Below are positions 1 through 62,340 of a DNA stretch of 62,340 nt, in pieces. Source of the stretch: a virus; IMG/VR virus record IMGVR_UViG_3300014166_000003, positions 1-62,340 of that record. The stretch is one strand, 5' to 3'. The position numbers and the translations under genes are program-made. Numbering within the stretch: position 1 is the first letter of the stretch; each line of letters opens with the position of its first letter. The notes under the pieces were generated by a model. The model did not search any database and had not been told where the DNA came from. It saw only the letters and a list, made by a program, of their open reading frames with translations.

Positions 1-470
1 TGCCGTGCAACGTGATCGTCACAGCTCACGTGAAGACGACGAACGATGATACAGGTGCGATCTATCGTGATCCGCTTGTCACCGGCAAAGATCTTCCGGA
101 GCTGATTCCACTGTGGTTCAGTGAAGCATATTACTGCGTCACTGGCTCGTCGGCGAGTGATCCAAAAGACAAGACGATTCAATACCTGTGGCAATTCCGG
201 CCGGATAAGAAGGTGCGCTGGGCGAAGAGCAGAATGCTGCCAGCAAACCATCCGTCACCGACGCTTGCAGGATACGTTGAGACTACGAGCAAGTTCACCA
301 AGTGGAAGGCTGCTGCAGACAATCTCACACCAACAGGTAAAGAGGATGCTGCAACGACGACAGCCGATATGAAAGCTGCCGCCACGTCGGTTGGCATCGA
401 TATGTCGAAGGCAAGTGCAAACGATGCCCCGGCACACGTGATCAACAACGGCAAGGCTGCAGGTGACTAG
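1..470 (+). CDS. Sak4-like RecA-fold ATPase (AAA_24), C-terminal part
   Basis: The reading frame is open to the window edge, so the 5' part is missing and 155 codons are visible. The visible start reads CNVIVTAH, followed by TTNDDTGAIYRDPLVTGK and then IPLWFSEAYYC and IQYLWQFRPD. That pattern resembles the C-terminal core of phage nucleotide-binding AAA_24/Sak4 recombinases, which support single-strand annealing and replication; the Walker A motif would lie upstream, outside the window. A low-complexity Ala/Thr tail follows. A DUF669 ssDNA-binding gene comes next, as is common for Sak4 loci. The family call rests on motif resemblance and context. Confidence 0.6.
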   Translation, partial: PCNVIVTAHVKTTNDDTGAIYRDPLVTGKDLPELIPLWFSEAYYCVTGSSASDPKDKTIQYLWQFRPDKKVRWAKSRMLPANHPSPTLAGYVETTSKFTKWKAAADNLTPTGKEDAATTTADMKAAATSVGIDMSKASANDAPAHVINNGKAAGD

Positions 471-483
471 GGCGGGCGCGAAG

Positions 484-512
484 AGTTTGGCACTCAAACT
501 GTAATACTCAAG
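484..512 (+). promoter_or_regulatory. Sigma54-like promoter, copy A
   Basis: AGTTTGG, nine bases, then TGTAATACTCAAG. Read as a -24/-12 promoter it is TGGCAC-N5-CTGTA, close to the RpoN consensus TGGCAC-N5-TTGCA. The same layout recurs at 37205-37229, 59600-59627 and 60622-60650, each time ahead of a plus-strand gene or block. It lies about 235 bases before the DUF669 gene. Confidence 0.45.
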
Positions 513-515
513 CAT

Positions 516-746
516 ATCGCATCGAGCCGCAAGGTAACAGCGAAGCGGCTAACAACAAACGAAGCGCAAGTGATAGCAGAACCGAGATAAGTACACGCGG
601 AGTACTGCGCAAGATAACCCAGCCTGCTGGGATACGGGCAACAGCGAAGCAGGCACGGCTTAATACCACGGAAGGTCACACGGATGTGGAAAGCAAATGT
701 TCAATAACAGAAACGTTCAATAAACCAAGGAAAGGTAACAAGGACC
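516..746 (+). other. Long structured 5' leader of the DUF669 gene
   Basis: This gene-free stretch lies between promoter copy A and the start at 747. It can form two hairpins: AGCCGC/GCGGCT (525-530 with 545-550) and GCCTGCT/AGCAGGC (622-628 with 648-654). Both carry the sequence AACAGCGAAGC just before or within the 3' arm. The last bases hold the ribosome site AAGGAAAGGTAACAAGG. I see no small ORF with a ribosome site here. Confidence 0.4.
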
Positions 747-1133
747 ATGCAAATTCAGCTACCCAAGAATCTCGATGAAGTCAAGGCGGGGTTTGATCCG
801 CTGCCAGAAGGTACGTACAAAGTGCGTGCCACGAAAGCGGATCTCAAAACGAGCGCGAAGGGCAATCCCTATCTCGCAATCACCTTCACTGTCATTGAGA
901 ACGACGCTGCGGAGTACAACAACCGCAAGCTCTTTCACAACGTCACGATCACCGACGAAACGATGGGATTCGTGAAGGAAGTGCTCGAAGCTCTCGGTAC
1001 TCCCTGGGACGGCAATTCGTTCGACACCGAAGACGTGATCGGCAACGAAGCACTCGTCTCGGTCAAAGTTCAGGCACGTGCGGACAATCCCGAACAGATG
1101 CAGAACGTGATCAAAAAGTTCGCTCGCGCCTAA
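747..1133 (+). CDS. DUF669 family ssDNA-binding protein
   Basis: 128 aa. The sequence has the DUF669 pattern: a short N-terminal lead, then LPEGTYKVRATKADLKTS, NPYLAITFTVIE, NRKLFHNVTIT, a helix with VKEVLEALG, and a final beta segment EALVSVKVQARADN. DUF669 proteins are OB-like proteins encoded beside phage recombinases and are thought to coat single-stranded DNA during replication and recombination. A good ribosome site precedes the ATG. The neighbouring Sak4-like gene supports the role. Confidence 0.8.
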   Translation: MQIQLPKNLDEVKAGFDPLPEGTYKVRATKADLKTSAKGNPYLAITFTVIENDAAEYNNRKLFHNVTITDETMGFVKEVLEALGTPWDGNSFDTEDVIGNEALVSVKVQARADNPEQMQNVIKKFARA

Positions 1134-1300
1134 CAGGCGGCTGCGTTCTTCCCGAAGTAGGTGCGGCTAGATTGAAACGGCTGGACTGAAAAAGGCGTCA
1201 GGGCCGCGAATAAATGCTGACGAAAATCAACGCGGACCACTTCACGCTAGACGCTATCTCACAAGAGAGTAAATGCACGATGCGTGCGGTGCGAGAGAAG

Positions 1301-1380
1301 TACGGCTTTCGTCCAACGGTAGGACGCTATCTCATAAGTGCCGAGATGGAAATGGGAGTTCGAATCTCTCAACTTCGTAT
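1301..1380 (+). tRNA. tRNA-like element, probably degenerate (CAT in loop)
   Basis: A clear D arm (GTCC AACGGTA GGAC, 1311-1325) and a clear T arm (GGGAG TTCGAAT CTCTC, 1354-1370) stand at tRNA-like spacing. Between them CTATC/GATGG (1328-1332 with 1344-1348) can pair, but its loop is 11 nt or more instead of 7; a 7-nt loop CTCATAA would give anticodon CAT but a poor stem. The acceptor TACGGCTTT/AACTTCGTA has two central mismatches. It may be a pseudo-tRNA or tRNA mimic. I see nothing else convincing in 1134-1495; the 74-codon frame across it looks incidental. Confidence 0.35.
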
Positions 1381-1495
1381 GCCGCAGTCCACGGATGGAC
1401 ACAAACCGGCAGATGCGGGCAGCTTCACACGGATGTAAGAGCTGCCCATTTCTTACAACACAGAGACAAAACAAACGATTGGAGTCAGGGAAGAC

Positions 1496-1795
1496 ATGTT
1501 CACATTGAAATTAGGTAGTCGGAAATTTCGGCTGGGACGCGGTCCGGTTGCAGCAACACTCAACGATGTGCTCAAGCATCGCATCGCCACAGCGGAAGAG
1601 CGATATGAGCAAGCAGCTCGCGACCGTGAAACCCAGCTCGATCAGGAAATCGAACTGCATGACCGGGCACTGCAGGCTGTCCAGGTCCAGTATGAAGAGA
1701 ACGTCGATGCGGCTTATCAGCGGCATGACGATGACGTCGTTGAACTGTTGGTGAAGCACGTGGACGAAGTGCTTACCGGAAAGGTCGGTAAATAA
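1496..1795 (+). CDS. Hypothetical coiled-coil protein
   Basis: 99 aa, family not recognised. After a basic N-terminus (KLGSRKFRLGRG) the protein is almost entirely charged helix (HRIATAEERYEQAARDRETQ), as in a coiled coil. CAGGGAAGAC lies just before the ATG. The stop is followed after one base by the GTG of the next gene, so the two are probably translated together. Confidence 0.65.
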   Translation: MFTLKLGSRKFRLGRGPVAATLNDVLKHRIATAEERYEQAARDRETQLDQEIELHDRALQAVQVQYEENVDAAYQRHDDDVVELLVKHVDEVLTGKVGK

Positions 1796-1796
1796 C

Positions 1797-2012
1797 GTGG
1801 GACTTCTGACAATACTCGGAATCATCTTTATCGTTCTGAAACTCGTCGGCGTGATCGTGTGGTCCTGGTGGTTGGTCCTGCTGCCGTTCGGCGCAGAGAT
1901 CATCGCCTGGGCGATTGCAGTGATCGTGTGGGCCATCGTCGGTTCCTATGCGCTGCAAGCGGTCAGCAAAGAGATGGCACAGGCAAACAAAAGAAATCCG
2001 TGGGGGCTGTAG
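1797..2012 (+). CDS. Small membrane protein
   Basis: 71 aa from a GTG start one base after the previous stop. Two hydrophobic segments (about residues 3-20 and 24-50, rich in Trp, Ile and Val) predict a two-span inner-membrane hairpin with a basic C-terminal tail. The family is not recognised. It lies in a tightly packed run of small genes ahead of the DNA polymerase. Confidence 0.6.
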   Translation: MGLLTILGIIFIVLKLVGVIVWSWWLVLLPFGAEIIAWAIAVIVWAIVGSYALQAVSKEMAQANKRNPWGL

Positions 2013-2014
2013 CC

Positions 2015-2344
2015 ATGAGCCTGCAATTCGACATTCTGCAAACAGAACAGAAGGAAACGCAGGAGTCAGCAATCGTGCTGACTTACTTCCTTGAAGTGGT
2101 CAACGTCAAACTGAAGGAACGGCATATCACGATTCATCCGGACGAAGCTTCTGCTCTGTATCAACTCCGGAAGCATGGTCGGTTCGGTCAGCGGCCGAAC
2201 GCAGGTGGTGGAGATCGAGAAGAGAAAATCTTCGATGCACTGCAGGGACCGATCGTGGCTGTGCTCGCAAAGATTGCAGCAACGAAGGTTGAGCCGATCA
2301 TCGCCATCGCGTCAGCAATACCCAGCGGCTTGGTGACTCCGTGA
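2015..2344 (+). CDS. Hypothetical protein
   Basis: 109 aa. The frame is open further upstream, but the ATG at 2015, two bases after the previous stop, fits the spacing of the cluster. The protein is soluble and mixed alpha/beta with no known motif. The stop overlaps the next start (GTGA). Confidence 0.55.
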   Translation: MSLQFDILQTEQKETQESAIVLTYFLEVVNVKLKERHITIHPDEASALYQLRKHGRFGQRPNAGGGDREEKIFDALQGPIVAVLAKIAATKVEPIIAIASAIPSGLVTP

Positions 2345-2559
2345 GCGAACGGACGTTTCATGTGACGGTCCAGTACGGAGCTGGACCACACTTCTTTATC
2401 ACAACCACACGCACGGCATTTGACAACGTGCTCAAGGCAAAAGTGCATGCTGAAGGCGAACAAGCCTCTCGAATGCTCGCATGGAAAAAGAACGGCGGGC
2501 GCGGTGCGAAACCGATCACGCGAGTGATGATGGTGCTGCTGGAAAGGGACAGCCGATGA
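2341..2559 (+). CDS. Hypothetical protein
   Basis: 72 aa, GTG start overlapping the previous stop by four bases (GTGA). The N-terminal half is beta-like (TFHVTVQYGAGPHFFITTTR) and the C-terminus is basic. No family was recognised. It is translationally coupled on both sides, which supports a real gene. Confidence 0.55.
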   Translation: MSERTFHVTVQYGAGPHFFITTTRTAFDNVLKAKVHAEGEQASRMLAWKKNGGRGAKPITRVMMVLLERDSR

Positions 2560-2942
2560 CAGTTAAGGCGCGAATAGACAACCTGCTTGCGTGCGTAGGT
2601 CTCATGCGTACTGATATTCATCAGTCGCGTATGCAGGCACGGGCTGAGCATATGGCATTCGAGAACCGTACGGACCGACAACTTGCGGCACAGAGACAAG
2701 AGAAAGCTGTTGAGGAAGCAGGCCGAATTAAGGATGAGATCCTCTCACAGTGGGGAAGCCTGCAGGTTCGTCGGACGCCAATGAAGGGCTACGTCGTCAT
2801 TCAATATCAAGTGGCCGAAGAGCTGATGCTCATGTATCAGGGCAACGATCAGGATCGAATCGTTGTGCTTGCACAGGCTGTGGGCAAGTACATTGAACGC
2901 GAGCTGCGTCGGACTCGGTTCTTCAACGTGGGGTATCGATGA
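2556..2942 (+). CDS. Hypothetical helical protein
   Basis: 128 aa. The ATG at 2556 overlaps the previous stop (ATGA) and is preferred over an upstream in-frame ATG at 2481 that would overlap the neighbour by 79 bases. The N-terminal 60 residues are charged helix; the C-terminal part (MKGYVVIQYQVAEELMLMYQ) looks globular. The family is not recognised. Confidence 0.55.
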   Translation: MTVKARIDNLLACVGLMRTDIHQSRMQARAEHMAFENRTDRQLAAQRQEKAVEEAGRIKDEILSQWGSLQVRRTPMKGYVVIQYQVAEELMLMYQGNDQDRIVVLAQAVGKYIERELRRTRFFNVGYR

Positions 2943-3169
2943 AAGAAGGGTGGAAGCGGCTTCTAGGAGCAAAGAAGCGACACTTCTTCAATATTGACTA
3001 TCACTCACTGTGCAAACGGTGGATGACTTTCAATCATGTCGACAGCGATGACAACAACGATCACAAGGACAATTGCGTCGAATGTACTAGAAGGCTTCTG
3101 ATCTCGATCACGGAGCCGACGCAAAGTATGCAGGGCGAGCAGCGGAGCATTGATCCGCAACGACCTTGA
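2939..3169 (+). CDS. Hypothetical small basic protein
   Basis: 76 aa, start overlapping the previous stop by ATGA. It has a basic N-terminus (KEGWKRLLGAKKRHFF) and a Cys pair around residues 48-51 but no complete zinc motif. Support comes mainly from coupling with the upstream gene. From 3170 to 3322 I see no further gene; the stretch has two copies of CGGTAAC near 3246-3258. Confidence 0.4.
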   Translation: MKEGWKRLLGAKKRHFFNIDYHSLCKRWMTFNHVDSDDNNDHKDNCVECTRRLLISITEPTQSMQGEQRSIDPQRP

Positions 3170-3322
3170 CCGTTCCGCATGAACGCATGCCACAAAGGTC
3201 ACAGAGACGGGAAAACATTAGTGCGTTCTTCTATCCCGTAAAGAACGGTAACCGGTAACCAGTCCGGTCGTCCTGCTCCAATTTCCCGCACTTTGGCGGA
3301 TTCAAGGAAGAAACACATAGGC

Positions 3323-6046
3323 ATGGATGCCTTACAACTCACATCACAGCTTGCTGCCGGTATTCCTTCCACATATGGCATATCTCTAGCGAGTCGCCTG
3401 CTTCCGAGCAATGGTCCCACCAATGCAAAGATCGCAATAGTGGGCGACTTCCCTTCCCACCAAGACGAAAAGAAACGCGGATCACTCACGAGCTGGGCGG
3501 GCGTCGAGCTGGACAAGATGCTTAAGAATGTCGGCTTATCTCGTGGCGACGTCTACGTGACCGACTACATCAAGGTGCGTCCGCCGAAGAACAACGTGTT
3601 CGCCATGCAGCCTGGGCCATACGATCCAATGTGGCTGAACATGCTGCGGACCGAGCTGGACGCGGTCAAGCCGAACGTCGTTATCGCGCTAGGCTCTGTC
3701 AAACGGAGGAACGTTCCCCTCAACATCCTGTGTGGTCTGAATCCAGACGGTTCGTCGGCTGACGGATCGGGCAAGCTGCCGAACCTGAGCAGCATGAAGT
3801 ATCGCGGCAGCGTGCTGGAATCGACGTTCATACCTGGGCTCAAGGTCATTCCGACGATCCACCCGCAAGCAATCATTTCACAGTGGTCATGGCGGCAGCT
3901 TGTTGTCGCGGATCTTGAAAAAGCGAAAGCTGAAAGCGAGTTTCCGGATATCCGGAAACGGCCGCGAACGTTTCGCATCCGGCCGAAGTTCCGCGAAGTG
4001 ATCGACTACATACACGACATTCTGCGGTCACGTCGAGAGTACTGCGTCGATATTGAGCTGAAGGCACAGCATATCAGTTGCATCGGAATCGCGAAGTCGG
4101 CCGAAGACGCGCTGTGCATTCCATTCATCGAGCACGGTCAGCCGTATTGGAGCACGTTCGAGGAATACGCCATATGGCGTGCACTTGCGCAGCTCTTCGA
4201 AACCGACATTCCGAAGATCTTCCAGAACGGTCTGTTTGATTGCTTCTGGCTGTGGCTGCATGGGATCAGGGTCAACATGAAGAACATTTGGGACACCATG
4301 TTGATGTTCCACTTGTTGTACGCGGAGCTGCCCAAAGGTCTCGATACGCTGTGCTCGCTGTACACCGATCTACCGTATTACAAGGACGACACCAAGGCGC
4401 ACAAGTTCAACGTGCCGGACGAAGTGCTGTGGCGATACAACCTGAAAGACTGCCTGGGCACACACGAATGCAAACAGCATCTTTACGCCGCACTCAAGGG
4501 TTTCTCCGCTCCGAAAGTCTACCTGCAGAGCATCCGCAACTGGAATGTCTTGGGGCTGTACACCGACGTGATTCAACCCTTGATCGGCGAGCTGCTCACG
4601 ACCGAGCTGCGCGGTGTGAAGATCGATATCGCCAAGCGGGAAGAAGCATCGGAAGAGCTAACCGGCAAGATCGCAGCCGCACAAGAGCGGCTGAATGAGA
4701 TCGCAGGACACGCGCTGAACGTGAATTCTCCGCTGCAGCTCAAGGCATTCTTCTTCAAAGAGTGCGGGATCGAAGAGCAGGTGAACCGGAAGACCGGCAA
4801 GGTGTCGACGTCCGAAGAAATCCTGCTCAAGATGACCGACAGACTGAGTGCGGAACAACGCACACGCGAGGAAGCGGCAGCAAAGGCGACGAAGAAACGG
4901 AAGGCACCGAGCAAGCAGGTTGAGAAATGGGCGCGGGAAGAAACGGCACTGCGGGCAATACCCAATGTGTTGGAGATTCGCGGGCATAAGAAGATCAAGA
5001 AAACGTATCTGCAGGCACAGCTCGATCCGGATGAAAGAATCCGAACAAGCTATAACCCTGCAGGCACCGACTTCGGTCGTCTCGCATCGAGCAAAAGCCC
5101 TTTAGGTAGCGGCGGAAACCTGCAGAACATTCCGCCTGGGATTTGCCGTGAGATCTTTGTGGCTGATTCCTGTGAAAGCTTAGAGGGAGCAGCGCATTGC
5201 TATGACGTGCTGCCGACGATTCCGGTACGAGACAAGAAAGATCCGGACAAGATAAAGGAAGTACCGGCGTGGACGATCGATCCGCTGCATCCGCCGGACG
5301 TCTGTGTCAAAGATAGCTGCATGCTGTGGCTCGCGGGTGACTTGTCGCAGGCTGAAGCACGCATCGTTGCCTACATCGCGCCTGAAGCGAACATGATCGC
5401 AGCGTTTGAGAGTGGGCAGGATATCCACATCTACAACGCTTCGCTGCTCTTCGATCTGCCTTATGAATCGATGCATGGTGAGTCACCGGAACGATTCATC
5501 GCAAAGCATCTGGTGCACGCGTGCAATTACAAAGTCGGTAAGGCGCGATTCGCTGACACGGTGAACATCAAAGCGAGTATGCACGGTGTCAACGTGTTCT
5601 TCACACCGGAACGTGCGGGCGAAGTGATGCAGCTTTACTACACGAAGTTCAGTGGCATTCCTGCGTTCCATGTGTTTGTCGAAGAGCAGATCAAAAAGAG
5701 TCACATGCTGTGGAACCTGTTCGGTCGGCCGCACGTGTTCTTCGATCGTGCCGACGATAACGTCTTCCGCACTGGCTATGCCTGCATTCCACAAGGTACG
5801 GTCGCGGACATGGTCAACATCGGCTACGTGCGCGTGGCAAAACGATTCCCTGTGGTCCTGCAAGTGCATGACTCAATCACAATTCAGGTGAAGCCTAGTC
5901 AGGTGGAAGATGGGATGAAGGTCATGACCGACGCATTCAATATTCCGCTGAACGCACACGGCAAAGAATTCTATATCCCGATGGACTTCAAGATCGGTCC
6001 GTCATGGGAGAACGCACGAAAGATCAAACTGCCAAAGGCAGCATAA
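3323..6046 (+). CDS. DNA polymerase family A with N-terminal UDG-like domain
   Basis: 907 aa from the ATG at 3323, chosen because AAGGAAG lies 12 bases upstream; an in-frame TTG at 3293 is the alternative. About residues 35-195 resemble family 4 uracil-DNA glycosylase (IAIVGDFPSHQ, LDKMLKNVGL, VYVTDYIKVRPP, IPTIHP), but the cysteines that hold the iron-sulfur cluster in that family are absent (KVRPP for KCRPP). A 3'-5' exonuclease domain follows (DIE at 243-245; later QNGLFD and YNLKDC). The polymerase domain has motif A DLSQAEARI (Asp673), motif B-like RFIAKHLVHACNYKVG and motif C VHDS (Asp850), where most relatives have HDE. A comparable UDG-like extension is known in SPO1-type polymerases. 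This is the replicative enzyme of the phage. Confidence 0.9.
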   Translation: MDALQLTSQLAAGIPSTYGISLASRLLPSNGPTNAKIAIVGDFPSHQDEKKRGSLTSWAGVELDKMLKNVGLSRGDVYVTDYIKVRPPKNNVFAMQPGPYDPMWLNMLRTELDAVKPNVVIALGSVKRRNVPLNILCGLNPDGSSADGSGKLPNLSSMKYRGSVLESTFIPGLKVIPTIHPQAIISQWSWRQLVVADLEKAKAESEFPDIRKRPRTFRIRPKFREVIDYIHDILRSRREYCVDIELKAQHISCIGIAKSAEDALCIPFIEHGQPYWSTFEEYAIWRALAQLFETDIPKIFQNGLFDCFWLWLHGIRVNMKNIWDTMLMFHLLYAELPKGLDTLCSLYTDLPYYKDDTKAHKFNVPDEVLWRYNLKDCLGTHECKQHLYAALKGFSAPKVYLQSIRNWNVLGLYTDVIQPLIGELLTTELRGVKIDIAKREEASEELTGKIAAAQERLNEIAGHALNVNSPLQLKAFFFKECGIEEQVNRKTGKVSTSEEILLKMTDRLSAEQRTREEAAAKATKKRKAPSKQVEKWAREETALRAIPNVLEIRGHKKIKKTYLQAQLDPDERIRTSYNPAGTDFGRLASSKSPLGSGGNLQNIPPGICREIFVADSCESLEGAAHCYDVLPTIPVRDKKDPDKIKEVPAWTIDPLHPPDVCVKDSCMLWLAGDLSQAEARIVAYIAPEANMIAAFESGQDIHIYNASLLFDLPYESMHGESPERFIAKHLVHACNYKVGKARFADTVNIKASMHGVNVFFTPERAGEVMQLYYTKFSGIPAFHVFVEEQIKKSHMLWNLFGRPHVFFDRADDNVFRTGYACIPQGTVADMVNIGYVRVAKRFPVVLQVHDSITIQVKPSQVEDGMKVMTDAFNIPLNAHGKEFYIPMDFKIGPSWENARKIKLPKAA

Positions 6047-6069
6047 CAAAGGAAGGGCAAAGAAATCTC

Positions 6070-6441
6070 ATGGAAGAGATACAGCAAGAGCAGCAAGCAG
6101 AACCACGCCGAATGAAACTAGCCTACGTCGCTGGAAAGTACCGCAGCAAGACCGAGTACGGTGTGCACGACAACATTCAACGGGCCGAGAAGGTCGCGCT
6201 GAGATATTGGGCCAGGGGGTATGCCGTGATCTGTCCGCACAAGAACACAGCCTATTTCGGTGGCTTTGCCGGTCTGAACGACAGTGTGTGGCTTGATGGA
6301 GATCTGGAAATGGTTCGTCGTTGCGATGTCGTAATCATGATGCCGGATTGGGAAGACAGCGTCGGCGCGTGCACTGAACTGGCTGTGGCGAAGGCGTACG
6401 GCAAAGAGATCATCTACGATGACTCAGATCTCTATTGGTAG
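6070..6441 (+). CDS. DUF4406 / nucleoside deoxyribosyltransferase-like protein
   Basis: 123 aa. Start at 6070 with AGGAAGGG upstream; the ATG at 6112 (MKLAYVAGKY) is possible too. LAYVAGKYR, VICPHKNTAYFGG, LEMVRRCDVVIMMPDWEDSVGACTELAVAKAYGKEI is the pattern of DUF4406 and the related nucleoside 2-deoxyribosyltransferases: a Rossmann-like fold with a glutamate in the S-x-G-x-x-x-E segment. Such proteins act in nucleotide salvage or modification. The position after the polymerase suits that. The exact substrate cannot be told. Confidence 0.65.
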   Translation: MEEIQQEQQAEPRRMKLAYVAGKYRSKTEYGVHDNIQRAEKVALRYWARGYAVICPHKNTAYFGGFAGLNDSVWLDGDLEMVRRCDVVIMMPDWEDSVGACTELAVAKAYGKEIIYDDSDLYW

Positions 6442-6530
6442 ACAGTCGGCGAACGAAAGCGGAATCGATAATCTGCCGGACAGGGAAGTCTAAGCAGACA
6501 TAACTTAAACGAAGGAACATCAAGGACGAA

Positions 6531-7886
6531 ATGAGAGAACGATCACTCGGTAACGACAAAACGTGGCTTCAAGGATATATGGAGTACACCAAAGAATACG
6601 AATCCCCAATGCTCTATCACCAATGGGTTGGCTTAATCACGATGGCTGCATCGTTGCGCAACCGAGTCTATTTGACTCGTGGTGCTGCAATCCATCCGAA
6701 CCTGTACGTGGTGCTCGTCGCGGGCACGGCTACCGTACGCAAGAGTACGGCAATCAAACAGGGCACAGACCTGAGCAAACAAGTACCGGCAGTCAGACAC
6801 TATCGTGGCACGATAACCGGACCGTCACTGATTCAGAGCATGCGGTCAGACGTGCCCACAAGCAGCGACAAGCGAGTAGCGAAGAAACCTGCGCAGGAAG
6901 GAACAACGATCAACCTGAACAGCGTGGCAGGCAAAAGAGAAGACAGCCTGTTTCTCGTGAACGATGAGATGTCGACGTTCATGAACGAAGCAACGCGAGA
7001 CAGCTTGGAAAGCAATTTGACGCAGCTATGGACCTGCCAACCTGATTGGGAGTACAAGACAAAGACTCGTGGCAGCGCGTTCCTTGAGAACACATGTCTG
7101 AACATGCTGCTGGGTACGAATCCCCGCTGGCTGTCGAAATCGATTGGCGAAGATTCGTTCGATGGCGGCTTTGCCGGTCGCGTGATCTGGCTGTTTCAGA
7201 GTGAGCCCAGGCAGCGGAATGGCTGGATCAAACATGGTCCAGAGCGCAAAGATCTGGAAGCACGTCTTGTCGAAGATCTCGTGCACATGTCCGAGCACAT
7301 TGCGGGCGAAATGGGCATCGAGGATTCGATCCGCGAAGAATTCAAGCTGTGGGACGAAACACGATCGAGGGATGTGGCAACGTCCAGGATGGTCGGCTAC
7401 AACGAGCGTAAGCCTGAGACGGCGCTAAAGCTGGCAATCCTGCTGAGCATCAGCGAGAGTGATGAGCGGATCGTGCGCGAGCGTCATGTGCGAGCTGCTT
7501 GGGACATGTTGAAGACGATGGAAGCCTATATGCCGTTTGCATTCCGCTATATCGGAACGGAAGACGCGGCTATCGGCGAAGAGATCTTAAACCTGTTGCA
7601 AGAACATCACGGTGAAATGCTGCAGCGTGATCTGCTCAAGAAAGTGAAGAACAGGCTGCGGAACGGTAAGAAGCAGTTTGAGGCGATACTCGATCTGCTC
7701 GACTTCATCGGCGACGTCTCATACAGCTCAAGCGGCACTGATCCGCATGCAATCATCTGCCTGGGAAAGAAGCAGACAGAGCAAGCCAACCAGACAACGG
7801 ACCTGACGCAAAGCTTGATGTATCGAGCGGGCGCGGCCGGTGTATCGGTCGTCGACGAAAACGACGCTGAGATCATCGGTGATTAA
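6531..7886 (+). CDS. DUF3987-type primase/helicase ATPase
   Basis: 451 aa. The N-terminal pattern (YTKEYESPMLYHQWVGLITM, LRNRVYLTRG, HPNLYVVLVAGT) followed by the variant P-loop ATVRKST and Walker B LFLVNDEMSTF is that of DUF3987-like phage ATPases, which act as replicative helicases or primase partners. Arg in the P-loop in place of the usual Gly (RKST) is normal in this family. A C-terminal winged-helix-like region (EILNLLQEHHGEMLQRDLLK) could bind DNA. It follows the polymerase directly and presumably works at the same fork. Confidence 0.7.
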   Translation: MRERSLGNDKTWLQGYMEYTKEYESPMLYHQWVGLITMAASLRNRVYLTRGAAIHPNLYVVLVAGTATVRKSTAIKQGTDLSKQVPAVRHYRGTITGPSLIQSMRSDVPTSSDKRVAKKPAQEGTTINLNSVAGKREDSLFLVNDEMSTFMNEATRDSLESNLTQLWTCQPDWEYKTKTRGSAFLENTCLNMLLGTNPRWLSKSIGEDSFDGGFAGRVIWLFQSEPRQRNGWIKHGPERKDLEARLVEDLVHMSEHIAGEMGIEDSIREEFKLWDETRSRDVATSRMVGYNERKPETALKLAILLSISESDERIVRERHVRAAWDMLKTMEAYMPFAFRYIGTEDAAIGEEILNLLQEHHGEMLQRDLLKKVKNRLRNGKKQFEAILDLLDFIGDVSYSSSGTDPHAIICLGKKQTEQANQTTDLTQSLMYRAGAAGVSVVDENDAEIIGD

Positions 7887-7944
7887 TCGAGCGGCCAGGG
7901 TCTAAGAAAGTAGCCTTGGTTTGCGAACAGCGGGCAGGAACCAC

Positions 7945-8202
7945 ATGCGACATATCTCAAAGTATCAACGTGCTTGTGGTTCCTGCAACGTGCCAGTCCC
8001 CGAACAACCTGCCTCTTCTTCCATCCTTACGAACATACAGGCTCAGTCATGGTGCCCAGGCTGCGGTGCGTCACTCTGTGAAGCGTGCTTCCAGACGAGT
8101 GGACCGATGTGCCGAGACTGCTGGACTGATGGTCAAAGAACCAGAAGAAGATCTCAGGATCTCCAGCGACTTGTTAAACAGTTTTCGGATATTTGCGGAT
8201 AG
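7945..8202 (+). CDS. Small zinc-binding protein
   Basis: 85 aa from the ATG at 7945, with GGGCAGGAACC upstream; a TTG at 7921 in frame is less likely. Four CxxC-type pairs (CGSC, CPGC, CEAC, CRDC) predict two zinc sites in a cross-brace or ribbon fold. The charged C-terminus is helical. The family is not recognised. It is the last gene of the rightward replication block. Confidence 0.6.
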   Translation: MRHISKYQRACGSCNVPVPEQPASSSILTNIQAQSWCPGCGASLCEACFQTSGPMCRDCWTDGQRTRRRSQDLQRLVKQFSDICG

Positions 8203-8212
8203 AATTGCGGAT

Positions 8213-8244
8213 ATCACGGCCGTGTGAATTAACACGGCCGTGAT
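8213..8244. terminator. Bidirectional terminator hairpin
   Basis: ATCACGGCCGTGT (8213-8225) pairs perfectly with ACACGGCCGTGAT (8232-8244) across a 6-nt loop. It lies exactly between the convergent replication genes and the late module (holin stop at 8247). Neither strand has a long U tract, but the 13-bp stem and the position point to transcription termination from both sides. Confidence 0.75.
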
Positions 8245-8246
8245 CG

Positions 8247-8789
8247 TTATTGGTTGGACTGTGCTCGCATCATCATGTCGGTCTTTTTGGCGGAACCGGC
8301 AGATGAACCGAAGTAGTAACTGATGATCGCAATCCAGGCTGTTCCCAGCGAGCCCAGCATTCCGATCAGAATGTCATGTGCGCCTGCTGGAACGGTGTGG
8401 TAGCTCATTAGGGTGAGCAGACCGAAGAAGCCTGCAGTGACGCTTATGGCGAGAATGGCAGGCACTTTGTCCTTGACGGCAATCTCTCGTGCTCGCGCAT
8501 TCGAACGGTCTTGGTCGACCAATTCTTCCATCTTTGCGGCCGAGTCGAAACCGAGCTTCGCCATTTGGATGGAAAAGTCCTGATCAGCTTGTTTCAGTTT
8601 GAGTAGCGCATCGGGATCTTTGGTTGTAGCAAGTGCGACGGCATCGCTAATGTCTTCGGCTTTGCTGGGCGGATCGATGCCGAGTGCTTTGCCGACAGCA
8701 TTAGCTGCCATCGAACCAAGCGGTCCACCGAGACTCGCTGCGGCTGATAAAAAGGGGAACGCTGTTTTGAAAATGTCTTTGAAACCCAT
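8247..8789 (-). CDS. Holin, GTA 3TM family
   Basis: 180 aa. A hydrophobic small-residue N-terminus (FPFLSAAASLGGPLGSMAANAVG), a charged middle with DQDRSNARAREIA, then two strong membrane spans (VPAILAISVTAGFFGLL and LIGMLGSLGTAWIAIISYYFG). This is the layout of the 3TM holins of gene transfer agents and related phages, which permeabilise the inner membrane for lysis. It is the last gene of the late transcript, far from the transglycosylase gene at 35.8 kb. Its ribosome site and start codon lie in a perfect hairpin. Confidence 0.8.
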   Translation of the reverse strand: MGFKDIFKTAFPFLSAAASLGGPLGSMAANAVGKALGIDPPSKAEDISDAVALATTKDPDALLKLKQADQDFSIQMAKLGFDSAAKMEELVDQDRSNARAREIAVKDKVPAILAISVTAGFFGLLTLMSYHTVPAGAHDILIGMLGSLGTAWIAIISYYFGSSAGSAKKTDMMMRAQSNQ

Positions 8790-8819
8790 ACCCTTACTTT
8801 GACTTCGGCAAGGGTATGG
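8786..8819 (-). promoter_or_regulatory. Hairpin hiding the holin ribosome site and start
   Basis: On the coding (minus) strand CCATACCCTT pairs perfectly with AAGGGTATGG over a 14-nt loop. The 3' arm contains both the Shine-Dalgarno-like AAGGG and the ATG of the holin. Translation would need the stem to open, for example by ribosomes arriving from the gene upstream. Confidence 0.65.
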
Positions 8820-8838
8820 AATTTATGGCTATGGAAGG

Positions 8839-10026
8839 TTAGAACGCAGACGATGTGACAATGGTGCGCGTTGAACCAGTGTCACGAACATTGAGAGAGC
8901 ATGTACGTGCCGGACTCGTACCAGTACAGCTTACCCACCAATCACCATCGCGCAGTGATCCAGGTGTGCCCAACGATGACGTTATCTTGCTGGCTGTTGT
9001 GGTGTCACCGACGACAACACTGTCGACTGCGTCCAGGCCGATAAGGGGTACGTTCGCACTGTTGACGAAATTGCGAGCGTTCAAGAATGTTAGGTTGGGC
9101 AGGCGAATGATTCCTGCCGTGGCAGGCGTGCTGCCCAATTCAATCGTCGAGCCCGCATACAGTGTCCGAATACGTTTCGATCCACTGCCGATATCCTGAC
9201 TGTTATCGTTGACCGGCGCAAAAGTCGTGTGAAAGACAAGATTGCCTGTATTGTTGTAGATGTAGGCATTCGACCCATCGTGACCGAGCGCAGCGTACTT
9301 CGGGCCAGTCGTGCTACCGTACACACGAAACTCTTGTGCGTTCGTGCTGTTCTTCAACGCCAGAACATTGGAAGCGTCTCGAACTAGGATTGCGTCTGCG
9401 CCGAGCACCACGCTTGTTCCGAAATATCCAGATCGGACTTGCACCCCGCTGCGCCCAAGATCGTACACGTTGTCAGACGCAGGATACATGGCATAAGGAC
9501 CAATCGCTGAATTGCCGATGACCCATCGAGCCGCATTGTTTGTATCCAGATTCAACACACTGTCGTCCACAGTCCGCAGAATCAGTGCTCCGGTCTGTGA
9601 ATAGATACGTGAGTCTGAACCATCGTGCAACAGTTGCAAGTACTTCGGTCCAGTCGTGGTTCCATATACACGCAAGGTCTGAGCATTCGTGCTGTTCTTG
9701 AGTGCCAGCGTGTTCGCTGCACCATCACGAACCAGGACCGTGTCACCATTCCAAGTTAGTGATGCGGCTGAATCGAGCTGCAGGGCTGTGCCCGATATCG
9801 TCAATGGCACCACGGTTGTGCCGAAGCTGCCATCGGCCGACGTGTTCTTCTCAAGTGTGATGACACCACCATTAAGCTTCCATCGCCAGTAACCACCACC
9901 AGAGATCGATTGATCCGTTTCGCGAAACGTGGCAACGGGAGCCGTACCCTGGAATTGTCCAAAGGACATGGAAGGGGTAAGCAGAAGCGACAGAGCCAAT
10001 ACGAGAGACAGGAAAGATCGAATCAT
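8839..10026 (-). CDS. Tail fibre-like protein with Sec signal peptide
   Basis: 395 aa. Residues 1-24 form a convincing Sec signal (MIRSFLSLVLALSLLLT, cleavage near SFG-Q), unusual for a virion protein. The body is beta-rich and contains an internal duplication: VLVRDGAANTLALKNSTN, RVYGTTTGPKY and GSDSRIYSQTGALIL reappear as ILVRDASNVLALKNSTN, RVYGSTTGPKY and GSNAYIYNNTGNLVF, as in trimeric fibre shafts. The C-terminus may be a tip. The start overlaps the stop of the upstream gene by one base (TAATG). It is either a fibre or an exported protein. Confidence 0.6.
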   Translation of the reverse strand: MIRSFLSLVLALSLLLTPSMSFGQFQGTAPVATFRETDQSISGGGYWRWKLNGGVITLEKNTSADGSFGTTVVPLTISGTALQLDSAASLTWNGDTVLVRDGAANTLALKNSTNAQTLRVYGTTTGPKYLQLLHDGSDSRIYSQTGALILRTVDDSVLNLDTNNAARWVIGNSAIGPYAMYPASDNVYDLGRSGVQVRSGYFGTSVVLGADAILVRDASNVLALKNSTNAQEFRVYGSTTGPKYAALGHDGSNAYIYNNTGNLVFHTTFAPVNDNSQDIGSGSKRIRTLYAGSTIELGSTPATAGIIRLPNLTFLNARNFVNSANVPLIGLDAVDSVVVGDTTTASKITSSLGTPGSLRDGDWWVSCTGTSPARTCSLNVRDTGSTRTIVTSSAF

Positions 10027-10622
10027 TATGATGCCCTTCTGTAATATGCGATAAGGTCGTCACCACTCACGGGAGCGAAATCAAGTGTGAGATTCACACC
10101 TGCACGACTGAAGCCAGAACCTTCAAGTAGTGTGACAAAATGCCCGCTGCCAACAGCGCGATAAAACACGATGACGGAGTTCCCAAGCGGTGTTGAAGCA
10201 ATCGTGAATGCCGTATTCACACCGTTCTTTGTGCCAGCTACGCTTTCTTTCTCAACGTGGACACCGGTTGTATCGGCTGCAGGCGTCGCTATACCTGTGA
10301 TCAGAAGGTCCTGGATAGTCTGAGATGCGGGGCTTGCAGGTAGCGAGAAATTACCGAGCTGCTTGCTGACAGCGACTCCGTCGATAGTGACGTCAACTTG
10401 TGCCGTGTAATAACGCGTTGCGGGAATCGCATCGCTCGTACTTTCGAGAACAATGCTGAATGCACCGGTACTCGGACTGATCGTCGCGCTTTCGGCCTTT
10501 GGAATCGTGATATCACCATTCGAGTCAATGAACCAGTCATTGAGCGTGAAGCTGATCGTGCCGGACGTTGGAAACTCGTTCTGAGAATCTTCGATCACTC
10601 CGGTGATTGTGATTTGTGCCAT
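10026..10622 (-). CDS. Tail fibre or virion structural protein
   Basis: 198 aa, beta-rich. The N-terminal half (ITITGVIEDSQNEFPTSGTISFTLNDWF) resembles collar or carbohydrate-binding-like domains of phage tail proteins, and the C-terminal half (GVNTAFTIASTPLGNSVIVFYR and FAPVSGDDLIAYYRR) is a repeat-like beta sandwich of the kind found in fibres. Between tail tip and fibre genes, so a tail-associated role is likely. The precise family is not certain. Confidence 0.55.
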   Translation of the reverse strand: MAQITITGVIEDSQNEFPTSGTISFTLNDWFIDSNGDITIPKAESATISPSTGAFSIVLESTSDAIPATRYYTAQVDVTIDGVAVSKQLGNFSLPASPASQTIQDLLITGIATPAADTTGVHVEKESVAGTKNGVNTAFTIASTPLGNSVIVFYRAVGSGHFVTLLEGSGFSRAGVNLTLDFAPVSGDDLIAYYRRAS

Positions 10623-10625
10623 CCG

Positions 10626-10907
10626 TTACTGTCCCTGTCCTTTGCGTTCGAGCCGAGCGAGAATCTTTGCCTGCTCGACTTTTAGTCCTTCGATCTCACG
10701 TGTAAGCCGATCGAGCTTTTCTTCGCTGCGTTGCATCGATTCCATGAGCAGTCGACGGTCGGCCAAATACGGAGATTCGTTCTGGATCATGCTATGGACT
10801 TCCGTGCGCGATGGGAGCGAGTAGCCGAAAGAGATAACCGCTATCAGCGTCGTGAGCAGCACGCTGACAATGGCGGCAATGACAGGATTTGCAAAGCTTT
10901 TCGACAC
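10626..10907 (-). CDS. Membrane-anchored coiled-coil protein, spanin-like
   Basis: 93 aa from a GTG start with GGCAGGAG upstream. One N-terminal membrane span (ANPVIAAIVSVLLTTLIAVISFGY) is followed by a periplasmic-type charged coiled coil (LLMESMQRSEEKLDRLTREIEGLKVEQAKIL). That is the topology of inner-membrane spanins and some lysis accessory proteins, and the holin lies downstream in the same transcript. No partner lipoprotein gene is visible, so the spanin role is only a suggestion. Confidence 0.5.
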   Translation of the reverse strand: MSKSFANPVIAAIVSVLLTTLIAVISFGYSLPSRTEVHSMIQNESPYLADRRLLMESMQRSEEKLDRLTREIEGLKVEQAKILARLERKGQGQ

Positions 10908-10955
10908 ACTGACTCCTGCCTAATTCGACCGAGTCACCGACCGCATGTTGCAGGA

Positions 10956-11384
10956 TTATTTGCCTGGATTGCCGTGCTTTGTCTTGCGGAAGACGGATTT
11001 GCCATTCATCTGAAACTCAACATTCTCAAAGGTCCAGCACAGCTTGTCCGCTGCAGGAATCACATGCTCGACGAAGAGAGTGTCGAGAAACTCTTGGGAT
11101 AGGTCACGACGTGGATTGCCATCTGCTGTTTCAAAGAGTTCTTTGAAAAGTGGATCATTGATAACGACCTGGGCAAGCTTGTCTTTGCGGGCTGGGTCCA
11201 CGTGGAACTTACCAGTCGAATCGCATCCGCCGAAAGCGACGATAAACACAGCAAGACGGCCGACATAGTTGAGTTGGAAGGACACGACCTGGATGCAGTC
11301 GACTTCCAGGGCTTCTGCCGTACGTGTTGTTTTATCAGTGACTACGGCCATCATATCTATCGGTGAAGTCATGTGAGCATGCAT
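10956..11384 (-). CDS. Hypothetical protein
   Basis: 142 aa, not recognised. Soluble, mixed alpha/beta, with an acidic middle (NDPLFKELFETADGNPRRDLSQEFLDTLF). The ATG at 11384 is followed by a second at 11372; neither has a clear ribosome site, but the late-gene box CGGTCTAAGTA stands 17 bases before the first. It lies between tail tip and fibre genes. Confidence 0.5.
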   Translation of the reverse strand: MHAHMTSPIDMMAVVTDKTTRTAEALEVDCIQVVSFQLNYVGRLAVFIVAFGGCDSTGKFHVDPARKDKLAQVVINDPLFKELFETADGNPRRDLSQEFLDTLFVEHVIPAADKLCWTFENVEFQMNGKSVFRKTKHGNPGK

Positions 11385-11401
11385 ACGGTTTACTTAGACC
11401 G

Positions 11402-14400
11402 TTAGACGTAAAGAAGATTGTGCCCAGCTCCGTCGTCAAAGAGATTCACCTGCGTAAGCGAGCCGTTGATGTAGAGCCATAGCGGTGTGACCGTCGTGCT
11501 GCTCGTGGTGTCGATACGGAATCGCTCAGTCGAGTTCACGTATCCTTCAATGCGCGTCGAGTTGATGAATGCGAAGGATGTGTTGCCTGCGCTGATACCG
11601 AATCCGGAATTGACGAGAAAGTTCTTGCTGATAGCTTGTGGACCGGATGAGCTGACAGACAGCACTCCGGAACCGGCAGATGACAGTGTGACCGTGCCCC
11701 CACCACCACTATCTGTGAGTGACACGGATGAACTAGTACCTGCACCAAACCCAGCAGGACTGGAAAGTGTTACGAGCGAGCCGCTCAAACCTTGAATCGT
11801 GTTCGTGAGAATTTGCGCTGTCGCTGCTCCGCTTATGGGAATCTGCGTCAGCAGCGTGCTACCGCTATAGCAGCGCAAGCCGTTTGTTGAATCCAGCTCA
11901 ATGCGAGATCCGCTCGCTGCTGTTCGCAGCGTAGCTCCCGTGATCGTACCTGTTGCTGTGATCGTCTGTGCAAATAAATCCGTGACGTCTATCTTCGCGG
12001 CCGTGACAGCGTTTGCTGCCAGCTTGCTTGTGATGATCGAGTTGGCACTCAGCACATTGCTGTTCACACCAAACACGCCAACTGCCGGAACGAAGAATGC
12101 ATTCTGTGCCGTGTCCGCGATGTTCTGCGCTACACACATTAAGATCGCAGTATCTCCTGTCACACTTGAATAGGTCGTTGTCGTCTGCAGAACAGTTGTC
12201 GAGACGTTCTTGTCGAAATAGATATACGTGATCGCCGACATGTTGCCGGTGTTGCCACTGCTGATCGAATACGTCGTACCATCGGCAAGCTTGATTGTTC
12301 CGCTTGCCCAGGCGACGGTATCGTGATCGGAACCTGAGAACACGATATCCGTGTTGAAATTCTTCGCTTGATCCGTCAGTTTCGTTGCGGATACCGCGCC
12401 ATTCACGAGCTGCGTGACGTTGATCGAGTTCGCGCCCATTTCAGAGTTTGTGATACCTGCGAACGTCGCAGTCGGCGGTGAGCCGCTGACAGCACCTTCA
12501 CCAAGCAGGTTATACAGGGCAACCCAGCAATAGAGCGTTCCAATGTTGCTGCTGAAAACGAGAGATCGTTTACGTGTGCCACGTTCCTCGGTGAGCGCGA
12601 TGACTCCCTCGTTGATCAATGCGGGCGTCGTGAACTTGAGTTTCTCCCAAAAATGGTGACCGGCATTGTTGTTCACGATGTAGAACGTGCAGCCGGTGAT
12701 CGTTCGCGTCATACGCTCATACGGTGTCTCGATCACGAGCGTATCGTTCGTGTTCGATACGATCTTGCCCATGAAGAGCAATCCTTCATAGTCGAATGTC
12801 GGTGAGCCCGCACGCGTGGGATGAAACACGACGACGTCTTTGCCCGCATATGCGTTTATTGTCCAACCTGGATTGGGCGATGCCAAAATGCTCTGACTGC
12901 CAGCCATGAGCGTGCAAGTACGCGATGACGTAATGCTGTTGTACTGTGTTGTCGCAGTCGGCAGCGTCGACGAGTCGTGGATATAGACAGAGTATCCCCA
13001 ATAACTGCCGGTGTTCGTTGCGGGAATTTCCCAGCTCACTTCAAACTGATTGCCCGCAAGATATGTCGCTGTTGCGGCTGTCTTGATCTGCAGGTTATCG
13101 GGAGTGGGCGGAATGGCTGTATCTGTGCTCAGATTGTCACCGAAGTTAGTTGTCCTTGTCAGTGTTCCCGTATAGCTGGAATAACCGAACGCATTCGCCA
13201 CGCGAGCACGAAAATAATAGGTTCCAGGCTTGTTGACGGGAAACACGAGAGACGTCGGCGGTTTGTGCCCAATCTCGTGGTCATACAGAAGGGAAACGAA
13301 ACCACTGTCGGATGCGACTTGAATATGCGCCTTGAACACAGTGTTCCAGTTGGCAGCACCACCCGGCCGCTCGATACCGATCAGCCATTCGTACTCGTTC
13401 GTGTTGAATGAACCTTGGTTGCGAAGAACGCCGATCGTCGGTGCATCTGGTGTTGTCGTGTCTGTGCCCGCTGCATCCGGTGACGTGGTTGTAACTGGAC
13501 CGGCCGCTGAGCCTTCTGCATTAAGGATCGACATGCCGGTAACCCAATAGTAATAGGTCGTGCTGGCATCCACGCTCGCATCGACGAACAGCGTCCCATC
13601 CAGTGTGGCAATCTTTGTTGCTGTTGCGAAATTGTTGACCGTGTTCCGATATACCTGGAATGACTTAAACAGCTTTAAGTTGCTGCCGGTATATGGTGAC
13701 CACTTCAACGAGACAAGACCACTGCCGATAAAGATCTGCAGACTGCTGGGAGCAGGCAGCACATCGGTCATACCATCGACAAGTACAGCTTGCCGTGGAT
13801 ACACCGGACTGCCTGCCGCATCGAGTGTGTTTGGGTCAGGGAAGTGTCCTGACATAGGACGGCTGACAGCGACAAACCAGGATACGGCCGGAGGATTCTC
13901 GATCTCGTAATCGATCGTGGTGTTCGGATTGTTCAGCTCGATCACTTCGCGCCACTTCGATGTATCCGGTGCACTGCTTCCGTTGTCCGGTGCACGCAAG
14001 ATAATCACGGAACGAAAGTTCTTGGCTGGGCTGGGCTCCGTGTAATTGAACGTCAGGCGCGACGTCGGCTTATTGTTCCCGTCGAATGAACCACCCTCGG
14101 TGACGCTGAAGGCTGTAACAGCAGGCGGCTGTGCGTCGAGTGATGCGTTCGCGGCAATGCGCGTGAAGTTCGTGACCGTTATGGCCGTATCGTCATAGAT
14201 CGCATCGTTGTGCAACGTGGCTGTGATCTTGCGCAGAAAGACCGTTCCACCGTTCTGCAGATGCTCTGCAGTATCTTCGAAGTCGACTACGCGAAACATT
14301 GTTTCGAATGATGGATCAAGCAGATCATCGGTGACCGTAATCACATCGCCTTGTTCCAGGTCGCTGTCTTTATAGAACGTCTCGAATGTGATCTGCAGGT

Positions 14401-16474
14401 TGTTTGACAGACCACCCTGCGCAAACTCACCTGCCCGCAGAATCAGCGTTGCGATACGTGCTGCTTCATCCTGTGTGCTCGTTCCAGGCAGATCGACTGT
14501 CTTCGACACAACGCGCAGTGAGTTATCGCCGAAGATATCGCCGACCTGTTTCTGTGCGAAACGATCGGACACGACGAGCTGCACCTTTGCAAAATCCGTC
14601 TTGTCGATAAAGTTCACTCGGACTTCATTCGGGATTTCCGAGATCGGTTTTCTGGATTTAACGAGAGTGCTCTTGCCATCCTTCCACACGATGTTGCGAC
14701 TTGTGTTGCTGTTCGCTGAATAAGTTGAGATCGAAGACGCGGGACCGAGTTCTTTGATTTTCAATGTGCCGTCGATATCGAGGTAAGGCGGCAGGCAGTA
14801 CATCTGCAAACAGATTAGGCGAATCCAATCTTGGTAGGTCTTCTGATCGGTGACCACACCATTAAATGTCCAGCGTGGAACGAGCCCGCCGACTAATGTA
14901 TCGCTGACCGTGTCACTGTTGCGTGCGGCAATATCGACAAACGATTGCAGGTTGATGCGACCGATATCGATTCCACCACCCGCACGTCGACTCGTCATGA
15001 GATCGAGCAGAACCCAAGCGGGATTTGTCGTTGCCTTCCTGCTGTATGTGACAGCGTCGGAGTACACGCGCACGATACGGCCGTATTGAACATCGAACTG
15101 CCCATTGAAGTTTTGCGATGTGAAGTCGACGCCTGGATTGTTCTTCGTCGAGATCCGGAAAGCGACGCGAGCAGAGCCCCAATAAGCCAGCTTGTTTGTC
15201 GTGAAATCGGTGACAGCGGGGAAGAAGCTTGATCCAGGTTCCGGTGCATCCATCACACCGTTATAGATCTCATAGCCCCAGCCTGGACGCGGATCGTGTC
15301 GGTGTGCACCGTTTACAAAGATGCCCTGTGTATCGCTGTCGGCAATATAGGCATCGCTCGTCACTGCCTGGGATTCATTTGTGCCGTTCGTTGCGAGCGG
15401 ACCTTCGGCGATGATCCACAGCGTGCTTGTAAAATCCGTCCCATTGGGATTTGCCAGGACGAGAATCGGATCACTCACGCGGGCTTTGCCGTAGACGAGC
15501 GGAATGCGCCGACCATATGCTGAGTCGTTACCAGGATATGAGACACGATTCGCAGTCAGGAAGATGTGGCTGTTGCCGAGCTGCATCGGTTGATGTCCGG
15601 TGATCTGTGGAAAGCCGGTGAAGTAATTGCGATTGTTCCCGCCGACCATATCGCTGCTGTTGTTCCCGTACATGCCACGGGCTTTGCACTGATTGATCGA
15701 GAATCCGCAGTTGCCGAAGAGCGCCGTCGCACCAATGCTGTGGCTTGCGATAGTTGTACCGCGCTGAGCACGGACACCGGTCAGCGTATTACTGGACGCG
15801 GCAATAATGAGCAGTCGCTCGCTACCGATAATGAGTTCGTCACCGGTCACAACAAGCTGGCTAGAAGGCAGGGCATTAATATCAAAGGTGACAGGATCGG
15901 ATGTGCCATCGATAGCGGTTGCCGTGGTCGTCTTGAAGCCGATCGTCGACGTGCGCTGATACGGACACTCGAACCCATCGAAGTCCGTCACCGTTTGTCC
16001 GCTGTCTGATTTGCCGAATTCGTTGTTGCACTGGACGGTGATAGCACGCTTGGGAATATCGCTACGTGACGTTGGTGAACCGGCATATGCCGTGAGAGTG
16101 ACCTGCTCACCGGATAACTCGGTCAGCTCGTCGGACCACCCTACCCATTTCACATATCCCGCAGCAATCGAGTCGATGTACTCGATGATCTCGATCTTTG
16201 CTCCAAGGAATGATTCTGTCTGATCGATCAGAGTGATTGCATCGTCTGCATTCGCGAGGATGATCTGCACCTGGGATGCATCGTCGATCGAGAAGCCGAG
16301 TGAGCCAAGAGACAGCAGGCGAGCATCATACGTGTGACCGTCGAAGACAATGCCGCCACGCTCTGCCCAATAGCGGTAACCGCTCTGCAGCTTCACACGG
16401 ACGAGATAGAAGATTCCGGAGATCTGTGTTTTGTTGAGTTCAGTTAATACGGGCGCTGGAATTCCACGAGGCAT
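11402..16474 (-). CDS. Tail tip / host specificity protein (gpL-gpJ-like)
   Basis: 1690 aa. About residues 1-300 resemble DUF2163/gpL-type baseplate hub proteins, ending in a Cys-rich segment (FECPY, FGNCGFSINQCKARG) followed by FTGFPQ. The next part (GRRIPLVYGKARV, HRHDPRPGWG) has the character of gpJ-like tail tip proteins. Repeated fibronectin-III-like beta modules follow (about residues 780-1130). The C-terminus (FAQTITATGTITGATL) resembles the DUF1983-like ends of J proteins. The protein should form the tail tip and make the first host contact. L and J functions in one chain is notable. A CTGTCTA/TAGACAG hairpin precedes the start. Confidence 0.8.
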   Translation of the reverse strand: MPRGIPAPVLTELNKTQISGIFYLVRVKLQSGYRYWAERGGIVFDGHTYDARLLSLGSLGFSIDDASQVQIILANADDAITLIDQTESFLGAKIEIIEYIDSIAAGYVKWVGWSDELTELSGEQVTLTAYAGSPTSRSDIPKRAITVQCNNEFGKSDSGQTVTDFDGFECPYQRTSTIGFKTTTATAIDGTSDPVTFDINALPSSQLVVTGDELIIGSERLLIIAASSNTLTGVRAQRGTTIASHSIGATALFGNCGFSINQCKARGMYGNNSSDMVGGNNRNYFTGFPQITGHQPMQLGNSHIFLTANRVSYPGNDSAYGRRIPLVYGKARVSDPILVLANPNGTDFTSTLWIIAEGPLATNGTNESQAVTSDAYIADSDTQGIFVNGAHRHDPRPGWGYEIYNGVMDAPEPGSSFFPAVTDFTTNKLAYWGSARVAFRISTKNNPGVDFTSQNFNGQFDVQYGRIVRVYSDAVTYSRKATTNPAWVLLDLMTSRRAGGGIDIGRINLQSFVDIAARNSDTVSDTLVGGLVPRWTFNGVVTDQKTYQDWIRLICLQMYCLPPYLDIDGTLKIKELGPASSISTYSANSNTSRNIVWKDGKSTLVKSRKPISEIPNEVRVNFIDKTDFAKVQLVVSDRFAQKQVGDIFGDNSLRVVSKTVDLPGTSTQDEAARIATLILRAGEFAQGGLSNNLQITFETFYKDSDLEQGDVITVTDDLLDPSFETMFRVVDFEDTAEHLQNGGTVFLRKITATLHNDAIYDDTAITVTNFTRIAANASLDAQPPAVTAFSVTEGGSFDGNNKPTSRLTFNYTEPSPAKNFRSVIILRAPDNGSSAPDTSKWREVIELNNPNTTIDYEIENPPAVSWFVAVSRPMSGHFPDPNTLDAAGSPVYPRQAVLVDGMTDVLPAPSSLQIFIGSGLVSLKWSPYTGSNLKLFKSFQVYRNTVNNFATATKIATLDGTLFVDASVDASTTYYYWVTGMSILNAEGSAAGPVTTTSPDAAGTDTTTPDAPTIGVLRNQGSFNTNEYEWLIGIERPGGAANWNTVFKAHIQVASDSGFVSLLYDHEIGHKPPTSLVFPVNKPGTYYFRARVANAFGYSSYTGTLTRTTNFGDNLSTDTAIPPTPDNLQIKTAATATYLAGNQFEVSWEIPATNTGSYWGYSVYIHDSSTLPTATTQYNSITSSRTCTLMAGSQSILASPNPGWTINAYAGKDVVVFHPTRAGSPTFDYEGLLFMGKIVSNTNDTLVIETPYERMTRTITGCTFYIVNNNAGHHFWEKLKFTTPALINEGVIALTEERGTRKRSLVFSSNIGTLYCWVALYNLLGEGAVSGSPPTATFAGITNSEMGANSINVTQLVNGAVSATKLTDQAKNFNTDIVFSGSDHDTVAWASGTIKLADGTTYSISSGNTGNMSAITYIYFDKNVSTTVLQTTTTYSSVTGDTAILMCVAQNIADTAQNAFFVPAVGVFGVNSNVLSANSIITSKLAANAVTAAKIDVTDLFAQTITATGTITGATLRTAASGSRIELDSTNGLRCYSGSTLLTQIPISGAATAQILTNTIQGLSGSLVTLSSPAGFGAGTSSSVSLTDSGGGGTVTLSSAGSGVLSVSSSGPQAISKNFLVNSGFGISAGNTSFAFINSTRIEGYVNSTERFRIDTTSSTTVTPLWLYINGSLTQVNLFDDGAGHNLLYV

Positions 16475-16510
16475 ACTGTCTACTTAGACAGGCATCCTGC
16501 CGGGGAATCC

Positions 16511-16957
16511 CTATGCTCGCCACTCGCGAATGGAGATACCAGCGTTATACAGCTTGAGTCGAAACATTTCGCGGGTGAGTTTGTCTTCCTCGAAGCGGAC
16601 GAGATAGCGGCCGAGTACGTCAGCTCCCGTGAGATCGATCGTGTCCTGCTCGCCTGGATTATAGAAATAGAAGGCATCAAAGCTGCCGAGTCGCGCCTTA
16701 TAGAAATTCCACAGAACATTGGCGTTATGCGTGGCAGTCACTTCGTTCACGTGCTGCATATTGTGGATCTGAATCGTGAAGCGATTGATACCCTTGTAGG
16801 TCGCTTGGTTGCCTTCACCGTCTGAGCGCGGTCCCCACGAGAGATTCTTGTTCGCAAACTGTCCGAACCCATCACCGAAATCAACCGAATAGTTTGCATA
16901 GGTGATCTCGTGCTGCAGCGGATACCAAAGCTTGAGCGGAAATACTGCGATACTCAT
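16511..16957 (-). CDS. Distal tail / minor tail protein (gpM-like)
   Basis: 148 aa. FPLKLWYPLQHEITYANYSVDFGDGFGQ, then NRFTIQIHNM and LWNFYKARLGSFDAFYFYNPGEQD, is the pattern of DUF2460/gpM-type tail proteins located between tape measure and tail tip genes. Such proteins connect tube and baseplate. The start overlaps the tape-measure stop by one base, and the tail tip gene follows, so synteny agrees. Confidence 0.7.
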   Translation of the reverse strand: MSIAVFPLKLWYPLQHEITYANYSVDFGDGFGQFANKNLSWGPRSDGEGNQATYKGINRFTIQIHNMQHVNEVTATHNANVLWNFYKARLGSFDAFYFYNPGEQDTIDLTGADVLGRYLVRFEEDKLTREMFRLKLYNAGISIREWRA

Positions 16958-19548
16958 TAGGATGCTCCCGACATGGTCACAGCAAGCCGAGCGCGTACGG
17001 ACGGACTTGTCTGCAATGTTTTCTCGGTGACCGCTGCAATCTGCCGCATGGCGCGAGGATCTTTCGTACCATCCATAACAACCACACCAGGACTGACAGT
17101 ATCGAGCCGATCAAGCTGCTCGCTAAGGCGGTCGACAGACGCAGCAAGCCCGTTCGAACCGTCACGTGGAGTAAGGAAGATCGTACGGTTACCGGGTGTG
17201 CTGCTTCCGTTTACTCCACCTGTTGTTGTCGCGGCACTGTTGGCCGAAGTCAGGTTACCGGCTACACCACGTAGCAAACCTGCAGCCGCTAATGCGCCCG
17301 CACCGGCAGCGAGCAGTGCAGCACCACGACCGAAATCACCAAAGATCATATGTGCTACACCAAGCACGAGTAGTTGCTTGCCGACAGCAACCAATACATC
17401 AGCCAGGATACCAATCAAACCCGCAGCCATTCGCTTGATCAGGGAAACCTGATTTTCCATGTGATGTGTCATGGACTCGAACATGCTCGTCCAGGCGTCC
17501 GACAGTGCGTTGAGCACGTGCGGCAGCAGCTCTTGAAACACTTCGCGGAATGATTGACCGAGCACGAACACGCGAATGATCAGCTCGCGCATAACATCTT
17601 GCATGCCGCGTCCATTGAAAATGAACTGCAGCATTTCCTGATTCACACGTCGTTGATCCGATGCAAGAATGCGCAGCTTGTCGGACAGCTTTTTGTACTC
17701 GTCGGAATCTGTTTGCTGTGCTGCACGAGCTGCTGTGAGATCCTTCATTTCCCGCGTGATCCGCTTGCTGGCTTCTGTCAGATCGGTGAATGTTCCGTTG
17801 AACATTTTGAAGTCCTGCAACAGCACCGTGATTTCATCGTGTGCGATTTGTGCACTGTTCAGCACATCATGCAGAAAGAACGCTTGATCTTTCGGTGGGG
17901 GCGGAAGCAATTCCTGAATCGGTAGGTTTACGATCTTGTTCAGGAATACTCCCATGTGGTCTAGTACTTTCTCGACGTCTTGAAAGTCTTTGATCATCGC
18001 CTGGGCAAGATCGACCTGCAGATGTGTTTTCAGGATAGCGAGTGCTTCTGCGGTTTGCTTTGGAAAGCCCTTTGTTTTCTCGATCGCGTCTTCGACACCA
18101 TCACGATACTTCGCCCACGCAACTGCAGCCGCATTGATGCTGCTTGCTACATCCTGTTCCATCTTGTGACGCAATTCTTTGACGAAGTCATTAACCCGCT
18201 TGAGTGCTTTTTCATCGGCACCACCTACGTTGAATACTTTGAGCCACTCCGTTCCAGATCGAGATAGCACTTCGAATTGCTTCCCAAGGAACCACTGCAT
18301 TGTGGCAAGCTCGTCGTTCACTTCATGTGCATCGGTGCTAAACGTTGTCAACATACCATGCTGTGCAAGGTTCAAACTGACCAATACAAAGGCCACTTCT
18401 GCAACCTGCTTGGAGATCTTCACAAGCGTACTGTTCGCGATTTGTTCCAACACGGATCGAATAAGAACGGTTACGCTCAGTATCATGTTTGACAATTTAG
18501 TCATCATGCTGAGTTGATTGTTTGTGCCGAACAGTGCTTCAACGAGTGCGAACACGCCTTTGAGAATCTGCTCAATGCTGATACCGAATTCCATCATCGA
18601 CGTCAGGATCGCTTGCGTGCTTGGAGCAAGGGAATCGAATCCACCTTTGATGTTTGCAATATCGGAGACAGCTTTCGACAACAGGTCTCGCCAGTAACGC
18701 AGGAAGTCGGTGACGATCTGAAAACCGCTGCCGGTCTGCATCACGATGCGATTGAGAATTGCAAGGTTACCAGCAATGGACGAGATCATACCTTCGGCCG
18801 TACCACCAAGGCTCTTTGATGCTTCGTCAATACCCTGGAACATAGTGCGCAACGATTCAAGCAGCGTGCCTGCCTGCTTCTGTTTCTCAAGCCATGCATT
18901 GAGATCGCCGACCTGGGCTTTGATGATCTTCGCCATAACATTGCCGGTTGTCGCCTGCCCACTCATGAGTGCGCTGATTTCTGAAACGATCTGTCGTTCT
19001 TTCTGCAGTCCACCTGTCAACGAGACCACGATGTTTGTCAGCAGTGCGGCAGTCTGTGCCGCTTCGTCCATGTTCTTCACGAACGAGAGACCACCACGCG
19101 CAACGAATGTCTGGAAGGCGAGACCGATATCCGTGGCACTCGCAACCGACGTTGATGCCAGCTCTGCGAACTTCATCATCATCTTTTCGGATGCTTTCGT
19201 CGCAACAGCAAATGAATCGCTCAGCGTCGGTCCGAAGGATGCAAAAGACGTGAGCAGTCCGGCCGTGTTGAAGATCTGTCGCTGCATGTCGTCAGCACTT
19301 TTGATTGCTGTGATAGCGAGATCTCGAAAAGCACCGGCAATCTTTTCAGGCAGCGTGACGAACACATTGAACGCGACCATGATCACGCCCATCGAGATCA
19401 GTGCTTTGGTCGCTGTCGCGATAGCCGCGTTCATTCCAGAGAACGCATCTTGGCCGTTTCTGCCTGCATTCTGCAGTTGCGTATTGACGTTCGCAGCACC
19501 GCTAACGGTAACCCGAACAACGACTTGCTGTGTAATGACTCTCGACAC
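16957..19548 (-). CDS. Tail tape measure protein
   Basis: 863 aa. Long, mostly helical, with hydrophobic Gly/Ala-rich membrane-like segments near residues 45-75 and in the C-terminal third (LIGILADVLVAVGKQLL, AALLAAGAGALAAAGLL), as in tape measures that set tail length and help DNA entry. It follows the G/GT chaperone genes, separated only by the opposite-strand Imm gene. The GTG start lies inside the late-gene box TGTCTAAGTG. At roughly 0.15 nm per residue the tail would be about 130 nm, by analogy with lambda. Confidence 0.85.
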   Translation of the reverse strand: MSRVITQQVVVRVTVSGAANVNTQLQNAGRNGQDAFSGMNAAIATATKALISMGVIMVAFNVFVTLPEKIAGAFRDLAITAIKSADDMQRQIFNTAGLLTSFASFGPTLSDSFAVATKASEKMMMKFAELASTSVASATDIGLAFQTFVARGGLSFVKNMDEAAQTAALLTNIVVSLTGGLQKERQIVSEISALMSGQATTGNVMAKIIKAQVGDLNAWLEKQKQAGTLLESLRTMFQGIDEASKSLGGTAEGMISSIAGNLAILNRIVMQTGSGFQIVTDFLRYWRDLLSKAVSDIANIKGGFDSLAPSTQAILTSMMEFGISIEQILKGVFALVEALFGTNNQLSMMTKLSNMILSVTVLIRSVLEQIANSTLVKISKQVAEVAFVLVSLNLAQHGMLTTFSTDAHEVNDELATMQWFLGKQFEVLSRSGTEWLKVFNVGGADEKALKRVNDFVKELRHKMEQDVASSINAAAVAWAKYRDGVEDAIEKTKGFPKQTAEALAILKTHLQVDLAQAMIKDFQDVEKVLDHMGVFLNKIVNLPIQELLPPPPKDQAFFLHDVLNSAQIAHDEITVLLQDFKMFNGTFTDLTEASKRITREMKDLTAARAAQQTDSDEYKKLSDKLRILASDQRRVNQEMLQFIFNGRGMQDVMRELIIRVFVLGQSFREVFQELLPHVLNALSDAWTSMFESMTHHMENQVSLIKRMAAGLIGILADVLVAVGKQLLVLGVAHMIFGDFGRGAALLAAGAGALAAAGLLRGVAGNLTSANSAATTTGGVNGSSTPGNRTIFLTPRDGSNGLAASVDRLSEQLDRLDTVSPGVVVMDGTKDPRAMRQIAAVTEKTLQTSPSVRARLAVTMSGAS

Positions 19549-19584
19549 TTAGACAAATACTCCGCTATCTTATTGGACTTCCGT

Positions 19585-19614
19585 TTGACACCTAAATCAT
19601 GACGGTGTTATGGT
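19585..19614 (+). promoter_or_regulatory. Sigma70-type promoter for the Imm gene
   Basis: A consensus -35 TTGACA (19585-19590), 17 or 18 bases of spacer, then TTATGG/TATGGT as -10. It lies about 45 bases before the Imm start and faces against the late transcript, so this gene can be expressed independently of the late genes. Confidence 0.6.
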
Positions 19615-19656
19615 TTGCTCGATTTGACGGCATTCGAATAAACGAGGGGGAACGGC

Positions 19657-19872
19657 ATGGATACGATGGTTGTCGGACTGGTGGGGCTCGCAGTGCTTGG
19701 ACTTCTGTATTTGTTGCCGACGATGCTCGCTGTGTACAAGAACAAGCGGAGCACAGGCGGTATCCTGGTTCTGAATCTGCTGCTTGGTTGGACAGGGCTT
19801 GGCTGGGTGATCGCACTCATTTGGGCAATCGTGCCCGACGTCGATTACATCGTTGTGCAGCGACCACGTTAG
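19657..19872 (+). CDS. imm: Superinfection immunity protein, Imm family
   Basis: 71 aa, with GAGGGGGAACGGC before the ATG. Two membrane spans (VVGLVGLAVLGLLYLLPTML; GILVLNLLLGWTGLGWVIAL) flank a short basic loop with KNKRSTG; LLPTxxA and NxxLGWTxxGW are the signature of the Imm_superinfect family. Its founder, T4 Imm, sits in the inner membrane and blocks DNA entry of later phages. Here the gene lies on the plus strand between GT and the tape measure, with its own promoter. Its TAG directly abuts the TAG of GT on the other strand (TAGCTA at 19870-19875). Confidence 0.85.
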   Translation: MDTMVVGLVGLAVLGLLYLLPTMLAVYKNKRSTGGILVLNLLLGWTGLGWVIALIWAIVPDVDYIVVQRPR

Positions 19873-20612
19873 CTAGTGTGGGCTCTGTGAGCGTATCCGA
19901 TCGGTCTCCCGCTCCAGCTCACGCTGCTTGTCTGCCTGCCAACGTGAGACTTCCTCATCGATCACGAAGAACGCATAATAATCATCCGCTTCGAGATCTT
20001 GACCGAACATTGATTTGTGCATCTTGAATAGTCGGTGCCGACGCATGTACAGCATTGCGAGCTGCGTTGCGTCGGCACCAAAGGTGTGCACGAGATCATC
20101 ATAATCTTCCTGCTCTGCATCGTCACCGTCCAGGCTGCTGGATGTGGATACGGCTGGACCGTCTTCGGAAGCATACTGAATCTCGTCTGTGTAGGAAGCT
20201 AAGAGGTAATTCGGATCAGACGATCGATAAATGACCGCTCGAATTACCCCTCGGATTTTTTTCCGAGTTCGGCTTCCTCTTCTGTGATGTAGTCCAGCAG
20301 TTGACGTGCGGCAGCAGCGCGATGCTCTGCGCCAAGATCGTCTTCAAAATACGTACGGAAATCGCCCAAAGGCAAATCGTCGTATCCATCAACACTCTTG
20401 ATGCAGGCATTCCAGATGTATGCATTCGCTGCAGTGAAGTCCGGCTTGAGCTGACCTTTTTCGAATCGCGCAGACAGCTTGCGATATCTCTCACGCTCGC
20501 GCATCGTCGGTCGACGAAACACATGCTTCAATTCGACATCGTCCATGCCTGCTTGATGAACGACAAAGACGATTGCAATTTCCTGTGGGACGTGTGCTTT
20601 TGAAAAACCCAT
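19873..20612 (-). CDS. Tail assembly chaperone GT (product of -1 frameshift)
   Basis: 246 aa if ribosomes slip by -1 at A AAA AAA (20256-20262). Past the slip the frame continues as IRGVIRAVIYRSSDPNYLLA and on to the stop at 19873 without interruption, although no good start exists for this second part alone. The T part is acidic and then helical (DYYAFFVIDEEVSRWQADKQRELERE). In lambda and many siphophages the longer protein loads the tape measure and recruits tail tube protein. Position directly before the tape measure fits. Confidence 0.8.
20244..20612 (-). CDS. Tail assembly chaperone G
   Basis: 122 aa in the zero frame, helical, ending LDYITEEEAELGKKSEG. It is the common product of the G/GT pair; the last codons before the slip are GGA AAA AAA. 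It lies between tail tube and tape measure genes, the standard site of this chaperone. CATACA-like context shows no strong ribosome site; AAGGAAGGTTCTTAC lies before the ATG. Confidence 0.8.
   Translation of the reverse strand: MGFSKAHVPQEIAIVFVVHQAGMDDVELKHVFRRPTMRERERYRKLSARFEKGQLKPDFTAANAYIWNACIKSVDGYDDLPLGDFRTYFEDDLGAEHRAAAARQLLDYITEEEAELGKKSEG
20256..20262 (-). promoter_or_regulatory. Programmed -1 frameshift site A AAA AAA
   Basis: Seven A residues on the coding strand, read GGA AAA AAA TCC in frame G. Slipping back one base enters the open T frame (AAA AAA ATC CGA GGG). CTCGGA and TCCGAG flank the run and can form a 6-bp stem with the A tract as loop. The zero-frame stop follows 10 bases later. 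Confidence 0.8.
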
Positions 20613-20661
20613 GTAAGAACCTTCCTTGGTCTATAAGATCGAACGTGTTGAGTAATGCAGG

Positions 20662-20688
20662 TAAGGGACCAAACTAGTTGGTCCCTTA
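20662..20688. terminator. Hairpin between tail tube and chaperone genes
   Basis: TAAGGGACCAA (20662-20672) pairs perfectly with TTGGTCCCTTA (20678-20688) across a 5-nt loop. No U tract follows. A hairpin just after a highly expressed tail tube gene would lower read-through into the chaperones or stabilise the tube message. Confidence 0.6.
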
Positions 20689-20695
20689 TAGATGA

Positions 20696-21709
20696 TTACA
20701 GTAGGTAGGCTGCGACTTGGCTTGTGACGGTAACCGTGATTGGAGTCTTCGATGTGGTCGTCGTCGCAAACGGCTTATACGTGACTTCGTTGACATTGCG
20801 AATGCCGTCGAATGAATCCTTCACGTTCGTGATCAAGCAGCGGGGGATTGCAATCTTGATGCTGTAGGAGCCGGAGACGCACTGTACTTCCACGTTCTTC
20901 AACGTGTTCGCCTGCCAGTCGGTCCAGTAAGCATCGCCCTTGTTACCCTGAACTTTGACCACCATCGACATGGATCGACCGCCGAAACGAAGTGTCGTCA
21001 AGTTGATACCGGCTGCAACCTGTCCACGGTTATCGGCACGATCTAGATTGTTATTCCAGGTGAAATCCCACGAGCGGAGCGATGCAGACGCATCGACCAC
21101 ACCAGAACCAGAGTTCGCAGTACCGAAGGTCGCACCCGTACCGTGCAATGGCGTGACTGGCTCTTTCGAGCTAGGAATAGAGAATGCGGCAGCGTCGGCT
21201 GCACTACCATCGGTGAAGAACGAGCCGGACATTCCCACGCGGCCACGATTCTGCACGCTCAGCTTGAATTCGTTGACGCACGCACCTTTGTATTTCTTAT
21301 AGGTCGCGGTATCACCCTGGACGACCTGCACGAGAGATGTAGACGGAAGCTGATCGGAAGACGTGCCATCCAAAGCCGTAATCGTGTGGACATACGGTCC
21401 AGCTCCCGAAGCACTATATGTACCAAGTGCCAGTGCCATTAACGCACCGGCAAGTTCCGGCGACGCATGGAATGAGAACGGAATCGTGACGTCACGAGCA
21501 ACCTGGATGTTGTAATTGATATCGTTCGGAAACTCGTGCCCTTTGATCAGTGCGTCATCGCTCAGCATTTCGATTGCGACTTCCGCCAAGCCCGGTTCGA
21601 CAAGATCGAAGAGCCTTCCGATATTCGCATCGAGTACGGCAGTACCGTACGCAGATTCCTTGTTGTAGCTCAAAACGAGCTTAGTAGACTGTGGTCTAAG
21701 ATTTGCCAT
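20696..21709 (-). CDS. Major tail tube protein
   Basis: 337 aa, beta-rich with many Gly, Ser and Thr. LRPQSTKLVLSYNKESAYGT at the start and the middle VNEFKLSVQNRGRVGMSGSFFTDG are typical of siphophage tail tube proteins that polymerise around the tape measure. It sits between the connector genes and G/GT. It should be among the most abundant virion proteins after the capsid. Confidence 0.75.
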   Translation of the reverse strand: MANLRPQSTKLVLSYNKESAYGTAVLDANIGRLFDLVEPGLAEVAIEMLSDDALIKGHEFPNDINYNIQVARDVTIPFSFHASPELAGALMALALGTYSASGAGPYVHTITALDGTSSDQLPSTSLVQVVQGDTATYKKYKGACVNEFKLSVQNRGRVGMSGSFFTDGSAADAAAFSIPSSKEPVTPLHGTGATFGTANSGSGVVDASASLRSWDFTWNNNLDRADNRGQVAAGINLTTLRFGGRSMSMVVKVQGNKGDAYWTDWQANTLKNVEVQCVSGSYSIKIAIPRCLITNVKDSFDGIRNVNEVTYKPFATTTTSKTPITVTVTSQVAAYLL

Positions 21710-21718
21710 GTGACTCTG

Positions 21719-21892
21719 TTATTCCCCTTGCGCGTCTGCGCTCTCTGCTTGCTCGAAATAGCCTGTATCCAGCAGCGTGCTGGCAAGTCCTTCCGATACT
21801 TCGATATCGGTGTCCGGCATGATGTGCATTGACGGAAAGTCCGCCACGGACATGAAGTTGAACGGGCAATCAGCCTTAACGTGAAGCAGCAT
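21719..21892 (-). CDS. Hypothetical small protein
   Basis: 57 aa from the ATG at 21892. A TTG at 21913 is in frame, but it would make CTTGGGAGATC coding, and that sequence is the best ribosome site for the ATG. Acidic C-terminus (DTGYFEQAESADAQGE); no known family. The gene is squeezed between a gp10-like gene and the tail tube gene, a common place for tail completion proteins. Confidence 0.5.
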   Translation of the reverse strand: MLLHVKADCPFNFMSVADFPSMHIMPDTDIEVSEGLASTLLDTGYFEQAESADAQGE

Positions 21893-21951
21893 AAAAATCG
21901 AAAGATCTCCCAAGTTATTTGACCGTTAGGGAGTGCTGCTATTTGATAGGT

Positions 21952-22533
21952 CTAGCGGATGGTGACGGTTATGTGAGGATGCTGCGCTGTGATATCTCGA
22001 CCGATCTGCTGGGCAACTTCCGTAGCCACGCGCACACCGAGCCGATTCAAATTGACGACTCCGTTGTAATTCGTCAGCTCATTTCTCAGTGCTCGCGTCA
22101 TAAAGCGAACGGGCTCTTTTCTGCGCGTGATTGTATACGTGGCAGAACGAAAGATCGGACGATAACCCTGGACGGTAGTGCCATCAGAAAAGACAACGCG
22201 TCGCTTGCGCCGAATAAGTCCCATCTGCGTCCATTGTGTGAAAGCACGACGTAGCATGAGCAGCATCGCCTTCGCACCGTGTTGCGGTCGCAGCGGTCCA
22301 GTGACACCGTACTCTTCCCATATGATTGCGGGCGGATGGTTCGAATACACGTCACCATGTGTGAGGTATTGACTCGGTTGCTGAACCATCTGCTTGAGCG
22401 AATCTCGCGTTCGGCCGGTCTGCACTTTGAGATTGTTTCGTCCGCCACCGGATGCATATCGACGCGCAGATGCCCACACGTCGTCGGTTACTTCGTGTGT
22501 CCAGTGCAGATAAATGTCAGGTAGTGGAGGCAT
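21952..22533 (-). CDS. HK97 gp10-like head-tail joining protein
   Basis: 193 aa, basic. The pattern DSLKQMVQQ, HPPAIIWEEYGVTGPLRP and later FMTRALRNELTNYNG with a C-terminal helix resembles the gp10-like neck and tail-completion family. Its place after the connector and tail-terminator-like genes and before the tail tube supports this. Start two bases after the upstream stop. Confidence 0.55.
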   Translation of the reverse strand: MPPLPDIYLHWTHEVTDDVWASARRYASGGGRNNLKVQTGRTRDSLKQMVQQPSQYLTHGDVYSNHPPAIIWEEYGVTGPLRPQHGAKAMLLMLRRAFTQWTQMGLIRRKRRVVFSDGTTVQGYRPIFRSATYTITRRKEPVRFMTRALRNELTNYNGVVNLNRLGVRVATEVAQQIGRDITAQHPHITVTIR

Positions 22534-22535
22534 CG

Positions 22536-23012
22536 TTATGCAGGCTGCAGGAAGTGTGTTGAAAGCGTGATCGTCATTCGAGCTTGTGTACCGACCTGAT
22601 CACCATATGCCCACTCGATACCGTTCACCGACTCGACAGAGAATCCATCGTTCGTACCGAATGCGTTGTAATAGGAATTGATCGCTGTGGTACTGAGCAA
22701 AGCCGTGAGCGTCTCTTCGATCAAGTCGACACCGACAAGCGGATCGGCCGATCGGATGAACATTGCCAGGGTAATGCGCAGTGGCGTGAACGATCGCTGC
22801 GAACCCATGAGCGATTCGATGATCAGATCGGTTGGATCGAATTCCAGATACGCGACCTTGTTGCCATTTTCCTGCACTTCCGGTGCGAGCAGTGCGTATT
22901 TGACGGACTCGAATTTCGAGCTGATCGCAGTCGCAAGAGTCGTGAGCACAGTACGCAATCGTGACGACGGTGGAGTCAGCGAGCTGATCGTAGGTTGGAT
23001 TAAACCGGCCAT
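22536..23012 (-). CDS. Tail terminator-like protein
   Basis: 158 aa. Helical N-terminus, then a beta-rich region (FTPLRITLAMFIRSADPL, QARMTITLSTHFLQPA) like the gpU-type terminators that cap the tail tube. The assignment relies on size, composition and gene order (connector, gp10-like, tail tube). The start overlaps the upstream stop by one base. Confidence 0.45.
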   Translation of the reverse strand: MAGLIQPTISSLTPPSSRLRTVLTTLATAISSKFESVKYALLAPEVQENGNKVAYLEFDPTDLIIESLMGSQRSFTPLRITLAMFIRSADPLVGVDLIEETLTALLSTTAINSYYNAFGTNDGFSVESVNGIEWAYGDQVGTQARMTITLSTHFLQPA

Positions 23013-23401
23013 TATTGGTTGTTGTGGATATCCCGCTTGATCGCTGTGGTCAGCAGATCGGTGTCTTCTTCATAGATGGTCTTATCGGATTGCGTAAGCA
23101 CAGCGAATCCTTTTTGCCCGACTTTTCTCAATCGCTTGGCGAGTGCCTCATATTTCCCGCTGAGCGCGGTACGATCCGCGTTCTCTTCACCAGCTCGTAC
23201 CTGGGTGAACTTCATGAAGCGGGCACTCAGCGACTCACAAATGAAGATCGCAGCACGGCGCACATCGATTTTCATGGTGATCGCAGCCGATATCTCTTCA
23301 TCATAGATCAGCTTGTTGTTTGTGTCCGTATCGCCAATGATGAAGCGGATCTTGTCTTTGTCAGTCGGAAGTGTGTTGTCGTACGACCACGTTTGTGCCA
23401 T
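23012..23401 (-). CDS. Head-tail connector (adaptor) protein
   Basis: 129 aa. LPTDKDKIRFIIGDTDTNNKLIYDEEISAAI followed by helices (AAIFICESLSARFMKFTQVRAG) is the usual start of gp6/gp15-type adaptor proteins, which form a ring between portal and tail. The late-gene box TGTCTAATTA lies 14 bases before the ATG. Convergent exported-protein genes and the PEP-CTERM gene separate it from the capsid genes. Confidence 0.65.
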   Translation of the reverse strand: MAQTWSYDNTLPTDKDKIRFIIGDTDTNNKLIYDEEISAAITMKIDVRRAAIFICESLSARFMKFTQVRAGEENADRTALSGKYEALAKRLRKVGQKGFAVLTQSDKTIYEEDTDLLTTAIKRDIHNNQ

Positions 23402-23437
23402 CGCTTAATTAGACAGAAATTGACGGTAAAAATTGGT

Positions 23438-23465
23438 TTGCGCGTGTTCATGCGTATGTTATAGA
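23438..23465 (+). promoter_or_regulatory. Possible promoter of the PEP-CTERM gene
   Basis: TTGCGC, 16 bases, TATAGA, then the ATG at 23474. The elements are weak matches to sigma70, and TTGACG at 23420 is an alternative -35. Some promoter is needed here because the gene faces away from the late transcript. Confidence 0.35.
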
Positions 23466-23473
23466 TTGCACTC

Positions 23474-24169
23474 ATGAAAACTCTCGTGATGTTGTTCATC
23501 ATCTTGTTAGGTTGCGTGCACGGCTACGGGACACCGACCGCTGTTGTCATTCATGTGCAGAACGGGATTCTCATTGGTGCGGACAGCGTGGATGTTGGTG
23601 GGACGTCTTATGACGTGCGTTTTGCTGCGCAAACATGCGTGGAGCTGTATGGCGGTTGCGAGCTGACTGAGAACCTGCCCTTCATACTCGAAGCGGATGC
23701 TCGTCTCGCATCACAGGCGCTATTGACTCAAGTGATCAATGGTCCGTTTGAGACCGCTCTATATCTGATCAAAGGATGCGAGACAGGACGCTTTAACGAA
23801 TCCTCATTCTGCGAGATCTATACACCGTTCGCACTCTTCACGTTTCGCAATTGGCGTGGAGAAGTTTATCCGGACAGCACGTATGTGCAGGTCGCCGACG
23901 CAAGTCTGTCGGCAGCTACATCCGCTCACTATGAAGTCGTGACCGTTGTGGATAGTCCGAACGATTTTCCGATGGGACCACCGAACACGAATGGTGTGAC
24001 CTGGGCGGCTTGGGTACGATCAGCACAGCAAGGTTCCCAAGATCCGTCAAGCCCACCACAGAATGCTATTACAGCTCCGGAACCATCGAACCTTGCTGTG
24101 CTGCTTATTGCTGCCGCAGGATTATTCTGCCACGCCTACCGTACCCAGCAGAGACAGGTTGGAAACTAG
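23474..24169 (+). CDS. PEP-CTERM sorted exported protein
   Basis: 231 aa. The N-terminus is a Sec signal (MKTLVMLFIILLGCVHGYG; LLGC could also be read as a lipobox). The C-terminus has the PEP-CTERM layout: APEPSNLAVLL, a hydrophobic span (AVLLIAAAGLFCHAY) and a basic end (RTQQRQ). Such tails are cut by exosortase after transfer to the cell envelope, typically in bacteria making exopolysaccharide. The body between has two possible disulfide pairs and no known domain. The gene stands alone on the plus strand inside the late module and overlaps the end of the next minus-strand gene by 65 bases. Confidence 0.7.
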   Translation: MKTLVMLFIILLGCVHGYGTPTAVVIHVQNGILIGADSVDVGGTSYDVRFAAQTCVELYGGCELTENLPFILEADARLASQALLTQVINGPFETALYLIKGCETGRFNESSFCEIYTPFALFTFRNWRGEVYPDSTYVQVADASLSAATSAHYEVVTVVDSPNDFPMGPPNTNGVTWAAWVRSAQQGSQDPSSPPQNAITAPEPSNLAVLLIAAAGLFCHAYRTQQRQVGN

Positions 24170-27107
24170 CAGCATTGCTCGTGATGCTGCTCGCTGTCAC
24201 AGTGACATTGCGACTCACGATTGATGCCGTTGCTCCGATCACGAATTGACCTGTGATCGTTGTGCTGTTTACAACGACCACATTCTGCACCGTGATGCCC
24301 GTACCGCTGATTGCAACCGAGCCCCCCGTTAAGTTCGTTCCCGTAATCGTGAACGCAATTGTTGACGTCTGGTAGCCGGATGATGGCGTGATACTCGTGA
24401 TCGTTGGATCGCTGGATACGTTGATCGTGAAATTCACTGTAGTGCTATCACCTTCGGCTGTCTCGACTCGCACCGTACGCACGCCTGTTGCAGCACCGGC
24501 TGATACCACAAGGTCTGCTGTGATCGTCGTGTCACTCACGACAACTAAGTTCGATACAGTGATGCCAGAACCGGACACAAGAATCGTCGGTGTGTCGAAC
24601 GTGAAGTTCGCACCTGACAGTGTCACGGACGTCGTGTGATTCTGCGTGCCCACGTTCGGCGTGATGCTCGTCAAGCTGGGAATAATCGGTGAGACAGACA
24701 TTGCCCCGATGTTTGGCAGCGTGCCAAAGAACACACGATTTCCGCTCGAATCTTTATACAGATAGACCGGATCACTCGGTAACCATGTGAGTGCTCGATC
24801 CAGGCCGATTTGATTTGTGCTGTAGTTGATCGTGGTGATCTGTGCGATGTTGGTCACATTGCCTACTGCAATCCAGTCAGCTTGTACTGGACTATCATCC
24901 GGTCCCCAACCCGCCTGGAAGAATGCAGCATCACCGACTGTCAATGTCGTACTCGATGCACCAGAACCGACCGTGTTGGTCAAATGTGAGCCGGTTGAAT
25001 TCGCAGGTGACGTATCCCGCAGATGAAAGTCTGTCGAGCTGACAAACTGCGGATCAGTGCACTGTCTGCCCTGCAGGGCATTGCCTACGAATGTCTCGGA
25101 TGTGAATGGTGTCGTCCAGGCTGCGCCGGTCAAACCAACGGTGCACGAGCTGCCTGGATTCACGCTCAAGAATCCCAAGTTGCTGCGGGCAACATTGTCG
25201 TCGTCCTGCAAGTGATCGATTCTGAATGTCGCAAGCGAATATCCGGAAGCCGACAAGTTTGTTTGCGTCGCAGAGCCGGTAGCCGTGCCCGATACTGAAG
25301 TGCCCGTAATCGCTCCGGAACCGTTGACTGTCGTCACCGTGATGATCAGATCATTATCGGGGCTTCTTCCACCAAGAGCACTGCCAAGAATCTTCCATTG
25401 ACCATTCGCAACATATCCAGAACCGGCCGTATGGATCGACACCATGTAGGTTCCTGCCGACTCCGTGACATCATATGTTCCGCTCGTACCATTCATCGCG
25501 ATTGATACAATCGTGTTTGCTGTACAGCTCAGACCATCCGCACGTCGAGTTATGCCCGTTACAGCACCACCCGATGTCGTGAGATCGAATTTGATGCTGC
25601 CACTACGGCAAGGTGCACCGCTAGCCGATACGTTATTAGTGTTCGCGTAGCCAGCACCACCCGCTGTGAGTGTTCCGTCAAGCAGTCTGCCTGTACCGAA
25701 CGAATACAGCTTGAGTGCAAATGTGTTCGTTACTGCGTCATAGTGCAAATTGTTGATGTAGGATGCATGCTGAATTGCGTCCAATACGGAAGCTGATTGT
25801 GCATTCTCGACACCACAGATATAGAAGTCCGCGTCGCTATTGCCAGCATTGATGCGCAGCCGATCATTTGCATTATAGCCAGAACCCTGATCATGCAATG
25901 TGACCACGGTGACCGCGCCACTGGCAACAATATCGACAGTCACACCCGAACCACTGCCGGTAAGATTTGTCGTCGTCACGGGAGTAGAAGACGTGGTGTA
26001 TAACGTGCCTGCAGTGCGTGGCGCAGATTGTGTGATCGCAGTGCTGCAACCTGACGTACTACCGACCGAAGATGCTGCACCTGTAGCAACAAATGCCGAC
26101 GAGATAGCCGTGTTGTTATAGACCTTTGTATATACTCCGGACTCGCCGCTGGACGTGCAACAGTTTTGAACCCAAAACCCTTCACCACCCTGCACGATAT
26201 TGTAGCGACCGATCATGTAATTGACACCGCCGCATGATGCCGTCGCATTGGATAGGATGAAGTGCTGTTGAGCCATGCCAACAGTCTCTTTCCTGGTATT
26301 CCCTTCGATCAGAATGTAGCTCGATCCAGGGGTAATCGATGACTGGCAGTCGATCTGTGCACCGTCAATGTGATTATTCGGCGAATCATAGTTAGGGGAA
26401 TCGTGGAAGTAGTTGTTGCGCCATACGGTATAACTGCCCTTGAAATTCGTATAGTCGCCGACTCCGGACACATCGTTGTTCTGAATCAAGCTGTGGTCGC
26501 ACCACAACTGAAAGCCGCTCTTGCGTCCACCACTGCCATTTACCCAAGGGGAACCAGCATTCAGAATCGTGTTGCCGTCAAAAATGCTATCGCTGCACGT
26601 GGCCGTAGTGAAGCGGATGGCTGCATTCGCTGACAAGAAATCGTGAATGAGATTGCCTTCAACACGAATATGATTCGTACCGCTACCGGCTGATAAGATC
26701 CGATCTGCTGCTGTGTCCGTGAAACCAGAGCCAGTGATCTCGAACCATTTGATTCGGATGTGGTGTCGACCGGTAACAATGAAGTTGCGCACCTTGGCAT
26801 TCGTTCCACCGTTGACCGGAGCAGCAGCACCCTGGTATGTAATGTATCCAAGAACCGCGTCGCCATCCACTGCGGGTGTGAAGCTGGAACCGAAGGTTGA
26901 TCCAACAGCCATGATAACGGTGTCACCCGCCGCAACAGCCGGTGAGCCTGTACCGTTGGCTCGACTGAGATTCTGCCAAGGATGGGTTGCGTCACCGTTG
27001 TTGGCGTCGAGCCCTGTGTTGCTATCGACGTAGTATGTCGTCGCCCCGAAGGTCAACGAGGACATTCCGAGCAGGATGAAGAGGCAAAGAAAGAGTTTCT
27101 TAAACAT
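24105..27107 (-). CDS. Exported right-handed beta-helix protein with IPT/TIG domains
   Basis: 1000 aa. Sec signal MFKKLFLCLFILLGMSS with likely cleavage TFG-A. Residues from about 23 show the opening of pectate-lyase-like beta-helices (TTYYVDSNTGLDANNGDATHPWQNL), then rungs such as HIRIKWFEITG, HIRVEGNLIHDF and YILIEGNTR. Two immunoglobulin-like IPT/TIG repeats close the protein (SITPNVGTQNHTTSVTLSG and SITPSSGYQTSTIAFTITG). Beta-helices of this kind in phages are tailspikes or depolymerases; a Sec signal would instead send it out of the cell during infection. Confidence 0.65.
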   Translation of the reverse strand: MFKKLFLCLFILLGMSSLTFGATTYYVDSNTGLDANNGDATHPWQNLSRANGTGSPAVAAGDTVIMAVGSTFGSSFTPAVDGDAVLGYITYQGAAAPVNGGTNAKVRNFIVTGRHHIRIKWFEITGSGFTDTAADRILSAGSGTNHIRVEGNLIHDFLSANAAIRFTTATCSDSIFDGNTILNAGSPWVNGSGGRKSGFQLWCDHSLIQNNDVSGVGDYTNFKGSYTVWRNNYFHDSPNYDSPNNHIDGAQIDCQSSITPGSSYILIEGNTRKETVGMAQQHFILSNATASCGGVNYMIGRYNIVQGGEGFWVQNCCTSSGESGVYTKVYNNTAISSAFVATGAASSVGSTSGCSTAITQSAPRTAGTLYTTSSTPVTTTNLTGSGSGVTVDIVASGAVTVVTLHDQGSGYNANDRLRINAGNSDADFYICGVENAQSASVLDAIQHASYINNLHYDAVTNTFALKLYSFGTGRLLDGTLTAGGAGYANTNNVSASGAPCRSGSIKFDLTTSGGAVTGITRRADGLSCTANTIVSIAMNGTSGTYDVTESAGTYMVSIHTAGSGYVANGQWKILGSALGGRSPDNDLIITVTTVNGSGAITGTSVSGTATGSATQTNLSASGYSLATFRIDHLQDDDNVARSNLGFLSVNPGSSCTVGLTGAAWTTPFTSETFVGNALQGRQCTDPQFVSSTDFHLRDTSPANSTGSHLTNTVGSGASSTTLTVGDAAFFQAGWGPDDSPVQADWIAVGNVTNIAQITTINYSTNQIGLDRALTWLPSDPVYLYKDSSGNRVFFGTLPNIGAMSVSPIIPSLTSITPNVGTQNHTTSVTLSGANFTFDTPTILVSGSGITVSNLVVVSDTTITADLVVSAGAATGVRTVRVETAEGDSTTVNFTINVSSDPTITSITPSSGYQTSTIAFTITGTNLTGGSVAISGTGITVQNVVVVNSTTITGQFVIGATASIVSRNVTVTASSITSNAASFQPVSAGYGRRGRIILRQQ

Positions 27108-27109
27108 TG

Positions 27110-28648
27110 TTAGTGCCCACCTAAGATGCCGCGAGCACCGACCGAGACATTCGGCTGTGCGAATGCACCAAGTTCATCCCACGAGATCACTATTCCAGAA
27201 CCAGTGCTGTCGCGGAATAGCGGATCGACATAAAGCGTCGTGCTCGCTACACCGACAAGCAATCTGCCACGCAGCACAGACTTAAATGCGGGTGTGATGG
27301 ATGCTTCGAGTTTCTGCTTGTTTGCATTCGTGAATCCGCCAGTGCCAGTCCAGCTATCCGTGTCCGCTGTCCAGGCAACACCCGTACCGTCAAATGGTGC
27401 AGCATTACGACCACTTGCAAGCGTGCCCTGTGGGAAGCTTGCATTTGATCCGTATTCGATCTCGTACCAGACATCACGATTCGTCAACGCTGTGGCATTG
27501 TCGCGAATGATACGCAGGCCAGCAGTCAGTGCCGACGTTGTCGCGCTCCACCGCATTTGCCACGGCAGAGTAAAGGGCTCGCTCTCATTGGCGGCTGCGG
27601 TCGTAGTAACACTCCAAGACAGGTGCGTTCCATCGATCGCCGCACCAAGATCGGAATAGATCGATGTGTTCGTGGTCAGAGAACCGAGTCGGTTGTAGTA
27701 TTCGAATGCCTTGAAGTTGTTCGTCGTTGAAACATTCACCAGAGTCAAGTCACCGGCATTACCGGGCCATGTGCCAGTCTTAAGCCCCGGTGTAGAGCTG
27801 AGTTTCACATTGCGCAGGATGACGTGCCCATTGAGATTGGCAACGTTGAAATAGTTTCCACCACTCGTATTGAAAGTGCTCAAGTCCGCGTCGATAACAG
27901 TCAGGCGGCTGGACAGCGGGTTACCGGCCGATGAAGTCAAGAACAGCGTGGCTGGCTTGCTCGCACCGGCATAGGCGATTGTCGGATTCGAAATCACGAC
28001 TTCTGCACCACGAACCTGAATCGCGAATGCTGCTGTATTATTGGCGATGTTGAAGGTGCAATCTTTCAGGCGGATATAAGGAAACGGATTGCTCGTGCTG
28101 GCACCGGAACCAAGATTAATGCTTACAGAGCCCGTGCCCGGTGTGTCGAATGTGCAGTGATCGCATTCAATACCGACACGAGACTGGCTCGCCACGAGGT
28201 TGGTTGCAATGTTGACCGTGTTTGAAGTGCTTGAACCGGAGTTCGCCCCGATGGTCATGCCGTATAGATAAAGCTTCTGTGCTCCCGTTCCGGCAACGGT
28301 CATTGTGAAAGTGTTCCCCGGATGAATCTGCGCACCGGCTGCACGAGCACTGCCCGCACACGCGCCCACACCGCTTTTCGTCACCGACAAGATCGTCAGA
28401 TCGATGTTCGATGGCGCATCCCATGACGTATTCGCGGCAGGTGTCTCAGCGTAGGCACTGTCGACATATAGAATGTCGTTCGCACCTGCGATAGCCATCG
28501 CAGCGACAACCGTCGTCTTTGCTTTCGCCCATGTTGAGCCATCGCTGTTGTCTCCGGTCGTTGCGACACAGATAGCTGCAGCATTCGCATGGGCGATGCT
28601 GCAGAACAGAACAAGGCTAGCCAGTAGCAATCGTGTAAAAAATCTCAT
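27110..28648 (-). CDS. Exported beta-helix-like protein
   Basis: 512 aa. Sec signal MRFFTRLLLASLVLFCSIA with cleavage near ANA-A. The following GDNSDGSTWAKAKTTVVAAMA is a typical start of parallel beta-helix proteins, and rungs like HVILRNVKLSS and YIRLKDCTFNI follow. The C-terminal 150 residues look like a separate beta domain. It is adjacent to the 1000-aa beta-helix gene with only two bases between stop and start. The late-gene box CGGTCCAACTA is 14 bases before the ATG. Confidence 0.6.
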   Translation of the reverse strand: MRFFTRLLLASLVLFCSIAHANAAAICVATTGDNSDGSTWAKAKTTVVAAMAIAGANDILYVDSAYAETPAANTSWDAPSNIDLTILSVTKSGVGACAGSARAAGAQIHPGNTFTMTVAGTGAQKLYLYGMTIGANSGSSTSNTVNIATNLVASQSRVGIECDHCTFDTPGTGSVSINLGSGASTSNPFPYIRLKDCTFNIANNTAAFAIQVRGAEVVISNPTIAYAGASKPATLFLTSSAGNPLSSRLTVIDADLSTFNTSGGNYFNVANLNGHVILRNVKLSSTPGLKTGTWPGNAGDLTLVNVSTTNNFKAFEYYNRLGSLTTNTSIYSDLGAAIDGTHLSWSVTTTAAANESEPFTLPWQMRWSATTSALTAGLRIIRDNATALTNRDVWYEIEYGSNASFPQGTLASGRNAAPFDGTGVAWTADTDSWTGTGGFTNANKQKLEASITPAFKSVLRGRLLVGVASTTLYVDPLFRDSTGSGIVISWDELGAFAQPNVSVGARGILGGH

Positions 28649-28674
28649 ATTTAGTTGGACCGTTGAGGCAGAAA

Positions 28675-29364
28675 CTATTTAATTTGCAGGTCGACGAAGA
28701 TGCCCGCAGGCGCATTCGAATTGTCCGTAGGAGTGCAGACGATCGGCGATGTACCGCCCCCGCCCGTGACGGCAAAACCCATGCCCGTGGGATAATCGCC
28801 AGTAATCGGAATGGTTAGCGTGCGGATAAAGCCGCCGTCAGCAGTTGACGCTGAGCTGGACGCGGGAATCGTATAGCTTGTGATATAGCCAGTCGCACTT
28901 GTCGGATCAGGCGTCGTGCCCAAGTTGTACATGCGCAAACAGGCAGGCGTCGTAGTCGGATTGCGAACATCGAAACTATAGACGGCCGTCGCTCCGTTCT
29001 TGCAGAGCGTGGCATTCGTGCTCGCTGTCGTCGGTGCTTTATAGCAGCCGGTCGTACCACCGGTAACCGTTGCTTCCGGCAGAACAGGAATAGGCGTCGT
29101 GTCCTGCGCTGCGTCACGAATCGCCGTCAAGATATCTGTTAGTGCCTGGGTTAAGTCAGCCGGTACGGGCACACCGTTGGTAACACCCTGAATAGCAGGT
29201 GCATTCGTTCCGCTGACACCGGCTGCTGTAACTGATCCAGACTTGCCGGTCGTCGGATCATAGGTAATGGAACGCGTCTGCCCGAATGCGACATTGTCGA
29301 CCGCGCCCGCCATGAGTATGACGAGCGCGATTAGAGCAAGACGAATCTTGTTTGAAATCTGCAT
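28675..29364 (-). CDS. Exported hypothetical protein
   Basis: 229 aa. N-terminal Sec signal (KIRLALIALVILMAGAVDNV, cleavage AFG-Q). The mature part is Thr/Ala/Gly-rich and contains TTGCYKAPTTASTNATLCKNG and a beta domain ending DLQIK. No family was recognised. It is the third signal-peptide gene in a row on the late strand, with a GGAG ribosome site. Confidence 0.55.
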   Translation of the reverse strand: MQISNKIRLALIALVILMAGAVDNVAFGQTRSITYDPTTGKSGSVTAAGVSGTNAPAIQGVTNGVPVPADLTQALTDILTAIRDAAQDTTPIPVLPEATVTGGTTGCYKAPTTASTNATLCKNGATAVYSFDVRNPTTTPACLRMYNLGTTPDPTSATGYITSYTIPASSSASTADGGFIRTLTIPITGDYPTGMGFAVTGGGGTSPIVCTPTDNSNAPAGIFVDLQIK

Positions 29365-29390
29365 TTATTGCTCCGCTGTCGATTCGATAA

Positions 29391-29732
29391 TTAAGTCAGG
29401 TCGAACCAGAGAATGTCCCAATTCAGTGCTGCGCCATTGATTGCACCGACAGTCGTGTTCAAGAACACGAACCGAATAGTATCCGTAGACTGAACTTTGA
29501 TCCCTTTCAGAACCAGACCTACTTCCAGTGCGGGAATCGACGTCGGGAAAACCAGGTCGCCCGCAGCCACACCGGTTACTGTAACGTCCACCGTTACCTC
29601 AGCACCGGCAGTAGCGTTAGCCGGATCGACCGAGACAGTCGCCGACTTGATTTTCTTGATGAGAGTGCCCCCGGAACCGACAGTAACCGGCCCAAGTTTG
29701 CCTTTGCCTCGAAGTAATTGATGAATTGCCAT
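29391..29732 (-). CDS. Hypothetical beta-rich protein near capsid genes
   Basis: 113 aa. LLRGKGKLGPVTVGSGGTLIKKIKSATVSVDPA and a regular alternation of Val, Thr and Gly predict a compact beta sandwich. Small proteins of this kind downstream of the major capsid gene are often head decoration or fibre proteins; nothing more specific can be said. Confidence 0.5.
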   Translation of the reverse strand: MAIHQLLRGKGKLGPVTVGSGGTLIKKIKSATVSVDPANATAGAEVTVDVTVTGVAAGDLVFPTSIPALEVGLVLKGIKVQSTDTIRFVFLNTTVGAINGAALNWDILWFDLT

Positions 29733-29741
29733 GTGTCCTAC

Positions 29742-29987
29742 TTAGCTCGCTTTCTCTTTCTTTTCTGCTTTGACGGCTTGTGCCTTTGCCTGTTGACTGA
29801 CCTTTGGCTCGATAACCAGAGAGGTAAGAGCAGGTGCAGTAGGCGGAACAGAAACCGGTGCAACGTGCGGAGTGATGTATCGATAACGAATCAGCTTGTC
29901 TCGGTTCTTCCACGAGGAAGTGTCAACAATCGCGCCCGCCTGCAATAGAACGCCGTCTGCTTCAAACGGCCGAAGAACTTTGTCCAT
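29742..29987 (-). CDS. Hypothetical small head protein
   Basis: 81 aa from the ATG at 29987, which has AAAGGAACGAT directly upstream; a longer frame to 30035 lacks this. MDKVLRPFEADGVLLQAGAIVDTSSWKNRDKLIRYRYI is a pattern I associate with small proteins after phage capsid genes. The tail is Pro/Ala-rich and then Lys-rich. Confidence 0.5.
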   Translation of the reverse strand: MDKVLRPFEADGVLLQAGAIVDTSSWKNRDKLIRYRYITPHVAPVSVPPTAPALTSLVIEPKVSQQAKAQAVKAEKKEKAS

Positions 29988-30068
29988 ATCGTTCCTTTGT
30001 GAAAGTGCGGAGATCACCGTTAGTAATCTCCGCACCTATCTGCGGTCACCAGACCACAGGTGGATTGC

Positions 30069-31028
30069 TTACGCGACCGCTCCGGAGAAGAAGTAGCCGA
30101 GATCGGTTCCGATGACTTTGTTGTCCCAAGCCATCTGACCTTCGATCCGGTCTGCTCTCTTGAGATCCATGCGGAAGCGGCTGAGACCAACCTGCTCGCC
30201 CATGACTTCGTTGACGCCAGTCCACTGGAAGATGTATCCAGCAGAGGGAGCCAGAAGACCGGGAGACGGGTTGCTGTAGCAGAGCAGTGCATGCTTGCCG
30301 TAGGCGAACGAGAATGCATCGGTCGCGCCTTCGTTTGCCGTGTTCTTGATCGCTCGTGCAACCAGGATGCGGTCCACTTCGAACATCTGCGCGAGCATTT
30401 CGACCGTGACAGTCTGCGAAGACGTGTACTTGATGCGGTCGACAATGTCAGGATGGTTACGCAGTTTGCGGAACACCTGATAGCCGATCACGAGAGTGTT
30501 CGGCATGAGACCGGTCACGCTCAGGATTGCTTCTTTACCGTTCTCGATATCTTCGATCGGATCGCTCCCCGCGGAGTCCGACCACACGGTGAAGTCCGAT
30601 CCGCCCGTTTTGTCCGTTCCCCAAACACTTGTGGTGAAGTATTCGGTAACAAACTGCAGCTCTCGCCGCATGAGCAAACGCTGCGTGACGAACTTGGTCG
30701 CATCCTGATCCAGGTTCAGCGGGCTGTCCGCGTTCTTGCGCGTCTGATCGCCGATGTCCTTGTGAAACGCATACACGTCGCACGAGTAGGACGAGGTCGA
30801 AAGCCCATAACCGCTGCCTTCGGACTCCGTTGCATCAGCTCGACGCTGCGCTTCATCCTTGAACCAATCGCCTTTGGCGTAGGTGAAATATTTATCGGTC
30901 TGCTTGGAGACCGGAATCGTGGGAAACACCTGACCGGCGATATAGTTCTTGTCGGCGTTCATATAGCCGATAGAGATATTGGTCAGGATACTGTCAATGT
31001 GAACGTCTTGCTGTGCCGGTTTAGGCAT
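30069..31028 (-). CDS. Major capsid protein
   Basis: 319 aa. The N-terminal region (LTNISIGYMNADKNYIAGQVFPTIPVSKQTDKYFTY) and the middle (LMPNTLVIGYQVFRKLRNHPDIVDRIKY, VEMLAQMFEVDRILVARAI) are characteristic of an HK97-fold coat protein group common in siphophages. It follows protease, scaffold and decoration genes, the standard order. GGGG lies before the ATG. The 344-codon frame on the other strand is a shadow. Confidence 0.85.
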   Translation of the reverse strand: MPKPAQQDVHIDSILTNISIGYMNADKNYIAGQVFPTIPVSKQTDKYFTYAKGDWFKDEAQRRADATESEGSGYGLSTSSYSCDVYAFHKDIGDQTRKNADSPLNLDQDATKFVTQRLLMRRELQFVTEYFTTSVWGTDKTGGSDFTVWSDSAGSDPIEDIENGKEAILSVTGLMPNTLVIGYQVFRKLRNHPDIVDRIKYTSSQTVTVEMLAQMFEVDRILVARAIKNTANEGATDAFSFAYGKHALLCYSNPSPGLLAPSAGYIFQWTGVNEVMGEQVGLSRFRMDLKRADRIEGQMAWDNKVIGTDLGYFFSGAVA

Positions 31029-31099
31029 TGCTACTACCCCTTCTACTTTGCTTTCGAATCTTCAAACTGTGGGCACGACTTGCGTGCCCAATAGGACGA

Positions 31100-31492
31100 T
31101 TACGCTGCGCGATGCGGCGTGGTCGCATTCAGCAGGACGGTGACGAGTTCATTCGCCGAGCCCGCGCTGACTGCCTGCGCAACTACATATTTCGTGGTGT
31201 CGGTTCCAATCGTGAGCTTCACGGCTTTGCCGTTAGCATCGGTTCCGAGTAGGTCGCCAACTGCGATGGTTCCACCCGCGATGACCTTGCCGAGACCGGT
31301 AACTTGCACCTGTCCAGTCGCACCGGAAGCCGGTTTGTCGAGCAGGATGCCGCACGGAACATCGGTTGCCGCCGAGCAGACGTTGATCTTGCTGCCCGTT
31401 CCGAGCTTCACGAACAAGTACTGCTTTGCAGACAGGTCCGCTGCCGCTTCACGGCTGAGCTTCAATCCACTGTTTTCGTTATGCGTAGCCAA
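31100..31492 (-). CDS. Capsid decoration protein, DUF2190-like
   Basis: 130 aa from the TTG at 31492, preceded by AAGGGAG; a longer TTG frame to 31525 would absorb that ribosome site. The pattern QYLFVKLGTGSKINVCS, VPCGILLDKPASGATGQVQV, GTIAVGDLLGTDANGKAVKL is that of DUF2190 capsid cement proteins that bind the outside of the head. It lies directly before the major capsid gene. Confidence 0.65.
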   Translation of the reverse strand: MATHNENSGLKLSREAAADLSAKQYLFVKLGTGSKINVCSAATDVPCGILLDKPASGATGQVQVTGLGKVIAGGTIAVGDLLGTDANGKAVKLTIGTDTTKYVVAQAVSAGSANELVTVLLNATTPHRAA

Positions 31493-31550
31493 TTTCTTTC
31501 TTTCTCCCTTCGGGCAGTTGCCCAACTTGCTTCGCCCTAGGGCGACTTAC

Positions 31551-32339
31551 TTATCGAGCTGTGCGTTCCGCGACGTACTCGCGATACAGCTCCGGATTCT
31601 GTTTGCCAGCCAGCACGAGCGCATCGCCCAGGTTCGTGGCTTTCTTGGCTTCGATCAGGCTCTTCGCGATACCGTTCAATTTCTGTTCCGCCGAACCGTC
31701 TTGTTCGTCGCTCGCGATTGATCCGCGTTCTTGCATCAAGCCGCTTTCCTTGATCACTTCGTTCGCAGCCTTGAGCACTGCCAGGACAGACTTCTGTTCG
31801 TCAGCCGACAGCTTCGAGATCGCTTTGACTACGGCCACGCGGGAAGCCTCGTCACCGGTCAGATGACTCATGTTCTCGCCCACGGTTTTCTTGAATTCCA
31901 CATCGCGTGCGATGGCTTCTGCTTTCGCAAGAGCCACGCGCTGATCCTCGAATTGCTTGCGGAATGCTTCGGGCAGGGTCTTCAAGAATTCCTGTTCCTT
32001 TTCCGCTTCGCTCTGCGTCGACTGCGCTGCAGCTTTTTTCAGCTCAGTGATTTCGGTCTGACTCTTCGTCAGCTCTGTCGCAGCAGCATCGGATGCTTCT
32101 TTAGCAGCCTTGAGATCGGTCGCTGCTTTCTCCAACTGAACGGACTGCTCGTCCAGCTTCACTTTGTGCTCGTCAAGCTGCTTTTGAAGTGCTGCGAGCT
32201 GTGTCTTGAGTTCTTCCATTTGTCTCTCTTCCTCTGTGTCGTTCTTAAACAGCGCAATGTGAGCATCGGGATTCGAGCCACGCTTGCACAGGTCCACTCG
32301 ATCAATCAGGAGCTTGGTTAGCTTGTGAATCTTGCCCAT
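31551..32339 (-). CDS. Scaffold protein with XkdF-type N-terminus
   Basis: 262 aa. The ATG at 32339 lies five bases after the protease stop. The first residues (KLLIDRVDLCKRGSNPDAHIALFK) match the boundary segment of XkdF-like prohead proteins. About residues 45-125 form a long charged coiled coil, followed by helices (FLKTLPEAFRKQFEDQRVALAKAEAIA). A helical scaffold made next to a protease guides capsid assembly and is then cleaved out. In PBSX-type elements protease and this segment can be one protein; here they are two. Confidence 0.65.
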   Translation of the reverse strand: MGKIHKLTKLLIDRVDLCKRGSNPDAHIALFKNDTEEERQMEELKTQLAALQKQLDEHKVKLDEQSVQLEKAATDLKAAKEASDAAATELTKSQTEITELKKAAAQSTQSEAEKEQEFLKTLPEAFRKQFEDQRVALAKAEAIARDVEFKKTVGENMSHLTGDEASRVAVVKAISKLSADEQKSVLAVLKAANEVIKESGLMQERGSIASDEQDGSAEQKLNGIAKSLIEAKKATNLGDALVLAGKQNPELYREYVAERTAR

Positions 32340-32343
32340 CGTC

Positions 32344-32745
32344 TTACTGCCCAACCGGCTGACGTAATGCCCGCCCCTGAATCGAAAACATTTCGTAGTC
32401 GCCTGCTTTAACCTTTTCGAAGATGGCGTCGTCTTCGATATAGAAACCAACCCACCACCCTTGAGGCAGTGCAGTCTTCTCAAGCCCCATCGCTTCAAGC
32501 TTGTCGGGAGTCACGAAGAGTGATTCAACGAGCGAACCAACTGCGTCGCCTACGTGATCCACACCGCTCTTCCGAAATGCCAGATTGAAGAGATAGGCAG
32601 CGTTTTCAAGTTCGGCCGGATCGATCTGATCGTTATGGCTGTCGGTTATCTGCTCTCCGTCTTTGCGGACAGCTATATTCGCCCAACCGAAAACAAGGTT
32701 GCGTTGATCGTCTAGTTTCGTGATCCGAACTTGGTCAGTAGCCAC
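32344..32745 (-). CDS. Prohead serine protease, XkdF-like
   Basis: 133 aa from a GTG start. LVFGWANIAVRKDGEQITDSHNDQID, then HVGDAVGSLVESLFVTPDK and WWVGFYIEDDAIFEKVKAGDYEMFSI, is the XkdF/S78_2 protease pattern; likely catalytic residues are His64 and Ser75. The enzyme would remove scaffold and mature the head. It lies between portal and scaffold genes. The late-gene box GCGTCGAATTTA is 17 bases before the start. Confidence 0.75.
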   Translation of the reverse strand: MATDQVRITKLDDQRNLVFGWANIAVRKDGEQITDSHNDQIDPAELENAAYLFNLAFRKSGVDHVGDAVGSLVESLFVTPDKLEAMGLEKTALPQGWWVGFYIEDDAIFEKVKAGDYEMFSIQGRALRQPVGQ

Positions 32746-32801
32746 TCAGTTAAATTCGACGCTACGGTGACTGAGTGTTTGATTTGTTGTCGGGGAATCT
32801 T

Positions 32802-34268
32802 TTAGACAATAGAATCGATATCGTCGAACGGATCACTCTTCGCAGTGGGCTGTGGTTTCTTCGGTGCAGCTCCACCGGCAGTGTTGCCGGTCTTATCACC
32901 TACCGCCCCGCCCGGTCCCATATTGGCAGGCTGCTGGATGACGATCGGCGTCGGCTTTTCGTTCGGACTCACCACACGAATATCTCGATCACGCGGACTC
33001 TCGACAAGCAGTGCCATCCGGCGCAAGCTGGCTGACATTTGTTCGTCAGGCTGCACAAGGCCGACACGTGCAAGCTTGAAGAGGAAATTAGACAGCTCCG
33101 CAAGATCCGGGGGAGTGATCCGCACCGGCTGCACGCGTGGAAGTCTCTTCAAGGACTTGAATTCGGGATTCAATGCAAAGAGACGCGGAATCGCGTAGCG
33201 ATTGATGACTTCGGTCACGCTGTTCATCCAACCGATGATGGAAAGCATGAACATGTCACCCTGGTTCTCACTCAATGCATAGCTGCCGGACTTTTCCATA
33301 CCAAGCAGCATGAATTGCGCAAGCACGCTCATGGCGATGCGCTTGTCATACCGATTGATAATCACGTCGACGTCGAATTGCCGTTTGCCGGGAGCACCGA
33401 TCAGATCGAACTTCCAACCCGGAGGCAGAAGTAATCCCTCTTGCTCGTCGCGATGGATATGGGAAATGACTTCTTTCGCCCATTCCTTGACGTCTTCATT
33501 CTCGCTATCGTCCAGATCGAATTCTTCGGGTGGAGTGAGAATGGGTAACCCAACTAGATCTCGCTCGACACCAATGCCTTCGAGTTCTTCGAAGGTCTTT
33601 TTGAAGAACCATGATCGGTAAGCACCGCGAAGGATCGAACGTCCTTCGGGATTGTTCTTCTCTATTCGTGCCCTGAATAAGAGAAGCTTTTCGATAGGAA
33701 TGAAAACCTGCTGCCACTTCGGCGGACCGAGCTGATAGAGCCCCTGAATGCCGCCAGTATCGTCAATCTTCCATTGAAAGACAGTCTCTTGACCACGGAG
33801 CGCGAACTTGCGCCAACCAATGCGGCCGTCGTCTTCATTGCTCGTGGAATTCTGTGCTGTCAGGTTGTCGCCACGTCGCACCTTGTAGATGATTTCGAAT
33901 GGCGCGAAGCCGTACTTCAACATCGACGTCATTTCAGAAACGAAGTCTTCCCAGGTGTGAGACATGTCGCTCATGCAGGACACGAGGAAATTGCCCGCAT
34001 CTTCGTCCTGTTTGTCTTCACCACCGGCAACGACCTGCCAGCTCGCCTGCAGGATGATCCGCTCGATAGCGAAGAGCATCGCCGACACGACTGCATCGTT
34101 CTCAGCCATTTCGCGGTACGTCTTCATACCGCGCTGTCCCTTTAACGGATTGAGAAACTCTTCCTGGACAAAGCCCTGATAGTGATTAAGACCGGAATAG
34201 CCAATCTCAGAGAATTCTTTCTTCGGTCCCTTTGGTCGTCCAGGTCCACGTGGTGTATCTTCGGCCAT
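32802..34268 (-). CDS. Portal protein, DUF935/Mu gp29-like
   Basis: 488 aa. YREMAENDAVVSAMLFAIERIILQASW, then LKYGFAPFEIIYKVR and FIPIEKLLLFRA, are recognisable segments of portal proteins that form the dodecameric channel at the head vertex. The N-terminus is Pro/Gly/Lys-rich and the C-terminus disordered (PKKPQPTAKSDPFDDIDSIV). It follows terminase and precedes protease. The late-gene box TGGTCTAAGTA is 15 bases before the ATG. Confidence 0.8.
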   Translation of the reverse strand: MAEDTPRGPGRPKGPKKEFSEIGYSGLNHYQGFVQEEFLNPLKGQRGMKTYREMAENDAVVSAMLFAIERIILQASWQVVAGGEDKQDEDAGNFLVSCMSDMSHTWEDFVSEMTSMLKYGFAPFEIIYKVRRGDNLTAQNSTSNEDDGRIGWRKFALRGQETVFQWKIDDTGGIQGLYQLGPPKWQQVFIPIEKLLLFRARIEKNNPEGRSILRGAYRSWFFKKTFEELEGIGVERDLVGLPILTPPEEFDLDDSENEDVKEWAKEVISHIHRDEQEGLLLPPGWKFDLIGAPGKRQFDVDVIINRYDKRIAMSVLAQFMLLGMEKSGSYALSENQGDMFMLSIIGWMNSVTEVINRYAIPRLFALNPEFKSLKRLPRVQPVRITPPDLAELSNFLFKLARVGLVQPDEQMSASLRRMALLVESPRDRDIRVVSPNEKPTPIVIQQPANMGPGGAVGDKTGNTAGGAAPKKPQPTAKSDPFDDIDSIV

Positions 34269-34309
34269 CAGGTACTTAGACCACGGGCTGTGATAGGAAT
34301 ATGACGAGG

Positions 34310-35761
34310 CTATCGCTGATAGTCGAAGCGCGAGGATCGACGGCCGCTATAACCGCCTTGTGCCTTGAATAAGGCAGTCTTATTGAGTGTGCGGTTAATT
34401 TCCAGGAAGTTGCGGCTTGTGACTTCTGTCCGTGGTTTCGATAGCTCGTGCCCATAAGACACCGCAAGTGCATCGCTATAGTCAGGTGAGTCGTCACCTT
34501 TCCGCAGCATCTTGACCTTCGGCGTCACCTGGAAGATTCCGTCTTCGTTGGGTTCTTGCTTGTGCATCAGCAGATTCTTTTTGAGCTGATCACACGATTT
34601 CAGTGAGCGTAGTGAACCATCGCGCACAAGCATCGCGATATGGGAATAGGATTCTGAGCGATGATTGAAGTACATCTTCGGATCGCTGGCATCCCACGAA
34701 CCTTTAACCGGATATACGGCACGCATTTTGCGCCGACGTAGTGAAGACACAACACCGCCGCCAGGACCGACAGCGTCAACCAGGATCTTTCGATAAGGCG
34801 CGTATTGCTGAGCAAGACGACGAATTACGTCGGCATTCTTCTCTGTGTCGAGCCCACGCTTTGCGACAATGTCGATAATGACGTCACTGCGTCGGACGAT
34901 GAATACGCTTTCGCAGTTACCACCGTCTGCGACGTCAACGCCGATCGTGACCGGCACTTCCGGCACGCTTGTGTTCGGGTTATAGATCCGATCGACCTTG
35001 CGCGGATCGAACAGCACGTATGAGTCTTCATTCGGAAACTCGCCCTCGACTTTCGACAGCCACATCGCCGAGCCGCGCCCATACTTGGCTTCCATCAGCT
35101 TGATGTATGCTTCTTTAATCCCAGGATCGTGCAGGCAGTTGATATGGTGAGTGTGAAACAACTCAGGGTATTTATTGTGCGAGTCGTAGAACATGCCGGT
35201 AAGACGCACCGGATTGCCACACATTAGAATGTGTGCGTGACCTGTTGCCACAATACCGTCGATCGCTGCAAGGGCTTGATCGTCCATACCAGATGCTTCA
35301 TCGACGACGAAGAGCATGTGCTCAGCATGAAAACCCTGCAGTCCCTCACTGACGAATCCATCTTTGTTGCTTTTGCATGTGCGAGCGATAGCGAACCACT
35401 CTTCGGGATACGCCTTCATGAAGATCTTGGTCTGCGTCCACTGCAGGTGCTCTTGCAGCACCGGAGATTCGCGCATCCACCGGCTGCACTCTGCCCATAG
35501 CACGTCGAACAGATGATGCTCAGTGGGAGCGGTACAAGGAACTTTCGGAAATGGTTTCGTTGACAGAAACCAAAGGATTGCCCAGCTCTCTAAAGCCGTC
35601 TTGCCAACACCCGCGCCAGAGCGGACACTGATCGGCTTGATGCCACGACCGAGATCTTCGAGCACCTTGTCTTGCCAAGGCTTAGGTGTAGCGTGCAGAA
35701 CATCACGTACCCATTTGTTCGGATTCTTCGAATAGGCGCGGATCAGATTCGGCGGAAACAT
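34310..35761 (-). CDS. terL: Terminase large subunit
   Basis: 483 aa. The packaging ATPase shows Walker A SGAGVGKT (residues 48-55) and Walker B MLFVVDEAS (Asp154, Glu155); the nuclease domain begins with VTIGVDVADGG (Asp276). It drives DNA into the prohead through the portal and cuts the concatemer. The start overlaps the stop of the transglycosylase gene by one base. Confidence 0.92.
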   Translation of the reverse strand: MFPPNLIRAYSKNPNKWVRDVLHATPKPWQDKVLEDLGRGIKPISVRSGAGVGKTALESWAILWFLSTKPFPKVPCTAPTEHHLFDVLWAECSRWMRESPVLQEHLQWTQTKIFMKAYPEEWFAIARTCKSNKDGFVSEGLQGFHAEHMLFVVDEASGMDDQALAAIDGIVATGHAHILMCGNPVRLTGMFYDSHNKYPELFHTHHINCLHDPGIKEAYIKLMEAKYGRGSAMWLSKVEGEFPNEDSYVLFDPRKVDRIYNPNTSVPEVPVTIGVDVADGGNCESVFIVRRSDVIIDIVAKRGLDTEKNADVIRRLAQQYAPYRKILVDAVGPGGGVVSSLRRRKMRAVYPVKGSWDASDPKMYFNHRSESYSHIAMLVRDGSLRSLKSCDQLKKNLLMHKQEPNEDGIFQVTPKVKMLRKGDDSPDYSDALAVSYGHELSKPRTEVTSRNFLEINRTLNKTALFKAQGGYSGRRSSRFDYQR

Positions 35762-36234
35762 TACGCTCCCGTGCTCTGCTGTGCTTGGTACGTTGGGAGA
35801 TGACGCAGGACGAGATCGGGATATTTCAGATTGCTTCCACCGTTGTACATCAGCAGCGCAGCTCGCACGTCACCCTTTGATCGATCGAGGCAACGAGCAA
35901 GCTTGCGGCAACCGAATTCAATACCTGTAGCCGGATCAAACAGCTCAGTAAGATCATCGCCGGCAAAACCTAACTCGCGAGCCGTCTGCCCCATGATTTG
36001 CATAAGACCGAACGAGAACGCACGCAACTGCATTTCAGTCGCCGACAGTCCTTTAAGTGGTGTGATGTATCGAGCGTAGAATACCGGTTCGTATCGAGCC
36101 GCAAAGACCTTCCAGTTAGCAGATTCGTGATGGCATATAGCACACACGAGCACAGGATCAAGCTTGTGCGCCTGCGCGATGTTGGTCGCAATACTGATCA
36201 GCGATAGTTTGATCGTATCGAATGGTGTGGGCAT
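35761..36234 (-). CDS. Lytic transglycosylase, SLT fold (likely endolysin)
   Basis: 157 aa. The catalytic glutamate lies in CHHESANW (Glu37), followed by SFGLMQIMGQTARELGF and MYNGG, the three SLT motifs. It lacks a signal peptide and membrane span, so as an endolysin it would need the holin at the other end of the late module. Its position between the two terminase genes, overlapping both by one base, is unusual. It may alternatively be a virion-associated lysozyme. Confidence 0.85.
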   Translation of the reverse strand: MPTPFDTIKLSLISIATNIAQAHKLDPVLVCAICHHESANWKVFAARYEPVFYARYITPLKGLSATEMQLRAFSFGLMQIMGQTARELGFAGDDLTELFDPATGIEFGCRKLARCLDRSKGDVRAALLMYNGGSNLKYPDLVLRHLPTYQAQQSTGA

Positions 36235-37121
36235 TAGTCGAAATACCCCACAGCGCCCGTAGGATCATTTCGATGTGGGCAGGTGCAATCGTCGGCAGGA
36301 AGCTGGCATCGCCAGCAAAGAGGTTCGAGCGTGGGCTCGTGGACTCGGTTGGACTCTGATTCCCCTACTTCATTGTCCCCACGAGCCGCGCTCTGTGATT
36401 GACTATACACGTTGGATTCCAAACTTGTTGGGTCTGTGTCTTCACTATTGCCTTCTGTGAGTTGTGGCTGATCATCACGCACGATCTCTGCTTCAAGAGC
36501 TTCTTCAATGTCGTCAGAGCTAGCTTGCTCGTGTGCTGCGATGATCGATTTGCCGAGATCCAGGCTCGCTTCGACTTTCTTGTGCTCGATAGGCTTGTGA
36601 CCTGTTCGATCCAACAGGCTGTTGACGAGATCCACAAGAGTGCGGCCGGTCACTCGAACGACGTTCGTGACCATCTTGTCTGGATTATCCGGATCGACTA
36701 CGACGAATTCCGCACGACCTTTAGTGACGATCTGCTCGATAATCTTGATCGCAGGATCAGATAGCTGATTCAGTCGACGCTGCCGCTCGTCCTTCTGCCG
36801 GACTTCGATTTCTTTCTGTAGCTCAGCTTTGAAGAGTGGGCTGTTCGTGATCAATGAGAAATAACGCTCATTGAATCCGAGATCACGACAAATCTGCCGC
36901 TTGGTGTGTCCGTGGTACACAAGACGCAGGATGATTTCTCGATGACGCGGTTTGAGTGCAGACAGGTTGAAAGTGTCTTTGTTCGCGGAGTTCGGATTGT
37001 TTGACACACCGTTCTTCGGTTGAAAGCCGCGTGGACGCTTTGCCGGTACTTGTCCTTCGGATGCTTCGCCTGCTGGCTGCTCGTTACTCTCAGTGGGCTG
37101 TTCTTTGTTCTCGTCAGACAT
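36234..37121 (-). CDS. Terminase small subunit-like DNA-binding protein
   Basis: 295 aa from the ATG at 37121, chosen because GGAG stands five bases upstream; a GTG at 37136 is the alternative. After a disordered charged N-terminus, about residues 58-105 form a helix-turn-helix of terminase small subunit type (KPRHREIILRLVYHGHTKRQICRDLGFNE). A helical middle and an acidic linker follow, and a C-terminal CWRCQLPADDCTC probably binds zinc. It should recognise the packaging site and feed TerL. Confidence 0.7.
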   Translation of the reverse strand: MSDENKEQPTESNEQPAGEASEGQVPAKRPRGFQPKNGVSNNPNSANKDTFNLSALKPRHREIILRLVYHGHTKRQICRDLGFNERYFSLITNSPLFKAELQKEIEVRQKDERQRRLNQLSDPAIKIIEQIVTKGRAEFVVVDPDNPDKMVTNVVRVTGRTLVDLVNSLLDRTGHKPIEHKKVEASLDLGKSIIAAHEQASSDDIEEALEAEIVRDDQPQLTEGNSEDTDPTSLESNVYSQSQSAARGDNEVGESESNRVHEPTLEPLCWRCQLPADDCTCPHRNDPTGAVGYFD

Positions 37122-37171
37122 CGTGTCTCCGGTCACTCCTACTTCATTCGACCGATAGGCACGTTATCTAT

Positions 37172-37181
37172 TTGACGTCAA
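37172..37181. promoter_or_regulatory. Palindromic operator-like site TTGACGTCAA
   Basis: A perfect 10-bp palindrome inside the larger CTATTTGACGTCAATAG, in the divergent region between the late module and the ribonucleotide reductase gene. The same 14 bases TTGACGTCAATAGC occur at 41512-41525 within a coding region. A divergent control region is where an early/late switch protein could bind. Confidence 0.35.
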
Positions 37182-37204
37182 TAGCACATTAGTGGCAGGC
37201 ATCG

Positions 37205-37229
37205 TGGCATTCAAAGTGTAAGAGTCAAT
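37205..37229 (+). promoter_or_regulatory. Sigma54-like promoter, copy C
   Basis: TGGCATTCAAAGTGTAAGAGTCAA: TGGCAT-N5-GTGTA, the same layout as copies A, B and D, though the AGTTT part of the left block is absent. It lies about 55 bases before the ribonucleotide reductase start and argues against the in-frame ATG at 37228. Confidence 0.45.
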
Positions 37230-37284
37230 GCCCCCGGTGTATTTCGCATCGGCACAAGACACAGCACAAACGAGGAAACCAAGG

Positions 37285-39627
37285 ATGGAAGTTATCAAGC
37301 GAGATGGACGCAGGGAAGCGTTCGACGAGAAGAAAGTTCAGCGGGCAATCACGAGAGCACTGCTGAGCATAGGTCACGACGATTCAGCAGCCTGGGCGGT
37401 AAAAATCACCGCCTGGGCTCTTGACGTGATCGGTCAGTACCGATCAATTCAGGTGGAAGAGATTCAGGACATAGTGCAAGAGATTCTGCAGGAGAACATT
37501 AATGCGGAGACCGCACTCGCATACGTCAACTACCGCTTTCGACACCAAGCACTGCGCAATGCATCCGGTGAGCTAGACAAGCCAGATGACGTCCGCACCG
37601 TCAAGAATGCACAGCGGTACTTTCCGACCGAGATTCAAAAGCTGCAGTTTTACGACAAGTACAGCCGGTACGATCGTTCGAAGGGACGTCGCGAGACATG
37701 GCCTGAGACAGTCAGACGCGTATTCCACTTTCTGCAAGAAAACGTCGGAAGTTCCGGAACTTCCGGAAGTCTGTCGAACGGTGAGTGGGAAGAGCTGCGT
37801 GATGCTGTGCTCAAGCTGGACGTCATGCCGTCCATGCGCCTGCTGCAGATGGCTGGACCGGCACTCGAAGCACACGGGCACGTCGGCGCGTACAACTGCG
37901 CGTATCTCCCGATTGACTCGCTGACGTCGTTCGTTGAGCTGCTCTTCATCCTGATGCAGGGTACAGGTGTCGGCTACAGCGTGGAGTGGCAGAACGTCGC
38001 GAAGCTGCCCACGGTTCAGTATCAGCACCCGGAAGATATCGATTACCTGACGGAACACACCATCGAAGACTCGACCGAAGGATGGTGCAACGCGCTGCGC
38101 CTGGGAATCGAAACATGGTTCCAGGGACACGCTATCATTTTCGACTATTCGAAGATCCGCCCACAGGGAGCAGCACTTAACACGAAAGGCGGTCGAGCCA
38201 GCGGACCGCGACCACTGCAAGATCTGCTGACATTTGTGCGTGACACCATCGCAGACGCACAGGGACGTCGGCTGACACCGCTCGAATGTCACGAGATCGC
38301 ATGCTACTGCGGATACATCGTCCAGGTTGGTGGTGTCCGACGCTCCGCACTCATTTGCCTGTTCGACGATTGGGATTTGTCCATTGCTGGCTGTAAGCAG
38401 GGTGAGTTCTGGCTTGCAAAGCCGTGGCTCGCAATGGCGAACAACAGCGCAGTGTATGAAGGTCGGCCGACCGTTGCGAACTTCCTGCACCGCTGGGCGA
38501 ACCTGATCGACGGACAAACAGGTGAGCCTGGGATATTCAACCGTGAACAGGTGTGGACGTCGCTCGAAGCAAGATCGCATAAGCGCGTGACGCTCGACGA
38601 GTCTACTGGATGGGCGATTGCATTCGGCACGAATCCATGTGGAGAAATCATTCTGCGTCCACGGCAATTCTGCAATCTGACGATTGCTGTCGCTCGACCG
38701 GCCGACACGATCTTCGATCTCAAACGCAAGATCCGACTCGCGACTATCCTGGGCACGGTGCAGAGCACGCTGACCGATTTCGGTTATCTGGACACGCTCA
38801 ACCAAGATTGGAAAAAGAATTGTGAAGAAGAAAGATTGCTGGGCGTAGACATAACGGGAATCCAGGACAATCCCGTGCTGCGCTATCGATCATCTGCGCT
38901 CTGCTTTCCACCACAGGACGACGTACGTCAGGTTCCGCTGAATCAAATGTACCGTCGTGATGCACTCAGCATGCTGCGCGATTACGCAGTCAGCATGAAT
39001 CAGGTGTACGCAAAGCTGTTTGGCATTCCGGAATCCGCGTCCGTCACATGCGTAAAACCGTCCGGCAATTCCTCGCAACTGCTCGATACGTCCAGTGGAC
39101 TGCATCCACGTTTCGCGCCTTATTATATTCGTCGGTTCCGCATCGGCGCGTACACACCGATCGCAGCACTTCTGCGTGAGAGTGGCATTCCGTTTCAGCC
39201 GGAAGTCGGACAGACCTTGGAGAACGCAACCGTGCTCGTATTCGAGTTTCCCGTTGCTTCACCGAAGGACGCACTTACGCGCAGAGACATGCATGCCCAG
39301 GCGCAGCTTGAGAACTGGCTCGACCTAAAGCTGTATTACACCGAGCACAATCCGAGCACAACGGTCGTCGTAGACGACGATGAATGGATTGAAACAGCCG
39401 CATGGGTACATCGCGAGTGGCAGCACATCGGCGGGCTCACGTTCTTTCCGAAGGACGGCAATGTTTATCAGCTCGCACCGTATGAGGAAATCTCGAAAGA
39501 GCGATACGAAGAGCTGTCGAAGAACTTTCCGACTGTCGATTATTCGAAGCTCGTTCGGTACGAACACCAGGACGAGACGACAAGCGGTAGGGAATTCAAC
39601 TGCACATCGGGAGCGTGCGAGCTGTGA
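37285..39627 (+). CDS. Class II (B12-dependent) ribonucleoside-triphosphate reductase
   Basis: 780 aa. GAGGAAACCAAGG before the ATG at 37285 decides the start. An N-terminal ATP-cone (VIKRDGRREAFDEKKVQRAI) is followed by the reductase barrel. The key cysteines match monomeric class II enzymes in spacing: Cys205 in AYNCAYL, thiyl-radical Cys452 in NPCGE with Glu454, Cys463 eleven residues on, and a C-terminal pair Cys773/Cys778 (CTSGACEL). It makes deoxynucleotides from NTPs with adenosylcobalamin, so the host must supply B12. It opens the rightward middle block. Confidence 0.88.
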   Translation: MEVIKRDGRREAFDEKKVQRAITRALLSIGHDDSAAWAVKITAWALDVIGQYRSIQVEEIQDIVQEILQENINAETALAYVNYRFRHQALRNASGELDKPDDVRTVKNAQRYFPTEIQKLQFYDKYSRYDRSKGRRETWPETVRRVFHFLQENVGSSGTSGSLSNGEWEELRDAVLKLDVMPSMRLLQMAGPALEAHGHVGAYNCAYLPIDSLTSFVELLFILMQGTGVGYSVEWQNVAKLPTVQYQHPEDIDYLTEHTIEDSTEGWCNALRLGIETWFQGHAIIFDYSKIRPQGAALNTKGGRASGPRPLQDLLTFVRDTIADAQGRRLTPLECHEIACYCGYIVQVGGVRRSALICLFDDWDLSIAGCKQGEFWLAKPWLAMANNSAVYEGRPTVANFLHRWANLIDGQTGEPGIFNREQVWTSLEARSHKRVTLDESTGWAIAFGTNPCGEIILRPRQFCNLTIAVARPADTIFDLKRKIRLATILGTVQSTLTDFGYLDTLNQDWKKNCEEERLLGVDITGIQDNPVLRYRSSALCFPPQDDVRQVPLNQMYRRDALSMLRDYAVSMNQVYAKLFGIPESASVTCVKPSGNSSQLLDTSSGLHPRFAPYYIRRFRIGAYTPIAALLRESGIPFQPEVGQTLENATVLVFEFPVASPKDALTRRDMHAQAQLENWLDLKLYYTEHNPSTTVVVDDDEWIETAAWVHREWQHIGGLTFFPKDGNVYQLAPYEEISKERYEELSKNFPTVDYSKLVRYEHQDETTSGREFNCTSGACEL

Positions 39628-39629
39628 GC

Positions 39630-39830
39630 ATGCATCGTTGTTCCCAATGCAGTCCGATGGACCTGAGCAAGATCATTGATCAATTGATCGACGTGATTCA
39701 TCGATATGACGAAGCGGCCGACAAGTTCATTCAGAAAGTCGATAGCGGCCGTGCACGAAGCGTCGAAACATACAACGAACTGAAAGTCGCACGAGCGGCG
39801 AGTCGAATCTACGCGGAGGAAGAACCATGA
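39630..39830 (+). CDS. Hypothetical helical protein
   Basis: 66 aa. MHRCSQCSPMDLSKIIDQ begins with a CxxC pair; the rest is helix (IHRYDEAADKFIQKVDSG). The ATG at 39630 sits two bases after the reductase stop; a GTG at 39615 directly behind ATCGGGAGC is possible too. ATGA overlap with the next gene supports it. Confidence 0.45.
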   Translation: MHRCSQCSPMDLSKIIDQLIDVIHRYDEAADKFIQKVDSGRARSVETYNELKVARAASRIYAEEEP

Positions 39831-40204
39831 GCTGTGACGTTTGTCTGTCCGGTGCTGATGCGGACAGCGAGTTCAACTATGACCGGCAGTACACAGCACG
39901 CAAAACATACACGTGCGAAGAATGTCGAAGCACCATCCAGGTTGGCGATACATATCGTCGGCTTGGCGGCAAGTGTGATGGGTACATGTGGCATGAGATC
40001 GTCTGCAAGCTGTGTCACGAGATCAACATGGTCTTCTCATGCGACAACGGCACGATGTGGGGCAACCTGTGGACGGACATTTACGACTACATCTTTCCCG
40101 ATCTGCGCGTGACCACACCCTGCTTCAACAAGCTGAGCATGCCCGCACGGGCAAAGATCACCGAACAATGGTGGAAATGGAAAGGACTTCAAGAACCACG
40201 ATGA
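39827..40204 (+). CDS. Zinc-binding hypothetical protein
   Basis: 125 aa. CDVC, a longer linker, then YTCEECRSTIQVGDTYRRLGG and CKLCHE form one or two treble-clef-like zinc sites. The C-terminus is Trp-rich (TEQWWKWKG). The family was not identified; proteins with CEEC...I..GD.Y pattern are frequent in phages. Coupled by ATGA to both neighbours. Confidence 0.55.
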   Translation: MSCDVCLSGADADSEFNYDRQYTARKTYTCEECRSTIQVGDTYRRLGGKCDGYMWHEIVCKLCHEINMVFSCDNGTMWGNLWTDIYDYIFPDLRVTTPCFNKLSMPARAKITEQWWKWKGLQEPR

Positions 40205-40500
40205 GTACACACAAGTGGGAAGACATCAAACGACGAAAACCAGGACAACAAAGAAACCCGGATCGCATTCCGCTGATCGTAGCGATGCTTGAGCAAGCTT
40301 GGGCGAAATATCCGGATCTGCGGCTGGGACAATTGCTCGCGAACCTGGACAGGCTTTTCGACGAAAACCCGTTCTTCTATGAAGACTGTTCGCTGGAAAC
40401 CTGCCTCGACGCACTCGTGAACGAATGCGGAAACGATCTGAATGAATACATGCGACGGAGAAAGGAAGACAGTGGCAACAGTAAACGTACCGAAGAGTAA
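40201..40500 (+). CDS. Conserved hypothetical protein (PDLRLGQLL motif)
   Basis: 99 aa from the ATG at 40201 overlapping the previous stop. RIPLIVAMLEQAWAKYPDLRLGQLLANL and NPFFYEDCSLE is a pattern I know from short uncharacterised phage and bacterial proteins; function unknown. The frame is open further upstream, but the ATGA overlap marks this start. Confidence 0.6.
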   Translation: MSTHKWEDIKRRKPGQQRNPDRIPLIVAMLEQAWAKYPDLRLGQLLANLDRLFDENPFFYEDCSLETCLDALVNECGNDLNEYMRRRKEDSGNSKRTEE

Positions 40501-40696
40501 TCCGAAAATGCCGTTCGGCAAGCATCGCGGGCAGTACGTCACCGAGCTGCCGGATGGGTATCTGTGCTGGCTCATGGAGACGATCTTTGATGACCTGGAA
40601 GGCGATTCATTGCGCGAAGCGATTTATGACGAGTACCAGAATCGCGGGCTCGCAGGGTCAGGCTTCGCTTACGAAGAAGATGAGGATGAAGATTGA
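40472..40696 (+). CDS. DUF3820-like protein
   Basis: 74 aa. The GTG at 40472 has GAAAGGAAGACA upstream; an ATG at 40508 would begin right at the domain. KMPFGKHRGQYVTELPDGYLCWLME is the DUF3820 signature, a short domain often found beside exonucleases in phages and fused to some DnaQ-type enzymes. It has an acidic tail and overlaps the previous gene by 29 bases. Confidence 0.7.
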   Translation: MATVNVPKSNPKMPFGKHRGQYVTELPDGYLCWLMETIFDDLEGDSLREAIYDEYQNRGLAGSGFAYEEDEDED

Positions 40697-40704
40697 CAAA
40701 AAAA

Positions 40705-40896
40705 CGCTGCCGGGGGTTTGGGAGCAAGGAATGAGTCATGGGAAATGCCCCGGCAGCGGAACCTAAATCAACGTGAGAAATCGCAGATCGAAATAAGCAT
40801 AGGCACAGGTCATGCGAGCATGCAAGCAAAAGATCCAAAAATGCACATGGGAGAAATCTTCCACATGTGCGCAACCCGGTGCACAAAGCACACCGG
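40705..40896 (+). ncRNA. Run of three RNA hairpins
   Basis: CGCTGCCGGGG/CCCCGGCAGCG (40705-40715 with 40748-40758, perfect 11 bp, 32-nt loop); GCACATG/CATGTGC (40843-40849 with 40864-40870); CCGGTG/CACCGG (40876-40881 with 40891-40896). They fill the 239-base gap before mazG. The first may terminate or protect the upstream message. The 70-codon frame across this stretch (from 40718) looks incidental. Confidence 0.4.
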
Positions 40897-40935
40897 ACAG
40901 AGCATCACAATGACAGAAAAGGGGTAATGACGGTA

Positions 40936-41319
40936 ATGAGCCAAGGACGGCAAACAGCACGGGAAAAGTTCAATCTGCAAGAGTACCAAAAATGGACAAA
41001 GACGACCGAGAACGGCCGCGTCGCGTCGTGGGATTGGGAGCGGCAGCTCGCGTATTTCGGTCTCGGTATCGCGGGCGAATCGGGCGAAGTCGCTGAAAAG
41101 ATCAAGAAATTGTTCAGAGATTGCGAAGATCCGGACGGCAGCTTGGATAGCGGCTACCGCGAGATCATTGGCAAAGAGCTGGGCGACGTGCTTTGGTACG
41201 TGACTCGCATCGCATCCGTTGTGGGGCTCGACCTTCAAGATCTGTTCGAAGCGAACGTTTCGAAGATCGAAGATCGCAAAGCCCGTGGCACCATCGAGGG
41301 GAACGGAGACCATCGGTAA
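40936..41319 (+). CDS. MazG-like nucleotide pyrophosphohydrolase
   Basis: 127 aa. AAAAGGGG stands 11 bases before the ATG at 40936 and only two before an ATG at 40927. AYFGLGIAGESGEVAEKIKKLF followed by KELGDVLWYVTRIA supplies the two acidic helices (ExxE and ExxD) that hold magnesium in MazG-type enzymes. It would hydrolyse (d)NTPs to monophosphates, with a known link to phage control of nucleotide pools or host alarmones. It is one of the nucleotide genes near the ribonucleotide reductase. Confidence 0.85.
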   Translation: MSQGRQTAREKFNLQEYQKWTKTTENGRVASWDWERQLAYFGLGIAGESGEVAEKIKKLFRDCEDPDGSLDSGYREIIGKELGDVLWYVTRIASVVGLDLQDLFEANVSKIEDRKARGTIEGNGDHR

Positions 41320-41387
41320 TCGATTTCTCGCCGGTACGTTTCTCTCGGTGTTCTGCCAGCAGATCAAAGCACCGGGAGAAACAAACC

Positions 41388-42251
41388 ATGAACAAAGAGA
41401 AGGGATTTTTCGTCGAGCGTCGTGATTCCGCCTACAGACATATGACGCTTTCGTGTCCAGAGTGCTATCAATGCGGACAGTACACACAAGAACAAATATC
41501 CAACCTGCCTGTTGACGTCAATAGCCGCTCGACGGTAGCCTGTCTGTATTGCACATACCGGGGACCGATTGTGGATGCTGTAATCACAAACGAAACCTTA
41601 CCGCCGACTCCGTCGACTCCGACCGAAGCCCTGCCCACTGAAATCATCTATGATCAACGAAAACAAGTGTCGTCCATCATGACCGACTTCCTTGAAGCAA
41701 TCCACGACGCCGAGCACCGAACCAAAAAGCCCGCAGCACGCGACGTTGACGATCCATTTCCACACATCACGCAAATGAGCCATGACCATCAGGCATGGAA
41801 TTCGCATATCGCAGATCGTTCGGTCGGTGAGCTGTGCAATCTTGCAATAGCAGATGTTCGAAAGAAAGCCCCACCTGAGCTGCACAGGAAGTATGCCACG
41901 CTGCTTGATGCATGGGTTCGCACACGCAGTGTGAAGAAGCTTCTTGAGCACGAGAACGGTCTGCTGCTCACACCGAGTGCAATGCGTTTCAGCTCTTTCT
42001 GTACGGGCGACAACAATTTCCGGATAGTTGGCTCAGTCTTCATTACGTATCGCCCTGCTGTGAACAAACTAGTCACCTGGATTGCTGTCGCTGAAAGCCA
42101 CTACCGGGAGCAGGGTGAATTGTATGTGTGGGCAGAGCCCATTGAAGTGCAGCCATATATCGGCGGCATTGACAGGTACGGACAGCTCCGGGAGAACAGC
42201 CATGAAGAACACGGAAATCAATACGAAGTCAACTATGGAGACAACGCGTGA
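41388..42251 (+). CDS. Hypothetical protein with N-terminal zinc ribbon
   Basis: 287 aa from the ATG at 41388 behind CCGGGAGAAACAAACC. A zinc ribbon near residues 24-60 (CPECYQCGQY ... CLYC) is followed by a linker and a helical and beta C-terminal domain without known match (FRIVGSVFITYRPAVNKLVTWIAVAESHY). The N-terminal zinc ribbon suggests nucleic-acid or protein binding. Confidence 0.55.
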   Translation: MNKEKGFFVERRDSAYRHMTLSCPECYQCGQYTQEQISNLPVDVNSRSTVACLYCTYRGPIVDAVITNETLPPTPSTPTEALPTEIIYDQRKQVSSIMTDFLEAIHDAEHRTKKPAARDVDDPFPHITQMSHDHQAWNSHIADRSVGELCNLAIADVRKKAPPELHRKYATLLDAWVRTRSVKKLLEHENGLLLTPSAMRFSSFCTGDNNFRIVGSVFITYRPAVNKLVTWIAVAESHYREQGELYVWAEPIEVQPYIGGIDRYGQLRENSHEEHGNQYEVNYGDNA

Positions 42252-42435
42252 AGAGCGCAGAGGCTACGAGATCATCGAGACGGCCGAGGGTACGAAAGCG
42301 ATTCGCTGCCATCGCTGCGGACGCGTAAGCCATCATCCGGAAGACGTCACCAGGAAGTACTGCGGCTTTTGCCACATGTACCACGGGGACATGGACCTTT
42401 CCGAGAACTTCGAGAATTCTGACGAACGGCCCTGA
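42202..42435 (+). CDS. Small zinc-ribbon protein
   Basis: 77 aa. Starts inside the previous gene with the nearly identical leader CCGGGAGAACAGCC. IRCHRCGRVSHHPEDVTRKYCGFCHMYHG gives one CxxC/CxxC zinc ribbon preceded by a variable charged N-terminus. Similar short ribbons occur in many phages. The 50-base overlap shows how tightly the region is packed. Confidence 0.6.
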   Translation: MKNTEINTKSTMETTREERRGYEIIETAEGTKAIRCHRCGRVSHHPEDVTRKYCGFCHMYHGDMDLSENFENSDERP

Positions 42436-42469
42436 TTCCGGACAAACAAAGAATGGAGGTTACAAAGTA

Positions 42470-43174
42470 ATGGCAAAACTTCTGTCCGAAGAGTTCTGGA
42501 CAAAACCCATCAGCGAGCTATTCGGTGTCAAAGAACGCCTGCAAGCACGCTACACCCCACCGAAACCTACAGCACTCACCGTACAAGAGGCAAAGCAGAT
42601 CGAAATACCGGGATACGGTGTGCTCACGCTGGAAGACGCGCTCGACTACAAGAAACGCACCGAAGATTTGAAGCTGGGAATCAGCTCAGTCGTCGGACAG
42701 CACATCACAAACGCCATCGCCACAGCGAAGTGGAAAACCTTCCTTGCAGAAAATGGCTGCACGATCTACGACAAGGTTCAAGTTCATCGCTACCTGCAAC
42801 GACGATGCCCCAACAATTACGCGCCCTGCTGGATCAATGCCGGTAGTGGTGCTGCCACTCGTCCGTGGTCAATGCTCTCGAATGGATCGGTGCTAGAAAA
42901 CCCATACGCGATGTCGATGACATACACAAAGGTCATTCCCATTGAAGTGCTTGAAATACTGGCAAAGCTGCGGGCCGATCTTTCAGTGCGGTCTGACAAG
43001 TACTCACTGCAACCGTTTAATGTGTATGTCAGTGACTTCGTGCAGACCGAAGCAATCGACGGCAAGTTCGATCCGTTTCTTGCTGTCGGCAATATAGGCA
43101 CAAATCACGCAAATCCGGATAACGTGTGGTTCATCATCGAACGCTGGGACGAGCCAGCATTCCGCATGCGCTAA
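42470..43174 (+). CDS. Hypothetical protein
   Basis: 234 aa with GGAGG (42453-42457) before the ATG. Globular with an N-terminal helical part and two Cys. GYGVLTLEDALDYKKRTEDL and PFNVYVSDFVQTEAIDGKFDPFLAV are typical of folded domains, but I do not recognise the family. The C-terminal part resembles no known enzyme motif. Confidence 0.6.
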   Translation: MAKLLSEEFWTKPISELFGVKERLQARYTPPKPTALTVQEAKQIEIPGYGVLTLEDALDYKKRTEDLKLGISSVVGQHITNAIATAKWKTFLAENGCTIYDKVQVHRYLQRRCPNNYAPCWINAGSGAATRPWSMLSNGSVLENPYAMSMTYTKVIPIEVLEILAKLRADLSVRSDKYSLQPFNVYVSDFVQTEAIDGKFDPFLAVGNIGTNHANPDNVWFIIERWDEPAFRMR

Positions 43175-43178
43175 GTTC

Positions 43179-43206
43179 GCAGTCCGTAGTAAGCAGTCCG
43201 TAGTAA
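43179..43206 (+). repeat. Tandem 14-bp repeat
   Basis: GCAGTCCGTAGTAA occurs twice head to tail just after the stop of the 234-aa gene. Confidence 0.8.
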
Positions 43207-43248
43207 GCAATGCAGAAGTACACAGAAAGGAAGAGAGGTAATTTGACA

Positions 43249-43650
43249 ATGGATAGAGATAACAAGAACACGAACGTCGGCGGTAGTGGCGACAGCTACA
43301 AGGGGCAGAACCCGGTCAACAAGCAGATTGTTGACGCGAGCAAAGTGCCGAACACGTCGCTCAAGAGCCTGCACAGCATTCTGTTCGCTGAAGACAACGA
43401 CGGTCAGGTCACAATCACCGCAGACGGCACGCAGATCTATCACGGCGGTAGCTGGCAGGAAGCGAACATGGCACTCTGCCGCAGCTTCTACGGCATCGCC
43501 TACAGTGAGACCGGTGACAAGGAATTCGATCCGTCCAACGTCGATTGGTCGGCAGTCAAAGATCAATTCAACACCGATCCGCTGACCGCACTGCTGGCAT
43601 CGACAGGACTCGATGCATTCGACGATTCAGATATCGAGCAAGCTGCTTAG
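43249..43650 (+). CDS. Hypothetical protein
   Basis: 133 aa from the ATG at 43249 with GAGAGG upstream. A disordered N-terminus (DRDNKNTNVGGSGDSYKGQN) leads to a compact domain (SLHSILFAEDNDGQVTITADGTQIYHGG). The acidic C-terminus ends DDSDIEQAA. Family unknown. Confidence 0.55.
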   Translation: MDRDNKNTNVGGSGDSYKGQNPVNKQIVDASKVPNTSLKSLHSILFAEDNDGQVTITADGTQIYHGGSWQEANMALCRSFYGIAYSETGDKEFDPSNVDWSAVKDQFNTDPLTALLASTGLDAFDDSDIEQAA

Positions 43651-43651
43651 C

Positions 43652-43944
43652 GTCCCACGTGGGACCAACCGAGCTGTTTGACGGTCTGTTACGTCGTACC
43701 GTGGACGGTCTCTCTGTGACTAGGTCGGGCGGCTGAAAGCAGGGAAACCGGAGACGCTACTTCGGACGGATAAGTAACCGTCAGACGGATGCCTTTATGC
43801 CGTTGTCTGCGGCTGCTCGATAAATACGACGGCTTGCGACAACGGTGTGAAGGTAAAAACTCCGCACCACGTTCGGCTGCTGCCACGCTTCGTTAGTGGT
43901 TTTTCGGGGACGTGGTTTATAGCAGCCGAACAGCGGAGTGATCA
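43652..43944 (+). ncRNA. Candidate structured RNA
   Basis: About 300 gene-free bases rich in base-pairing. The palindrome GTCCCACGTGGGAC (43652-43665) comes first. CGTTGTC/GACAACG (43801-43807 with 43838-43844) follows. Then ACTCCGC (43859-43865) plus GTTCGGCTGCT (43871-43881) pair in register with AGCAGCCGAAC (43921-43931) plus GCGGAGT (43933-43939), giving an 18-bp composite stem with CCACG/CGTGG possible in its loop. I cannot match it to a known RNA class. The strand is assumed from neighbouring genes. Confidence 0.5.
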
Positions 43945-44014
43945 ACGCGAGTTGCCAACGCACATGTCGATGGGGGCTCGTAATACAAGTGAAGGGAGAA
44001 CTAAATGTGCAACC

Positions 44015-44218
44015 ATGACGCAAGACGCAGCGCACTTCATGTTGGTGAAGGCACATAATATGCTGCACTCGTCGGTCTTTCGATTTGAAAACTTCGACAA
44101 GGCCGTGACCTTCTTAGTATTCGTGGATCTGCTAGACAGACTCCACAGATGGATAGGCTTTCTGCACGCAGGTCTGCAGAGTGTAATGAGTACCATCGGC
44201 ATGCTTGGCATCAAGTAG
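44015..44218 (+). CDS. Hypothetical small protein
   Basis: 67 aa. The ATG at 44015 follows GAAGGGAGAAC at 16 bases; a 17-codon frame starts between them at 44004 and could act as a leader. The protein is hydrophobic helical (KAVTFLVFVDLLDRLHRWIGFLHAGLQSVMSTIGMLGI), perhaps membrane-associated. A strong terminator follows immediately. Confidence 0.5.
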   Translation: MTQDAAHFMLVKAHNMLHSSVFRFENFDKAVTFLVFVDLLDRLHRWIGFLHAGLQSVMSTIGMLGIK

Positions 44219-44226
44219 AAAGCTTC

Positions 44227-44254
44227 AAGCCTGGGCGCTAGCGCCCAGGCTTTT
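44227..44254 (+). terminator. Intrinsic terminator
   Basis: AAGCCTGGGCGC (44227-44238) pairs with GCGCCCAGGCTT (44241-44252), followed by a short T run. GC-rich stem plus T tract right after a stop codon is a textbook terminator; in practice the loop will be wider than 2 nt. Confidence 0.85.
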
Positions 44255-44318
44255 CGCAATGTGTGGCCCTTAAACGAGTTAGCACAATCGATAGAAATCG
44301 CAGGCAGGGAGACAACAA

Positions 44319-44717
44319 ATGGCAGTCGATACAAAAGAAACGACGAAAGAAGAGCCTAGCACGCAGCAAGCACACAAGCGGAAAGCAACTGAGCTGTGGG
44401 ACATTATTTCTGCTGCCGACGTTAAGCGGTACGCACTGCATTGCAACTGTTCGGGAGATAAGATGGAGACGCTCACCGGCTACGACGTTGCAAAAGGCTT
44501 TCCAAGTGAACAAGAGCTGCAAGAGCTGATCGCGCATCCAACACCGGCCATGAAGGCGTTCGCAGCACTTACCGAAAGCGTTCTCAACATAATGGCAGAA
44601 CGCACTGGCATCGCTGCTCCACCGTTAGTTGTCGTAGGTGCTGCGATGGCACTCGTCACGATCGCAAGCACGCTCAGGCACAAGTCGCTGCAGACGGGTG
44701 GAACCGAGGTTTCATAG
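44319..44717 (+). CDS. Hypothetical protein with C-terminal membrane segment
   Basis: 132 aa, with GGCAGGGAGACAACAA before the ATG. A charged N-terminus and a helical middle are followed by a hydrophobic stretch (APPLVVVGAAMALVTIASTL) near residues 100-119 that could span the membrane or be a buried helix. No known family. Confidence 0.55.
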   Translation: MAVDTKETTKEEPSTQQAHKRKATELWDIISAADVKRYALHCNCSGDKMETLTGYDVAKGFPSEQELQELIAHPTPAMKAFAALTESVLNIMAERTGIAAPPLVVVGAAMALVTIASTLRHKSLQTGGTEVS

Positions 44718-44724
44718 ATATATA

Positions 44725-44877
44725 ATGATGAATCCCTATCTCGCTTGGAAATGGTTCTGGTTCAAATGGCCGTGCGGAGATTGCCAGCGTTCAGCCATGA
44801 AGTATGGTCTGCACTGGACAAAGCGTCAAGGTGAGTGGCACGTGTGGGGTTATGTCGATGATGCACATGGACTGTAG
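44725..44877 (+). CDS. Very small aromatic-rich protein
   Basis: 50 aa, ATG at 44725 (or 44728). Rich in Trp, Tyr and Phe (NPYLAWKWFWFKWPCGDCQRSAMKYGLHW) with one CxxC pair. No clear ribosome site. The high aromatic content is like that of short phage proteins of unknown role. It overlaps the next gene. Confidence 0.4.
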   Translation: MMNPYLAWKWFWFKWPCGDCQRSAMKYGLHWTKRQGEWHVWGYVDDAHGL

Positions 44878-45055
44878 TGCACTGTGGAGTCCGTTGCTGG
44901 TAGTTGTCGGCGCATGGGCTGTCCTTGTGGCAGTGATTCTCGTTTACGAGTCGAGATGGGTTTTCGATCCATTTAAGCAGCGAAAGATGCGTCTTGCCTC
45001 GATTGTGCTGATGTTTGTGGCACTGTCTTTGTTCATGGTTCTGTATTTCGGTTAG
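44858..45055 (+). CDS. Small two-span membrane protein
   Basis: 65 aa; start among ATGs at 44852-44861, GGGG upstream. Two hydrophobic spans (LLVVVGAWAVLVAVILVY; ASIVLMFVALSLFMVLYF) around a short basic loop (FDPFKQRKMR). First of a string of tiny membrane proteins. Function unknown. Confidence 0.5.
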   Translation: MMHMDCSALWSPLLVVVGAWAVLVAVILVYESRWVFDPFKQRKMRLASIVLMFVALSLFMVLYFG

Positions 45056-45088
45056 GTTGTCGATCTCGTTTGGTTCGTAGGAGTGAAT

Positions 45089-45178
45089 ATGTTGCCTATT
45101 TTTCGTAGTACGTGGCAGATGGTCATGTACGTACTAGGCGTGCTGATCACCGTCTTGATTCTTTGCACGTGGATGTGA
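45089..45178 (+). CDS. 29-aa membrane peptide
   Basis: A short frame with an excellent ribosome site (GTAGGAGTGAAT). The product has one membrane span (WQMVMYVLGVLITVLILCTW). Its stop overlaps the next start (TGATG), so translation of the two is probably coupled. Size and form recall small phage membrane peptides. Confidence 0.5.
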   Translation: MLPIFRSTWQMVMYVLGVLITVLILCTWM

Positions 45179-45342
45179 TGGCATACGTGCTAGGTCGCTC
45201 GCTAGCGATGTTCATGGGATGTGTGGCAGGCGTGCTCGCTGGCATGGTTATGCGGCAGCATGCTGGATTAGGTGTCGTGATCGTAATCGTGCTCTTGGAT
45301 TGCGTTCGCGTGGTACGACGCGAGCGGCAAGATGACGAATAG
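45178..45342 (+). CDS. Small membrane protein
   Basis: 54 aa, ATG at 45178 inside the TGATG overlap. Two hydrophobic segments (LAMFMGCVAGVLAGMVM; LGVVIVIVLLDCV) and a charged tail (RVVRRERQDDE). A longer upstream frame exists but would bury the 29-aa gene. Confidence 0.5.
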   Translation: MAYVLGRSLAMFMGCVAGVLAGMVMRQHAGLGVVIVIVLLDCVRVVRRERQDDE

Positions 45343-45359
45343 AACAGAAAGGAAGACAA

Positions 45360-45725
45360 ATGGATCGACGTGGATTTCTTGGTGGTTTGATTGGCGCGGC
45401 AGTAAGCACGGTCGCTGCAAGCATGTTATATGACAAGGAACGTGCGCTATGGTTGCCTGGGACGAAAGCATTCTCGTTTCCGAGTGAGTCGAATGCACCG
45501 AAGATCGTGCCTGCTGGTGCGTGGATCGCCATTCGCCTAGACAAAACGGAGGTTATACCAGATGTGCTGTTTCCTGGGCGGTACTTGCTGCAAAGCGAGT
45601 GGCAAGCAGTCGAAGATCCATCGGTACGTGGGAAGTATATCCATTCATTTATCGATCCGCATCCCTTCGCCGACGCGCAAGCAAAAGTCTTCTTCGAGAA
45701 GAGACGACAAATAATAAAAGCATGA
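45360..45725 (+). CDS. Exported protein with Tat-like signal
   Basis: 121 aa. MDRRGFLGGLIGAAVSTVAA carries the twin-arginine motif RRGFLGG followed by a hydrophobic region; AACAGAAAGGAAGACAA precedes the ATG. The mature part (APKIVPAGAWIAIRLDKTEVIPDVLFPGRYLL) is beta-rich and unknown. Tat export of a phage protein is unusual; a single N-terminal anchor is also possible. Confidence 0.55.
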   Translation: MDRRGFLGGLIGAAVSTVAASMLYDKERALWLPGTKAFSFPSESNAPKIVPAGAWIAIRLDKTEVIPDVLFPGRYLLQSEWQAVEDPSVRGKYIHSFIDPHPFADAQAKVFFEKRRQIIKA

Positions 45726-45952
45726 CAACCTATGAACTAGCGAGCTGCGTCGTCGTTGTTAAGAACATGCTAGCAACCGGCACGATCACTACCGCTCAAG
45801 CAGTCTACACGTTGTGGGATCTGGTTATCGAAGCAAGTCCACTGCGCGATGTGATCTATAAACCAGGAACGTCTGTCGTAATCGACACGCTGTTGAATCG
45901 AGATATACAGACGCCAACAAGGCAAGCGAACAATCCAAAGGACAACACATGA
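45722..45952 (+). CDS. Hypothetical protein
   Basis: 76 aa, ATGA overlap on both sides. Helical N-terminal half (ELASCVVVVKNMLATGTITTAQAVYTLWDLV) with a disordered C-terminus. No family recognised. Confidence 0.5.
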   Translation: MTTYELASCVVVVKNMLATGTITTAQAVYTLWDLVIEASPLRDVIYKPGTSVVIDTLLNRDIQTPTRQANNPKDNT

Positions 45953-46230
45953 CACCAAAGATCGCACAGCAACCAGTACCAGAACCGTTTCAATGTCCAG
46001 ACTGCGGCAGCACGGACTTTTGGGAAGGTCCGCACGGCGGACTGTCAGTAAACTTCTGCTGCATCAAATGTGGTGCTCGCTTCAATGACATGGTCATGGA
46101 GATTCAGCGCACGGATGCAGAAGGGCACGAATGCGAAAGCTTTCCACGGTCCTATTCATACCGGCTGTGGAAACCACGAACGAACAAGTTGGGCGATGAT
46201 CACAGGCGTGCTTCCAAGGCAGGGAATTAA
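45949..46230 (+). CDS. Zinc-ribbon protein (Lar-like)
   Basis: 93 aa. FQCPDCGSTDFWEG and FCCIKCGARFND make a zinc ribbon like that of small Lar/restriction-alleviation-type phage proteins, though that function is not shown here. Start by ATGA overlap. Confidence 0.6.
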   Translation: MTPKIAQQPVPEPFQCPDCGSTDFWEGPHGGLSVNFCCIKCGARFNDMVMEIQRTDAEGHECESFPRSYSYRLWKPRTNKLGDDHRRASKAGN

Positions 46231-46233
46231 GTG

Positions 46234-46476
46234 ATGCAGGACGACGACGTTAGTTCTTTAACGGAAACGATCAAGTTCATGCGCTGGACCTACCTATTTC
46301 TCGTCGTGATGTTCGTAGCCCAAGTATGGGTGACCGTGCACTATCGCAATCTCGCCGAGGAATGGCGAAAGGAAGCAGAACAAGCCCTCGCAACGAGCAA
46401 TCAGGGATTGGAAGTGGTGCACAATTGGGAACAGATGTATTCCGAGCTGGTTGTAGTGTGTGGGCAGGCACATTAG
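46234..46476 (+). CDS. Membrane-anchored coiled-coil protein
   Basis: 80 aa; ATG at 46234 or the GTG just before it. One membrane span (WTYLFLVVMFVAQVWVTVHY) and a C-terminal helix (RNLAEEWRKEAEQALATSNQG). The topology resembles spanin or Rz-like proteins but the gene is far from the lysis genes. Confidence 0.5.
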   Translation: MQDDDVSSLTETIKFMRWTYLFLVVMFVAQVWVTVHYRNLAEEWRKEAEQALATSNQGLEVVHNWEQMYSELVVVCGQAH

Positions 46477-46480
46477 GTAT

Positions 46481-47044
46481 ATGAGCAGACTCGTCGACAG
46501 TAAGTCACACGCCGAGATCATTGCCTCTGTGCGGATACCGCAGCGTTTGAAGAAGCGTCCGAAGTATCACGGCATGGCTATTCCTTATACGACCTGGATT
46601 CATCCGGTCACTGGCATACCGGACTTCAAGGTGAACGATGAGAAACGTCGGCTGTGCGTGATCCGAGATCGAGGTTGCGCCATGTGCGGCGAACGAATGA
46701 ATGAGCTGATTTGTTTCATCGGTGGTTCCGAAGGGATTTGCGATGGCAAGCTGTTCATTGACGCAGGCATGCATCCGGCTTGTGCGCGGTATGCATGGCA
46801 GGTGTGCCCGTACATTGTTTACGGTCGAACGCATGCGCCAGTCCCTTACTACGAAGGTGCAGTCATTCACGTGTTTCGTGATGCGCCGATCTCAAAGCCG
46901 ACAGCGATGGGTTTGCTGACAACCAACACCTATCAGCCGGTAGTTGTTATCAACGAAGAAGATGGAACAGAGGACTTGTTTGTGAAAGCTGGCCCACCCG
47001 TGCAGCCAGTAGAATGGAAGCATTATGCAAGCACAGATCAATAA
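46481..47044 (+). CDS. Hypothetical protein with cysteine-rich centre
   Basis: 187 aa. RRLCVIRDRGCAMCGERMNEL, then a Gly-rich stretch, GMHPACARYAWQVCPYIVYG form a zinc-binding region reminiscent of treble-clef folds, but a catalytic HNH signature is not complete. Start at 46481; no strong ribosome site. Confidence 0.55.
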   Translation: MSRLVDSKSHAEIIASVRIPQRLKKRPKYHGMAIPYTTWIHPVTGIPDFKVNDEKRRLCVIRDRGCAMCGERMNELICFIGGSEGICDGKLFIDAGMHPACARYAWQVCPYIVYGRTHAPVPYYEGAVIHVFRDAPISKPTAMGLLTTNTYQPVVVINEEDGTEDLFVKAGPPVQPVEWKHYASTDQ

Positions 47045-47261
47045 CGTCGATGATGCAATATTTGTACTGCTAAAGGAAATTGCCAGCATGAAAGCGCGTC
47101 AAGCGGTCAGCTATGAATGCCTGAAACACCTAAAAGAAATGAAAACGATTCTTTATGCGTTCGGCATCTATGATCCAAACACAGAGCGAGATTACGAACT
47201 TGCAAACATGTTGCGTCCGCACCTGGACGCAGTATGCAGCGAGCTGCAGTTGGGGGAATGA
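47025..47261 (+). CDS. Hypothetical helical protein
   Basis: 78 aa, starting 20 bases inside the previous gene. Helical throughout (DDAIFVLLKEIASMKARQAV, LKEMKTILYAFGIYD). No family recognised. The next start overlaps its stop. Confidence 0.5.
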   Translation: MQAQINNVDDAIFVLLKEIASMKARQAVSYECLKHLKEMKTILYAFGIYDPNTERDYELANMLRPHLDAVCSELQLGE

Positions 47262-47635
47262 TGCCATTGCTGACAAAGACCGCGCTCAGGGACTTGCGCG
47301 AACGCAATAGGCGTATCTGTGCTGAATGCAATAACACAACGTTCGAGGACTACTGCAGGCAGTGCGATGAATTCTTTTGGGATGGGCATGTGATGCTAGC
47401 CAACGTGACGGTTCGAGAGATCGATCCGGAGAACCAACAAGAGATCCACGGCAGCGAAGAGATCAGGATCTACACGTGCTCGTGTATCAGTGAGCATCAA
47501 AACGCGAAGCATCGAAACTACCGTCTGCAGATCACAGAGCCCTGGAAGCATGACGCAGCGGTCAAGCGAGCGGGCGGAATCGATTGGGAAGTAATCAGCG
47601 ACGAGTCTTTGCCGAATGACATAGCGATACCGTAG
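47258..47635 (+). CDS. Small zinc-binding protein
   Basis: 125 aa; ATGATG at 47258 with GTTGGGGG upstream. RICAECNNTTFEDYCRQCDEFFWDGH is a compact zinc site, followed by a beta-rich acidic domain (LANVTVREIDPENQQEIHG). Unknown family. Confidence 0.5.
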   Translation: MMPLLTKTALRDLRERNRRICAECNNTTFEDYCRQCDEFFWDGHVMLANVTVREIDPENQQEIHGSEEIRIYTCSCISEHQNAKHRNYRLQITEPWKHDAAVKRAGGIDWEVISDESLPNDIAIP

Positions 47636-47662
47636 ATCAGATTGCAGCACGGGGGGAGAACA

Positions 47663-48001
47663 ATGGCAACATACACAGAAAAAGACAAGGTCGTACCGAT
47701 CATCGTCGAGTACGGTGCTCGCGGGATCAAGAGCTATACCGAGGAAGAGCACCTTGAGTCGATCAAGCAGGCATTCATAGACAAGAAGGCTGATTTCATT
47801 ACGCTCGACAGCAACATAAACGGGCAGCAATTTCTTTCGGCGAATGTAGCCTGGGCGATGAACAAAGGTTGGCTGTACTGCAGCTCGTCGGCGGGCTATC
47901 CGGAAGATCAAGACGCGCAGGAAACCATATGGGCATTCCGGCTGACAGAGAAAGGCATCAAAGAACTCACTGATACTGAGCCTCAAGTCGTCGCGTCGTA
48001 G
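47663..48001 (+). CDS. Hypothetical protein
   Basis: 112 aa from the ATG at 47663 behind GGGGGGAGAACA. MATYTEKDKVVPIIVEYGARGIK suggests a compact winged-helix-like fold near the C-terminus (WAFRLTEKGIKELTD). No family is recognised with confidence. Confidence 0.5.
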   Translation: MATYTEKDKVVPIIVEYGARGIKSYTEEEHLESIKQAFIDKKADFITLDSNINGQQFLSANVAWAMNKGWLYCSSSAGYPEDQDAQETIWAFRLTEKGIKELTDTEPQVVAS

Positions 48002-48030
48002 GAACATTCGTTAAGAATAGGAAGGAAAGC

Positions 48031-48165
48031 ATGTTTATTTTTCAAATTGTCGGCGGATTGATCATGCTCGCGCTAGGCGTGAGCGGGCTCACACTGCTTT
48101 ACGGTTTGCTGAGCGGACCGAGACCACAGCACGCAGTACGTCGCAATCTGCGGCGAATCAAGTGA
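48031..48165 (+). CDS. 44-aa membrane protein
   Basis: Good ribosome site (AGGAAGGAAAGC). One or two short hydrophobic stretches (FQIVGGLIMLALGVSGLTLLYGLL) and a basic tail (RRNLRRIK). The gene fills the gap between its neighbours. Confidence 0.5.
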   Translation: MFIFQIVGGLIMLALGVSGLTLLYGLLSGPRPQHAVRRNLRRIK

Positions 48166-48205
48166 TTCGAACGAAGTCGTGAACGAACAGCGGAGGGTAA
48201 GGAAG

Positions 48206-48475
48206 ATGGGAGCAGAACGAATACGCATGCCGTCATACACACCGCGTCCATTGAATCAGGAAGCAGCAAACAGTGATCCGCATCGCGAATACATCGGCGA
48301 TGGCGTATACGTGACGTTCGATAGTTTTCACCTTGTGCTTACAACTGAGAACGGCATACAGATCACAAACGAGATCTTCATCGAGCCCCAGGTCTGGTTG
48401 AATCTGACTGAGTACGTGAAGAAGCAGATCGATCGACGCAAAACAGAGATCGATGGAACAGGGCTAGCAGGATGA
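48206..48475 (+). CDS. Hypothetical protein
   Basis: 89 aa. The ATG at 48206 has GGAGGGTAAGGAAG directly upstream; the GTG at 48179 lacks a site. IGDGVYVTFDSFHLVLTTENG, TNEIFIEPQVWLNLTEYVKK is a pattern found in short uncharacterised phage proteins. Confidence 0.6.
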   Translation: MGAERIRMPSYTPRPLNQEAANSDPHREYIGDGVYVTFDSFHLVLTTENGIQITNEIFIEPQVWLNLTEYVKKQIDRRKTEIDGTGLAG

Positions 48476-48687
48476 CACCAACTGAAGCGATTGCCGATCT
48501 GCAGGCACAGGCCGATGAAGCAGATCGATTTCTTCTCAAGTCAGCCATTGTACGTGTTGAATCCTTGAAGACGGCACTCGTGCATATTCGCGACCTGAAG
48601 AAGCAGATAACTGCACTTGTCGATGCAGTAGGACGTGCCAAAGACGATGCAAGCCGCCAGCGATATCCGGACACTACGGGGCAATGA
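48472..48687 (+). CDS. Hypothetical helical protein
   Basis: 71 aa, almost entirely coiled-coil helix (EAIADLQAQADEADRFLLKS, ALVHIRDLKKQITALV). ATGA overlap with both neighbours. Confidence 0.5.
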   Translation: MTPTEAIADLQAQADEADRFLLKSAIVRVESLKTALVHIRDLKKQITALVDAVGRAKDDASRQRYPDTTGQ

Positions 48688-49052
48688 AGTTCAAGGCACA
48701 GCCGTGGCAGCGGAACGATTACAACCGGCGTGCTCAGCGACGTTCGCAGGATGGGCAGCGTCCGCATCACAGGTGCTATCGCTTTCGTCAGCGGCTTACG
48801 GGCGTCGAACGGGTTGACCAAGATCAGTGGTTGTTCTATGGCGTGGAAGGCTGGACCTGTCTCGACTGCCAGAACTTTCAACCGGGCAGCTTCCTAAATC
48901 CATTTAAGACAGATGATGAAAACAAGATAGTCGAGATCAAAGCAAGGGACGTGACACCGCACGACGGACAGCCAGGACATGAAAACCAAAAAGCAGCTCG
49001 AAACAGCAATCAAGTTCCATCGTCACCTAGACAATTGCGAGCAATGTCATGA
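48684..49052 (+). CDS. Hypothetical basic protein
   Basis: 122 aa, very basic N-terminal half (NDYNRRAQRRSQDGQRPHHRCYRF) and a CLDC pair in GWTCLDCQNF. Probably nucleic-acid binding. Its last 74 bases are shared with the next gene in another frame. Confidence 0.4.
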   Translation: MKFKAQPWQRNDYNRRAQRRSQDGQRPHHRCYRFRQRLTGVERVDQDQWLFYGVEGWTCLDCQNFQPGSFLNPFKTDDENKIVEIKARDVTPHDGQPGHENQKAARNSNQVPSSPRQLRAMS

Positions 49053-49185
49053 TCACCCGTTCGAACTCTGCACCACCGGCATCGATCTGCTCATTGCGGC
49101 CGTGTCCGCGATCGACAGCGTCCAGGAAGCGGAGCATCACGAGCTGCAGCCGGTGATCAGGCGCGATCCGCCAGCAGGCACTTAG
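48979..49185 (+). CDS. Small protein with Cys/His motif
   Basis: 68 aa. KKQLETAIKFHRHLDNCEQCHDHPFELCTTGIDLLIAAVSA has a Cys/His cluster typical of a small zinc site, so the frame looks real despite the overlap. CCAGG before the ATG is weak. Last gene before the 1.3-kb non-coding region. Confidence 0.5.
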   Translation: MKTKKQLETAIKFHRHLDNCEQCHDHPFELCTTGIDLLIAAVSAIDSVQEAEHHELQPVIRRDPPAGT

Positions 49186-49466
49186 CCGGGAAAAACGTCC
49201 TGGGAAGTAGCAAAAATTTTTTGGTTCTGTCAAGCTGGGACTCCGATTTATAGGTTGGCAGGGAGAAATTACCTGGATCGATAAAAAACGCGACGCGTTT
49301 GTCCACCACTAGAACGGTCCTGGGCGAAGCTATCTGTATGATTCTATGGATGTTAGCTTAAACCCAATGGAATCAGCAGATAGCCTGCCGCCGACTATCG
49401 GCCGTAGTCCGTTCGGCTATTGCCCGAACGGTCTGATCCGCATACCTCGTATGTTTTCAATAGGAT

Positions 49467-49538
49467 AGCCTAGCAGGTCCGCTGCTCTGTGCTCATATTG
49501 TGCTCACCTGGAACCTGGACAGCCTAGCAGGTCCGCTG
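49467..49538 (+). repeat. 18-bp direct repeat pair
   Basis: AGCCTAGCAGGTCCGCTG occurs at 49467-49484 and 49521-49538, both followed by GTGCTCA within a few bases. Confidence 0.85.
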
Positions 49539-49783
49539 TGCTCACGAGATCATATGACGTGTTAGCAGCCGTCCAGGTGCCTGCACGCTGTGCAGGCTGT
49601 CACGTAGGCAGGAAACAGAGCCTATCCTATCTGTTTCAGTCCGCTACAAGGTGCCCTATATCGGGAGTGTCGGCAACACGTAGCAGGTGAGCAGCACAGA
49701 CCACAGGTCCAGGACAGCGAGCAGCAGGCTGTTAAAGTTTAGCTAGTATCATATGGGGTAGGGACACACTGCGCATGTGCGAG

Positions 49784-49937
49784 CAGATCATATGAGAGAC
49801 ACGAACAGATCATATATGAGAGGCACGAGAGACAGACACGAGAGAGAGAACCTATACGTAAGAGAGTGATACTTGACTAATTTAGTCAAGATTAACAGTC
49901 TAGCGTATAGGTTAAAACAACCTACATATATGATCTG
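49784..49937. repeat. Iteron-like CAGATCATAT boxes
   Basis: CAGATCATATGAGAGACACGA (49784-49804, 21 bp) and a 2-bp longer copy (49806-49828) are direct repeats. An inverted copy of the left end, CATATATGATCTG, lies at 49925-49937, beyond the central dyad. A shorter relative, AGATCATATGA, is at 49548-49558. Confidence 0.75.
49849..49913. repeat. Concentric dyad centred on 49881
   Basis: Outer arms AACCTATACG (49849-49858) and CGTATAGGTT (49904-49913); inner arms CTTGACTAA (49872-49880) and TTAGTCAAG (49882-49890). Both pairs are perfect and share the same centre base. Confidence 0.85.
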
Positions 49938-50479
49938 TCTAATATGACTGCTCTGCTGTGATCTCGCTTCGCTATCTACGTTAGTAGACTGCTCTGTCGG
50001 CAGTCTGTTTGTCCGCTTATGTGCTCACGGCTGCGGACTACGCGTATAGGGCACGGCTGCGCAGTGTGGCGCGGTATGTCCCTACCTGATTTGATACTAG
50101 CTAAACTTTAAGGACCTGCTCACCTGGACCTGACCGAACGTCGGCTGCTGCGCACCTGGACCTGGACCTAGAAAGCTGCTCACCTGGACGTCGGCCGACT
50201 CGCTACCAGGTGCTAAGTTAAAAACCCATAACTCGTTTAGAAAAGCAAAAGTGTTTCTATCAGATACATTTTTCTGTCTCATTTATGGTGCAGGTTTTCG
50301 GACAAACTAGCGGCCGATCGGACCTGGACACAGCGAGCAGCGAGCAGCCGACAGGACTGTAAGCAGCCGTGCAAAGTGTCGGCTGTCCTTACACTGCAAC
50401 ACACTGATAACAGAGCATGCGGCCGAATGTGTCGGTATACTTTACGAAAGCAGCGATAGGCCATATGAGCTATGTAGTG

Positions 50480-50510
50480 AATTGACGGCAATTAGCTTTT
50501 GGCGTCAATT
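50480..50510. repeat. Hairpin AATTGACG/CGTCAATT
   Basis: An 8-bp perfect stem with a 15-nt loop in the sequence TAGTGAATTGACG...CTTTTGG. The hairpin at 54186-54240 begins with the same TAGTGAATTGAYGG and has the same CTTTTGGC in its loop, so the two are related. Confidence 0.6.
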
Positions 50511-50532
50511 GTGCTAGTAGTGTGCTTCACCT

Positions 50533-50724
50533 ATGACGACACGAAACACAACGAAACAGAGCTACAAAGGCCGTCCAGACCTGGAATGGTTGCAGTACAA
50601 CGTCGACACTCTCGCAATTCAGCGAATTGCTGTCGACGAAAGCAGGCTGTCGGTTGTCGACTATCAACTTTTCGAGCAATCGCTTTTTGATCGTTTCGAA
50701 GCTTCCATGATTGGAATGAGCTAA
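50533..50724 (+). CDS. Hypothetical small protein
   Basis: 63 aa. Charged N-terminus (TTRNTTKQSYKGRPDLEWLQ) and helical C-terminus. No clear ribosome site. Its stop overlaps the next start (TAATG). Family unknown. Confidence 0.4.
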   Translation: MTTRNTTKQSYKGRPDLEWLQYNVDTLAIQRIAVDESRLSVVDYQLFEQSLFDRFEASMIGMS

Positions 50725-50945
50725 TGACTTTCAGGTTCAATATCGGCCGTTTCCAAGTCGCACTCAACAGAAGCAGTGTGACTGCTCGCTTTTCTGATCT
50801 CGTGTTCCTCATGCTGTCCATAAAACACGGGCTCAGAATTGACGTGCTGCCATTCTCGCAAAATGCGAGCAATCGTATTGCTCGCACTGCTGTCCAGGTC
50901 CAGGTTCCTTACACAACAAACAACACAACAAACAACGTTCGCTAA
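50724..50945 (+). CDS. Hypothetical small protein
   Basis: 73 aa, coupled by TAATG. Basic and hydrophobic (FRFNIGRFQVALNRSSVTARF). The Asn/Thr-rich end reflects the ACAAACAACA repeat before the next leader. Family unknown. Confidence 0.4.
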   Translation: MTFRFNIGRFQVALNRSSVTARFSDLVFLMLSIKHGLRIDVLPFSQNASNRIARTAVQVQVPYTTNNTTNNVR

Positions 50946-50965
50946 CATCGGGAGATCACAAAACA

Positions 50966-52186
50966 ATGGCACATAACATCGCTTTTGACGCAGCAACGAA
51001 TCAACACATGGTTTTTACAGCAGGTCCGCTCCCTTGGCATAAATTAGGGCAAAACGTCCAGGATGCGCAGGATTGGCAAGCTGCCCGTCGACTCGCGCAC
51101 CTGGACTGGCAAGTTACGAAAGTACCAATGTACATGCATGCTTTCGTCGACGGCAAAATGCAGTCAGTCAAAATCCAGGATCACGTTGCCGTCATTCGTC
51201 AAGACACTCGCGAGCAGCTTGGAATTGTTGGCACGGGTTACGAGATCATTCAAAACGATTCGGCTTTTGCGTTCACAGAAGCATTGCTCGAAACAGGTGC
51301 ACTGTATGAGTCGGCCGGGGCACTTGGCAACGGTGCACGCATATGGGTACTTGCTCGCATTCCACAGGCTGATTTTACTGTCGGCAATGCCGATGCGCAT
51401 CGGACCTATCTGTGCTTTACCACATCGCATGATGGTAGCTTGTCCGCTGTCGTCAAGCTGACAGAAGTTCGCATCGTTTGCGAGAACACGCTATCACTGG
51501 CTCTGTCGGGATCAGGCAGCACGATGAAAATTCGTCACACTGCTAGCGCGAGTGACAGGCTACGTGCAGCACAGCGAATGGTCACGGGCACAGTCCAGAA
51601 TGCGCAAAGCATCGCAGAGAAAATGAACCTGCTAGCACGTCGACGTCTCACGCGTGACAGCATGACAGCGATTCTAGACAAGCTGTTTCCTGTGACTGCC
51701 ACGGCTGCAGAGTCGGCCGACGTTTCGAAAACAGGTCGACGGGCAAACATCATTGCCGACGTGCTCGCACTGTATGACAAAAATGACAATAACGCGTTTC
51801 CCGAACAGCGTGGGACAGCCTATAACCTGTTGAACGCTGTCACGAACTACACAGACCATGTTCGGACTGCTCGCGTTACGAACGGCAACGAACGGACAGC
51901 CGACAGTGTCGACGCAGCACGTGCAGAGTCGGCAATGTGGGGCACAGGTTCCAAGTTGAAAGAGTCGGCTTTTCAGATTATCGACACTCTGACAAAGGGA
52001 TCTGAAAGTGTCACGTTCGCTGTCAGCAGTGGCAGCACGGGCAATGAGAACAGCAGCAGCAACAGCAGCACGGCCGTTCTTGATGCACCTGTGGACACTC
52101 CCGACACAATTGACGATATCGCAAAAGCCGATACTTTCATCGCCGACGACCTGGAACGTTGGATTAAGGACACAGACGGGCAATAA
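50966..52186 (+). CDS. DUF932 phage/plasmid-like protein
   Basis: 406 aa. MAHNIAFDAATNQHMVF, PLPWHKLGQNV, and later HVAVIRQDTREQLGIVGTGYEIIQN and TYLCFTTSHDGSLS, TEVRIVCENTLSLAL are hallmarks of DUF932 (TIGR03299), a family common in phages and plasmids, of unknown function. The C-terminus is Ser/Asn-rich (SSSNSSTAVLDAP). It has the first copy of the shared leader ACATCGGGAGATCA, 50945-50958. Confidence 0.85.
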   Translation: MAHNIAFDAATNQHMVFTAGPLPWHKLGQNVQDAQDWQAARRLAHLDWQVTKVPMYMHAFVDGKMQSVKIQDHVAVIRQDTREQLGIVGTGYEIIQNDSAFAFTEALLETGALYESAGALGNGARIWVLARIPQADFTVGNADAHRTYLCFTTSHDGSLSAVVKLTEVRIVCENTLSLALSGSGSTMKIRHTASASDRLRAAQRMVTGTVQNAQSIAEKMNLLARRRLTRDSMTAILDKLFPVTATAAESADVSKTGRRANIIADVLALYDKNDNNAFPEQRGTAYNLLNAVTNYTDHVRTARVTNGNERTADSVDAARAESAMWGTGSKLKESAFQIIDTLTKGSESVTFAVSSGSTGNENSSSNSSTAVLDAPVDTPDTIDDIAKADTFIADDLERWIKDTDGQ

Positions 52187-52283
52187 CCCGCAGATGGGGC
52201 AGACAGCCTAACAAGCTGTCCGCTTAATGCGACAGTCCAGGTCCAAAGTCCTGGACACAACGACACATCGGGAGATCACTACA

Positions 52284-52370
52284 ATGCATCGAGTCAACTT
52301 TACCCTAGCATGCGTATACGCTGCTGTTTTGTCGTTCACTGCTTCAATCGCGTACGCATTCTGCCGATAG
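52284..52370 (+). CDS. 28-aa exported or membrane peptide
   Basis: The second copy of the leader (ACATCGGGAGATCACT, 52265-52280) is followed by a 28-codon frame with a signal-peptide-like product (LACVYAAVLSFTASIAYAF, cleavage after AYA possible). It is too short for normal gene calling, but has the same ribosome site as its large neighbours. Confidence 0.5.
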   Translation: MHRVNFTLACVYAAVLSFTASIAYAFCR

Positions 52371-52426
52371 CAGCCGACAGCGAACAGCAAACAGCAAACA
52401 ACGAAACATCGGGAGATCACAGAACT

Positions 52427-53251
52427 ATGAACGTACGTAAAACCCGTTTTCCTGAATTAGGCTATACACAGCTTTCTACGGACCTGTGGCGCATTGTGTC
52501 CACAGACGGCAATCAATGTGTAGGTCCAGAATACAGAACGAAAGCAGAGCTACTCGCGGACCTGAGTCGGTATGCCACAGACTATGGCTGTAATCCCGCA
52601 TACGGACAGCAGACCACAGCAGCGAGCAGCGAGCAGCCGACAGAGCAGGTGCTAGCACCTGCTACAAAGGCACAGCTATTAGCAGACGTGCTGCTTCGCT
52701 TTGCCTGCGAGCAGGACGAACAGACAGCGAACAGCCTGCAGCACATCATAGACAGGCTGACAGCCGTATACAGTCACTATGAAATTGCTGCAGCCATTGC
52801 GCAGTCGTATGAGCATATTGCGACGCTCACGTTCCCTGATCCGGAAATGCCTGTGGTCTATCGCAAGCGAGCAGAACAATTCCGGAACCTTGCACGCAAT
52901 GAAAAGGAACAGCATAACGCGTGGGATATCAACAAACAGCCTGTGCCACTGTGGATATACTCGCTGGACTTCATTGTTCGCACTTCTGACGCATCATTTT
53001 TTCATATTCCGAACAGCTTTCAGCGTGAGATCACAAACGGCTGTAGCTGTGACACGTGCAAGTCAGGTGCAAGTCGGCCGACGTGGAACGTGCTAGCTGT
53101 GCCTTTCATCAAGAACCCAACGAAAGCAGGACAAAACACGCATACCTGGACTGTGCACGTGGGCAATATTCCGGAATTCGTGCAGTACTGCGAACAGGTC
53201 CGCAAACGTGCAGAACGGCCGACAGCGAGCAGCGAACAGCAGACGACGTAG
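52427..53251 (+). CDS. Hypothetical protein
   Basis: 274 aa from the ATG at 52427, third leader copy (52406-52421). N-terminal part with GYTQLSTDLWRIVSTDGNQC, a linker with the repeat peptide ASSEQPTEQ, a helical region, and a C-terminal domain with NGCSCDTCKSGASRPTWNVLAVPF. DNA words of the neighbourhood (GCGAGCAGCCGACAG) are translated inside it. Family unknown. Confidence 0.55.
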   Translation: MNVRKTRFPELGYTQLSTDLWRIVSTDGNQCVGPEYRTKAELLADLSRYATDYGCNPAYGQQTTAASSEQPTEQVLAPATKAQLLADVLLRFACEQDEQTANSLQHIIDRLTAVYSHYEIAAAIAQSYEHIATLTFPDPEMPVVYRKRAEQFRNLARNEKEQHNAWDINKQPVPLWIYSLDFIVRTSDASFFHIPNSFQREITNGCSCDTCKSGASRPTWNVLAVPFIKNPTKAGQNTHTWTVHVGNIPEFVQYCEQVRKRAERPTASSEQQTT

Positions 53252-53271
53252 CGAACAGCCTGCAGACGGGC

Positions 53272-53304
53272 AAACAGGCTGCAGCGATGCCCTACAGCCT
53301 GTTT
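53272..53304 (+). terminator. Hairpin after the 274-aa gene
   Basis: AAACAGGCTG (53272-53281) pairs perfectly with CAGCCTGTTT (53295-53304) over 13 bases, with T residues at the 3' end. It lies 20 bases after the stop at 53251. The remaining bases to 53415 are repeat words plus the next leader. Confidence 0.55.
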
Positions 53305-53415
53305 GTTAATGCACTGTGACTAGGTCCGCAGTCCTAGCAGACAGAAAGCAGCCGACAGAGTCGACAGCCGACAGAGTCGGACACAAACAAGAACACGAGA
53401 ACATCGGGAGATCAC

Positions 53416-54171
53416 ATGAGCAGTTTTGACGAACGAATGAAAGCCGAACAGGCAGAAAAGGAACAGCGAACAGCACACCATGTGGAAGTACTGTCACAGG
53501 TGACGCGTTATGCTGGACTACGGGAGAATGGTTGGACTTTCCAGGTCCAGGACCACGATGGATTCAAACAGTATTACTTCGTGAATTCCACGAACGTACC
53601 GAACGGGAAACTCCACATTTCATTTCCGGATTATGGGAACGATAAGGACAAAAATACACTGTGGATATCCGGTATCTATCCACGTGACAGGCACGGCAAC
53701 GATTACACGAGCTATGAGAAAGAGCGGCCGTCTATCAAGTGCAGTGCCAGCAAGGCACCTGCAGCCATTGCGGCCGATATCATGCGTCGACTCATGCCTG
53801 ACTATCTCGCATTGCTGGACAAGGTTCAGCAGCGCATTGTGAGCTATCACAGCCGAATTGACGCGAAGTCCGCCATAGGTGCATTGCTCGCGAGCAGGTT
53901 CCCTACGCTGCTCACACTACGCGACACTACACGCGGATCAGATCACTACGGACAGCCGAACAAAGGCACAGACGTTCGGCTGTTCGCTTCTGACAAGTCA
54001 TTACGCGAGCATGGCTTACGTGTCGACATTCAGGTTGAAGTGAACGCGGATAACTGCAGCCGATGCGAGCTAACACTGTCGGACCTGGACAGCGAAACAG
54101 TGACAGCCGTGCTCACGCTGCTTTTACAGCGTGCGGCCGACAGCAGCGACACTGATAAATCAGCAGGATAG
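53416..54171 (+). CDS. Hypothetical protein
   Basis: 251 aa, fourth leader copy (53401-53414) directly before the ATG. N-terminal helical part, a beta-rich centre (WTFQVQDHDGFKQYYFVNST), a helix (APAAIAADIMRRLMPDYLALLDKV) and a C-terminal part ending in SDTDKSAG. No family recognised. Confidence 0.55.
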   Translation: MSSFDERMKAEQAEKEQRTAHHVEVLSQVTRYAGLRENGWTFQVQDHDGFKQYYFVNSTNVPNGKLHISFPDYGNDKDKNTLWISGIYPRDRHGNDYTSYEKERPSIKCSASKAPAAIAADIMRRLMPDYLALLDKVQQRIVSYHSRIDAKSAIGALLASRFPTLLTLRDTTRGSDHYGQPNKGTDVRLFASDKSLREHGLRVDIQVEVNADNCSRCELTLSDLDSETVTAVLTLLLQRAADSSDTDKSAG

Positions 54172-54185
54172 CAGGCAGCGAGCAG

Positions 54186-54240
54186 TACTCTAGTGAATTG
54201 ATGGACTTTTGGCAGAGAACCCTATCAATTCACTAGAGTA
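54186..54240. terminator. Perfect 17-bp hairpin
   Basis: TACTCTAGTGAATTGAT (54186-54202) pairs perfectly with ATCAATTCACTAGAGTA (54224-54240); loop 21 nt. It lies just after the 251-aa gene and can stop transcription or shield the 3' end. No U tract follows, so a protein-binding or recombination role is possible. Confidence 0.6.
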
Positions 54241-54271
54241 TTGGAGTCGGCCGACGCGATTCCGGAACAGT

Positions 54272-54305
54272 CCTATTACTAGACCTATAGTGTCCTGATT
54301 TTTCC
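54272..54305 (+). repeat. Dispersed element E1 (TATTACTAG...GTCCTGATTTTT)
   Basis: Related copies are at 56239-56269 (inside a gene) and 59432-59461 (after a gene, forming a good terminator). This copy has diverged in the stem, so its own terminator activity is doubtful. Confidence 0.5.
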
Positions 54306-54457
54306 AGTGAGGCACTTGGAGCAAACGACAAATGAAAAGCAAAAGTCAGCCGACAACAGCAGCCGATATCGAATCCCACATGATGTGTATGGACTGCCGC
54401 TGCACGGTATGTCTGCAAGACACAACGTCAATAGACAGAACATCGGGAGATCAGAAA

Positions 54458-55873
54458 ATGAAGCACACTAAGAACATCGGACCACAGCTAGACAAGATAG
54501 TCGGACAGCCGAAAACAATGAAACATCCGACAGCAAACAGCACGTGGCGTAGTGAGTACAGACTGCCGTGCAAACGTCCAGGCTGCATCACAGACGACCA
54601 CAATGTAGAGACAGCCGAAAACAATCACAGCCACAGTCACCTAAGCAGTCCAGGCAGCGGAAAGCTTGAACGCAAAGCGAACGGAGATCTCGTTTATCAT
54701 GCCCCGTGGCAGACAGCCTATGCTAAGACGCTCACGCGCAGGACGCGCACATTCAAATCACCTGAGTTAAAAGCACGTGTTGACAAAACATCGGCTGCAG
54801 CCATTGAACGTATCGCGGCCGACATAACCACAGACGACGTACGCGCAACAGGACAAAACGGCCGTGCAGCCTGCGCAGGCTATGAAGTGCGAGCAACAGA
54901 CGGGCATCGGGCTCTGCTCATACCTGGACCTGGACGCAGCAGTAAGGACGAACAGCCGTTAGCATGGTTGGGAAGCTTGGAACGTCCGAAGCGAACATTC
55001 AGCGAATTCGAACAGGACAAAGAGTCAGCATGCTATGGACTCGCTGCGGTTATCGATGATAAGGAATTCCATCTGGCACTGCAGCGAGCAATGGTCATGC
55101 TTGACGGGCGTAAAGACAGGAATCACACTGTCGAGCTATTCGGCCGACGTCCTACGGGCACACTGACAGTACACAGTGCGAATTCGGACATAGGGACGTT
55201 CGACGGTGACGTCCAGGTGACTCTGACAGAGTCGCTATGGTTTGCTGCGGACCTGTACTACTTGGAAGTAGTCTGCGGACAGTGGCCTTTGCACGTATGG
55301 TTTAAGGACGACGAATCAGCTATTGTCTTTGAACCTGCAGATAAGTCATGGCGCTATGTGCTCATGCCGATACGTGGTAAAGCCACAGACGAGCAGTTAC
55401 AGGCTATCGAGCAGGACAACAGAGTCGAGACAGTCGAGCAGCCTGCGGAGTCGACAGCAGACGTCCAGGCACAGGTCCAGGTCCAGGTCCAGGCAGCAGC
55501 AGCAGCCTGCGAACAGACAATTCCTATGAGGAATGGTCCTGAAAATTCAACTCCTATCAGTTGTGGTCCTGAGAATTCGAATTCAGAACAGCCGATAACG
55601 GCCGAATCAAAAGCAGAAACGGACTTTGACTCTCGCGAGATCTTACCGCTAGTCGGGCTCAGTCACGAGAACAGGTATGAATACAGGGAAAGTCCCGACA
55701 ACTATGTGTACCAGTATGATTGCCTGCGTCGCGAAGCATTAGGCTACTTCTGTGCAATCGACGTCTGGTATAGGTCATTCGTCAACGCAAAGCCGAACGG
55801 TGTTAGCTGCTGGATTGAACCTGTGAACAGCGAACGTGCGAACAGCAAGCAGCCGACAATGGTGCACGCGTGA
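54458..55873 (+). CDS. Divergent DnaN-like sliding clamp protein
   Basis: 471 aa from the ATG at 54458, fifth leader copy (54440-54453); an ATG at 54332 is in frame. Residues 146-151 read ATDGHR, as in the FVATDGHRLA motif of bacterial beta clamps. After FHLALQRAMVML and a beta-rich stretch, SLWFAADLYYLEVVCGQWPLHVWFKD leads to YVLMPIR (300-306), like the clamp C-terminus (YLLDAL...YLVMPMR). A 165-residue extension with repeats (VQVQVQ, GPENS twice) follows. It may be the processivity factor of the phage polymerase or a clamp mimic. Confidence 0.55.
   Translation: MKHTKNIGPQLDKIVGQPKTMKHPTANSTWRSEYRLPCKRPGCITDDHNVETAENNHSHSHLSSPGSGKLERKANGDLVYHAPWQTAYAKTLTRRTRTFKSPELKARVDKTSAAAIERIAADITTDDVRATGQNGRAACAGYEVRATDGHRALLIPGPGRSSKDEQPLAWLGSLERPKRTFSEFEQDKESACYGLAAVIDDKEFHLALQRAMVMLDGRKDRNHTVELFGRRPTGTLTVHSANSDIGTFDGDVQVTLTESLWFAADLYYLEVVCGQWPLHVWFKDDESAIVFEPADKSWRYVLMPIRGKATDEQLQAIEQDNRVETVEQPAESTADVQAQVQVQVQAAAAACEQTIPMRNGPENSTPISCGPENSNSEQPITAESKAETDFDSREILPLVGLSHENRYEYRESPDNYVYQYDCLRREALGYFCAIDVWYRSFVNAKPNGVSCWIEPVNSERANSKQPTMVHA
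55520..55584 (+). repeat. 30-bp minisatellite, first locus
   Basis: Two 30-bp units (TCCTAT...GGTCCTGARAATTC) encode NGPENSTPIS and CGPENSNSEQ. The same double unit occurs in the 176-aa gene at 57201-57265. Confidence 0.75.
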
Positions 55874-56301
55874 GCGAGCAGCGAACGGCCGACGACGTCG
55901 GGCGAAGCAAGTTGGGCAACTGCCCGAAGTGCAGCAGTCCTGGACAGCTATTTGTCCAGGACACAGCACAGCGTGCGCCGATCGTCGGACAGTCCAAGCG
56001 AGCACGCTACGTCGGGCATGTGATGCATGAGCATGCAAGCGGACAGCGCAGCACGTGCCTACTGACAAAGTCGGACGTTAGCAGGCTGCAGCCGACAACG
56101 TCGGACGTCGTCCAGGCACAGGTCCACAACAGCGAGCAGTCGACGTGCGATAATCTATCGGAGCAGCCGACAGCGACAGCAGACGAAACGAAAAGCGAGC
56201 AGCCGACAGCACAAGTGCAAACGGGGAAACAAAGCAGCCTATTACTAGGACAGGCAGTCCGAATTTTTCGGAACCTGTTCGGCCAAGCGACCACAAAATA
56301 G
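55870..56301 (+). CDS. Zinc-ribbon protein with repeat-derived tail
   Basis: 143 aa, GTG start overlapping the previous stop. One CxxC (GNCPKCSSPGQLFVQDT) and a later Cys; the C-terminal half is dominated by SEQPTATADETKSEQPTAQVQ, which comes from the local DNA repeat words. Element E2 forms its last codons. Confidence 0.45.
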   Translation: MSEQRTADDVGRSKLGNCPKCSSPGQLFVQDTAQRAPIVGQSKRARYVGHVMHEHASGQRSTCLLTKSDVSRLQPTTSDVVQAQVHNSEQSTCDNLSEQPTATADETKSEQPTAQVQTGKQSSLLLGQAVRIFRNLFGQATTK

Positions 56302-56325
56302 AATCAACAATCGGGAGATCAAAAC

Positions 56326-56880
56326 ATGAACACAACGATAAATGGTTTCACGGGTGTTATCGCAATGAGCAGAATCAAAGATGCGCATCGAGATCTGCAC
56401 TGGATCAGAAGCACGAATGGTTTCACGCTGGGCAAGTACTATCCCTTTGTGCGCAACACTGGAAACGGGGCAATCGTGCTGAATGATAACGGACATCCGC
56501 GATTCGTCATGCTCGACGGAAGCAAGTCAGCTCACATAATGTCGCGCAGTGGGGAAGCAGTTGGCCTGTTCTTTCCCGTCGACGTGGTGAAAGAACCATA
56601 TTGGTTGGACAGAGACAGCCTTGAAGTGCTCACGCTGGCGCACAGCGACATTTACGATCACATGATTGCGTTCAACGTGCCTATCGACAACCACGAGTCG
56701 GACCTGTATGTGCCCGTGACAGAGCTAACGGAAGCACTCGTGAACATGTACATGTTCAACTCAATCGTATCGCGCTTCACGTCCAGGTTGGACCATACGC
56801 AATGGTTCTGCATTCCGTTCGCATACACTCCGTTCTGGAAAGCACGACTCGACGCAGGCAAGATTGACAGCAACAAATAG
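56326..56880 (+). CDS. Hypothetical protein
   Basis: 184 aa, sixth leader copy (56309-56321). Compact alpha/beta protein (LHWIRSTNGFTLGKYYPFVRN, NGHPRFVMLDGSKS) and a helical C-terminal half. The N-terminus could be an SH3-like fold. No family identified. Confidence 0.55.
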   Translation: MNTTINGFTGVIAMSRIKDAHRDLHWIRSTNGFTLGKYYPFVRNTGNGAIVLNDNGHPRFVMLDGSKSAHIMSRSGEAVGLFFPVDVVKEPYWLDRDSLEVLTLAHSDIYDHMIAFNVPIDNHESDLYVPVTELTEALVNMYMFNSIVSRFTSRLDHTQWFCIPFAYTPFWKARLDAGKIDSNK

Positions 56881-56930
56881 AATGCGATAAAACAACAGAC
56901 AGAAACAATCGAACATCGGGAGACAAACAA

Positions 56931-57461
56931 ATGAATCGATATACGGGAAGCATCGAGATCTTTAATGGACGATTCGTCCGACAGCACAAGGCAGAAGTCC
57001 AGGCAAGCAATTGGCCTATGGCAGTGAAGCGAGCAGTGACGAAAGCCGTCAATGAAAACAAAGCAGCTAGCAGGAAACGGACAAAGATCGAGTCAATCAC
57101 AATCAAGCTGCAGCACGTCGGCCGCGTCACTCCCGCAGTCGGCGAAGATCTCAAGCAGGCAATGCGTGACGCAGTCAAGAAGTCGAGCACGGCCGGGGGG
57201 ACTACTCCTATCGGTTCCGGTCCTGAAAATTCAAGTCCTATCTCTTCTCGTCCTGGGAATTCAAAACCACCCGTGCCAACGCTGGCGAACGGAAAACCAC
57301 GCTGCCAAGATGTGCACCATACCGGCAGGCAGTGCGTGTGCGAGCATGGGCACACAACATCGCATTGGTATTCAACTGAGATCACACCGGAATCCATCAT
57401 GCCAGATGACAAGGTTGTGAGACGCATGTTTGATCGAATGATACAAGGCGGTGCGAAATGA
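56931..57461 (+). CDS. Hypothetical protein with minisatellite linker
   Basis: 176 aa, seventh leader copy (ACATCGGGAGACA, 56913-56925). An N-terminal domain (YTGSIEIFNGRFVRQHKAEVQASNW) and a C-terminal Cys/His region (CQDVHHTGRQCVCEHGH) are joined by the repeat peptide TPIGSGPENSSPISSRPGNS. Unknown function; the repeat appears inserted into a linker. Confidence 0.5.
   Translation: MNRYTGSIEIFNGRFVRQHKAEVQASNWPMAVKRAVTKAVNENKAASRKRTKIESITIKLQHVGRVTPAVGEDLKQAMRDAVKKSSTAGGTTPIGSGPENSSPISSRPGNSKPPVPTLANGKPRCQDVHHTGRQCVCEHGHTTSHWYSTEITPESIMPDDKVVRRMFDRMIQGGAK
57201..57265 (+). repeat. 30-bp minisatellite, second locus
   Basis: Two 30-bp units of the same type as at 55520-55584, in frame within the 176-aa gene. 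Confidence 0.75.
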
Positions 57462-57739
57462 GCGAGAACAAACGCCATATTCCTAACACGCTGCGTCCTG
57501 ATATTTCGGAAACCAAACCTATCAAATATCGCGTATGGGTTGCGATTCCTATCGAGGTAGAAGAGTACGACGATATCCAGGCTGAGCAAGCAGCGATAAA
57601 GATTGCAAATATTGTGCTTCCTTTCGCAAAGCGAAAAGGCATCGTACATCCGATCATCAAGGCTGAGCGTGAGCAGCCGAAGATCATTTATCCTGTCGAA
57701 ATGTGGGATACGGACAACAAGAAATGGGGCGAGGTATGA
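57458..57739 (+). CDS. Hypothetical protein
   Basis: 93 aa, ATGA overlap on both sides. YRVWVAIPIEVEEYDDIQAEQAAIKIANIVLPFAKR is a small alpha/beta unit like ferredoxin-type regulatory domains. No known family. Confidence 0.5.
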   Translation: MSENKRHIPNTLRPDISETKPIKYRVWVAIPIEVEEYDDIQAEQAAIKIANIVLPFAKRKGIVHPIIKAEREQPKIIYPVEMWDTDNKKWGEV

Positions 57740-58053
57740 GCGGACACTTTGTAATCATCAAAGCATCGGGTGAAGTCGAGATCAAACCACGTGAAACAAG
57801 GCCGACGCTCGAAGAAGTACAGAAAGCTGTCGACGGCTACGTTCAGCTAATGCCACTAAAACAATTCGGCGGACGATTTAAATGGCACGGGGAACTTGCG
57901 CAGATGCTTGTCAACGAGGATGGACGTTCCAAGAATCTGCCACCGAACAAAGTCGCGACGCAACTGCTCAGAGACTTTAGCGAGCTATGGGGCAAAGACG
58001 TGCTGCTGGGTGACGTCGTGCTGCTCACGGGCACTTGCAGGTGGGGGAACTAG
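57736..58053 (+). CDS. DUF3846-like protein
   Basis: 105 aa from the ATG at 57736 (ATGA overlap). QKAVDGYVQLMP, LVNEDGRSKNLPPNKVATQLL and VLLGDVVLLTG follow the DUF3846 pattern, a small family of phage and plasmid proteins without known function. Confidence 0.65.
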   Translation: MSGHFVIIKASGEVEIKPRETRPTLEEVQKAVDGYVQLMPLKQFGGRFKWHGELAQMLVNEDGRSKNLPPNKVATQLLRDFSELWGKDVLLGDVVLLTGTCRWGN

Positions 58054-58077
58054 TCGATGAGGCATAAAGGAGATAAC

Positions 58078-58251
58078 GTGACAAATGAAAATGGCTACGT
58101 GATCTACCCCGACAGCATTGGCATCATGGATTTGGATGCTGCGAAAGCGAAAGCTGCTGAACTATCCGCCGATTCTGACGAGGAATACCGCATTGAGGAT
58201 TGCGGCACCGAGAAGGTTATCGCCCGGTTTTCACACGGCAAAGAGGTTTAG
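58078..58251 (+). CDS. Hypothetical small protein
   Basis: 57 aa. AAAGGAGATAAC directly before the GTG at 58078 decides the start over an ATG at 58057 that lacks a site. YVIYPDSIGIMDLDAAKAKAAEL and EYRIEDCGTEKVIARF look like a small alpha/beta fold. Confidence 0.55.
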   Translation: MTNENGYVIYPDSIGIMDLDAAKAKAAELSADSDEEYRIEDCGTEKVIARFSHGKEV

Positions 58252-58269
58252 GAGATACTAAAGGAACAG

Positions 58270-58704
58270 ATGATTACTAAGTTCATCGAAGCGTGCGACG
58301 GAACAAACTTCAATTGGGGCAAGTTCATGGTCGCACGCTTCACAAACGAAGAGTTATCACGGCCGATACATGAACCTGTAGCACGGGCAATGCACGAGGC
58401 TGCAAAACGTCAGTATGGTCCATCACTGCTGAACACGATCGGATGGAATGCGCACTGCGTGCTTGTCTTCGATCTGCAGACGTGCGAGGGAGCGTCCTTT
58501 CGTCCAGGCGGATCAGCGCGAGCAGACCTGCAGAAGCATCAAGTATGGGTGTGTCCGATGTTCGAACCATTCTTGGAGTGGTTGTACAAACAGGATTTGA
58601 CGGACCTGGAAAAGCTGCCCGACTTTATCAACCTGGGTAACGTGCCCACGGCAATGTATGGGCATCGACGTCCAGGACCACACAGCAAGGATTCAAACGA
58701 ATGA
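58270..58704 (+). CDS. Hypothetical protein
   Basis: 144 aa with AAAGGAACAG before the ATG. NWGKFMVARFTNEELSRPI, then GWNAHCVLVFDLQTCEGASFRPGG and HQVWVCPMFEPFLEWLYKQ form a globular domain conserved in appearance but unknown to me. Confidence 0.55.
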   Translation: MITKFIEACDGTNFNWGKFMVARFTNEELSRPIHEPVARAMHEAAKRQYGPSLLNTIGWNAHCVLVFDLQTCEGASFRPGGSARADLQKHQVWVCPMFEPFLEWLYKQDLTDLEKLPDFINLGNVPTAMYGHRRPGPHSKDSNE

Positions 58705-58955
58705 GCATCAAGCGTCCAGCTTTCATGGCAAAAGGCGAATATGCCGATGCCTACTGGTACGGAGTGGAATACATTCTGCTAGGACGTGCCTGCTCAATCA
58801 TCAACGATCTGCGAGCAGGCTTCGACGTGATTGAACGAATTCTGCCTGACGAAGAACAAATGGGCTACGATACGTTGTTCTTCATACGCCTGCATCTGGC
58901 GAACGAACGTCGGCTGCTCATGCAGCATTGGGACGGAAAGGGAAGGAAGATATGA
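58701..58955 (+). CDS. Hypothetical protein
   Basis: 84 aa, ATGA overlaps. AYWYGVEYILLGRACSIINDLRAG and helical C-terminus. No family recognised. Confidence 0.5.
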   Translation: MSIKRPAFMAKGEYADAYWYGVEYILLGRACSIINDLRAGFDVIERILPDEEQMGYDTLFFIRLHLANERRLLMQHWDGKGRKI

Positions 58956-59422
58956 GCAGCCGACGTAAGAAGAAGCAGCAGCAGCGACCATCAATGGAAG
59001 AATTCATCGATCAGGTCACAGACGAAATACAGGAGACTGTCGACTGGCGCAGCGAAACAGGCAACCTGATTTGTGATTTCTGCTCACAGCCGAATCCGGC
59101 ATGGGTTGCGATCTGCGCACCGTATGATATCGACGTGCTTGGCACGCCACATCAAAGCGAGCCGGATATGGGCATCTGTGACGGCTGCAAGCAGCTTATC
59201 GAGACGAGCAACAAGAAAGGACTGCTCGACAGAGCGGTGTCGGCACAGAGTGCTCATTTCGACATATTCCTACGGAATGACGTCCTGACTCGACACGTAA
59301 TGACGAAGTTCCTGACGGATTTTCAAAATCGTTTTTGGGAAAGTTACATGGGTGAGATAATCCCGCAGACAGCCGACACGAAAGAGCAGGCGCGACAACG
59401 TCACCGGATGCACCGGGGCTGA
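58952..59422 (+). CDS. Zinc-binding hypothetical protein
   Basis: 156 aa from the ATG at 58952 (GGGAAGGAAGAT upstream, ATGA overlap). NLICDFCSQPNPAWVAICAPYDI and GICDGCKQLIE form a zinc site of a pattern often seen in actinophages and other phages. Basic N-terminus (SRRKKKQQQRP). Function unknown. Confidence 0.6.
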   Translation: MSSRRKKKQQQRPSMEEFIDQVTDEIQETVDWRSETGNLICDFCSQPNPAWVAICAPYDIDVLGTPHQSEPDMGICDGCKQLIETSNKKGLLDRAVSAQSAHFDIFLRNDVLTRHVMTKFLTDFQNRFWESYMGEIIPQTADTKEQARQRHRMHRG

Positions 59423-59431
59423 CGCACGCCA

Positions 59432-59461
59432 TATTACTAGGACAGTGTGTCCTGATTTTTC
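59432..59461 (+). terminator. Intrinsic terminator, element E3
   Basis: AGGACA-GTG-TGTCCT followed by GATTTTT lies ten bases after the stop at 59422. It closes the transcript that begins in the 50-kb region. Relatives are E1 and E2. Confidence 0.7.
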
Positions 59462-59599
59462 GATTTGGCCGAGAATGCCGGAATAGGAATTAAAAAGGAT
59501 CGGTGCGTCTCCCGATGGCGGATTGTCGCGTTAGCGAATCCGTTTGATGCACCTTGAAGCAGGCACGTTGATACGAGCATGGACGCTGCCGGACTGAAA

Positions 59600-59627
59600 A
59601 GTTTGGCAGCAAAAGTGTAAGAGTCAA
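59600..59627 (+). promoter_or_regulatory. Sigma54-like promoter, copy D
   Basis: AGTTTGG-N9-TGTAAGAGTCAA (TGGCAG-N5-GTGTA), downstream of a terminator and 60 bases before the next start. This arrangement is strong support for promoter function. Nothing else is seen in 59462-59599. Confidence 0.5.
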
Positions 59628-59686
59628 TGTGCCTGCATTTGTTTTTGGGGACTTGTGCGGAGCACAACACACGGGAGATTGCCAAG

Positions 59687-60097
59687 ATGGCACGAAGAAA
59701 ACAGAAAGATAGGACCTATTTCCGCATACGTACGTTCCTCAATGCGGACCGCGCAATGCCGGGGATCTTACTCGCCAAAGTTACGCAGACCGAATACATA
59801 TCAGACCACGAAGGGCCGAGCTGCTTCACCGATACGGACATGACGATCGGCGATTGCGGTCGACAGATCAGCCTGGGCTTTGATGTTGACACCGAGCAGG
59901 AATATCGACGGGCGGTGCAGAAAATCAATCGGCTGGCGAAAGCGGTCGAAGGTATGCGCCAAGCACTCTTTGATGCGCACGAGCGCGTTCTCGAACTCAG
60001 AAAAGAGCAGAAGATCCGGCAGAAGAAACAGCAGAAAAGGAAGAAACAGGAAAAAAGGGAGAAAGAAGATCAGCCACGTCCGGAGAGCGGAGAATGA
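59687..60097 (+). CDS. Hypothetical protein with Lys-rich coiled-coil tail
   Basis: 136 aa from the ATG at 59687 behind ACGGGAGATTGCCAAG. N-terminal globular part (TYFRIRTFLNADRAMPGILLAK) and a long helix ending in a Lys/Gln/Glu run. Unknown family; the tail could bind nucleic acid. Confidence 0.5.
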   Translation: MARRKQKDRTYFRIRTFLNADRAMPGILLAKVTQTEYISDHEGPSCFTDTDMTIGDCGRQISLGFDVDTEQEYRRAVQKINRLAKAVEGMRQALFDAHERVLELRKEQKIRQKKQQKRKKQEKREKEDQPRPESGE

Positions 60098-60642
60098 GCC
60101 TTGTTGTGGTCACAAAGAGTGGTGCAGTCTGCAAAGGTTTCATGCGCCTGCCTGCAGACGATGGTCTCTACGAAGAGGGATTTTCGAACATCCAATCACG
60201 GGATCATTTTCTTGCTCGCGGCAAGAACACGATCAGAACACGAGAGAAGGTCGAAAAGCTGATCTATTTGCAAACCTACCACGCCGATCATCACGCGTAC
60301 CTGTTCGCAGGCAAAGATGCGAAGACGCTGCTGCACGTGCATTACAACGAGGGATGGATCATCGATGTGGTGAAGATCGGCAATGCGGATATCGTGCGTG
60401 AACGATTTGATCGGACGCAGGACTACAAAAAGCAGGATGACGTGTTTCGGGCAATGGTCTGGAAAGCGATGTTTCTCGCGAACATGGAACATGACGGGTG
60501 GTCGTTTCTGCAGCCTGCTCGCTTGCTAAGGGACGTCGTGCGGAATGGTGAGGCGCTGTGGCATTCAACATTCGTCAGCGTGGCTGCAGCGGAGCGCGAG
60601 AGTGATGCGGAGTCGGCCGAAAGTTTGGAACCCAACCTGTAA
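60094..60642 (+). CDS. Hypothetical protein
   Basis: 182 aa, ATGA overlap. VEKLIYLQTYHADHHAYLFAGKDAKTLLHVHYNEGWIIDVV and a helical C-terminal half. No family identified. Promoter copy B lies over its last codons. Confidence 0.5.
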   Translation: MSLVVVTKSGAVCKGFMRLPADDGLYEEGFSNIQSRDHFLARGKNTIRTREKVEKLIYLQTYHADHHAYLFAGKDAKTLLHVHYNEGWIIDVVKIGNADIVRERFDRTQDYKKQDDVFRAMVWKAMFLANMEHDGWSFLQPARLLRDVVRNGEALWHSTFVSVAAAERESDAESAESLEPNL

Positions 60643-60650
60643 TACTCAAG
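60622..60650 (+). promoter_or_regulatory. Sigma54-like promoter, copy B
   Basis: AGTTTGG-N9-TGTAATACTCAAG, with the last 16 bases (TGTAATACTCAAGCAT including the next three) identical to copy A. A small hairpin TGGGCG/CGCCCA (60657-60662 with 60666-60671) lies in the leader. It precedes the terminal block with the kinase-like and helicase genes. Confidence 0.5.
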
Positions 60651-60731
60651 CATGCCTGGGCGATTCGCCCAACAAACATCACACAGAAGAAAGACGTCGG
60701 CCATGACGGTCGATCAAAGGATTTCAAAGGA

Positions 60732-61127
60732 ATGAAGACGCCAAGAGTGTCGATACAAAAGCAACCGCTGATCGAAAAGCTGCCCAAGTGGGCACAGGAT
60801 CACATCCAGCAATTGACGAACGCAGTCGACTCGCTGAATGGCTACTTGCAGCAGGTGAGCACATACAAAGTGAACGGTCTGCCTGGGATCAAGTTCCACC
60901 TGGAACACGATGGACCCTGGTATACGGTGCCTTCAAATTGTATATGCATCTTTCTACCGAACGGAACACAAGTGCAGTTGAGAATCGATCATGACGTTGT
61001 CAACGGGCACCACATCTACGTGATGGCAGATCGTGGCGTGAGGGTGCAGGGCAGCTCGCATAACACGCTCGCGCTGATTCCAGAAGAGGGACCAATGAGC
61101 CGCGCACGAGTGGAGGAACAGTCGTGA
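60732..61127 (+). CDS. Hypothetical protein
   Basis: 131 aa, with AAAGGA (60725-60730) immediately before the ATG. An N-terminal helix (LPKWAQDHIQQLTNAVDSLNGYL) and a beta-rich C-terminal domain (IKFHLEHDGPWYTVPSNCICIFLP). A family of phage proteins has this form but its function is unknown. Confidence 0.55.
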   Translation: MKTPRVSIQKQPLIEKLPKWAQDHIQQLTNAVDSLNGYLQQVSTYKVNGLPGIKFHLEHDGPWYTVPSNCICIFLPNGTQVQLRIDHDVVNGHHIYVMADRGVRVQGSSHNTLALIPEEGPMSRARVEEQS

Positions 61128-61360
61128 AAGATTTCATCTTGTTCTTCCTCGTGCAGGCGGTCAGCTACAGCATTCTGACTGTCAACTTTCGCGCTGTTGC
61201 TGCCGGTCATTTATCCGTGACACTCGTCACCGATGCACTAAATGCAACGCTCAGCTTTTTCGTGATAAGGCGCATCGCAAAGAGCGACGACTCTATCGTC
61301 GGCTGGCTAGGTTATTTGTTCGGTTCATTGGTCGGCACGACCATCGGGATGCTCGTATGA
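61124..61360 (+). CDS. Small membrane protein
   Basis: 78 aa, GTG start overlapping the previous stop (GTGA). Three hydrophobic stretches (ILFFLVQAVSYSILTVNF, LNATLSFFVI, IVGWLGYLFGSLVGTTIGML). Resembles small phage integral membrane proteins; function unknown. Confidence 0.55.
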   Translation: MKDFILFFLVQAVSYSILTVNFRAVAAGHLSVTLVTDALNATLSFFVIRRIAKSDDSIVGWLGYLFGSLVGTTIGMLV

Positions 61361-61926
61361 GCAGCGAACAACGAAAAACGCTCGTCGTGAATCTTTATGG
61401 CGGACCTGGAACAGGCAAGTCAACCACGGCAGCAGGTGCGTTCAGTCTGCTCAAGCGGCAAGGTGTGTCGGTCGAGCTGGTAACGGAATATGCAAAGGAT
61501 CTCGTTTGGGAAGGCTCGTTAGAGCTGCTTAATTCGAACCAGATTCATGTCTTCGCTGAACAGCATCGGCGCATGGTCCGGCTGCAGGGCAAGGTCGATG
61601 TGATCATCACGGACAGTCCGCTACTGCTGACACTCTTCTACGGCCGCACGAATGTGTCGGAATTGTTCAAGCAAGTTGTCGAGCAGGAAAATGATCGGTT
61701 CTGGAATCGAGATATCTTCCTTCGAAGGCGCAAACCATATCAGCAAGCAGGGCGCACACAGACCGAAGACGAAGCACGCTTGATTGACGACTGGCTATAT
61801 CAAATGCTGATTCGACGTGGACCGTACTACACATTTGATGCTGACGATGACGCAGCACAGTGTGTTGCAAAGGTCGTGAACCTCTGTCTCTCGCTACCGA
61901 TAGAACAGCAACAAATAACCGGCTGA
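61357..61926 (+). CDS. P-loop ATPase, nucleoside kinase-like (AAA_28-like)
   Basis: 189 aa, ATGA overlap. VVNLYGGPGTGKSTTAAGAFSLLK is a Walker A motif; VELVTEYAKDLVWEG, DVIITDSPLLL and a lid-like RRRKPYQQAGRTQTEDE follow. The whole resembles NadR-type ribosylnicotinamide kinases and related phage AAA proteins. It may phosphorylate a nucleoside-like substrate. Next to a helicase gene. Confidence 0.7.
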   Translation: MSSEQRKTLVVNLYGGPGTGKSTTAAGAFSLLKRQGVSVELVTEYAKDLVWEGSLELLNSNQIHVFAEQHRRMVRLQGKVDVIITDSPLLLTLFYGRTNVSELFKQVVEQENDRFWNRDIFLRRRKPYQQAGRTQTEDEARLIDDWLYQMLIRRGPYYTFDADDDAAQCVAKVVNLCLSLPIEQQQITG

Positions 61927-61957
61927 GCCGGTACACAACAATCCAAGGAAGGAACAT

Positions 61958-62340
61958 ATGCCATATTTTGAATTTTTGACCGGGCAAGCCGGTACAGGGA
62001 AGACATACCAGATCAAGAAGAGAATAGAAGACGATCCGGAATACGCACTGCTCTGCGCAACGACCGGTGTGGCTGCAACGAACCTGGACACCGTCACATT
62101 GAACAGCACAATCGGCTACTATGATACAGACAGTCTGCGCGAAGCCAAGCTCAACGGTAGACTGTTCGGTCGGCTGCGGAACATTGCAATGGGTGAGAAT
62201 CGAGTGCGCAATATCGTGATCGACGAAGTCTCGATGATGGACGGTGAGCAACTCGACATTTTCCACGACGCGCTGATTGACTTAGAGCAGCGGATCAGCG
62301 GTGTAAGCCTGGGCATGATCTTGACTGGCGACTTTGCACA
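61958..62340 (+). CDS. SF1 helicase, RecD/Dda-like, N-terminal part
   Basis: 127 codons visible, the rest beyond the window. AAGGAAGGAACAT precedes the ATG. Walker A is LTGQAGTGKT, followed by LCATTGVAATNLDTVTLNSTIGY (motif Ia region) and Walker B VIDEVSMMDGEQ, then MILTGDFAQ at the edge. This is the pattern of Dda/RecD2-type 5'-3' helicases acting in phage replication and recombination. Confidence 0.8.
   Translation, partial: MPYFEFLTGQAGTGKTYQIKKRIEDDPEYALLCATTGVAATNLDTVTLNSTIGYYDTDSLREAKLNGRLFGRLRNIAMGENRVRNIVIDEVSMMDGEQLDIFHDALIDLEQRISGVSLGMILTGDFA

Follow-up and report, generated by a model that had tools for sequence, protein, structure and literature searches.

A phage accessory gene from a bacterial PEP-CTERM-type family suggests viral use of host exosortase to reshape the surface of the infected cell

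Introduction

PEP-CTERM proteins occur widely, yet for most of them no explanation is at hand. To our knowledge, they have been described only from bacteria that have an outer membrane and exopolysaccharide genes. In the PEP-CTERM/exosortase (EpsH) system, a protein carries an N-terminal signal and, at its C terminus, a Pro-Glu-Pro (PEP) followed by a hydrophobic helix; it enters by Sec and is anchored by the tail helix, and the PEP is the presumed site of exosortase action (Haft et al. 2006, PMC1569441). Retention of exopolysaccharide on the cell depends in part on PEP-CTERM proteins, or on the exosortase that serves them, in flocculating bacteria and in Nostoc (PMC9850573, PMC12188702). The phage gene described here encodes a protein with the same signal, PEP and helix; as in the known system, it has little homology to named families, and its homologues are found mostly in exosortase-bearing Gram-negative bacteria. 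Unlike known members, it is phage-encoded, its basic cluster is reduced to two arginines, and it scores below the cut-off of the TIGR02595 model. With the flocculation PEP-CTERM protein PepA of Zoogloea and Aquincola (PMC9850573), it has in common the type of export and sorting signal, but this likeness is one of tails only, seen in related members, and does not appear to extend to homology of the ectodomain.

In a literature search we met no account of a PEP-CTERM protein encoded by a phage, although such accounts may exist; the first-pass annotation of this locus had likewise known of no well-described role for exosortase substrates in phages. The superinfection-exclusion proteins Llp and Cor are among the phage morons that alter the envelope, and the envelope morons we know of take inner membrane or lipoprotein routes, none of them the exosortase route. 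The superinfection-exclusion protein SieA of P22 (PMC10883804) belongs to the same kind. Like such morons, the gene reported here is an accessory gene that stands apart from the structural genes and has a predicted envelope product.

Results and Discussion

The window, by which we mean the whole stretch of 62,340 bases that was analysed, is a viral contig with genes for terminase, portal, major capsid, tail tube and central fibre, together with DNA polymerase, primase and ribonucleotide reductase. Its major capsid protein is of a type seen in Roseobacter RDJL, Vibrio, Pseudomonas and Arthrobacter phages, and the source is a tailed phage of roughly 62 kb with a YuA/RDJL-type major capsid protein. 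At 23474-24169 on the + strand lies an open reading frame (ORF) of 231 amino acids with an ATG start and a TAG stop, as the first-pass annotation had described. The codon statistics of this frame are phage-like, at +0.153 bits per codon, while the other five frames score between -0.21 and -0.49, and none of the + strand windows sampled across the late region equals it. Together with phmmer and profile homology, these data identify a coding sequence whose product is a diverged relative of secreted bacterial proteins of the PEP-CTERM type, which form one family. The late genes at both sides are on the - strand, which bears out the earlier statement that the gene runs opposite to the late module.

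Upstream, the divergent neighbour is a late gene (phrog_1732, 23012-23401, - strand) that is 69-70% identical to its counterpart in a related phage. Downstream, the convergent neighbour (24105-27107, - strand) is called from its ORF, domain and signal as a 1000-aa protein with a signal sequence and a TIG domain, and at its 3' end it shares 65 bp (24105-24169) with the codons of the PEP-CTERM tail. The divergent intergenic region of 72 bp (23402-23473) contains no Shine-Dalgarno sequence. Just upstream of the gene, TGTTATAGA is a candidate extended -10 element, still unproven, and promoter and terminator scans at the gene gave nothing above chance. In contrast to many PEP-CTERM genes, for which a sigma-54 site has been reported, no such site was found upstream.

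The only relative of this phage that we found is one IMG/VR contig (L002/L113/L114), with 66-70% identity in the tail tube and the neighbour gene; scans with the capsid and tail-tube proteins returned the same single relative. There, the spot of the PEP-CTERM gene is occupied by two unrelated late-strand ORFs, and no PEP-CTERM gene is present at it. Membership in a bacterial family, a place on the opposite strand among phage late genes and absence from the nearest relative, the one relative compared, make the gene moron-like, as had been proposed from the first look at the sequence. The same absence, along with the metagenomic type of the contig, would also be expected of an assembly chimera or host contamination, in which a bacterial fragment was joined to phage DNA. 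We consider this extremely unlikely given that phage late genes lie at both sides, one of them overlapping the gene by 65 bp, and that the codon statistics of the gene are near those of the phage.

We then considered the protein itself. By a hydropathy heuristic only, its N terminus, MKTLVMLFIILLGCVHG, counts as a signal sequence, in line with the Sec signal noted before. The Sec-type signal sequence MKTLVMLFIILLGCVHGYG (23474-23530, cleavage site approximate) also forms an N-terminal helix in the AlphaFold model, and an LLGC within this region looks like a poor lipobox as well. The family core motif, GILIGADSVDVGGTSYDVRF, is encoded at 23564-23623, and its pattern is found once in the window. 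In an alignment of 25 sequences, core residues L33, A36, V41, G43, T44, Y46, V48 and F50 are invariant. The family alignment also marks four cysteines, C55, C62, C102 and C113 (23636-23812), of which C55 and C62 are nearly invariant; in an exported domain these cysteines could possibly form disulfides. In the AlphaFold model (pLDDT 77.6, pTM 0.67), a beta-rich domain is followed by a C-terminal helix that is predicted with confidence. Neither sequence and fold searches of the PDB nor a search of a viral fold library matched the protein to anything meaningful, and the fold of the ectodomain therefore yields no hint of function.

The protein ends in ...APEPSNLAVLLIAAAGLFCHAYRTQQRQVGN. Within this tail, Pro-Glu-Pro occupies residues 202-204 of 231 (24077-24085), with both prolines invariant in 25 homologues. 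Directly after it comes a hydrophobic helix of about 14 residues, NLAVLLIAAAGLFCHAY, annotated at residues 206-222 (24089-24139); AlphaFold draws the helix over residues 206-230, with pLDDT of about 90 for the block 211-230. The end, RTQQRQVGN (24140-24166), is weakly basic, having two arginines and no acidic residue, and is weaker than the ends of the relatives; the residue before PEP is alanine instead of valine. When the tail was described as PEP, 14 hydrophobic residues and at least two Lys/Arg without acids, the real tail fitted and none of 200,000 shuffles of it did. Among the ORFs of at least 60 aa in the window, a tail of this architecture occurs only in 23474-24169.

Formal models were less generous. 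TIGR02595 is placed correctly, on residues 201-217, but with 10.8 bits it stays under its cut-off of 16, and a Pfam search of the protein, PF07589 included, gave no match; the profile check proposed in the first-pass annotation thus returned nothing above cut-off. With a tail-only profile, built from tails in mixed register, the phage tail ranks 247th among itself and 20,000 shuffles, which is weak evidence either way. Of the PEPS-hydrophobic-basic tail claimed earlier, then, the PEP and the helix stand, while the basic part comes down to two arginines and the tail-only rank is poor. These models are weak; what is decisive is full-length homology to a bacterial family with tails of the PEP or VPLPA type.

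Direct searches with the phage protein did not reach this family: viral contigs, GTDB genomes, INPHARED phages and plasmids all gave no match. A segment of the protein, VDVGGTSYDVRF, resembles what we take to be a known type of bacterial PEP-CTERM protein. Homologues were recovered only by a degenerate motif scan of GTDB contigs, with a motif taken from this family pattern and then tested. The scan led to more than 40 bacterial homologues in all, from Pseudomonadota, Myxococcota and Nitrospirota. About 36 of the motif-scan proteins are clear homologues of the phage protein by phmmer (E 1e-19 to 1e-7), and sampled genomes added others, with the reference genome counted in each case: 3 of 369 genomes in the class of the host of L033 and 4 of 385 Alphaproteobacteria. 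A family profile of 28 full-length homologues, with the phage protein left out, matches the phage protein over residues 2-225 at 111 bits (6.6e-33), whereas 2,000 shuffled versions reached 10.7 at most. Of the full-length relatives, nearly all have a tail in which PEP, VPLPA or VPAP precedes a hydrophobic helix and a basic end; L054 is a degraded exception.

No Pfam, PHROG or dedicated NCBIfam model matches this family, whose core reads GA-x-x-VDVxGTLYDVxF (also written GADxVDVxGTLYDVxF). The phage protein has both the core motif and the cysteine pair, and shares with the family its full-length homology, its four-cysteine pattern and the position of its tail. It differs from the bacterial members in its 22-33% identity to them, in having the longest branch in the tree, and in its mobile phage location. 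Since that branch is very long, the function of the phage protein may have drifted. Long branch and low support leave the phage copy unplaced in the family tree, and the number of acquisitions is not decided by it. Around the chromosomal copies most genes do not resemble those of phages, and few phage families occur in the flanks, which fits host-to-phage transfer. Very probably, then, the phage took this family member from a host and carries its gene as an accessory.

Motif matches in Treponema were rejected as relatives because of their biotin-carboxyl-carrier-like ends, and the match in L003 was rejected as a viral structural-type protein. In some Alphaproteobacteria, the family occurs in tandem gene pairs (L065 1009-2384; L080 3637-5080).

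A captured host gene need not be useful. It may be a passenger that no longer serves the phage, with an eroding tail, and that persists by chance; a tail below the TIGR02595 cut-off and poor in the tail-only profile, a branch longer than any other in the tree, the lack of an evident promoter or ribosome-binding site, and absence from the relative would all agree with this. However, the 231-codon frame is intact with phage-like codon statistics, and the core motif, the near-invariant cysteines and both tail prolines are kept at about 30% identity. A passive gene that had diverged this far should have lost these features, and we consider a passenger unlikely.

The phage record, when searched, was found to encode no exosortase, in which it departs from the bacterial system. 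Exosortase (TIGR02602) is matched in 25 of the 32 homologue-bearing genomes versus 44 of 143 sampled Gammaproteobacteria (Fisher p 1.4e-6). In this comparison many genomes are drafts or metagenome-assembled, a single class serves as the baseline, and the genomes with a homologue come from several phyla. One genome, G504, has three family members (L104, L107, L109) and no TIGR02602 match; perhaps its exosortase is a different one or the genome is incomplete.

The family alignment was also used to search for other mobile-element copies, and homologues were found on two IMG/VR contigs. The first, L096, comes from a predicted provirus whose opposite end carries an integrase. Its homologue, which is above the cut-off of the VPLPA-CTERM model, lies on the opposite strand after the last of the tail-side genes and has a hicAB toxin-antitoxin pair next to it (L096 1-2484). 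No exact terminal repeat of at least 13 bp was found in this provirus; its right boundary is thus uncertain, and the homologue could be host flank. In the second, L097, genes for capsid, portal and terminase are clustered with those for DUF6127 and DUF2460 proteins, and we take the cluster to be gene-transfer-agent-like. Here the homologue (9836-10669) is antisense between portal and DUF6127 and is above the TIGR02595 cut-off. In all three elements, the family gene runs against the adjacent structural genes. Homologues in the same place in other phages, the further check suggested at the outset, were not found; the L096 and L097 copies sit elsewhere. A tree with the three copies does not group them and is too weak to count acquisitions. 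We tentatively entertain several separate uptakes of exosortase-substrate family genes by phages and phage-like elements, with host exosortase as the delivery route to surface or matrix, though we would not yet call this probable.

The neighbours of the phage gene offer another explanation. Four consecutive genes in 23474-29364 start with Sec-like signals, namely the PEP-CTERM gene and those at 24105-27107, 27110-28648 and 28675-29364, and they might form one exported or virion-associated set, for example of surface adhesins or matrix-binding proteins, rather than the PEP-CTERM protein being independent exosortase cargo. The overlap of the PEP and TIG genes at their 3' ends, and the signal-sequence beta-helix and spike-like genes of the relative phage, would suit such a set. 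The PEP gene, however, is on the opposite strand and comes from a different, bacterial family, and its homologues in L096 and L097 do without such neighbours. We regard a common set as rather unlikely.

We instead favor, at about an even chance for the reading as a whole, a host-derived moron whose product is exported, sorted by exosortase and alters the infected cell's surface or matrix. A host-derived accessory gene would have been inserted on the opposite strand among phage late genes. Its protein would be exported by Sec and held in the inner membrane by the C-terminal helix. Host exosortase would recognise it at the PEP, if the atypical tail is still recognised, and release it to the outer envelope or the exopolysaccharide matrix. 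Given the tail score below the TIGR02595 cut-off, the two arginines and the poor tail-only rank, sorting by host exosortase is a step that we infer; we think it somewhat better than even that exosortase handles the protein. The altered surface or matrix would most plausibly block adsorption, either of competing phages or of released progeny to debris. This use is proposed because it is most in line with known morons, and a role in limiting adsorption is offered tentatively, as neither sequence nor fold would seem to bear on that step.

A different use of the same pathway would be that of a decoy: the phage protein occupies host exosortase, host PEP-CTERM proteins are kept off the surface, and the matrix is loosened or opened for the phage. 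A kept PEP in an otherwise atypical tail could suit a slowly processed substrate. A decoy has no need of an ectodomain, which is kept in full, and we hold this to be highly unlikely.

Phage use of the exosortase route, if true, would be a class of moron not described before, and a phage PEP-CTERM copy would link sorting by exosortase with the conflict between phage and host. It would also give a small genetic handle on the role of one PEP-CTERM family. For uncultured phages, such genes would be a help in finding the host, because PEP-CTERM proteins are described only from outer-membrane bacteria with exopolysaccharide genes.

Structural-type phage proteins seldom bear signal sequences. The run of four signal-sequence genes, three of them late-strand, sits between head genes and connector genes, and a spike-like gene at 8839-10026 also begins with a Sec-like signal. 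In the relative phage, the signal-sequence beta-helix and spike genes are at L113 4884-9287 and 9287-11287.

Finally, the motif CTAA[AGT]TA, often GTCTAAGTA, has six copies in the 62 kb, all on the late strand just before late-gene start codons (- strand, positions 34279, 29745, 28654, 23412, 16487 and 11397). Some copies lie within short palindromes with differing stems. The relative has GTCTAAATAAACGATG at position 1154 of L002, before the same gene as one of these copies, and the motif is possibly a late-gene start or control element.
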